33,519 bases of DNA from Draconibacterium orientale. Its GTDB lineage: Bacteria; Bacteroidota; Bacteroidia; Bacteroidales; JAADGE01. Positions 1 through 33,519 of the stretch are shown here, piece by piece. The notes below the pieces were generated by a model that searched no databases, was not told the origin of the DNA, and was given only the letters and a program-made list of their open reading frames with translations. The DNA is taken from positions 1-33,519 of the forward strand of contig DYMH01000026.1 of NCBI GenBank assembly GCA_020721645.1, given 5' to 3'. The position numbers and the translations under genes are program-made. Each line of letters opens with the position of its first letter. Position 1 is the stretch's first letter.

Positions 1-63
1 TACTAACTACTAACTACTAACTACTAACTACTAACTACTAACTACTAATTACTAATTACTAAC
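1..63. repeat. Heptamer tandem array (TACTAAC)n at left edge
   Basis: Nine head-to-tail copies of a 7-bp unit are visible: TACTAAC six times, TACTAAT twice, then TACTAAC. A degenerate tenth unit runs into the stop codon of the minus-strand gene that ends at 66. The array touches position 1, so it probably continues outside the window. There are no unique spacers between units, so it is not a CRISPR. It is one of several 7-bp-period arrays in this window. Confidence 0.9.
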
Positions 64-65
64 CA

Positions 66-1082
66 CTATTTAAACAAATTTGAATAATCGCTGATATTTC
101 CGATGTCTTTCGTATTGTCAATTTCAATTTCGGAAGTTTTATCCAAACCCGGAATATCTTTCGGAGGCTCACCAAGTAGGAATGACATACCTTCTTTGTC
201 CATTTTTTCGAGAATATCCAAGCCCGATTGTTCGTAAACACCGTTTTGTAGGTCGATACTGTCGATGAAACTGCCCGAAATTTCGATGAAACGTTCCATT
301 TCACCAATTTTGTTGTGAACGTCATCAACAACGGCTTCGGTTGCCATATCGAAAATCATTTTCTTGTCCGGGTCGCCTTGTATAATACTCATGGCACTTT
401 TCATTGCCGAATGCCCGGCTTTTATTGCCTGATATTCTTGTTTTCGCATTCGCACTTCATTTTCGGTATCTTTTATCAAATAACCCGAATTTTTATGGAT
501 TTTCGACAATACTTTGTACAAGACTTCCATTTTGCCCAAAAGCTGTTTGTAGCGTGTATTTGATTCTTGCAAACGACCGAATTGACGGGTGTTGATGGCA
601 ACCAATTCCATATTATTCGATTTTTTTGCTTGTTCTGCCATTTTCAGATTTTGCTCCATCTCGGCTTGGTTGGTTTGAATAACGCCTTGCAATTTGGAAA
701 CTTGACCCTTCAATTTTGCAATGTGCGTATTCATTTCTCGCAAATTGTTGTACAAATATTCGATGTACGATTCTAATATTTTGATTGGGTCGATTTGAAC
801 AAAAATTCCCGTTATCCAACGCATAAAACTTTTGTACATATACCACACAAGAGTTCTGAATTTTGGGTCGAGAATAACATATAATATGATACCCAAAACG
901 ACAAACAACGCAATTGCCGTAATCAAATTAGATAATAAGCCGATTACGAATGCCAAAATCGCACTCGAATAGATGATAAAAATAATTGTAGCTCCTACCA
1001 GAAAAAATGCGCCGAGTTTTCCTTCAGGTCGTTGCCAAAATGTTTTAAGCCGTTTTTCGGGCGTGGTGTCGTTCATGTCCAT
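66..1082 (-). CDS. Membrane-anchored coiled-coil protein, unknown function
   Basis: The predicted product has 338 residues. Two hydrophobic segments (about residues 24-48 and 52-72) follow a short charged N-terminus. A long Gln/Lys/Glu-rich helical region (about 105-240) reads as a coiled coil, and the C-terminal tail is acidic. No signal peptide or catalytic motif was recognised. The coiled-coil part loosely recalls PspA-like envelope-stress proteins, but that is only an impression. The gene lies 72 bp downstream of another coiled-coil gene on the same strand, so the two may be co-transcribed and their products may interact. A second ATG two codons in is equally possible as the start. Confidence 0.75.
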   Translation of the reverse strand: MDMNDTTPEKRLKTFWQRPEGKLGAFFLVGATIIFIIYSSAILAFVIGLLSNLITAIALFVVLGIILYVILDPKFRTLVWYMYKSFMRWITGIFVQIDPIKILESYIEYLYNNLREMNTHIAKLKGQVSKLQGVIQTNQAEMEQNLKMAEQAKKSNNMELVAINTRQFGRLQESNTRYKQLLGKMEVLYKVLSKIHKNSGYLIKDTENEVRMRKQEYQAIKAGHSAMKSAMSIIQGDPDKKMIFDMATEAVVDDVHNKIGEMERFIEISGSFIDSIDLQNGVYEQSGLDILEKMDKEGMSFLLGEPPKDIPGLDKTSEIEIDNTKDIGNISDYSNLFK

Positions 1083-1132
1083 GTTTACTAAGTTTAGATT
1101 TATTGTGAAAATGTGAAAATTAATTATTTCTA

Positions 1133-1160
1133 AATTCTTGTGTCTTGATACTTGCTACTT
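1133..1160 (-). repeat. Heptamer array AAGNNNC, four units
   Basis: Read on the minus strand the units are AAGTAGC, AAGTATC, AAGACAC and AAGAATT. The first unit contains the TAG stop codon of the upstream gene (1155-1157). A 19-nt core (1136-1154) is identical to 28443-28461 in opposite orientation, so this is a dispersed family and not a one-off. Confidence 0.75.
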
Positions 1161-1889
1161 TTTCAAATTGTTAATTTTTGTTACGTCTTGTTTTATTTGG
1201 TCGGCAACTTTATCGAAAGTGAATAAGAAACTACTTTCGGTTTTTTTGATTTTGTTTTCCGAATCGGCAATTTCAGAATTGATATTTTCCACTTCTTTAT
1301 GTATTTGCTGAATTTCGTTGGTTAATGCAGCAATTTGAGCCGCTTTATCCTTGTTGAGCTTTTCGAGCTCAATAATTTTTCCTTTTTTTGCATTGATAGC
1401 CCCTTTTGCCTGATTATCGAGAACAGAATAAAATTTCTTTTTTTCGCCTTCCAAAACATTCAAATAATAATCCGCAGTTTCCAAAACACGCTGAACAGTC
1501 AATCCTTTGGTCGATAAGGTTGCCAAAACTGTCTGAATTTTTATGTTTTCGTCTAATGGCAGGTCTTTCATGGCTTTTAACGACTGCATAAATTCCAAAT
1601 AATCCTCACCCGGAAGATTAGAGTCGGAAATAGCTTTGGTCAGCGAATCGAAAATATGTTGATTAAATTCGCCCAAACTTTGTTCCGAGGTATTTGAAAT
1701 ATTTCCGGTGTCCGTTGTTCCGGTTGTAGTTTTCCACGTAATTTTTGAATCGCTGACCGTATTTTCGGTTGTTTTTGTTTCTTTTGAGGTGGTATTTTGT
1801 TCAACCGGTTTTTTTTCGTCTTTTTGTTCTTCCATTTTTTTCGTTTCTTCTTCAACGATGAACAAATTTTTTATACTTTTAAATGCCAT
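1155..1889 (-). CDS. Acidic/Lys-rich coiled-coil protein, unknown function
   Basis: The predicted product has 244 residues and no signal peptide or membrane segment, so it is probably cytoplasmic. An N-terminal low-complexity stretch rich in Lys, Glu and Thr (about residues 12-60) leads to a mostly helical middle. A strong coiled coil follows (about 160-225, rich in Lys, Glu, Ile and Asn). No known family was recognised. It is the first gene of a likely two-gene minus-strand unit with the membrane coiled-coil gene downstream. The spacer upstream has a TAAATTTA box resembling the Bacteroidota -7 element, but it is weak. Confidence 0.72.
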   Translation of the reverse strand: MAFKSIKNLFIVEEETKKMEEQKDEKKPVEQNTTSKETKTTENTVSDSKITWKTTTGTTDTGNISNTSEQSLGEFNQHIFDSLTKAISDSNLPGEDYLEFMQSLKAMKDLPLDENIKIQTVLATLSTKGLTVQRVLETADYYLNVLEGEKKKFYSVLDNQAKGAINAKKGKIIELEKLNKDKAAQIAALTNEIQQIHKEVENINSEIADSENKIKKTESSFLFTFDKVADQIKQDVTKINNLKK

Positions 1890-1997
1890 GATATAAATTT
1901 TCTGTAAATTTAAGCAAAAATCGTAATATTTTTTGAATTTTAAAATTTAGATTTCAATTAATTTTTCAAGTTTTCTTTATTTTGAAAATTATTACTT

Positions 1998-2005
1998 TAA
2001 ATTTG
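1998..2005 (+). promoter_or_regulatory. Candidate Bacteroidota -7 box, TAAATTTG
   Basis: The octamer fits TAnnTTTG, the -7 element of the primary sigma factor in Bacteroidota, and lies 17 bp before the ATG of the serine hydrolase gene. No TTTG-type -33 element was found at the usual spacing, so the call is tentative. Confidence 0.4.
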
Positions 2006-2022
2006 CATGATATTAGTATCTT

Positions 2023-3585
2023 ATGATTAAGAAAAGTACAATGATAAATTATAAAAAAAAATTGATTTTTCTGAATTTCATTGTTTTTTTTCAAGCCAAT
2101 CTTTATTCGCAGGAAGCAGGAATTGATTTCAAAAAATTGACTCCGTATATCGAAAAATCAATGGCAGAATGGAAAATTCCCGGATTGGCAATCGCTCTTG
2201 TTCAAGGCGATTCTGTTGTTTTTGCTCAAGGATTTGGTGTACGCAACATCACAAAAAAAGATGCTGTTGATACCGAAACTCTTTTCGCAATAGCCTCTAA
2301 TACAAAGGCTTTTACGGCTTCTGCTGTATCACTTTTGGTAGCGCAGGGACGCTTAAAATGGGACGATAAGGTAGTTCAATATCTGCCCTATTTTCAACTC
2401 TACGACCCTTATGTTACGAGCGAAATGACAGTTCGCGATTTATTGTGTCATCGCAGCGGATTAGCCACGTTCAGCGGCGATTTACTCTGGTACGAAAGCA
2501 ATTACACCCGTAAAGAAATCATTCAACGAGCCAAATATCTGAAACCCGCTTATGGATTTCGCTCTCACTTTGGATACTCCAACATTATGTTTATCGCCGC
2601 AGGCGAAATTCTCACAGAAGTTACCGATACTACTTGGGAAAATTACATGAAATCAAAATTTTTTATTCCCCTCGGAATGAAAAACACGAATACAAGCATC
2701 AAAGATTTGCAGAAATTAAAAAATGTTGCTTCGCCGCATCTGATAACCGACAGTTTATCCAGCGTTATCAATTATATGGGCTGGGACAATGCCGCACCGG
2801 CAGCAGCCATAAATTCCAACGTTGAGGATATGAGTAAATGGCTGATTATGTTGGCAAACAACGGCTTATATAAAGGAAAGAAAATTCTGAACAGCCGGCA
2901 ACTTTGGGAAATGGAATCGCCGCAGACACTCGAAAATTTCAGTCCCGAATGGGCAGCAGTCTTGCCTTCACGGCATTTTGAAGCCTACGGATTGGGACTG
3001 GAAATGTTCGATTATCACGGATTTAAAGTTCTGCATCACGGCGGCGGTGCCGACGGCATGATTTCGCTCACAGCTTTCGTTCCCGAAAAAAAGCTTGGAA
3101 TGGTGATTCTTACAAACAGTATCAATTATCTGCCAACGGCTTTGATGTATTATATTTTAGACGATTTTGCCGGAAATCCCGATGTCGATTGGAGTGCAAA
3201 ATATTTGCAATGGATTAATATTATGAACGATAATAAAAAAGCCGATGAGCAGGAATTTGAAAAACTTCGCAACAAAAATTCCGTTCCAAGTCTTGAACTT
3301 GACGAATATGTCGGTACTTACGGCGGCGAAATGTACGGAAACGCCGAAGTATCGCTCGTAAACGAGAAATTAGTCGTTCGATTTATTCCTTCACCGATTT
3401 TTGTCGGAGATTTAAGCCATTTTCAATACGATACGTTTCGTATAAAATTACGAAATTCGCCCGCTCTGCCTGCCGGAACCGTAAATTTTGTGTTGAATGC
3501 CGAAGGAAAAGTCGAAGAAATGCGTATCGACATTCCGAATCCCGATTTCGATTTTACGGAATTGGAATTTAAAAAAATAAAATAA
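2023..3585 (+). CDS. Exported serine hydrolase, class C beta-lactamase/PBP4* fold
   Basis: The 520-residue product has the motifs of the PF00144 beta-lactamase-like serine hydrolases. These are S-N-T-K at residues 92-95 (SxxK nucleophile and general base), Y-S-N at 185-187 (YxN) and an H-H-G-G-G stretch near 338-342 (HxG-type). A hydrophobic N-terminus ending near residue 30 (LYSQ) suggests export by Sec. A beta-rich C-terminal domain (about 425-515) resembles DUF3471, a common partner in this family. Family members include peptidoglycan-peptide hydrolases and esterases; the substrate cannot be read from sequence. A second ATG at 2041 would give a more typical signal peptide. It appears monocistronic. 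Confidence 0.9.
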   Translation: MIKKSTMINYKKKLIFLNFIVFFQANLYSQEAGIDFKKLTPYIEKSMAEWKIPGLAIALVQGDSVVFAQGFGVRNITKKDAVDTETLFAIASNTKAFTASAVSLLVAQGRLKWDDKVVQYLPYFQLYDPYVTSEMTVRDLLCHRSGLATFSGDLLWYESNYTRKEIIQRAKYLKPAYGFRSHFGYSNIMFIAAGEILTEVTDTTWENYMKSKFFIPLGMKNTNTSIKDLQKLKNVASPHLITDSLSSVINYMGWDNAAPAAAINSNVEDMSKWLIMLANNGLYKGKKILNSRQLWEMESPQTLENFSPEWAAVLPSRHFEAYGLGLEMFDYHGFKVLHHGGGADGMISLTAFVPEKKLGMVILTNSINYLPTALMYYILDDFAGNPDVDWSAKYLQWINIMNDNKKADEQEFEKLRNKNSVPSLELDEYVGTYGGEMYGNAEVSLVNEKLVVRFIPSPIFVGDLSHFQYDTFRIKLRNSPALPAGTVNFVLNAEGKVEEMRIDIPNPDFDFTELEFKKIK

Positions 3586-3657
3586 TTTTAAAATTTCGAG
3601 TTCTCTTATATTTTTTTTTCAATTGATTTTAGTAAATTTACCTAAATATTCAAAAAA

Positions 3658-3918
3658 ATGGAAACACATACAATTTCAATTGATTTTCCGGAAGAAATAT
3701 TATTGGCTTTAAATGAGTCCGAAACAGAATTTAAACACAAAATCAAAGTCAGTTTAGCCATAAGATTATACAAAACAGAAAAATTAACAATAGGGAAAGC
3801 ATCTCAATTATCAGGAATGAGTCGGTTAGAATTTGAAAATATTTTGTCGGAAAGTGAAACATCAATTTCAAATCTCACAATCGAAGATATTTTGTCGGAT
3901 ATTTCAAAAATCAAGTAA
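3658..3918 (+). CDS. UPF0175 family antitoxin
   Basis: This 86-residue protein has the shape of UPF0175 antitoxins: an N-terminal beta strand (TISIDFPEEI), a central helix with 'SLAIRLYKTEKLTIGKAS', and a helix-turn-helix-like 'ASQLSGMSRLEFENIL'. The central part probably binds DNA and the C-terminus probably neutralises the toxin. The stop codon is one base before the ATG of the DUF3368 gene, the usual antitoxin-first order with tight coupling. Autorepression of the pair is typical of such modules but no operator was identified. The two genes look more A/T-rich than the neighbouring hydrolase and transketolase, which fits horizontal gain. Confidence 0.85.
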   Translation: METHTISIDFPEEILLALNESETEFKHKIKVSLAIRLYKTEKLTIGKASQLSGMSRLEFENILSESETSISNLTIEDILSDISKIK

Positions 3919-3919
3919 A

Positions 3920-4408
3920 ATGAGAAATGGAATAATTATCGCCGATTCCGGTCCGATTTTTTCTCTTGCTTTGATTGATAAACTTGATTTATTAAATGAA
4001 CTATTTGAGGAAATAAAAATTCCCAAAGCTGTTTGGATTGAAATTACAAAGAACAAAACAGCAAACTATCAAAAAATATTTTCTTTTTTTCAGGATAAAA
4101 CCTGCGAAGTTAAAGGATTCAATGAATTGACTTTCATTATGGATTCCGGAGAATCGGAATCTGTCGTATTATACAAAGAACTTAATGCCGATTTTCTTTT
4201 AATTGATGACAGAAAAGCACGAAAAATAGCTGAAAATTTAGGTTTGAATTGCATCGGAACAATCGGAATATTAGCTGTTTCAAAAGAAAAAAAAATTATA
4301 GAAGAATTGAAACCAATATTCCAAACATTTCTAAAAAACAAAAGATATTATTCTATTGAAATTCTAAATACTATCTTGCTTAAATATAATGAAACAAAAT
4401 TATTATAA
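3920..4408 (+). CDS. DUF3368 PIN-like toxin
   Basis: The product has 162 residues from the ATG one base after the antitoxin stop; an upstream in-frame ATG at 3833 lies inside the antitoxin gene and is unlikely. Family landmarks are visible: 'IADSGPI' with Asp9, 'MDSGESES' with Asp75, Glu78 and Glu80, 'LIDDRKARKIAENLGL' with Asp96 and Asp97, and 'GTIGIL'. DUF3368 proteins are PIN-domain relatives, and the acidic residues would bind metal in an RNase active site. Pairing with UPF0175 is a recurring VapBC-like arrangement. RNA target and activity are not shown by the sequence. Confidence 0.85.
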   Translation: MRNGIIIADSGPIFSLALIDKLDLLNELFEEIKIPKAVWIEITKNKTANYQKIFSFFQDKTCEVKGFNELTFIMDSGESESVVLYKELNADFLLIDDRKARKIAENLGLNCIGTIGILAVSKEKKIIEELKPIFQTFLKNKRYYSIEILNTILLKYNETKLL

Positions 4409-4476
4409 GTTTGCACTATATTATTTTCTGAAATAGGTAAAAATTATACAAAATTACATATTACTATTTTTTTAAA

Positions 4477-5325
4477 ATGACACAAGACATTGAACAACTC
4501 GAAAGAATCGCCTCGCAAATCAGACGCGATGTTTTACGAATGATACACGCTCCAAAATCAGGACACACCGGCGGTTCGCTCGGCTGTGCAGATTTGATGA
4601 CAGCTCTTTACTTTTCGGTAATGGAACACAATCCGAAAGAATTTTCAATCGACGGCGTGGACGAAGATTTATTCTTCTTGTCCAACGGACACATAGCCCC
4701 CGTTTGGTACAGCACCTTAGCACGTTCCGGCTATTTCCCTATCGAAGAACTCGGAACTTTGCGAAAACTCGGAACACGTTTGCAAGGACACCCGACAACG
4801 CACGACGAATTACCCGGAATCAGAATTTCTTCCGGCTCGCTCGGACAAGGAATTTCTGTTGCTGCCGGTGCAGCTTTGGCTAAGAAATTAAACGGCGACG
4901 AAAAAACAGTTTTCGTACTCACCGGCGACGGAGAATCGGACGAAGGACAAATTTGGGAAGCTGCAATGTTCGCAGCAGGCAGAAAAATTGATAATCTCAT
5001 TGCAATTACCGATTACAACGGTTTGCAAATCGACGGACCGACCGATGAAGTGATGCCGCTGGGAAACCTCCGTGCCAAGTGGGAAGCATTCGGCTGGACG
5101 GTTCTCGAAACCAACGGAAACAATATGAAAGAATTGCTTGAAACCTTAATTCTTGCAAAAAACGAGTTGGGAAAAGGAAAACCCGTGTTTATTCTCATGC
5201 ACACAATTATGGGAAAAGGTGTTGATTTTATGGAAAATAAACATCATTGGCACGGAACCGCTCCAAACGATGAGCAATTGCAATTGGCACTGAATCAATT
5301 AGAAGAAACACTCGGAGACTATTAA
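4477..5325 (+). CDS. Transketolase, N-terminal subunit (split form)
   Basis: The 282-residue product covers only the thiamine-diphosphate-binding half of transketolase. The cofactor motif begins at G150-D151-G152 and ends near N181 ('DYNGLQIDG'). Conserved 'KSGHTGG' (His30), 'SNGHIAPVWY' (His72) and 'LQGHP' (His105) are present. Full-length bacterial transketolases are about 650 residues; in the split form a second gene of roughly 310 residues supplies the pyrimidine-binding half. That partner normally follows directly, but the next gene here is a small membrane protein. The enzyme transfers two-carbon ketol units in the non-oxidative pentose phosphate pathway. The half cannot work alone, so a partner elsewhere is inferred. 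Confidence 0.92.
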   Translation: MTQDIEQLERIASQIRRDVLRMIHAPKSGHTGGSLGCADLMTALYFSVMEHNPKEFSIDGVDEDLFFLSNGHIAPVWYSTLARSGYFPIEELGTLRKLGTRLQGHPTTHDELPGIRISSGSLGQGISVAAGAALAKKLNGDEKTVFVLTGDGESDEGQIWEAAMFAAGRKIDNLIAITDYNGLQIDGPTDEVMPLGNLRAKWEAFGWTVLETNGNNMKELLETLILAKNELGKGKPVFILMHTIMGKGVDFMENKHHWHGTAPNDEQLQLALNQLEETLGDY

Positions 5326-5389
5326 ACAGAAAGTAAAACGTAAACAAAAAAGTTCTAAATTTTAATATTTCACACTAAAATCAAAAAAA

Positions 5390-5779
5390 ATGGAAAATCA
5401 ATCTTCAAATCCTCATGAAGTTCAACCGAAAAAACCGGATACAACGGCTTCAATAGTCGCATATTTAGGACCGTTTGGTTGGATAATCGCTTACGTTTTG
5501 TATTCATCGAACAAAAACGAATTTAACACATTTCATCTTCGACAAGCACTCGGAGCAAGTCTTATAGCCGTTTTCGGTTACATTGCGGCAATTATTATAG
5601 ACATCGTTTTCAGTACCGTACACATCTGGTTTATTGGTAGTTTGATTTATTATGCAGTCTATATTATTGCTGCAATATTTTACATCATGGGCTTAATTAA
5701 TGCAGCCAACGGAGCCAAAAAATATCTTCCCATACTGGGCGAAAAATTTGAAACCATGTTTGCAGGTATCGTAAAATAA
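5390..5779 (+). CDS. DUF4870-like small membrane protein
   Basis: The 129-residue product has a polar N-terminus (about 20 residues), then three hydrophobic segments (about 23-40, 55-77 and 82-108). Phrases such as 'IVAYLGPFGWIIAYVL' and 'FHLRQALGASL' are typical of DUF4870/Tic20-like small membrane proteins, whose function in bacteria is unknown. It starts 64 bp after the transketolase-half gene and is followed by a strong hairpin terminator, so it may be the last gene of that unit. Confidence 0.82.
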   Translation: MENQSSNPHEVQPKKPDTTASIVAYLGPFGWIIAYVLYSSNKNEFNTFHLRQALGASLIAVFGYIAAIIIDIVFSTVHIWFIGSLIYYAVYIIAAIFYIMGLINAANGAKKYLPILGEKFETMFAGIVK

Positions 5780-5830
5780 ATTTGAAATCTCAGATTTTAA
5801 GATTCTAAATTTTCAAGAATATTCTTTCTT

Positions 5831-5866
5831 AAAAAACTCGTTTTGATTTTTCAAATCGAGTTTTTT
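5831..5866 (+). terminator. Rho-independent terminator
   Basis: AAAAAACTCG pairs with CGAGTTTTTT. An inner TTTG/CAAA extension is separated by a T-T mismatch, with a short T-rich loop and a T tract. It lies about 50 bp after the DUF4870-like gene and before the VWA gene. The symmetric A and T tracts could let it work in both directions. Confidence 0.8.
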
Positions 5867-5992
5867 ATTATCACTTAAAAAGAGATTTTAGTAAAAATAT
5901 TTTTTTACTTTTGAAAAAATCGTTTAATTTTAAACTGATATTTATATTTTTTTATTGACACGCAAAAATTAGAAAATCGACTAATAACATTT

Positions 5993-7372
5993 ATGGTGAA
6001 AAATTGGATTTTATTTCTTATTTTAATTCTGATAAGCACACACAGTACTATTTTTGCACAAAAAAATCAAGCATCTGTTAAAACACGAATCTTGTTTATT
6101 TTCGATGAATCGAACAGCATGACTGCAAATTGGACAAGCGGACGGAAAATTGATGTAGCCAAACGCATCATGATTCATTTGGTGGACAGTCTGAAAAATC
6201 TGAAAAATGTAGAGTTGGCTTTGCGAATGTACGGGCATCAAAGCCCTGTTCCGCCACAAGATTGCGGTGATACAAAATTGGAAGTTCCGTTTGGTCCTAA
6301 TAATGCCAAACAAATCATCGACAAACTCAACAACACCGTGCCCAAAGGGACAACACCCATTGCTCGCTCGTTGGCTGAATCTGTGAACGATTTTCCACCC
6401 TGTGCCAATTGCCGAAATATTATTATTTTGATAACAGACGGAATAGAGGCTTGTTCGAGCGACCCCTGTGCAGTTGCTTTGTCGCTCTACAAAAATGGAA
6501 TCACAATAAAGCCGTTTATCATCGGAATCGGACTGAATGTTGAATTTAAAAACGCCTTCGATTGTTTGGGGCAATATTACGATGCCGACAAGGAGGAAAA
6601 ATTTGAGAGTGTAATGAAAGAGGTGATTACCAAATCGTTGAGCGGCATCACAAGTTCGCAAATCAATCTTCTAAATACAGAAGGAATGCCGAGAGAAACC
6701 AATGTCAATATCACTCTGTACGACCAAAAAACAGGTAAAATTATCTCAAATTTTATTCATACGCTAAACCCCAAAGGAAATCCTGACACATTGAAATTGG
6801 CAACAGACATTGAATACCGCATGACCGTGCATACGATACCGGAAGTAACGGTTGAACATATTAATTTATCATCGGGCAAACACAATATTCTCAAAGCATC
6901 GACTCCGCAAGGTTTTTTGTCGATTACAGAAGACAACGGAAACGAATATGCCGGAACAGATTGTATTATCAGAAAACACGGTGATATGAAAACAATAAAC
7001 ATTCAACATGTTTTTGAAACAGAAAAATATCTCACCGGATTTTACGACCTCGAAATTCTTACTTTGCCGCGAATTTATTTGAACACTGTCGAAATCAAAC
7101 AAAGTCAAACCAAAACGATTCAGATATTAAAACCCGGAGTTGCCAATCTGTTGTTTCCAGCGAAAGGATATGTGGGAATATATCAAATTAAAAATGGGCA
7201 AGTGGTGTTGGTTTGCAACGAAAACATGATTTTGAAAAAAGGCTTGCAACTGCAACCGGGCGAGTATATTGCCGTATATAGACCGGCTGATGCAAAAACT
7301 ACGGATTTATCGAAAAATAAAACATTTACGGTTGTTTCCGGATATTCGGTGAATGTGTTTTTTAATGAATAA
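5993..7372 (+). CDS. Exported VWA-domain protein
   Basis: The 459-residue product begins with a Sec-type signal peptide (about residues 1-22, ending IFAQ). A von Willebrand A domain follows (about 31-215) with a complete metal-ion-dependent adhesion site: D38-x-S40-x-S42, T121 and D149-G150. Cysteines at 91, 137, 140, 154 and 159 could form disulfides outside the cytoplasm. The remaining ~240 residues are beta-rich and not recognised. VWA domains usually mediate metal-dependent protein binding. It is the first gene of a same-strand cluster of envelope genes, 29 bp before a tiny membrane ORF, which suggests a shared operon. The ligand is unknown. Confidence 0.88.
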   Translation: MVKNWILFLILILISTHSTIFAQKNQASVKTRILFIFDESNSMTANWTSGRKIDVAKRIMIHLVDSLKNLKNVELALRMYGHQSPVPPQDCGDTKLEVPFGPNNAKQIIDKLNNTVPKGTTPIARSLAESVNDFPPCANCRNIIILITDGIEACSSDPCAVALSLYKNGITIKPFIIGIGLNVEFKNAFDCLGQYYDADKEEKFESVMKEVITKSLSGITSSQINLLNTEGMPRETNVNITLYDQKTGKIISNFIHTLNPKGNPDTLKLATDIEYRMTVHTIPEVTVEHINLSSGKHNILKASTPQGFLSITEDNGNEYAGTDCIIRKHGDMKTINIQHVFETEKYLTGFYDLEILTLPRIYLNTVEIKQSQTKTIQILKPGVANLLFPAKGYVGIYQIKNGQVVLVCNENMILKKGLQLQPGEYIAVYRPADAKTTDLSKNKTFTVVSGYSVNVFFNE

Positions 7373-7401
7373 ATTGGACTTAAATTGAAATAACAGAAAA
7401 A

Positions 7402-7509
7402 ATGGAAATTTTAAATTTTTCACTTATGTTAAAAATCATAGCATTCTTGATTATACTTGTCGTAATAGTTGTTATAATTGTAAAACAAGCCAAGAAAAAG
7501 AACGATTAA
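7402..7509 (+). CDS. 35-residue single-pass membrane peptide
   Basis: The ORF runs from ATG at 7402 to TAA at 7509. Almost the whole peptide is one hydrophobic helix (about residues 8-28, rich in Ile, Val and Leu), followed by a basic tail ending KQAKKKND. By the positive-inside rule the C-terminus should be cytoplasmic. It sits 29 bp after the VWA gene and 33 bp before the OmpA-family gene, in the same direction, so it fills an otherwise unexplained gap inside a likely operon. Its size makes gene-finders skip it. It could be a regulator or assembly partner of the flanking envelope proteins; translation is not proven. Confidence 0.55.
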   Translation: MEILNFSLMLKIIAFLIILVVIVVIIVKQAKKKND

Positions 7510-7542
7510 TTTTTTTCAATCCTTTGAAAAAATATCAGAATT

Positions 7543-9588
7543 ATGAAGAGCAGAATTGTTTTTACCGTTTTTGTTGCGATTTATTTGTTAAATTCCGGCA
7601 CATTATTTTCCCAAATTGTGAAAATTCTGCCGGCACCGATTACAATTCCGGGCTATTCGGTAAAATCTCCTTATGTGAGTTACGATGGACAAAATATGGT
7701 TTTCATACTCGAAAACAAAGATTCATCAATTGTGGTTGAATCGCAACGCACCATTGACGGTGTTTGGGGAAAACCGAAATCGATAACAGCAATTAATAAA
7801 TTCGATACAAAACCTTTTTTTATCGAAGCACCCTCCTACAATCAAGATGTTACGGAGTTGTATTTCAGTTTGTTGTACGATATCAAAGATTCCACGGCAG
7901 ATATTTACAGCTCGAAAAAAATTGCCGGCAAATGGCAAAAACCCGTAAAATTGCCAAAACCAATCAATACAGCCCAATTCGAAAGCGACCCATGTCTTTC
8001 GCCGGACGGGAAAACCCTGTTTTTTGTTCGTAATTTTGATAATCCGGAAATAAAAGATTTTCAATGCACTGTAATTTATTCTTCAAAATTTTCGGATTCG
8101 GTTTGGAGCGAACCAAAACTACTGCCATCGCCTGTAAACAGTGGTTGCGATGGTGCTCCTCGCATGGCAGCCGATGGTAAAACTTTATACATGTCGTCGA
8201 TTCGAGAAGAAGGAAAGGGAGGGAGCGACCTGTATTTTGCAAAAAATATCACTGAAAACGTGTGGATAAGCCCCATTGCAATCGATACCCTGAATACCGA
8301 AAAAAATGAAATGTATCCTTCGGTGAGCTCTGTCGAAAATACGATTTGTTTAGAAACATCGGAAAAAAACCGCCGAAAAAGCTTAAAATTAGCTGCTTAT
8401 GCAAATTTGCCCAACAAATTCAGTCCCGAAAAAGTTGTGATTCTCAACGGCATTATTTCCGATAAAAATTCGAGCAAGCCTTTGCCTGCCCGTGTAGATT
8501 TGATTGACCCAAATTCATCAACACTCATATATTCGGCTTTTTCAGATGCTTTCGACGGAAAATATTCCATCGTCTTGCAACAAGAAAAAAATTACAGAAT
8601 AGACATCTCGTCTGCCGGATATTCACATGTTATATTTGATTACAGCACGGAAAAAATCAAAGAAAGTTTCAGCGAAAAACGTGATTTTACTTTATTCAAC
8701 GAAGTTGTTCTGTTACTATCTGTTTTCGACAGTGAAATTTTTGAACCTTTGAAATCCGAAGTCCGAATCTATGACAACGATTTGGGAAACGAAATAACTC
8801 TCAATCTGAACGAAACAGGTAAAGGAAAATATAATTTGATATTGCCCGCAGGCAAAAAATATCGGATAACAGCATCGAAAAAACGTTTCGAGCCCAACGG
8901 TTTCTTACTCGATTTAAGCGGTGTGGTTCAGTTCAGCGAATTTGAACGCGATATTGAACTCACTCAGGCAAAAGTAGATTTTAAAATTGGCATTTTGGAT
9001 TCCGAAACAGGCGAAGGTGTTGATGTAGAGCTCGAAATTACAAACCTTACAACCAATGAACGTATCACAAAAAAAGTAAAAACCGATGCCGATGGAAAGG
9101 TTACCGTCAGTTTGAGAGACGGAGACCGTTATGACATCAGTGTAAGCCCGAAAGGATATGCTTTTTTCAACACCGTTATCGAGCCGGAATCGGAGGGGGG
9201 CGAAAATTTTGTTGACCTAAAATTGCAACCACTCAAACAGGAAACGAAAGTGGAACTCAGCGATATTACTTTTGAATTTAACTCTGCCGACCTGAACAGC
9301 AGCTCGTTTCCCGAACTCGAACGCTTGACTAAACTGATGCAAATCAATCCGGAAATGAAAATTGAAATTTCGGCACATACCGATGATGTCGGGGCACAAA
9401 ATTACAATTTAAAACTTTCAACAAAGCGTGCTCAGTCTGTATTGAATTATCTGATAGACAAAGGAATGAACGCAAAAAATATCAGTTCAAAAGGCTATGG
9501 GAAGTCTCAGCCAAAATATTTGCCTGAAAACACCGAAGAAAACCGTTCAAGAAATAGGCGAGTCGAAATGAAAATTCTTTCATTGTAA
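7543..9588 (+). CDS. PD40 propeller/OmpA-family outer-membrane protein
   Basis: The 681-residue product has a signal peptide (about 1-24). It continues with a region of WD40-like PD40 repeats (about 40-280, e.g. 'DGKTLFFVRNFD' and 'DGKTLYMSS'). Then come two or three carboxypeptidase-regulatory-like beta-sandwich segments (about 295-565) and a C-terminal OmpA peptidoglycan-binding domain (about 570-680). The OmpA domain has 'ISAHTDDVG', 'LSTKRAQSV' and 'NRSRNRRVEM'. This architecture is common in Bacteroidota; PorE of the type IX secretion system has a related layout, but this protein is not clearly PorE. It probably anchors a periplasmic complex to peptidoglycan with the VWA and downstream proteins. 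Confidence 0.9.
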   Translation: MKSRIVFTVFVAIYLLNSGTLFSQIVKILPAPITIPGYSVKSPYVSYDGQNMVFILENKDSSIVVESQRTIDGVWGKPKSITAINKFDTKPFFIEAPSYNQDVTELYFSLLYDIKDSTADIYSSKKIAGKWQKPVKLPKPINTAQFESDPCLSPDGKTLFFVRNFDNPEIKDFQCTVIYSSKFSDSVWSEPKLLPSPVNSGCDGAPRMAADGKTLYMSSIREEGKGGSDLYFAKNITENVWISPIAIDTLNTEKNEMYPSVSSVENTICLETSEKNRRKSLKLAAYANLPNKFSPEKVVILNGIISDKNSSKPLPARVDLIDPNSSTLIYSAFSDAFDGKYSIVLQQEKNYRIDISSAGYSHVIFDYSTEKIKESFSEKRDFTLFNEVVLLLSVFDSEIFEPLKSEVRIYDNDLGNEITLNLNETGKGKYNLILPAGKKYRITASKKRFEPNGFLLDLSGVVQFSEFERDIELTQAKVDFKIGILDSETGEGVDVELEITNLTTNERITKKVKTDADGKVTVSLRDGDRYDISVSPKGYAFFNTVIEPESEGGENFVDLKLQPLKQETKVELSDITFEFNSADLNSSSFPELERLTKLMQINPEMKIEISAHTDDVGAQNYNLKLSTKRAQSVLNYLIDKGMNAKNISSKGYGKSQPKYLPENTEENRSRNRRVEMKILSL

Positions 9589-9657
9589 GGATTATCTAAA
9601 AAATAGTGTTATTTATTAATGAGGTTAATGTTAGAATAACGATTTAACTGTATTATT

Positions 9658-11871
9658 ATGAATAAGTTTGTAATTGCTTTCTCTGCGATTTTTCTCGCTT
9701 TGTTGATTTCGGTTTCGGCAGAGGCTCAGCGAAAATTCAAATACAAAGATATCTACGAAGTGATTTTAACCGGCGATAAAGAATCTTCGTACACTCAGTT
9801 GTTAGCTTTTCAAAAGCAAGACCCTCATTTTGCAAATACCTATTTTCAATTGGCTCTTATTGCCAAATTTTGGGCACAACAATACGACCCGTTAACGGAT
9901 TTTCCGATGGTCGAATTTTTCATTTATAACACAAAATTATATTTGGGTTTGGCAAAGTTGAAAATGCTCGATGAATCCGGAAGAAATCGAGAATATTACG
10001 AAAATGCAGGCATCGTGCCGAAAAAGAAAAAAATTCAAACAGAAGACATTCTTGCTTTTCTCGACTCAAATTTGGTGGAAATTAAAAATTATGAGCAAAA
10101 TGTTACGCTTATCTCTAATTATTTCAATAAATCGGTAGAATATTATAACAACTGTGTTATAATTTATAAACAGGTAAATGCCGATTATAATAACATCAAA
10201 GACATCTATTTGGGGTCGGAACCCGAACTTGCAGAAAAATTGTTGAAAATTAAAAATGATTTCGATTCAACTTTACTATTTTTTAAAAATTTTTCGACAG
10301 CCATTGTGAAATATCCGATTTTGAATTATCACCAAAAATACGAACTCAAAACGATAGAAACCTATCGGCTTGACGGACTGACACATTCAAATTTCCTAAA
10401 AAATGAAATTGTTTTGTGGAATTATGCAACTTGGGTGAACGAAATTAATAAAATAAAATCATCTCAAATTTCAGCAAATTCAAAAGAAATTTCTAAAATC
10501 AATAAAATAGTTGTCGAAAATTTACGCATGGTTGCCGATGGAAATTATTCCGATGAACGGAAACCTTTTTCTCTTGATGAAAAATTTATCTATCGAATCG
10601 AAAAATACGATAATTCATCGATGCTCACCGAGCTTTTTCGTTTGAATGAAGCTTTAATTAATTTCACAATCGGTACAAAATCAAATTATAACAATCCGTC
10701 AATCGACAAAATTCCTTTTTTTAAAAGAGCTCGATATTTCCATGATTTGGTTTCAAAAAAGAAATCTGTTGATAGTCTGAATCATATTTTTGAACAAAAA
10801 ATAACGAGTGAAAACATTCGTAAATACACCGAATTTTATCAAAATAATTATTCCGGACGCACCGGATTGAAAGAATATTCTTTTCGCCAAAAAATAAATA
10901 CCGAAAGTTTGATGAATAGTGCCTATCAAAATTTACAAACTTTTCTGTTTTTCGATTTAAAATACAAATTATCGGATACAATTTCTGTTGCCGATAAAAG
11001 CCTCGTTTCAGCACTAACGGTTTTAAAACCCAAGACTTCGTTTCTTAAACCGAAAATCGGTTATATAACAGATGTCGTAGAAAATGAAAACAAAACAAAA
11101 TTAAATGTTGGGTATTACATTGAGCAAAATTCCCAAATTTCGGCTTTTGTTGCAAATAGTGATTCGCTGGGCAATATCACAAAAATTCGTTCCCAAAAAA
11201 CAAACAGCAACTCATCGGATAAAGCTGTTGCTGCCTGTTCATTTGCCGGTGGATATTATGTTTTGCTCAATTCAAATGAAGCTTCTCAAAGTAAAAATGT
11301 GATTCTGGTTTTGGATAAATCGGGCAATGAAATTAAACGTATCAAATTAGAAATCAATGAGTTTCCGCGACTTATGAAATACGATGAAATCAACGATAAT
11401 ATCCTTTGTGTTTTTGGCGGAACCAACGAAAATGACCAAAACAACTTAACTATAATGAATCTCAATGCACTGGATCAAAGCATTGTTTTTCAGTCAAAAA
11501 TTGCAATCAAAGGACAGGTTTTCGAAGTGTTAAAAATGGACAAGAATTTTTTTGTTTTTTGCAATTTCACTTCGTATCAACTTGCAGAGGGAAGCGAAAT
11601 TCGTTCGCAAGCCGGGAATGCTGATTCACAAACAAATATCGCACTTTTTGTATTCGATGGAACGGGAAATTTGATGCAAAATACGCCATATTTAAGCACA
11701 CAATCGTATTTCGGACTCAAAGCCTTGAAATTGAGCAGCAATAAAATAAATATTCTTGGGCTTAAAGGCGAATATTTACCGGGAAACTTGTCGGAATTAA
11801 AAAATAAGCCCTTATTTTATTCGATTGTCGATGCAAAAGCAACCGAATTGTTTGTAAATTGGCATGATTAA
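9658..11871 (+). CDS. Large exported protein, TPR-like N-terminus, unknown function
   Basis: The 737-residue product has a signal peptide (about 1-23, ending AEAQ). The N-terminal third is helical, with phrases such as 'YTQLLAFQKQDPHFANTYFQLALIAKFWAQ' that resemble a degenerate tetratricopeptide repeat. The last ~270 residues look beta-rich, with short repeated strands such as 'YYVLLNS', 'ILCVFGGT' and 'FFVFCNF' suggestive of a propeller. No family was recognised. It starts 69 bp after the OmpA-family gene and is probably part of the same envelope operon, where it may act as a periplasmic scaffold. Confidence 0.78.
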   Translation: MNKFVIAFSAIFLALLISVSAEAQRKFKYKDIYEVILTGDKESSYTQLLAFQKQDPHFANTYFQLALIAKFWAQQYDPLTDFPMVEFFIYNTKLYLGLAKLKMLDESGRNREYYENAGIVPKKKKIQTEDILAFLDSNLVEIKNYEQNVTLISNYFNKSVEYYNNCVIIYKQVNADYNNIKDIYLGSEPELAEKLLKIKNDFDSTLLFFKNFSTAIVKYPILNYHQKYELKTIETYRLDGLTHSNFLKNEIVLWNYATWVNEINKIKSSQISANSKEISKINKIVVENLRMVADGNYSDERKPFSLDEKFIYRIEKYDNSSMLTELFRLNEALINFTIGTKSNYNNPSIDKIPFFKRARYFHDLVSKKKSVDSLNHIFEQKITSENIRKYTEFYQNNYSGRTGLKEYSFRQKINTESLMNSAYQNLQTFLFFDLKYKLSDTISVADKSLVSALTVLKPKTSFLKPKIGYITDVVENENKTKLNVGYYIEQNSQISAFVANSDSLGNITKIRSQKTNSNSSDKAVAACSFAGGYYVLLNSNEASQSKNVILVLDKSGNEIKRIKLEINEFPRLMKYDEINDNILCVFGGTNENDQNNLTIMNLNALDQSIVFQSKIAIKGQVFEVLKMDKNFFVFCNFTSYQLAEGSEIRSQAGNADSQTNIALFVFDGTGNLMQNTPYLSTQSYFGLKALKLSSNKINILGLKGEYLPGNLSELKNKPLFYSIVDAKATELFVNWHD

Positions 11872-11971
11872 TGCCCTAAAACTTATCAATAGCACAAAAA
11901 CACATTCGATTCAACTTAAAATTTTTTATTTCCCGAATATTAACTTAATTTTAGAATTAAATACAAATTAG

Positions 11972-11979
11972 TATATTTG
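11972..11979 (+). promoter_or_regulatory. Candidate Bacteroidota -7 box, TATATTTG
   Basis: The octamer fits TAnnTTTG and lies 14 bp before the ATG of the propeller/SpoIIE sensor gene, within an A/T-rich 122-bp spacer. It suggests that the sensor has its own promoter. No convincing -33 element was found. Confidence 0.45.
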
Positions 11980-11993
11980 TCTGAATTGAAAAA

Positions 11994-14900
11994 ATGAAAA
12001 TGTATCAAAAAGTTATCAATACATTACTACTAATTTTAATAAACACCTTAGTTTTCGCACAACCCGAAAGCATACGGATGCCCTTTATAAAAAATTTCAG
12101 TCACGAAGATTACAATTCATCAGCACAAAATTGGGACATTGTACAAGACAATCGCGGCGTGATGTATTTTGGAAATTCTTCGGCAATTCTCGAATATGAC
12201 GGGCACAATTGGCGACAAATCTTCGTTCCCAATAAATCAACTGTCTATTCATTGTGTAAAGATAACAACGGTCGCATCTATGCCGGAGCCAAAAACGAAC
12301 TCGGATATATTAAGTCCGATTCCTCGGGACAGATGCAATATTTCTCGATACTTGACAAATTACCAAAAGAATATCAAACGTTTTCGTTTATCAAAAATAT
12401 TATGGTAACAGCGGATAATGAAGTGATATTTGTAAGCAGCGTTTCACTTTTTATATACAAAGACCAAAAATTCAGCGTTATCAATACAAAAACTCAAAAA
12501 AATCGATTCCTCAATATCTTTAAAATTAATAACAAAATATATGTCGATGAAAAAGGCATTGGAATATGGGAATATAAAAATGCCACCCTGGTTCTATTGA
12601 AAGGAACAGAGGAATTGAAAGACCTCACGGTTACCGCCATGTTTCCGATGCTTAACGGTGATATTCAAATTGTTGCTTTCAACGAAGGAAGTTTTATCTA
12701 TCAAAAAGGGAAAATTGAAAAAAGTAAAAATTCGGCCATGCTTGCCGATATCTATTCCTATACACAGGCTCCGAACGGCGATTTTATTCTCGGATTGTTT
12801 ACAAAAGGTATATTAATCGTAGATAAAAATCTCAACATAAAAAAATATATCAACGATACAAGAGGCTTGAAAAATAATGAAGTACGAAAAACATATATCG
12901 ACCGCAATGGGAATGTTTGGTTGGCTTTAAACAACGGAATTTCAATAATTTACGATAATCCGTATGCCTATTTTGGAAGCAATATCGGTTTAACAATGAC
13001 CGTGAACACGGCAGCTTATTTTGAAGGGAAAATATTTACAGGAAGTTCTCTCGGAGTGTATTCTATGGACGTAAATAAGACTCCGCTCGAAGAATTGAAA
13101 TTCGATAAAATCAGTGTTGATACCAAAAATGCCTTCGATGTTTGGCAAATTGACACAGTAAACAATTATTTAATCTGTGCCGGAGCCAGCGGTTTGTTTA
13201 CTATTAAAAATAACAGAGCAAACTATATCAGCGAAGGCGTGAGTGTGAAAAAATTTATCACACTTTCAAAACAAAAAGGCACAATTATAGCTGCAACCGG
13301 TACAGGGCTTTCATTGTATCGATTAACGAAAAATGGCTGGAAACACGCTTCGGATATTAAAAATTTTTCGCAGGTATGTCGTCATCTCGAAGAAGATGCC
13401 GATGGTACAATCTGGATAACCGACAAAAGTAAAGGCGTTTATCACGTTAAACTCAATGAAACACTTGATTCTGCAATAACCGTTGATTTTTTTGATATTT
13501 CCAACGGCTTGCCCGACAATTTAGGAAACTATGTGTTTAAAGTGAACCAAAAAATTACTTTTGGTACAATTGCCGGATTTTACAAATTTATAAGTTCGCA
13601 GAAAAAGTTTGTAAAAGATGAACAAATGAACACACTTTTCGGCGGAGAAATTGCCGTAGTAGCTCTTTCGGAATATTCAAACGGCGACCTCCTTTACAAA
13701 GAAGAAGTAACCAACAAAAGATTGAACAAAACAGAATGGATACTCAGCCTATTGAAAAAAAATGGAGACATATACGAAAGTTTAAAAGTGCCTTTTCTGA
13801 AATTGAAAAATAATATCTTTTGTTTTGAACGTATTGTAAATGACCAGATTATCGTTGGAACCGAAAAAGGATTTGTACTATATGATATGAGTGCCCCCAA
13901 AGATTTTAGTACGCCCTATCCTGCAATAATACGTCATGTTGAATTTGTGGCAAACGATTCGGTACTATACGGAGGAACATTTTTCGATGAATCGGGCAAT
14001 GCCACAATGATTCAAACAACCAATCAAATTGATGCAATAAAATACGAATATCGAGATTTGCGTTTTTCGTATTCCACTTTATTTTACGAAGAATCCGATA
14101 AAAATGTGTATAAATACTTTCTCGAAGGTTATGATAAAACTTGGTCGGAATGGACATCGAAGACCGAAAAAGAATACACCAACTTATCGCCCGGAATGTA
14201 CATTTTTCAGGTAAAAGCCCGAAATATTTATGGCGTTGAAAGTACCGTTGCTACATATTCGTTTGAAGTTACACCGCCGTGGTATCTCACAATTTGGGCA
14301 TATTTTTTATATTTTTTATTGGGCATTTTGCTTATTTGGGGAATAGTTCAATTGAGTATCCGTAGAGTAAAACATCAGAAAGAAGTTTTGGAACACATTG
14401 TAGAAGAACGAACAGCGACTATTCAAACAAAAAACAAAGAACTCGAAGAACAAAAACTGGAAATCGAAATCAGAAATCATAAACTGTTTGAACAGAATGA
14501 ATTAATAGAAAAGAAAAACAAGGATATAACCGCAAGCATTACGTATGCCAAAAGAATACAAGAAGCAATGTTGCCCTTGGAAGAAACGATTCGCAAATCA
14601 TTGTCCGATTATTTTATTGTATTTCGCCCCAGAGACATTGTCAGCGGCGATTTTTATTGGTTTGCACAAAAAAGCGGAAAAATTGTTTTCACAGCAGTTG
14701 ATTGTACCGGACACGGTGTTCCGGGTGCGTTTATGAGCATGATTGGCAGTGAAGTACTGACAACATTGACAAATAAAAATATTCTTGAATCGAATGCAAT
14801 TTTAGATAAAATGAACGAATATGTCGTTCGTGCCTTAAAACAAGATGCCACAGAAAATCAAGACGGCATGGACATTGCACTGTGCGTTATCGACAAAGAG

Positions 14901-15263
14901 AAAAAAACTTTGGAATACTCCGGAGCTAAAAATCCATTGGTTTACATTCAAAATAACGAACTATTTCAAATCAAAGCCGACAAGCAATCGGTGGGAGGAT
15001 ACCAAAGCGGCAAAACTTTTACAAAAAATGTGGTTAATTATCAAAGTCCCACGTGGTTTTATATTTTTACCGATGGAATACAAGACCAATTCGGCGGGCA
15101 ATTTGAACGCAAATTTATGATAAAACGCCTCAAAGAACTCCTTTTCGAGAATCACCAAAAAACACCTGCCGAACAAAAAGCAATTCTCGACAAAGCAATC
15201 GTAGATTGGATGAAAAATCATGAACAAACCGATGATATTCTGTTGATTGGTTTTATGTTATAA
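11994..15263 (+). CDS. Beta-propeller sensor with SpoIIE/PP2C phosphatase output
   Basis: The 1089-residue product has a signal peptide (about 1-23), then a long periplasmic region of two-component-regulator-propeller (Reg_prop) repeats with phrases like 'DRNGNVWLALNNGISII' and 'DADGTIWITDKSKGVYHV'. A Y_Y_Y domain (about 676-762), one membrane helix (about 763-790), a coiled coil (about 795-845) and a SpoIIE/PP2C domain (about 847-1089) follow. Candidate metal ligands are present: D886 in 'SGDFYW', D903 in 'DCTGHGVPG', D1027 in 'FTDG' and D1080-D1081 in 'QTDDILL'. An external ligand probably controls dephosphorylation of a cytoplasmic Ser/Thr-phosphoprotein, often an anti-sigma-factor antagonist. 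No STAS or anti-sigma gene is adjacent. Confidence 0.93.
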   Translation: MKMYQKVINTLLLILINTLVFAQPESIRMPFIKNFSHEDYNSSAQNWDIVQDNRGVMYFGNSSAILEYDGHNWRQIFVPNKSTVYSLCKDNNGRIYAGAKNELGYIKSDSSGQMQYFSILDKLPKEYQTFSFIKNIMVTADNEVIFVSSVSLFIYKDQKFSVINTKTQKNRFLNIFKINNKIYVDEKGIGIWEYKNATLVLLKGTEELKDLTVTAMFPMLNGDIQIVAFNEGSFIYQKGKIEKSKNSAMLADIYSYTQAPNGDFILGLFTKGILIVDKNLNIKKYINDTRGLKNNEVRKTYIDRNGNVWLALNNGISIIYDNPYAYFGSNIGLTMTVNTAAYFEGKIFTGSSLGVYSMDVNKTPLEELKFDKISVDTKNAFDVWQIDTVNNYLICAGASGLFTIKNNRANYISEGVSVKKFITLSKQKGTIIAATGTGLSLYRLTKNGWKHASDIKNFSQVCRHLEEDADGTIWITDKSKGVYHVKLNETLDSAITVDFFDISNGLPDNLGNYVFKVNQKITFGTIAGFYKFISSQKKFVKDEQMNTLFGGEIAVVALSEYSNGDLLYKEEVTNKRLNKTEWILSLLKKNGDIYESLKVPFLKLKNNIFCFERIVNDQIIVGTEKGFVLYDMSAPKDFSTPYPAIIRHVEFVANDSVLYGGTFFDESGNATMIQTTNQIDAIKYEYRDLRFSYSTLFYEESDKNVYKYFLEGYDKTWSEWTSKTEKEYTNLSPGMYIFQVKARNIYGVESTVATYSFEVTPPWYLTIWAYFLYFLLGILLIWGIVQLSIRRVKHQKEVLEHIVEERTATIQTKNKELEEQKLEIEIRNHKLFEQNELIEKKNKDITASITYAKRIQEAMLPLEETIRKSLSDYFIVFRPRDIVSGDFYWFAQKSGKIVFTAVDCTGHGVPGAFMSMIGSEVLTTLTNKNILESNAILDKMNEYVVRALKQDATENQDGMDIALCVIDKEKKTLEYSGAKNPLVYIQNNELFQIKADKQSVGGYQSGKTFTKNVVNYQSPTWFYIFTDGIQDQFGGQFERKFMIKRLKELLFENHQKTPAEQKAILDKAIVDWMKNHEQTDDILLIGFML

Positions 15264-15392
15264 ATATAACCCGCAAAAAAAATATAAAATTTCCTTCGCA
15301 GAGATTTTAAATTTAAATCGTCATTTTAACTTTCGATTTTGTTAATATATGTTAATTCCTTGTAATTATAAGGAAACGGCATTTATTTTCGC

Positions 15393-15400
15393 TATTTTTG
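15393..15400 (+). promoter_or_regulatory. Candidate Bacteroidota -7 box, TATTTTTG
   Basis: The octamer fits TAnnTTTG and lies 23 bp before the ATG at 15424. It sits inside the reading frame opened by an earlier in-frame ATG (15349), which argues that the earlier ATG is not the real start. No clear -33 element was seen. Confidence 0.45.
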
Positions 15401-15423
15401 TATTTAAGTTAATAGAAAAAATT

Positions 15424-17262
15424 ATGTATAACCACCTAAAAATGCACACATTCCATATTCCGGTAATGGGAACCGGCTACACTATTGATACCCCGGCACG
15501 TGTTGCACATCTTGGTATTTCATCGGTAATATCTTTGGTCGATGATATGCTGACAGAGAAATTTCGAGAACTCCATAATCGACGAATGGGCAAACCATTT
15601 CAAGCAATATCCGACAAGATAGACGATTTTCGGGCAAAACGCATTACAGCTTTTCTCAATACAATAGATGAAGTTGTTCAAAAGAAATTTGCCGAACTCA
15701 AGATTTCGATACAAAAAAAATCGGAAGATTTTGAGAAATATATTGAAACATTGCCCGATTTTGCCGAACTCAAAGAACGTTTTGCTCAAGCCAAACTTTC
15801 CGACAATTGGACTGATTTTGTTGCAAAAATGCAAGAAAATATGCAAAGGGGAAGTATCGATGTCAATATTATGACTAAACTCGATAAACCCAATTTCAAA
15901 GACGGCAAACGCCTGCCCGATGAGTACAACGATGCACATGCCGCATTGCGTGGGTTTGCCAACAGTAATTTAGATTCTTCAATTGTTTTTTCTGCCGGAA
16001 TGAATCCGCGTTTATATACATATATCGAAAAATTCGATGACTTTTTCCCGGATAAAAACGGGTACACAAAAAAACGTATCATATTGAAAGTCAGCGATTA
16101 TCGTTCAGCACAAATACAAAGTAAATTTTTGGCAAAAAAAGGTATTTGGGTATCAGAATTTCGTATCGAATCGGGCTTAAATTGTGGCGGACACGCTTTT
16201 GCTTCCGATGGAATTTTGGTAGGGCAAGTCCTTGAAGAATATAAAGAAAAACGCGAAGAACTCACCGCCGAAATGAAAGAACTCTATTTCGATGGGTTGA
16301 AAAATACAAATCGCAACATGCCATCCGAAGAACCAAAAATCCGTATCACATATCAAGGTGGTGTTGGAACAGCAGGAGAGCATCAATTTTTATTAAACAA
16401 TTACGGTATCGAATCCGTAGGCTGGGGGACACCATTCCTGCTGGTTCCGGAAGCCGTTGCTGTTGATAAAGAAACCCTGCAATTATTAAGTGCAGCCAAA
16501 GAAGATGATCTTTATTTGAGTGAAATATCGCCGCTGGGCGTTTTATTTAACAATTTAAAAAATAATACACGGGATATTGAAAAAGAAAAATATATCCAAA
16601 ATGGTACGCCCGGATATCCTTGCACAAAAAAATATTTAACATTAAACACAGAATATTCCGGAAAACAACTCTGTACAGCTTCCCGACAATATCAAAAAAT
16701 AAAAATTGCCGAATTGGTTCTGAAAAATCTTAAAGAATCTGAATTTGAAAAAGAATATCAAAAAATTACGGTAAAATCCTGTATTTGTGCCGGATTGGGC
16801 AGTTCGGCATTAATTTCGGAAGATTTAGATACACGGGTTGGAGGAAAAAGTGTTTCGATTTGTCCGGGACCTAATTTAGCTTACTTCACGAAAATAGTTC
16901 CTTTAAAAACCATGATAGACCACATTTACGGTCGAGTAAATATTATAACACAAAACGACCGTCCGAATTTTCTTATTAAAGAAGCCGGATTGTACATCGA
17001 ATATTTGAAAAATAAAATACAAAATTCCGAATTGCCGATGAATGAAAAAGTAAAAAAAGGTTTACGAGAGTTTAAAGATAATATTAAGTCGGGACTCGAA
17101 TATTATAGTAAATTATTTTCAGAAAATAATAGAATGTTTGATGATAAAACAAAAACAGGCATACAACGTTTAGCAGAAGCTCATTTCCAATTATCGAAAA
17201 TTAATATCGAAAATTCAATTGAGCCGGTTAAAACAAATTACTGCGAAGAAGTTGAAATATAG
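15424..17262 (+). CDS. Large conserved-looking protein, unrecognised family
   Basis: From the ATG at 15424 the product has 612 residues. An upstream in-frame ATG (15349) would add 25 poorly fitting residues and overlap a promoter-like box; ATG 15442 is a further option. Enzyme-like motifs stand out: 'FHIPVMGTGYTIDTPARVA' near the N-terminus, 'SGLNCGGHAFASDGILVG' from residue 250, 'ITYQGGVGTAGEH', and a Cys-x-Cys in 'SCICAGLGSSAL' (Cys453 and Cys455). Glycine-rich turns of this sort recall TIM-barrel flavoenzymes such as nitronate monooxygenase relatives, but no family can be named. No signal peptide is present, so it is probably cytoplasmic. It appears to be transcribed alone. Confidence 0.82.
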   Translation: MYNHLKMHTFHIPVMGTGYTIDTPARVAHLGISSVISLVDDMLTEKFRELHNRRMGKPFQAISDKIDDFRAKRITAFLNTIDEVVQKKFAELKISIQKKSEDFEKYIETLPDFAELKERFAQAKLSDNWTDFVAKMQENMQRGSIDVNIMTKLDKPNFKDGKRLPDEYNDAHAALRGFANSNLDSSIVFSAGMNPRLYTYIEKFDDFFPDKNGYTKKRIILKVSDYRSAQIQSKFLAKKGIWVSEFRIESGLNCGGHAFASDGILVGQVLEEYKEKREELTAEMKELYFDGLKNTNRNMPSEEPKIRITYQGGVGTAGEHQFLLNNYGIESVGWGTPFLLVPEAVAVDKETLQLLSAAKEDDLYLSEISPLGVLFNNLKNNTRDIEKEKYIQNGTPGYPCTKKYLTLNTEYSGKQLCTASRQYQKIKIAELVLKNLKESEFEKEYQKITVKSCICAGLGSSALISEDLDTRVGGKSVSICPGPNLAYFTKIVPLKTMIDHIYGRVNIITQNDRPNFLIKEAGLYIEYLKNKIQNSELPMNEKVKKGLREFKDNIKSGLEYYSKLFSENNRMFDDKTKTGIQRLAEAHFQLSKINIENSIEPVKTNYCEEVEI

Positions 17263-17271
17263 ATTAATTAA

Positions 17272-17303
17272 AGTTTGATTACTTGATGTGATGATGTGTT
17301 GAT
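17272..17303 (-). repeat. Octamer array ATCANNNN, four units
   Basis: Read on the minus strand, 8-bp units follow without gaps: ATCAACAC, ATCATCAC, ATCAAGTA and ATCAAACT. The array begins ten bases after the stop codon of the 612-residue protein gene. A matching four-unit array in the opposite orientation lies at 26235-26266. Confidence 0.6.
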
Positions 17304-17392
17304 AAGCTGAATATTATGCACTTACAAACATCTAAAAGTTATTAAATAAAGCGTTTTTAGTAACGTTAAAAATAGGACTGAATATTTCAAAT

Positions 17393-17416
17393 AAGCCCGA
17401 CACACCTGTCGGGCTT
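17393..17416. terminator. Perfect 10-bp hairpin, possible terminator
   Basis: AAGCCCGACA pairs fully with TGTCGGGCTT around a four-base CACC loop. The hairpin is G/C-rich against an A/T-rich background and lies 130 bp after the upstream gene. No U tract follows on the plus strand, so it may be a weak terminator or mRNA-stabilising stem-loop. The rest of the 17263-17556 spacer holds the octamer array and, at its right end, four heptamers with consensus NNNNATT (17521-17548) just before queE. Confidence 0.55.
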
Positions 17417-17556
17417 GATAATGACGAAAAATCTTCAATTTTATATTAAAAACTTCATAAGAAATCGGACAGATTTATTTGTATTTGATAACGTTCGTAT
17501 TCTCTTAAAAATAAAATTGTTATCATTAACCATTAATTATTAACAATTACTTACCA

Positions 17557-18177
17557 ATGCCGGATATATTTGAAAATGGTCATAAATTACCCTTAATCGA
17601 TGAATTTTATACCGTTCAGGGTGAAGGATTTCATACAGGGAAAGCTGCATATTTTCTCAGATTAGGCGGTTGTGATATTGGTTGCAGTTGGTGCGACACA
17701 AAAATTTCGTGGAAAGCCGATACACATCAGCTCGCCGATGTGGAAGAAATTGTGAAAAAAGTGGCAGCAACGCCTGCTAAATCTATTGTTGTAACAGGTG
17801 GAGAACCAACAACGTATGATCTCAATTTTTTGTGCAGCGAAATAAAAAAATATCAAATTAAAACCTTTATCGAAACCTCCGGAGCCTATCATTTGACAGG
17901 TATTTGGGATTGGATTTGCCTTTCGCCAAAAAAACAAAGTCCGCCGCAGCCCGAAATATTTTCTATGGCACACGAATTGAAAGTAATAATTTATCAAGAT
18001 TCTGATTTTGAATGGGCGGAAGAAAATGCCCAAAAAGTAAACCCAAATTGCATGTTGTTTTTGCAACCTGAATGGAGTAAACGAATCGAAATGACTGAGA
18101 AAATCGTTGAATATGTGAAAAATAATCCGCAATGGAACATTTCGATTCAGGCTCACAAATTTATGAAGATTCCGTAA
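17557..18177 (+). CDS. queE: 7-carboxy-7-deazaguanine synthase QueE
   Basis: The 206-residue product is a short radical-SAM enzyme with the Cys39-xxx-Cys43-xx-Cys46 iron-sulfur motif inside 'LGGCDIGCSWCDTK'. It also has 'VTGGEPTTYDL' for SAM binding and the QueE-type 'IETSGAY' and 'WICLSPKK' segments. QueE converts 6-carboxytetrahydropterin to 7-carboxy-7-deazaguanine on the way to preQ0 and queuosine in tRNA. No other queuosine gene is adjacent and no preQ1 riboswitch was seen upstream. Length and motif order are normal for the family, so it looks intact. It is separated by 361 bp from pnuC and probably has its own transcript. Confidence 0.93.
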   Translation: MPDIFENGHKLPLIDEFYTVQGEGFHTGKAAYFLRLGGCDIGCSWCDTKISWKADTHQLADVEEIVKKVAATPAKSIVVTGGEPTTYDLNFLCSEIKKYQIKTFIETSGAYHLTGIWDWICLSPKKQSPPQPEIFSMAHELKVIIYQDSDFEWAEENAQKVNPNCMLFLQPEWSKRIEMTEKIVEYVKNNPQWNISIQAHKFMKIP

Positions 18178-18538
18178 AAAGTAATGATATGATTTTGACC
18201 AAAATACAGTCTTGGATATGCAAATAAATGTGTCTTGTACTTATCAATGAGTCTGGTATAAAAAGCTCAAATTTTGGAATCAGAGTCGCAAAGCGGTTAT
18301 CTAATTAACTGTTTTACAGTATTTTGATGACAAAAAATTTTGCATATATAACCGCTATGCGACTTTTTAAACTGAACACATCAATATAAGATTTAGGGTT
18401 TAAAATAATAAACGCCCTTAATAAATTGCACTTCATAAACATATATTCACTTCATATACATCGTTTTTTCTAATTACTTAATACTAACTTTTTTTATTAT
18501 AATAATAACCTACTTATAAAATCGTATTTGAAATTAAA
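18178..18538. other. 361-bp spacer upstream of pnuC with a long inverted repeat
   Basis: No ORF of note was seen. The spacer holds a 17-bp inverted repeat with one mismatch (arms 18284-18300 and 18348-18364; left arm AGTCGCAAAGCGGTTAT) around a 47-nt loop. The loop contains a small hairpin (ACTG/CAGT, 18308-18320), and the right arm is followed by five T residues. Further right there is a near direct repeat (CACTTCATAAACATA at 18429, CACTTCATATACATC at 18448) and four heptamers ending in CT (18465-18492). No TPP-riboswitch-like signature was recognised. Confidence 0.6.
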
Positions 18539-19144
18539 ATGAATTGGATATTAGATAATTATATAGAAATTTTAGGTGTGATTTTTGGATTTATCTATAT
18601 TTTTCTTTCAATTAAGCAAAACGTGTGGCTTTGGCCCATCGGTATTATCAATGCAACCTTGTATGTATGGGTTTTTTTGATGTCGAAATTATATGCCGAC
18701 ATGTCCCTCCAAATATATTATCTTCTTATCAGCATTTACGGTTGGTATTATTGGGTATCAGGAAAAAATGTTAAACAAAAAGATAACAAGAATCTACCGA
18801 TAACACGCACAAATGCAAAAACATTCGTTGTGCTGTTGATTTTAGAAATTCTGCTTTTTTCAACATTGTGGTTTGTATTAAAAAATTTCACCGATTCAAC
18901 CGTCCCTGCCGGTGATGCTTTTGCGACATCACTCAGTATTTTGGCAACATGGATGCTCACCAAAAAGAAAATTGAACAATGGTTGATATGGATTGTTGTA
19001 AACATCTTTTCTGTCGGGTTGTTTTATTATAAAGAACTCTACGCCACTGTTATCCTGTACTCTGTTTTTGCTCTGCTGGCGTCTGTCGGATACATCAAAT
19101 GGCACAAAGAACTGAAATTATCAGAAAATGCAGCGAACAATTAA
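18539..19144 (+). CDS. pnuC: PnuC-family nicotinamide riboside transporter
   Basis: The 201-residue product is almost entirely hydrophobic, with about seven predicted membrane helices. It has PnuC-type motifs: 'EILGVIFGFIYIFLSIKQN' near the N-terminus, 'WLWPIGIINATLYVWVF', and 'YYLLISIYGWYYWV'. PnuC proteins move nicotinamide riboside by facilitated diffusion driven by intracellular phosphorylation. The gene overlaps the next one, a NadR-like kinase, by 17 bp, which makes the substrate assignment much stronger than for a lone PnuC homologue. Related PnuT transporters carry thiamine, but no thiamine riboswitch or thiamine gene is nearby. Confidence 0.93.
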   Translation: MNWILDNYIEILGVIFGFIYIFLSIKQNVWLWPIGIINATLYVWVFLMSKLYADMSLQIYYLLISIYGWYYWVSGKNVKQKDNKNLPITRTNAKTFVVLLILEILLFSTLWFVLKNFTDSTVPAGDAFATSLSILATWMLTKKKIEQWLIWIVVNIFSVGLFYYKELYATVILYSVFALLASVGYIKWHKELKLSENAANN

Positions 19145-19667
19145 AAATATCGTCATCACGGGACCCGAATCGACAGGAAAAACGGACTTATGTCAACAAC
19201 TTGCTTCGCATTACCACACGATTTGGATACCGGAATATGCCCGTTTTTATATCGAAAATCTAAACCGTCCTTATACCTACGATGATCTAAATATTATTGT
19301 AAAAAGGCAGTTTGAAGAAATTACCGGCGATTATTCTCAAAAAGCAAAAAACTACGTGTTTTTTGATACAAGCTTGATAATAAGCAAAGTATGGTTTGAG
19401 GTGGTTTATAAGAAAGTTCCGCCGGAATTGGAGCAGATGATTGCCGTTTCGCCCTTCGATTTATTTTTGCTTTGTGCTCCCGATTTGGAATGGAAACCCG
19501 ACAATGTAAGAGAAAACGGAGGCGAGATGCGGTTAACATTGTTTCGGAAATATGAAAATGAGCTAATTTTACGAAAATTTTCATACGAAATTGTTACCGG
19601 AATAGGTAACCAAAGACTTCAAAATGCACTTCATATCATAGAAACATTTTTTACGAAAAAAGGATAA
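19128..19667 (+). CDS. NadR-like ribosylnicotinamide kinase
   Basis: The 179-residue product begins with a P-loop, 'TGPESTGKTDL' (Walker A at residues 12-19), followed by 'IPEYARFYIE', typical of the ribosylnicotinamide kinase domain of NadR. An aspartate in 'FFDTS' is the likely Walker B or substrate contact. The adenylyltransferase and helix-turn-helix domains of enterobacterial NadR are absent, so this is a stand-alone kinase. It would phosphorylate nicotinamide riboside entering through PnuC to nicotinamide mononucleotide, trapping it for NAD synthesis. The start lies inside the end of pnuC, suggesting coupled translation. Confidence 0.9.
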   Translation: MQRTIKNIVITGPESTGKTDLCQQLASHYHTIWIPEYARFYIENLNRPYTYDDLNIIVKRQFEEITGDYSQKAKNYVFFDTSLIISKVWFEVVYKKVPPELEQMIAVSPFDLFLLCAPDLEWKPDNVRENGGEMRLTLFRKYENELILRKFSYEIVTGIGNQRLQNALHIIETFFTKKG

Positions 19668-19757
19668 TATCAAAAATAAATCAACGTTTAACAAAAAGGA
19701 AAATCAAAACGGCATAAAGTTTGCTTTTTAGAAATTTATCTACCTAAAACAATACAC

Positions 19758-20360
19758 ATGAGAAATATAAAATCAAGAACTTTTGCATTTTTGTTCAGCA
19801 TCATTTTAGTGCTTGCAGGCAATGCAAATATCAAAGCTCAAAATATTGATAGTAAGGAAATTGATGATGAATCGATTGTTTATTGGTTCTATGTTAATTT
19901 GCGAATACATGTTGATACAAAAACCGGTTACGAAAATTATATTGTAAAACGATTGGGAACTCAAATATATCACGGTTCGATAAACGATTACGACCGCGAA
20001 TTGTGGAAAAGCCTGGGCAACGGGTCAAAAATGGCAATCGGACCGTTTTACAACTTCGATGAAGCTCAACAAGGTCTCACGTTTTACGATTTTACGAAAG
20101 AAGAACGGGTTTTGTCCGATGTGGTTGATAAGAATAAAGAATTATTTTTCTTTGTATTGAGAGTAGAAAAACGCAAACGCTCAGGAGCCTATCTTTTACG
20201 GCGTATTCCGGGAGCTATTGCAAATGGTGATGCCAAATCGTTCGATGATATGCTGGTTGAAGGTTTAGACCAAAAACGCTTGGCAATCGGTCCGTTTTGG
20301 AACTCTGCCGAAGCCGAAGAAGCAAAACGTCGCTATCGTTTGTCGGGAAAAGATAATTAA
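19758..20360 (+). CDS. Exported protein with two SPOR-like repeats
   Basis: The 200-residue product has a signal peptide (about 1-28, ending IKAQ). Two similar segments each carry 'AIGPF' (residues 93-97 and 176-180) followed by an acidic/alanine helix ('YNFDEAQQG', 'WNSAEAEEA'). This beta-strand-GPF-helix pattern resembles SPOR domains, which bind denuded peptidoglycan, and suggests an internal duplication. The similarity is by eye and moderate. It lies 90 bp after the kinase gene and is likely a separate unit, with a palindromic element beginning about 55 bp after its stop. Confidence 0.75.
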   Translation: MRNIKSRTFAFLFSIILVLAGNANIKAQNIDSKEIDDESIVYWFYVNLRIHVDTKTGYENYIVKRLGTQIYHGSINDYDRELWKSLGNGSKMAIGPFYNFDEAQQGLTFYDFTKEERVLSDVVDKNKELFFFVLRVEKRKRSGAYLLRRIPGAIANGDAKSFDDMLVEGLDQKRLAIGPFWNSAEAEEAKRRYRLSGKDN

Positions 20361-20415
20361 TCAGGAATTTGAAAATACTAAAATTACGATAATTGATATT
20401 TTTTTTTGTAAGGAA

Positions 20416-20573
20416 TTGTAACGAAATAACCTATTCATTTGGTAATTATTTTCCCTGATTAGTTCGGCTAAGGCTCTGCCTTAGTCGAATGTTTTAAAAG
20501 AGGCTTTGCCTCGAAAATACAATCGAAACAAAACGAATCAGTTTTTAAAAATAACCATGTTATTTCGTTACAA
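20416..20573. repeat. Nested palindromic element, MITE-like or structured RNA
   Basis: The outer arms TTGTAACGAAATAAC (20416-20430) and GTTATTTCGTTACAA (20559-20573) match perfectly. Inside are a 12-bp stem with one G-T pair (20463-20489, TTCGGCTAAGGC/GCCTTAGTCGAA) and a 5-bp stem GAGGC/GCCTC (20500-20512). Further weak pairing joins CTGATT near 20455 to AATCAG near 20536. Seventeen bases (20462-20478) recur exactly at 26049-26065. No transposase or clear target-site duplication was found. Confidence 0.65.
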
Positions 20574-20678
20574 ATTCTAAGTATCAATTAATCCTTTAAA
20601 AAAGTGATACGATTTATTCTCGCAAAAGTGAGAGCTTACAATTTCTAAAAATAAATAGTTCAACAGTTGCTGAAATTA

Positions 20679-20710
20679 AAAAGGGTCGTCTTAACAAAGA
20701 CGACCCTTTT
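20679..20710. terminator. Strong bidirectional terminator
   Basis: AAAAGGGTCGTCTT pairs over 14 bp with AAGACGACCCTTTT around a four-base AACA loop. It lies 16 bp after the stop codon of the minus-strand rhodanese gene and has T-rich ends in both directions, so it can end that transcript and any arriving from the left. Confidence 0.9.
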
Positions 20711-20726
20711 CTTTGGATAAATCTAC

Positions 20727-21719
20727 TTATTTTGTAACATAATCATATCCCATGATTTGAGAAGCACTAAAAGTAGTCATTGCGTTTGTAACCATAATAT
20801 CATAAATCATACCGTTTGAGCCGTATAAAATAGATATTGCATCATATCCCAACAACCGAAGATATGCAGTTAAGTAAGCACTTGTTTGTCCGGTGAAGCA
20901 ATAAACAGCGATTGTTTTGTCGGTGGGCAAAGTTTTGAGGTCGGCAGCTAATTTTATACTTACTTTGGGCTCATATTGAACAGCACCTGTGATATGTCCG
21001 GGATTAGCATATTGAGCTGCGGACCAGTAGTTTACAATGTAGTAACTTGTCAATGCTCCAAATACTGTGGCATTTGTTGCCGATGCCGGACCAAAACCTT
21101 CTGCTAATAATACATTAGCACGGGCTTCGAGAATTTCTTGTCCGGTAGTTTTTCCGGTACTCAAAGTCGGCAAATTGCCGGCTGCACCTTTTGCTGTGGC
21201 AGTTGTTGTAAATTGAGATTGGTAGGTGTTCCCGATAGCAGCATTCCATTTAGCTGCAAAATCAACATGCCAAGAAGCCATTCCCCATTTCATCGAAAAC
21301 ACTTTGGAATATCCCAAAATTCGCAGTATCGAAGCCACAAAACCCGCCGTTTGCCCTGTATAGCAAACAATAGCCACTTTTTCGTAACTTGCAAGGTCTG
21401 TTGCTTTAATGTGGGTTAATACATCGGCAGCAGCAACATTATGTGCGTTTGCAATATGTCCGGTCGCAAAATCAGTAGCCGAACGAATATCAATGATGTA
21501 AACCTGATTTGTTGTGTTCAAAGTTTTTACTTCGGTAGCCGATATAATACTCGGCATATCGGTATTCACATAATCTTTTCCGGCAGGCGAAGCGGCTGAT
21601 TCCAAATACTCAACCAATACCTGAGACTCGTTAATGACAATTGGATCATCTGTTTTACAAGATGCAACAAACAAGAAAGCAATTAAAATGCTAATGGACA
21701 GTAATCTGAATTTTTTCAT
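20727..21719 (-). CDS. Tandem rhodanese-domain lipoprotein
   Basis: The 330-residue product has a lipoprotein signal with likely lipidated Cys21 (FVAS-C). The following K-T-D-D resembles the charged surface-export signal of Bacteroidota lipoproteins. Two rhodanese domains are visible. The first (about 60-160) has 'IDIRSATDFATGHI' and active-site Cys119 in 'CYTGQT'. The second (about 195-310) has 'NPGHITGA' and Cys274 in 'CFTGQT'. Rhodaneses usually have one active domain, so two intact catalytic cysteines are notable. It lies 107 bp downstream of the multihaem cytochrome gene, probably co-transcribed. A role in sulfur transfer or in an envelope electron conduit is inferred. Confidence 0.9.
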   Translation of the reverse strand: MKKFRLLSISILIAFLFVASCKTDDPIVINESQVLVEYLESAASPAGKDYVNTDMPSIISATEVKTLNTTNQVYIIDIRSATDFATGHIANAHNVAAADVLTHIKATDLASYEKVAIVCYTGQTAGFVASILRILGYSKVFSMKWGMASWHVDFAAKWNAAIGNTYQSQFTTTATAKGAAGNLPTLSTGKTTGQEILEARANVLLAEGFGPASATNATVFGALTSYYIVNYWSAAQYANPGHITGAVQYEPKVSIKLAADLKTLPTDKTIAVYCFTGQTSAYLTAYLRLLGYDAISILYGSNGMIYDIMVTNAMTTFSASQIMGYDYVTK

Positions 21720-21764
21720 TGTGATATTAAATTAAATTTATAATTGATTAAATAAATCCTGAAT

Positions 21765-21785
21765 AATTGTAAATTATTAATTGTT
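21765..21785 (+). repeat. Short heptamer array AATTNTN, three units
   Basis: AATTGTA, AATTATT and AATTGTT follow each other in the 107-bp gap between the cytochrome and rhodanese genes. Three A/T-only units could be chance; it is listed because of the stronger arrays elsewhere. Confidence 0.3.
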
Positions 21786-21826
21786 AAAGAAATATTAATT
21801 TCATTTTGAGAGGAATCCGAACAGTA

Positions 21827-23182
21827 TTATTTGGACCACGAAGCCGGAAGTTTACCGTCCACGGTGATTGATGATGATGCTCCAATAGCCCAATCTTCCA
21901 AATCTCCTTGATACAGATACAATTCTTTATTCACCATCACGCCGTTTTCGTTGCGAATATGACAACTCGAACTGCACGATGTTTGACCTTCTTTTACTGT
22001 GGTTCGGGTAGTCCACTTCAATATATTGTGAGGTGAAGTGTAATTGTAGGTCGGAAACTCATCAAAATTTGATAATGCCGGGACACCGTAAACCGACCAG
22101 CTGTCGGGTGCCGATAATGTTCGGCGAACCAATGTGAAATCGAAACCCGTTTTGATTGTCGGAATTGGATTCGAAGCAATCTTGAAACCTAAATACGCCG
22201 GAATCCGTGCACCTTCGGCATGAATATGGCAACTGCCGCAATTATTATAGTCTTGAGAATGGCAAACTTGACAGTTAAAATCATCGTAATGTTCAGTGTG
22301 ATAAGTATTTGCAGTAGAAATACCGGTGTGGCAATCGTCGCATTTTGGTAATTTTGAATAGGCATATCTTTGATCCACAGGCTGCCCATCGCCGTGCAAT
22401 TCCGCACCGGAGTGGCATTTCAAGCAAGTGAAACCGCTTTGTGTCAAATGAACATCCGGCTGAGTTCCTGCCGCAACGCCCAAATATGCGTGTCCGCCGC
22501 GAGAAGAGTGGCATACCACACAACCGGTAACCATATCCGGAGTTTTCGTAAAACTGTGTCCTTTCGATAAACCTCCGCCGCCCGAAAGTGGACGGACAAC
22601 ATGGCAATTTCCGCATGTTCCGTGACAAGTGGCACAGTTTGCATCGTAGCCTTCGATTTGATGCGAAGGCAATTGGTCGAAATCGGAGGCTCCGCTCAAT
22701 CCGCTTCGTATGCAAACTTTTCGCTTTTGTCCCGTTCCGTGATGTATGCTTGTGGTAAAATTATTTGCAATTTCGGCATGACACGTCCCGCAGTTTGCTT
22801 GATAATTTGCTGATGGATGTCTTTCAAAATCGCCCGAATGGGCTACTTTTTTGTCTGCAGTATTATCAGTTCCTTTATGACAACCCACACAGCCAATTTG
22901 ATAATGTCCCGATTGTTTATACGACTCAAAACCTTCGCCGCCCATAAAAACGCGGTCGTAAGGCTCGTAATGAGGAGCTTCGCCGCCGCAGCCTCCGCCC
23001 GTTACAACCGTATCGGGTGAATAGACTTTTTGTAGTTGTGCATAATCGGTATGACACCCTTCGCACGATGCAAAACTCTCAACAACAGGGGCTGCCTCTT
23101 TTTCAATACAACCTGCGAGAAACAGCAATATCAATAATGCTGTTAAAAATAATGGTGTTATACGTGAATATTTGTTTCCCAT
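21827..23182 (-). CDS. Multihaem c-type cytochrome lipoprotein (ten CXXCH plus one CX3CH)
   Basis: The 451-residue product has a lipoprotein signal with likely lipidated Cys25 (FLAG-C). Ten canonical haem-attachment motifs start at residues 40, 98, 131, 183, 190, 221, 253, 281, 304 and 315. One CSSSCH (403-408) is spaced CX3CH. Many additional histidines could serve as distal ligands. The protein does not resemble nitrite (NrfA) or hydroxylamine enzymes closely enough to name one. It should sit in the periplasm or on the cell surface and move electrons. The rhodanese lipoprotein downstream and the divergent Crp/Fnr gene suggest regulated anaerobic respiration. Confidence 0.92.
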   Translation of the reverse strand: MGNKYSRITPLFLTALLILLFLAGCIEKEAAPVVESFASCEGCHTDYAQLQKVYSPDTVVTGGGCGGEAPHYEPYDRVFMGGEGFESYKQSGHYQIGCVGCHKGTDNTADKKVAHSGDFERHPSANYQANCGTCHAEIANNFTTSIHHGTGQKRKVCIRSGLSGASDFDQLPSHQIEGYDANCATCHGTCGNCHVVRPLSGGGGLSKGHSFTKTPDMVTGCVVCHSSRGGHAYLGVAAGTQPDVHLTQSGFTCLKCHSGAELHGDGQPVDQRYAYSKLPKCDDCHTGISTANTYHTEHYDDFNCQVCHSQDYNNCGSCHIHAEGARIPAYLGFKIASNPIPTIKTGFDFTLVRRTLSAPDSWSVYGVPALSNFDEFPTYNYTSPHNILKWTTRTTVKEGQTSCSSSCHIRNENGVMVNKELYLYQGDLEDWAIGASSSITVDGKLPASWSK

Positions 23183-23353
23183 AATTTATTTTTGAAATGA
23201 TTTATTGATTGGAAATTATCTATTTAAAAAAAACTTGACTGAAAATTATTTTCGTGTTTTTATTTAAACAAATTACACCATTCGACAAGGATTTGCAATG
23301 ATTTTCTGAATGATATAAGCATGTAAACAAGATGATATTCAATAGTTAATAAA

Positions 23354-23367
23354 TTGATTTGAATCAG
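23354..23367 (+). promoter_or_regulatory. FNR-like operator TTGAT-N4-ATCAG
   Basis: TTGAT TTGA ATCAG differs from the FNR consensus TTGAT-N4-ATCAA by one base. Its centre (about 23360) is roughly 40 bp before the start predicted from the TATCTTTG box, near the class II activation position. It lies between the divergent cytochrome and Crp/Fnr genes. A perfect 13-bp palindrome, ATGATTTAATCAT, follows at 23376-23388. Confidence 0.5.
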
Positions 23368-23388
23368 TCTTTTTTATGATTTAATCAT

Positions 23389-23396
23389 TATCTTTG
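23389..23396 (+). promoter_or_regulatory. Candidate Bacteroidota -7 box, TATCTTTG
   Basis: The octamer fits TAnnTTTG and lies 23 bp before the ATG of the Crp/Fnr gene. It lies just right of a perfect 13-bp palindrome, so a bound repressor or activator could affect polymerase directly. Confidence 0.5.
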
Positions 23397-23419
23397 TGTA
23401 AGATTTTAAATAAAACTGA

Positions 23420-24115
23420 ATGCGTAATACGAATTTATATACCGGCTGTACAATTGGGCAACACGTATCGAATTGTTTCGATAAATTAACGTCCGAAGAA
23501 ATAAAATTGATAGATGCAAATTCTGTAAATATCAAATACAAAAAACACGAAATCATCTGCAAGCAAGGTGGCTTGGTTACTCAGTTGATGTTCATGAAAA
23601 AAGGATTGGCAAAGGTATATCTCGATGATGGAGTTAATACCTTAGTTTTGAAAATTATACCAACAGGAAACCTACTGGGATTGGCATCTATTTCCGAAGA
23701 AAATAATGTATTTCAGTATTCGGCAATGGCTTATATCGATTCAGAAATCAAACAAATAGACATTCAGATTATACGGCAAATAATCCGTCAAAATTCCGAA
23801 TTTGCAAAAGATGTTATTGATATATTGAGCTCAAACAGCGTTCAAATCTACAACCGTTTTTTTTGTTTTACTCACAAACAATGTTTCGGAAAATTAGCCG
23901 ATATCATTCTTTGTCTGAGCGACCGAATTTTCAGTACAACCCAATTTGAACTGCCGCTTTCGAGGCGGGAAATGGGCGAACTGTCCGGCATGAGTACCGA
24001 AACCTTGATTCGACTGCTTAAAAAATTTGTTGAAGATGGATTAATTTCTATTGAAGGAAAAACAATCACCGTACTCGATTATGAGAGGCTTAAAAATATC
24101 AGCGAAAAAGGGTAG
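23420..24115 (+). CDS. Crp/Fnr-family transcription regulator
   Basis: The 231-residue product has an N-terminal cyclic-nucleotide-binding-type beta barrel (about 20-125, including 'HEIICKQGGLVTQLMFMKKGLAKVYL'). A long dimerisation helix follows (about 128-150), then a winged helix-turn-helix (about 175-225) with 'LSRREMGELSGMSTETLIRLLKKF'. The cysteines (e.g. 10, 19 and 48) are not spaced like the FNR iron-sulfur cluster, and the cAMP-binding signature of CRP is not evident, so the effector is unknown. It is divergent from the multihaem cytochrome gene, and an FNR-like box lies between them; control of that operon and of itself is likely. Confidence 0.9.
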   Translation: MRNTNLYTGCTIGQHVSNCFDKLTSEEIKLIDANSVNIKYKKHEIICKQGGLVTQLMFMKKGLAKVYLDDGVNTLVLKIIPTGNLLGLASISEENNVFQYSAMAYIDSEIKQIDIQIIRQIIRQNSEFAKDVIDILSSNSVQIYNRFFCFTHKQCFGKLADIILCLSDRIFSTTQFELPLSRREMGELSGMSTETLIRLLKKFVEDGLISIEGKTITVLDYERLKNISEKG

Positions 24116-24248
24116 TAAACTAAAAAACTAAAAGTGAAAAACTAAAAGTGAAAAACTAAAAGTGAAAAACTAAAAACTAAAAGTGAAAAACTAAAAACCA
24201 AAAATCAACAATTAATTCCTAATTCCTAATTTCTAATTCCTAATTGCT
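24116..24248. repeat. Nineteen contiguous degenerate heptamers filling a convergent spacer
   Basis: The sequence divides exactly into 19 units of 7 bp. AAAAACT and AAAAGTG alternate on the left, then AAAAACC, AAAAATC and AACAATT form a transition, and AATTCCT-type units follow on the right. The array starts at the first base after the Crp/Fnr stop codon and ends one base before the era stop codon, so the spacer contains nothing else. No spacers or hairpins are present. Confidence 0.9.
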
Positions 24249-24249
24249 T

Positions 24250-25137
24250 TTATTGATTGTATCCGAATTTATCTAAAAAGTTTTTCTTATCGCGCCAGTC
24301 TTTTTCCACTTTAACAAAAACTTCGAGAAAGACTTTTTTGTCGAAAAATGCTTCCATATCAATACGTGCTTGGGTTGCTGTTTTTTTCAGAGCCTCGCCT
24401 TTATGTCCGATAATAATGCCTTTTTGGGTGTAGCGGCTGACGTAAATCAAGCTTTTTATTCGTATGATGTCTTCTTCTTCTTTAAATTCTTCAACTTCAA
24501 CTTCCACCGAATACGGAATTTCTTTTTTGTAGTTCATCAGAATTTTTTCGCGGATGATTTCCTGTACAAAAAATCGCTCCGATTTATCCGTAACTTGGTC
24601 TTTGGGAAAATACGGCGGCGAAACGGGTAGTTTTGCAGTAATGCTTTTTAGCAAATTGTCGAGATTAAATTTTTCGAGTGCCGATACCGGGAATATTTCG
24701 GCTTGGGGAAGTAATTCCTGCCAACCTACGGCGAGTTCTCCCAATTTTTCTTGTGTCGTTAAATCTATTTTATTGATAATTAAAAAAACAGGAACTTCGG
24801 TATTTTGAACTTTTTGAAGAAATTCTTCATTTTTCTCTTTTGTCTCGTATATATCTGTTACATAGATTATTAAATCAGCATCTTCGAGTGCCGATTTTGT
24901 GAAATTGAGCATCGATTCCTGCAATTTGTATAGCGGTTTCAAAATGCCCGGCGTGTCGGAAAATACAATTTGAAAATCTTCGCCGTTGATAATTCCCATG
25001 ATTCGATGCCGGGTGGTTTGTGCTTTTGAACTGACAATCGACAGTTTTTCGCCCATCAAAGCATTCATCAATGTCGATTTGCCCACATTGGGATTTCCAA
25101 GGATATTGACGAACCCGGATTTATGATTTTCAGACAT
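24250..25137 (-). CDS. era: GTPase Era
   Basis: The 295-residue product matches Era in size and layout. Its GTP-binding motifs are 'GNPNVGKS' (14-21), 'DTPG' (61-64), 'NKID' (122-125) and 'VSALE' (151-155). The C-terminal KH domain (about 205-290) has the RNA-binding loop 'GHKGEALK' (244-251). Era binds the 3' end of 16S rRNA and supports 30S ribosome maturation at the inner face of the membrane. The gene stands alone on the minus strand; its 3' end abuts the heptamer array. Confidence 0.97.
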   Translation of the reverse strand: MSENHKSGFVNILGNPNVGKSTLMNALMGEKLSIVSSKAQTTRHRIMGIINGEDFQIVFSDTPGILKPLYKLQESMLNFTKSALEDADLIIYVTDIYETKEKNEEFLQKVQNTEVPVFLIINKIDLTTQEKLGELAVGWQELLPQAEIFPVSALEKFNLDNLLKSITAKLPVSPPYFPKDQVTDKSERFFVQEIIREKILMNYKKEIPYSVEVEVEEFKEEEDIIRIKSLIYVSRYTQKGIIIGHKGEALKKTATQARIDMEAFFDKKVFLEVFVKVEKDWRDKKNFLDKFGYNQ

Positions 25138-25275
25138 TTTTATTTGTTTTGTGTAATTATTTTCTGCAAAATTATCAATACTTTTATAAAAATACCATAA
25201 ATTCTTCGGGCATTCATCTTTTTTACTTTATTTTACATTCTTAACAACCCAATTCAATATTTATTTTATAGAATT

Positions 25276-26010
25276 ATGAGAAAATATTTATTCATTTTTT
25301 TGATGAGTTTGTCTTTTTCTGCGGCTCATTCGCAAACCGTTTTGATGCACGAAGATGTATCGAAATTAGACATACTGAAACCAAAATACGGGCAAAATAT
25401 GGCAAATTTCGACCATTGGTATGTCGATTTCGGATTTGCAGCCCAACAATCAGAAGGAAAGGGTGCCGATATTCGCTACGGTTTTTCGCATTCTTTTTCT
25501 GTCGGGAATCGATATAAACGAAAGATAGCCAAGTTTTTAGCTCTCGGCGTGGATGTCAGTTATTTGTATATGGTCTATGATATAAAACAAAATACCGAAA
25601 AACTAATTCCCGATAATATTGAGCACAAAACCGAAAAATTTCGGCTCAACACTTTGTATGGCGATGTTTTTTTTCGTTTCAATTTCGGAAGACGCGGCAA
25701 CATTGTCGGGAAATTTTTAGATTTAGGCGTTTACGGCGATTGGGGCTTTTCCAACAAACATCTCACCATTGATAAGGTTGATTTCGGCAATTTGCCCAAC
25801 GGATACAAAGAAGTTAAAATGGTGCATCGCAATTTGTCGTATTTCAATGATTTGAATTACGGATTAGTTTCGCGAATCGGATTCAATCGGTATGTTGTTT
25901 TTGCAACTTATCGTGTGTCCGATTTTTTCTCAAAGGAATTTAAAAACACAATTGCGGATGTCGAACTTCCGCGTTTAACAGTAGGTTTTCAAATTGGGCT
26001 GCATAAATAA
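25276..26010 (+). CDS. Exported beta-rich protein, possible outer-membrane barrel
   Basis: The 244-residue product has a signal peptide (about 1-20, ending AHSQ). The mature part is rich in alternating hydrophobic/polar strands with many Tyr and Phe ('YVDFGFAAQ', 'FRLNTLYGDVFFRFNFG', 'YVVFATYRVSDFF'). It ends with an aromatic/basic C-terminal strand, the pattern of a small outer-membrane beta barrel. No family was recognised. It is divergent from era, with 138 bp between the start codons, and convergent with the J-domain gene. Confidence 0.7.
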   Translation: MRKYLFIFLMSLSFSAAHSQTVLMHEDVSKLDILKPKYGQNMANFDHWYVDFGFAAQQSEGKGADIRYGFSHSFSVGNRYKRKIAKFLALGVDVSYLYMVYDIKQNTEKLIPDNIEHKTEKFRLNTLYGDVFFRFNFGRRGNIVGKFLDLGVYGDWGFSNKHLTIDKVDFGNLPNGYKEVKMVHRNLSYFNDLNYGLVSRIGFNRYVVFATYRVSDFFSKEFKNTIADVELPRLTVGFQIGLHK

Positions 26011-26048
26011 TTATAAATTGTGAATTAATGTTGTTTAGTTAAGAATGT

Positions 26049-26152
26049 GTTCGGCTAAGGCTCTGAGGGCATATTTTGCAAGTCTCTGACTTACTTTGAC
26101 AGACAGACAGAGCCTGTCATGAATTTCGACTTAGGCGGAGCCTAAGCCAAAC
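26049..26152. repeat. Second copy of the palindromic element family
   Basis: GTTCGGCTAAGGCTC (26049-26063) pairs with GAGCCTAAGCCAAAC (26138-26152), 13 of 15 positions. Inside lie a 7-bp stem CTTAGGC/GCCTAAG (26130-26146, which competes with the outer stem) and a 5-bp stem GACAG/CTGTC (26106-26118). The first 17 bases are identical to 20462-20478. Like the first copy, it lies shortly after a gene in a convergent spacer. Confidence 0.6.
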
Positions 26153-26234
26153 AGTAGATATATTTCTTATCTAATTGAAGCACTATCATAAGTTGCGTTT
26201 TAAAAAATTGTTTAACTATTTGATATTAAATGCA

Positions 26235-26266
26235 ATCAGCATATCAGCACATCAAAAAATCAACCA
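26235..26266 (+). repeat. Octamer array ATCANNNN, four units
   Basis: ATCAGCAT, ATCAGCAC, ATCAAAAA and ATCAACCA follow without gaps, 24 bp before the 3' end of the J-domain gene. The array matches the one at 17272-17303 in unit length and ATCA anchor, in the opposite orientation. Confidence 0.6.
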
Positions 26267-26289
26267 ATAAAAGTATAAGTGCATTTTCA

Positions 26290-27120
26290 TTATTTAAATC
26301 CGCGATATATTTTAATCGTATTGTAAGCTTTTGTTATTTCGATAAATTTCTTATTATCAATTAGTTCATTATCCACATTTTTATCCGGGTGAAATTGTTT
26401 TACCAAACGCCGCTTGGCTTGTTTTATTTCTTTTTCGCTTGCATCGGGCATTATTTCGAGGGTTCGATATGCTTCCGAAAGCTCAAAAAATTCGATGTTG
26501 AACTCTTGAATGTGTTTTTTCCCCTGCAAACTCTCGAAACGAAAACCTGCTTTCTCGCAAAAAAACTTTCTTTTGTTATATGAGGCTTTCCCAACTTTTA
26601 TTTTTGCTGCAATTTCTCGAATAATATTTTCGGTTTCGAGCGAAACATGATATCCTTCCAATGCACATCGAAAGAGATTTTTCAGCAACAAATTTTTATA
26701 AAAAATATCTTTTTTAGCCATTTTTATACAAGATTCTTCAAAATCATCGAAATTTTCTTCGTATAAAAAGTTCATCACTGTATCAGGATTTTTATCTCGA
26801 TATATCTGATTTAAAATATCTGCAATTTTTTCCCTTTCTTCGATATTGATATTTTTTACTTTCAGAATAAAACCCACTAATATGTGTGCTGCTAATTTTT
26901 CATTTTTGGTTAATCGTTTATTCGACAGCAAATTAAAATAGTGAGGTATCAAAATAAACAGCAACAGATACAATGCGACAAACGGAGATGTGTAGTATTT
27001 GCTGTTTTGAAGGTAAAATATGTAGTTAACAAAAAGATATACGATTCCTAAAACCAAAAGAATTAAAATTTTATTCTTAAAAAATATTTTTGTCTTCTGA
27101 AAATTCAATTTGAAATTCAT
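26290..27120 (-). CDS. DjlA-like membrane J-domain protein
   Basis: From the ATG at 27120 the product has 276 residues; a longer frame starts two codons earlier at a TTG and is less likely. Two membrane segments (about 18-37 and 47-65) precede a helical region (about 75-185) resembling a TerB-like domain. A C-terminal J domain (about 210-276) carries the H-P-D motif at 244-246. The membrane anchor, TerB-like and J-domain order is that of DjlA co-chaperones, which stimulate DnaK-type ATPases at the membrane. It stands alone on the minus strand between convergent and divergent neighbours. Confidence 0.85.
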   Translation of the reverse strand: MNFKLNFQKTKIFFKNKILILLVLGIVYLFVNYIFYLQNSKYYTSPFVALYLLLFILIPHYFNLLSNKRLTKNEKLAAHILVGFILKVKNINIEEREKIADILNQIYRDKNPDTVMNFLYEENFDDFEESCIKMAKKDIFYKNLLLKNLFRCALEGYHVSLETENIIREIAAKIKVGKASYNKRKFFCEKAGFRFESLQGKKHIQEFNIEFFELSEAYRTLEIMPDASEKEIKQAKRRLVKQFHPDKNVDNELIDNKKFIEITKAYNTIKIYRGFK

Positions 27121-27308
27121 TCTCAATTATACTATAATTTGCAGGAAATTTATCATTAAACGTTCACGGAGGTATATAGAAATTCAAAATCGCTACGAAC
27201 CATTACACAATAAGCATTAAAAAAATCTCTTAAAAATATAAATATATTTTTTATTGTTTAGTAAAAAACTTTAAATTTATCGCATAAAATAATTAAAAAT
27301 GGATTGTT

Positions 27309-27761
27309 ATGGGTGTAAATAAAGTAATCTTAGTTGGGAATGTGGGTGCAGACCCCGAAATTCAGTATGTTCAGGAAAATTTACCTGTTGCTCGTTTTAC
27401 TCTTGCAACAAGCGAAACGTACAAAAACAAAGACGGCGAAAAAGTAACAAATACCGAATGGCATAATATTGTGATTTGGCGTGGTTTGGCTAAGGTTGTG
27501 GAGCAATACGTTAAAAAAGGGGCAAAACTCTATCTGGAAGGAAAAATAACCACCCGAAAATACGAAAAAGACGGACAAACAAAATACTTCACCGAAATTG
27601 TGGCTCGCGATATGCAAATGCTCGATACGAAAGGCAGCGGCGAAGGGTCTTACACAAAAGCTCCCGAGCACACTGCCGAAAATCAAAAAATTGCTCAAAA
27701 TGTGAACACAACTCCCGATATCGTATCCGGAATTGATGATATCGATGATTTACCTTTTTAA
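27309..27761 (+). CDS. ssb: Single-stranded DNA-binding protein
   Basis: The 150-residue product has the SSB OB-fold (about 1-105: 'MGVNKVILVGNVGADPEI', 'TNTEWHNIVIWRGLA', 'GAKLYLEGKITTRKYEKDG'). A flexible linker and the acidic C-terminal tip 'DDIDDLPF' follow; the tip recruits replication and repair partners. Length is normal. A strong terminator lies 18 bp after the stop, before gldD. Confidence 0.96.
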   Translation: MGVNKVILVGNVGADPEIQYVQENLPVARFTLATSETYKNKDGEKVTNTEWHNIVIWRGLAKVVEQYVKKGAKLYLEGKITTRKYEKDGQTKYFTEIVARDMQMLDTKGSGEGSYTKAPEHTAENQKIAQNVNTTPDIVSGIDDIDDLPF

Positions 27762-27778
27762 TTTTTCAATGAAACCTG

Positions 27779-27811
27779 AAAGATGTTTGCAAACTGCAAG
27801 CATCTTTTTTT
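27779..27811 (+). terminator. Terminator after ssb
   Basis: AAAGATGTTTGCA pairs with TGCAAGCATCTTT (one G-T pair) around an AAC loop and is followed by a run of T. Its position between ssb and gldD excludes the longer gldD frame that would start inside ssb and run through it. Confidence 0.9.
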
Positions 27812-27849
27812 ATTATATCAACATATTAAACAGCACTTTAATCAATCCA

Positions 27850-28425
27850 ATGAAAACATATTTTGCAATTTTACTTATTTTCAGCTCACTTTTGGGGGGC
27901 ATTTCATGCCAAGAAACCTATACACCCAAGCCGAGAGGCTATTTTAGGGTCGAATTTCCTAAAAAAGAATATCGTACATTCGACAGTATTTATCCGTTTC
28001 GTTTCGACCTTCCGGTCTATGCCAAAGTATTGCCCGACAACGAAAAAGGTGCAGATGCCGACTGGCTTAATATTGTATATCCTACTTTCAACGCTCGAAT
28101 ACACATGAGTTACAAGCCAATAAAAGGAAATTTTGCCGATTTTGAAGAAGATACACGCAAGCTCGCATACAAACACACTGTAAAAGCCGATGCAATTGAC
28201 GAAAAAATTTGGAACAACGAAAAACAAAAAGTTTACGGAATTTTGTACGATATTCGGGGAAATACTGCATCTTCCATTCAGTTTTACCTGACCGACAGTA
28301 CGCAACATTTCTTGCGTGGGGCTTTGTATTTTAATCTGAAACCAAACAAAGATTCAATTGCTCCTTCTTTGGAATTTATCCGCTCGGATATCGACCGAAT
28401 GATTGAGTCGTTTCAATGGAAATAA
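27850..28425 (+). CDS. gldD: Gliding motility/T9SS lipoprotein GldD
   Basis: From the ATG at 27850 the product has 191 residues; the frame stays open upstream into ssb, but that would pass through the ssb terminator. A lipoprotein signal ends at 'LLGGISC'. The mature start 'YTPKPRGYFRVEFPKKEY' is characteristic of GldD, a lipoprotein needed for gliding and linked to type IX secretion in Flavobacterium. In Flavobacterium johnsoniae gldE lies between ssb and gldD (recalled, not checked); here it is absent. The T9SS cargo genes downstream fit this role. The promoter was not identified. Confidence 0.88.
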   Translation: MKTYFAILLIFSSLLGGISCQETYTPKPRGYFRVEFPKKEYRTFDSIYPFRFDLPVYAKVLPDNEKGADADWLNIVYPTFNARIHMSYKPIKGNFADFEEDTRKLAYKHTVKADAIDEKIWNNEKQKVYGILYDIRGNTASSIQFYLTDSTQHFLRGALYFNLKPNKDSIAPSLEFIRSDIDRMIESFQWK

Positions 28426-28429
28426 TTAA

Positions 28430-28471
28430 AAGACTCAAGTATCAAGTATCAAGACACAAGATTGAAGAAAA
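28430..28471 (+). repeat. Heptamer array AAGNNNC, six units
   Basis: AAGACTC, AAGTATC, AAGTATC, AAGACAC, AAGATTG and AAGAAAA follow without gaps, starting four bases after the gldD stop codon. Bases 28443-28461 are identical to the reverse complement of 1136-1154. Confidence 0.8.
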
Positions 28472-28525
28472 TTCCTTTTATTAAATTCATTCCTTTCATT
28501 TCCAAATCAACAAATTGTAAATAAA

Positions 28526-28557
28526 AAAAGTCAGACATTTTCAAATGCCTGACTTTT
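28526..28557. terminator. Bidirectional terminator between convergent genes
   Basis: AAAAGTCAGACATTT pairs with AAATGCCTGACTTTT (one mismatch, wobble in one direction) with a very short loop. T-rich ends exist in both directions. It separates gldD from the convergent T9SS cargo gene, whose stop is 29 bp to the right. Confidence 0.85.
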
Positions 28558-28585
28558 AATAAGATTTGTCCTTCAAACCGATACT

Positions 28586-31522
28586 TTATTTTACAATCAG
28601 TTTGTAAACTGTGTTTTCAATTTGAACAAAATACATTCCTTGTGCAAAAGCACTTAAATCTAATTGATAGTTATCGGAAGTAATTGTTGCATTTATCATT
28701 TGTTTTCCGGTAATATCACGTACAACAACATTTGAATTGTTGGCACCTGCAACATAAACCAAATCTTGCGAAGGATTTGGATATACTTGTACTGCATCTG
28801 TATTGATATTGGAAACACCTACATATTCTGAGATAATAAACGATGTACTTTCAATTTGCGTAAAAGAGTTTGCGTTGGCATATAAAGTAATATCGCCTCC
28901 GAATGTTGAAAAAGCTAAATTATCGAAAGTTGCAAGACCTGCAATGGCAGCAACAACGGTTGTTGCAGAAACTTCGAATGTTGCTCCGTTGGCGGTTAAA
29001 GTTACTTCTCCTGCGAAATCAACATCAACATTGTCGTTGGCATCTGTTGCAATAACAGTAACAGCCGGAGTCATTACAGAGAATTGAGCAACGTTTGTCG
29101 GTTGAGCAACAAAACTGAGGTCTGTTGCAAGCACTTCAACAGTGCGTGCATTCCCGTCAACAACAGCAAATTCTGCGGCAAATTGTGAGCCGAAAATATC
29201 GGCAGTAAAACCGTGTTCCGGTCCACCTACTTGTGCTTGGAAAACAAGTCCGTCTGCTATTTCAGGAGAACTTGGTATTATTGATAAAACAATTGTTTTT
29301 CCGGTACCTTCGGGAATAATCAGACCGTCTGTTTGAAGATAAACTACAACACGGTCGGACAATACATCAGCAGAAGTAGCAGCAATATTATTACCAAGTT
29401 CGTCTTTGAAAAAACCGTAACTGATATCTGTTGTCCAATCGGCAGTATTATCCACACCGGCTTTTACGATGAAAGAAGTTACATTGGTAGGTAAACCATC
29501 GTTTGCAATATCGGCAATATTGAAACGCAAAACTTCAATTTCAGCCGGATTTAAGGAAGAAATAGGGTCACCTGCGGCTTGTGTCAAACCGGCTTCGTCG
29601 GCAATCGAGGTATTGTCTTGGGCATCTACAAAATCAGTCATTTCCAATGAGAAAAGTTGAGCTGCATCATAATAACCGCAAATTGCTGTTAAATTAATTA
29701 ATCCCGTTGGGATTGCTTGATCATACATTGCAGAAATAGGGCGGAAAGCAATCGTATTTGTTCCATCGGTAATTGTATAATTTGTGCTTGCTGCAAAAAC
29801 ACCCGACTCAACAAAAGAGACATGATTTAATTGTAATTTTTCGGCTTGATAATCATTGGGTGATGTTGTAACCTGCAAAGGAGTTACAACTTCCGGTGTA
29901 ATTGTGTTGCCTGTTGAAGAAGCAGTTCCGGGATCGCCGGTAGGAATAAATTCCAACAAACCATGATAAAGTGCCGGAATATTACCATAAATACCGGTTA
30001 TACCATCGCCGATATTGTAAACAGTATTCACTGTATCCAAATTATCGAACACAACAATTGCTGCGGTATTATCTTCGATATAAATATTTTCTTTTGAACC
30101 TGTTTTATAATACGATACAACAGCTTCGCCGATTAATTTATACACATTTGTTGCAGTGTAATTTGTTGCCGTAAATTTTGCTCTTAATTCAGCAATATCA
30201 TTTGCAATTTCGATAACGGTAAAATTGCCGCTTTCATCGGTTGCAGTTGTATTTACGGTTCCGGTGATACGGATTCTGTATTGATTTCCATAAAAGGCAT
30301 CGGCAGGAATTGTGAAATCTTCTGTTCCGTCGTTGGCAGTGGGAGCCATTATTGGATTCCATTCCCAAGTTGTTCCGTTGTAAATTTGAGCATCAATTTG
30401 AATACTGTCACTTGTCATATTTTCTGATGTCCAAGTAATGGTAACTGTTTCACCGGCATCAAATGCTACTGTCGGTCCGCCAACGGGGGCTGTTAATGTA
30501 AGGACGGGAGTTGTTACTGCAATGGTTGTAAACAAAATATACGACGCTACGGTAGCGTTGTCGGCAGCATCTTCTACCGGAGCAAGAGCCACATAATAAG
30601 CTTGGTCGTTGAGCAAATCAGACGTAGGATCTATGGTGATGAGTTGTTTTGTTGCATCTATTGTTGCAGTAAAAGGAACGTCAGCACCCATTGCATCTGT
30701 GGTTTTTAGTGTTAAAAGTGCATTTAATACAACTCCGTCTGTGATTTCAGTATTATCAATATTACGAACAGCTTCGTCGAAAGCAATTGTAATATTGGTT
30801 GATACCGGAACATTTGTCGCTGCATTTGCCGGAGTGAATGTGGCAACTGGGGCTTGTGAATCCGTTCCCGTTGTAAAAGCTTCATCTGAAATAGGCAAAA
30901 TCAATGTTCCGTCACTTGTTTCAATTTGCCAGTTTGCAACATTCATTATTAATGGTAAATAATCAAAAAAATCTGTCTCTCCCGTTCTTGCTCCTGTGTA
31001 TTTATAACCATCATTGTCATCTGCAAAATTAATGAAATCTGTTCCTTCCGTTAAACCGGTATTTGTTAATCCGGTGCCTGAACCAGCTAAATCGCTGCTT
31101 ATTCCGGCAAGAAAATAAGGAGTCGGCATTGCAGTTGTTGATGGTTGGGTCAGTAATGCAAACAAAGTTTCGTTCGAAGCTCCTAAATCTACTCCGGCAC
31201 CGGTTATAGTTCCTACGTTAACAACCGGGCTATTGCCTGTTGTTGAACTTACGATTACCACGGAACCGGCGGGCATATCGGAGGTGGCTGTCCACTGAAA
31301 TTCTCCTTCATTTAAGTCAGAAAACGCTGTTCCATTCCATTCGTTATCTGTAAACCAAATTGATGTACCGGTTGTTATAGGCACTAAGGAAACAAATGCA
31401 AAATTATCGCCTACATCTCCGTTAAAGGCAATAAATGCGATATCTCCCGGATTGCTTTGCGCTCTCATTCCCATTGAAATAACGAGCATAATGCTTAAAA
31501 GTGTCAAAAATCTTTTTTTCAT
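28586..31522 (-). CDS. Large T9SS-secreted multidomain protein (Ig-like and OB-like domains)
   Basis: From the ATG at 31522 the product has 978 residues; a longer frame begins at a TTG three codons earlier and is unlikely. In order there are a signal peptide (about 1-22) and an N-terminal domain with 'GDIAFIAFNGDVGDNFAFVSL'. A Big_5-like Ig domain (about 225-330, 'FTPANAATNVPVSTNITIAF') and a second beta-sandwich follow. Then come a DUF5689/OB-like region (about 440-620), further beta domains and a T9SS sorting domain (last ~75 residues, beginning 'VQVYPNPSQDLVYV', ending KLIVK). No catalytic motif was seen. It is 21 bp downstream of the LTD-like gene and probably co-transcribed. Confidence 0.88.
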   Translation of the reverse strand: MKKRFLTLLSIMLVISMGMRAQSNPGDIAFIAFNGDVGDNFAFVSLVPITTGTSIWFTDNEWNGTAFSDLNEGEFQWTATSDMPAGSVVIVSSTTGNSPVVNVGTITGAGVDLGASNETLFALLTQPSTTAMPTPYFLAGISSDLAGSGTGLTNTGLTEGTDFINFADDNDGYKYTGARTGETDFFDYLPLIMNVANWQIETSDGTLILPISDEAFTTGTDSQAPVATFTPANAATNVPVSTNITIAFDEAVRNIDNTEITDGVVLNALLTLKTTDAMGADVPFTATIDATKQLITIDPTSDLLNDQAYYVALAPVEDAADNATVASYILFTTIAVTTPVLTLTAPVGGPTVAFDAGETVTITWTSENMTSDSIQIDAQIYNGTTWEWNPIMAPTANDGTEDFTIPADAFYGNQYRIRITGTVNTTATDESGNFTVIEIANDIAELRAKFTATNYTATNVYKLIGEAVVSYYKTGSKENIYIEDNTAAIVVFDNLDTVNTVYNIGDGITGIYGNIPALYHGLLEFIPTGDPGTASSTGNTITPEVVTPLQVTTSPNDYQAEKLQLNHVSFVESGVFAASTNYTITDGTNTIAFRPISAMYDQAIPTGLINLTAICGYYDAAQLFSLEMTDFVDAQDNTSIADEAGLTQAAGDPISSLNPAEIEVLRFNIADIANDGLPTNVTSFIVKAGVDNTADWTTDISYGFFKDELGNNIAATSADVLSDRVVVYLQTDGLIIPEGTGKTIVLSIIPSSPEIADGLVFQAQVGGPEHGFTADIFGSQFAAEFAVVDGNARTVEVLATDLSFVAQPTNVAQFSVMTPAVTVIATDANDNVDVDFAGEVTLTANGATFEVSATTVVAAIAGLATFDNLAFSTFGGDITLYANANSFTQIESTSFIISEYVGVSNINTDAVQVYPNPSQDLVYVAGANNSNVVVRDITGKQMINATITSDNYQLDLSAFAQGMYFVQIENTVYKLIVK

Positions 31523-31543
31523 AATGATCAATTTAAATGTGTC

Positions 31544-32347
31544 TTATTTTTTAATGAATTTAACAGATGTTTTTGTTCCGTCTTTTTTAAGAATTGAGAG
31601 AATATATAAACCTTGCGGCAATTTTGCCGTATTGAATTCTTGTATGTCTTTTAGCATCTTTTCGTTTAATACAACAACGCCGGCTGTATTTTGGATAGAA
31701 ACAAGCGAACCGCTCTCTCCAACAAGGGTTACAAAATCTGTAACAGGATTGATAAATCCTTGTTTGATGTTTTTATCCAAAACAGTGGTTGTTGTCATTG
31801 TCTGCCCGTTGTTCAAAGTCCCAAGTGTTGCATTTGCCGGAGTTTGCCATGTAAAATCCGAATAATGATTTCCGTTTCCGCTGAGTTGAAGCGATTCGGT
31901 TGCGAGTGTCGAACTCGATTCTGAAACGCCCACATCAACCGAAGTGAGCCCCAAAGCCGGTCCGTCTTTGCCATCGATAACTCCTTCGTAGCTTAAAAAT
32001 TGTCCGGAAATTACAGAACCTTGATAACTTAAACAAAATGCATCAGCGACTCCGTTTTGTACTTCTCCTGCCGGAAATATCTTATAAAAAAATGTAAAAT
32101 TTCCTTCAACATTTCCAACGGTCATAGCATCTACAACAGCTTGGTTGTATATCATGCTGTCGCTGCCATTGTATAAATAGACTTTGAAATCGTTTAAATC
32201 GTACAATCCGGCATTTTCAATCACAACTTCTACTGCTTCATTCGCATCGGTACTTGCATTATCGTAGTGAAATTCGTTAATCCAAGCGTTTTGTGCAACA
32301 AGAGTGCCTGTAAGAAATATTAATAAAAAAAAGTATATTGCTTTCAT
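31544..32347 (-). CDS. T9SS-secreted protein with lamin-tail-like domain
   Basis: The 267-residue product has a signal peptide (about 1-18, ending LVAQ). A domain beginning 'AWINEFHYDNASTDANEAVEVV' (about 19-175) resembles the LTD-type domains often attached to extracellular nucleases. A C-terminal sorting-type domain (about 190-267, 'LPQGLYILSILKKDGTKTSVKFIKK' in two halves) follows, with no canonical YPNP. No catalytic residues are evident. The gene lies between two other T9SS cargo genes on the same strand; a terminator separates it from the upstream one. Confidence 0.85.
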   Translation of the reverse strand: MKAIYFFLLIFLTGTLVAQNAWINEFHYDNASTDANEAVEVVIENAGLYDLNDFKVYLYNGSDSMIYNQAVVDAMTVGNVEGNFTFFYKIFPAGEVQNGVADAFCLSYQGSVISGQFLSYEGVIDGKDGPALGLTSVDVGVSESSSTLATESLQLSGNGNHYSDFTWQTPANATLGTLNNGQTMTTTTVLDKNIKQGFINPVTDFVTLVGESGSLVSIQNTAGVVVLNEKMLKDIQEFNTAKLPQGLYILSILKKDGTKTSVKFIKK

Positions 32348-32372
32348 TTTTTGATAAAATGTGTAAAATGAA

Positions 32373-32405
32373 AAAAAGCCAAGAACTCATGATTCTCGGC
32401 TTTTT
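32373..32405 (-). terminator. Terminator after the OB-fold cargo gene
   Basis: AAAAAGCCAAGAA pairs with TTCTCGGCTTTTT (one mismatch) around a seven-base loop. On the minus strand it follows the OB-fold gene by 16 bp and is followed by a long T run, so the downstream cargo genes may need their own promoter or readthrough. Confidence 0.8.
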
Positions 32406-32421
32406 ATAAATAAATATCAGT

Positions 32422-33324
32422 TTACTTCTTAATTAATTTCTTAACAGAAACGTTTCCGTTTTGGTCTGTTACCGAAACAAAATACATACCTGCCTGCAAG
32501 TCAGCAACCGAAATTTGTTCGTTAGCTTTTGCATTTTCAATACGAATCACTTGTTGTCCGATTGTGTTGGAAACAACAATTTGTGATGCGTTTTGAGAAT
32601 TAACATTTAATAAATTGCTAACCGGATTTGGGTAGATAGTGAAATTAGCATTTGCAATGCTGTTTACGCCCGAATGGATAGCAATGTCATTGGCATCTCT
32701 TGGGAATAATTCCATAATGTCGTGGTAAATACCTACAACACCGGTTATATCATAAGCAGTACCAACTGTTAATGAGAAAGCAACATTAAATTTGTCATAA
32801 ACCACCAAATCTCCGCTACCATCGCTAACAGTTCCTGTTTTTGCAACAGTTCCCCATTCGGTGCAATTGGCATTGATAACTTTGATGAGAACGCTTTCAT
32901 AATCTTCCATATTTGCATTCAAAGTAGAAACTTCGGCAGCTGCGGGTAAAGTATTTCCCGAACTGTTAATTACATGAGAAGTAATTGTTTTTAATTGTGT
33001 TAGCGAATTTGTATAGCCGGCACCAACATATTCAGTAACAGTTCCTGTTAAGGTAACATTATCCCCGCGAGTAACTATATTTGTGTTATCGTAAACATAA
33101 ATTCCGTTCCATGCACCAACACCATCTTGAATATAATATCCGGATTGCGTGCTGGTAGTCGAACTAATGGTAACCGCAGTTACAATTCCGCTTGTTGTAA
33201 CACCTTCAGCATCAGCCAAAGGAGAAGTTGGTCCTTGTCCCTGAATCTCATAAATTGTAGCTGTTTGAGCAAACATAACGCTTGCAAAAGCCAAACTCAA
33301 CATAGAAAGTAATACTTTTTTCAT
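32422..33324 (-). CDS. T9SS-secreted OB-fold protein
   Basis: The 300-residue product has a signal peptide (about 1-19, ending MFAQ). An OB-fold region (about 20-215) reads like the YhcR-type domain found before extracellular nuclease domains: 'TIYEIQGQGPTSPL', 'SGYYIQDG', 'GIYVYDNT', 'NVTLTGTVTEY' and 'MELFPRDANDI'. A T9SS sorting domain (about 226-300) starts 'FTIYPNPVSNLLNVNS' and ends KKLIKK. There is no nuclease catalytic domain in the protein. A similar OB-like segment occurs in the 978-residue cargo protein nearby, which suggests shared ancestry. Confidence 0.87.
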   Translation of the reverse strand: MKKVLLSMLSLAFASVMFAQTATIYEIQGQGPTSPLADAEGVTTSGIVTAVTISSTTSTQSGYYIQDGVGAWNGIYVYDNTNIVTRGDNVTLTGTVTEYVGAGYTNSLTQLKTITSHVINSSGNTLPAAAEVSTLNANMEDYESVLIKVINANCTEWGTVAKTGTVSDGSGDLVVYDKFNVAFSLTVGTAYDITGVVGIYHDIMELFPRDANDIAIHSGVNSIANANFTIYPNPVSNLLNVNSQNASQIVVSNTIGQQVIRIENAKANEQISVADLQAGMYFVSVTDQNGNVSVKKLIKK

Positions 33325-33519
33325 AATTTTTAAAATTTAAAGTGATTAGTAAATAATTTTTTAATGAAAATGGACGTAAAGATAGATTTTTATTTTGGTT
33401 TTTACGAAAAAAAAGGAAATATTTTTGTTAAATGTTATTAAACATATTTATTGAACTAATGTTCGACAAAATACGCATCTAAAAATTAAAATATAGTTGC
33501 ATTTCGATTATTAAAATAA
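33325..33519. other. Upstream region of the OB-fold cargo gene, window edge
   Basis: No ORF was seen. On the minus strand TATCTTTA (33377-33384) is one base from the TAnnTTTG box and lies 52 bp before the start codon, a possible promoter with a long leader. The rest is A/T-rich with no recognised element. Confidence 0.35.

Follow-up and report, generated by a model that had tools for sequence, protein, structure and literature searches.

The convergent spacer between a Crp/Fnr-family gene and era in Draconibacterium orientale is built of two arrays of AT-rich heptamers, and its 7-bp periodicity is real and far above chance. The spacer belongs to the known class of intergenic heptamer simple-sequence repeats, having both the 7-bp tandem units and the 7-bp excess of that class, and is one of many such spacers in its genome. 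The arrays probably grew by slipped-strand misalignment in untranslated DNA, where such growth is tolerated. A rule of strand polarity at gene edges is proposed here more tentatively. All positions refer to the window, which is the whole stretch of 33,519 nucleotides that was analysed.

Two heptamer blocks in one spacer

The spacer spans 24116-24249 (134 bp) and, with its flanking genes, has the following features:

23420-24115, forward strand: gene of a Crp/Fnr-family regulator, left flank (Pfam HTH_Crp_2 at 1e-15, cNMP_binding at 1e-9)
24113-24115, forward strand: stop codon TAG of the Crp/Fnr-family gene, left edge of the spacer
24116-24122, no strand: heptamer TAAACTA right after the Crp/Fnr stop, of array-like composition and one base off the 7-bp register
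24123-24206, forward strand: array block A, AAAAACT/AAAAGTG units, mostly in 14-bp alternation (Tandem Repeats Finder at 24123-24204, lag-7 analysis)
24207-24213, no strand: transition unit AACAATT, which links blocks A and B in the same 7-bp register (lag-7 analysis)
24214-24248, reverse strand: array block B, three AATTCCT units with AATTTCT and AATTGCT (Tandem Repeats Finder at 24213-24245, lag-7 analysis)
24250-24252, reverse strand: stop codon of era, right edge of the spacer
24250-25137, reverse strand: gene of the era GTPase, right flank (Pfam MMR_HSR1 at 7e-26, KH_2 at 9e-19)

Block A runs from the Crp/Fnr stop into the spacer and closes with the transition units AAAAACC and AAAAATC. 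Block B, read on the era strand, is made of AATTAGG-type units and runs inward from the era stop. The identity of the whole spacer at lag 7 is 0.685 vs 0.384 +/- 0.041 (maximum 0.535) in 5000 dinucleotide shuffles, it is likewise high at lags 14, 21 and 28, and the flanking genes have a lag-7 identity of 0.26. Tandem Repeats Finder located both arrays independently.

The first-pass annotation had described nearly the whole spacer as a single drifting array of 19 heptamers in a 7-bp frame. The periodicity is confirmed by the lag-7 identity, which is the real evidence for it, the division of 133 bp into 19 being arithmetic only. The first heptamer falls out of register, the in-phase units number 18 (24123-24248), and these form two blocks in one register, joined by AAAAACC, AAAAATC and AACAATT. 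An ordered drift of the units is found for units two apart (mean Hamming distance 1.56 vs 2.60 in permuted order, p = 0.003), and the trend between neighbouring units is weak and marginal (2.06 vs 2.60, p = 0.06).

Two other features of the window can be mentioned. The contig starts inside another heptamer array (1-68), which consists of about 10 copies of TACTAAC and extends up to the stop of the first gene; this start is among the 15 sampled contig ends in 7- or 8-bp arrays that are counted below. Positions 21827-23182 encode a 451-aa multihaem cytochrome-like protein, which has many CxxCH motifs and no Pfam match at 1e-5.

Arrays across the genome and how they may have grown

The source assembly is a 3.83-Mb draft in 285 contigs that is 97% complete, and its relatives are Bacteroidales. 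The genome sample comprises 121 contigs or contig parts with 1.27 Mb, one third of the genome, window included. Genes in the sample were called by a home-made hexamer model, which recovers the genes of the window and took over from a first coding model that was dropped because it missed genes. Arrays were searched as lag-identity segments in 132 kb of spacers, with order-2 Markov shuffles as control.

The sampled spacers contain 53 segments at lag 7 and 48 at lag 8, compared with 5.8 and 4.8 in the shuffles. Another 41 are found at lag 14, the double of 7, and lags 3-6 and 9-13 give just 1-4 segments each, so that the excess over other unit lengths is restricted to lags 7 and 8 and the multiple 14. 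The density of lag-7 segments is about 400 per Mb in spacers vs about 3 per Mb in coding sequence. Among about 600 spacers of at least 60 bp, 82 contain arrays, which take up 80% or more of the spacer in 11 cases; the Crp/Fnr-era spacer is one of these 11 and is therefore not unique. Arrays are present in 62/430 tandem, 11/60 convergent and 8/112 divergent spacers, the divergent type being poorer in arrays than the rest (8/112 vs 73/490, p = 0.03). They often adjoin or overlap gene ends, at a median distance of 6.5 bp from stops vs 47.5 bp from starts.

These counts bear on three earlier expectations. Heptamer arrays were expected to be commoner than in shuffled spacers, and they are (53 segments vs 5.8). 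Their growth was thought to be tolerated only between stop codons; their concentration in spacers fits tolerance outside reading frames, but arrays also lie in tandem and divergent spacers. An association with the 3' ends of genes is seen in that stops are adjoined more tightly than starts, although starts are adjoined too.

The same few units, the heptamers AAAAACT/AAAAGTG, AATTAGG, AATTGAY and AGTAGTT and the octamers TGATGTGA and AAATGTGG, recur at many unlinked spacers and are, together with the heptamer AATTGTT, the main 7-bp and 8-bp units of the sample. AATTAGG is found again in scattered families. The longest array of the sample, at positions 18-894 of L175 (a contig or contig part), measures nearly 880 bp and is made of ATTATGA heptamers, some of them varied to ATTATGG. 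Contig ends fall inside 7- or 8-bp arrays in 15 of 210 cases, though no more than 0.75% of the sequence consists of arrays. Such an enrichment is expected because the arrays are long, shared repeats, and it means that copy numbers elsewhere may be under-assembled. In L257, another contig or contig part, an N run at about 8151-8252 lies within an 8-bp TGATGTGC/TGATTTGT array and represents an assembly gap in a repeat.

A dispersed 105-bp repeat is found in the window at about 26175-26278 (core 26235-26264) and at about 35 places in L171-L290. It is MITE-like, with TATACT...AGTATA ends; many copies are 99% identical, and a second genus of the family (G006) has the repeat at 97-99% identity. The right arm of the repeat is periodic at 8 bp (ATCAGCAT ATCAGCAC ATCAAAAA ATCAACCA) and resembles the TGATGTGA arrays of the sampled genome. 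In two loci of a different Bacteroidales family (L069 and L092), 8-bp arrays lie on either side of era and read CAATGATA outward from both ends of the gene, in mirror orientation, and the array downstream of era lies in an element with TATACT...AGTATA ends.

Slipped-strand misalignment, the preferred reading, would have lengthened two simple-sequence arrays in whole 7-bp units during DNA synthesis. Units would have mutated while the arrays grew, which would give similar neighbours and composite units, and the expansion would be tolerated in untranslated DNA and kept between the two stop codons. This mechanism fits because of the 7/8-bp specificity, the confinement to untranslated DNA, the similarity of neighbouring units and the composite units. 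Direct evidence of whole-unit change comes from the dispersed 105-bp element and is thus paralogous, 8-bp and from elsewhere than the Crp/Fnr-era locus: its right arm changes by whole 8-bp units, with total lengths of 97 (2 copies), 105 (22) and 113 (1), in addition to single copies of 104 and 112. The array was not found 3' of era in any other era locus tested, and these loci have no Crp/Fnr homologue. The absence at the other era 3' flanks indicates that the Crp/Fnr-era array is a lineage-local growth. We infer that this array too grew by slippage and is nearly neutral. The odd-looking spacer, being one of many, needs no special function.

Two observations count against slippage. Independent slippage from random seeds should yield many units, yet a small set of units turns up again and again at unlinked loci, which hints at copying or sequence preference; and the strong inward polarity of the arrays, described below, is not predicted by slippage. 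The unknown amplification process put forward in the first-pass annotation is not needed for growth, since slippage has already been proposed in print. Slippage alone does not account for the polarity, however, or for the return of the same few units at unlinked loci.

Strand polarity at gene edges and competing explanations

Polarity was counted for arrays at most 100 bp from a gene edge, read inward, after removal of the copies of the dispersed 105-bp repeat. GC skew was picked as the measure after a first table, and loci from other genomes served as an independent check. Purine skew was discarded, being weaker than GC skew and confounded by the dispersed repeat. In the 1.27-Mb sample, the G-bearing strand reads inward at 30/34 stop edges (30:4) and at 23/25 start edges (23:2), and at 53:6 when both are pooled (binomial p = 2e-10). 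Arrays of seven and of eight bp obey this polarity alike. Among 13 spacers with two arrays, 10 have a G-type array at the left and a C-type array at the right and none has the reverse order, and their left and right units often differ, with 7-mers on one side and 8-mers on the other. In the Crp/Fnr-era spacer the polarity is the same: units that include AAAAGTG lead from the Crp/Fnr stop into the spacer, and units of AATTAGG type do so from the era stop.

Arrays without any GG keep the inward polarity (25:5), which means that G-quadruplexes cannot be its general cause, and this role was rejected. Array-free start edges have an inward GC skew of 0.22 in the first 15 bp and array-free stop edges one of -0.003. 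A general scarcity of G just before start codons can thus explain part of the polarity at starts, but it does not explain the polarity at stops, which is array-specific. The tRNA edges, a translation-free check of polarity, offered a single array near a tRNA in the sample.

Other genomes of the order and the phylum were represented by short loci, selected for containing AATTAGG or AAAAACT on either strand. In these Bacteroidota loci, stop edges are 23:3 inward and start edges 12:6, and in the convergent spacers L316 and L319 the units are AATTAGG next to one stop and AATTCCT next to the opposite stop. Arrays of AAAAACT alone, which have C and not G, are ambiguous; they run inward with AAAAGTG here and are reversed in L292, L294 and L295. 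As a tentative generalization, 7- and 8-bp spacer arrays of Bacteroidota may run with their G strand inward from any gene end. The rule would apply to units of whatever sequence and length and to genes of either direction, and would require no quadruplex tracts.

The stop-edge polarity (30:4 here, 23:3 elsewhere) would suit bidirectional transcription-end elements, of hairpin or Rho type, which would insulate converging genes by a G/purine-rich outgoing transcript and a C/U-rich incoming antisense. This explanation is unlikely. The era-strand RNA of the spacer forms a long hairpin rich in G-U pairs, which is modestly significant (z -1.9; 7/200 shuffles as good), but the Crp/Fnr-strand RNA is unstructured (z +0.31). 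No terminator-like site is predicted in the spacer region, and the spacer lacks an intrinsic bidirectional terminator, that is, a stable hairpin with a U tract on both strands. RNA structure is weaker in array-bearing convergent spacers (mean z -1.57) than in convergent spacers free of arrays (mean z -2.67), and tandem spacers show no such difference. Folding of both strands and of the sampled spacers therefore gives no support to a hairpin terminator, nor to the transcription-end insulation suggested earlier if it is taken to act by hairpin.

The preference of Rho for RNA with much C, little G and an even spacing of C speaks for such elements (PMC6407284), but its utilisation site has C>G and a C every 11-13 nt over 78 nt (PMC6407284), and the spacing of the arrays is 7-8 bp. 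Arrays of the same kind also sit immediately before start codons, a place at which a Rho site would damage the leader of the gene itself. In favour of transcription-end elements, Xanthomonas transcripts start or stop more often within quadruplex-forming repeats (PMC4692102).

Units could also be laid inward from gene edges by copying or edge-directed addition, which is given a low probability; the process might be gene conversion, an extension that is telomere-like or templated by RNA, or spread by mobile elements whose ends are arrays. In its favour are the head-to-head geometry (10/13 against 0 reverse) and the often unlike units of two-array spacers, the return of identical units both at unlinked loci and in families far apart, and the dispersed 105-bp element with its 8-bp-periodic right arm. 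On the other hand, no enzyme or template has been identified, the start-edge polarity is partly general, as the skew of array-free start edges indicates, and single arrays too follow the nearest gene edge, which simple break healing does not predict.

The arrays would act in mRNA if each heptamer were the binding site of one nucleic-acid-binding protein (Csp/S1/Csr-like), by analogy with the role proposed in print by MacGregor for TAACTGA repeats (PMC4679880). A fixed orientation near starts and stops would suit binding sites, but many unrelated units and two unit lengths that follow one rule in one genome are unlike a sequence-specific binder and make this role improbable. An assembly artefact of the metagenome-assembled genome, which a draft of 285 contigs with many contig ends in arrays could suggest, is scarcely credible, the Crp/Fnr-era array being inside a contig with diverged and distinguishable units and the array class being present in many other genomes, some at least 99% complete. 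Copy number could still be under-assembled.

Comparison with known heptamer repeats

The STRR heptanucleotide repeats of heterocystous cyanobacteria are intergenic heptanucleotide arrays too, with other units. A text search of the literature for the unit strings of the present arrays gave no match.

No tandem unit is commoner than the heptamer in the spacers of prokaryotes, and SPADE 2018 sees no clear hint of what these repeats do (PMC6344855). Mrazek 2007, as cited in PMC4679880, reported long simple sequence repeats of 5-11-bp units with a heptamer excess, and a slippage proposal cited in PMC4679880 and PMC4692102 holds that 7 nt matches the polymerase contact. The repeats of these accounts are, in the excerpted passages, likewise intergenic heptamers with slippage as the proposed cause, and the degenerate, composite AT-rich arrays and the polarity found here are not treated in the same passages (PMC4679880, PMC6344855).

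TAACTGA heptamers were described by MacGregor in 2015 in Beggiatoaceae, Cyanobacteria and some Bacteroidetes (Gramella, Elizabethkingia, Flexibacter), so that part of the set belongs to the same phylum (PMC4679880). Both kinds of repeat are intergenic, adjoin starts, are biased in orientation, leave contig ends in repeats and have other heptamers mixed in. TAACTGA repeats form short sets upstream of starts (PMC4679880). The arrays described here have other units (AAAAACT, AAAAGTG and AATTCCT in the Crp/Fnr-era spacer, none of them TAACTGA), adjoin stops no less often than starts and may occupy a whole spacer.

Rehm et al. (2015) interpreted the GGGAATC and GGGGA(C/T)T heptamers of Xanthomonas and Nostoc via G-quadruplexes (PMC4692102). 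Their G-rich strand lies at most 50 bp after a stop (sense) or upstream of starts (antisense), and they form head-to-head pairs, often so in Xanthomonas, overlap stop codons and are under-represented between divergent genes (PMC4692102). Intergenic heptamer arrays, polarity, head-to-head pairs, stop overlap and scarcity between divergent genes are thus common to both (PMC4692102). The arrays described here differ in that their units are AT-rich and contain two G at most, in having several unrelated units and in using both 7 and 8 bp within one genome. Those of the Crp/Fnr-era spacer have GG at most and no G-tracts of 3 or more, which places them outside quadruplex-forming repeats.

What the arrays add to the known class is a polarity independent of quadruplexes, unit sequence and unit length, based on one genome sampled at one third, short loci and a home-made gene model, and it needs a survey of complete genomes. 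AT-rich arrays of unrelated sequence that share the polarity of the Rehm heptamers remove quadruplexes as the general explanation, and the remaining question is what determines the direction of the strands where genes end, especially at stop codons, which are unskewed when free of arrays. If the rule is true, it would point to a general edge-directed growth or selection of arrays that Bacteroidota share with Xanthomonas and Nostoc, and it would open the unexplained excess of heptamers in prokaryotic spacers to testing.
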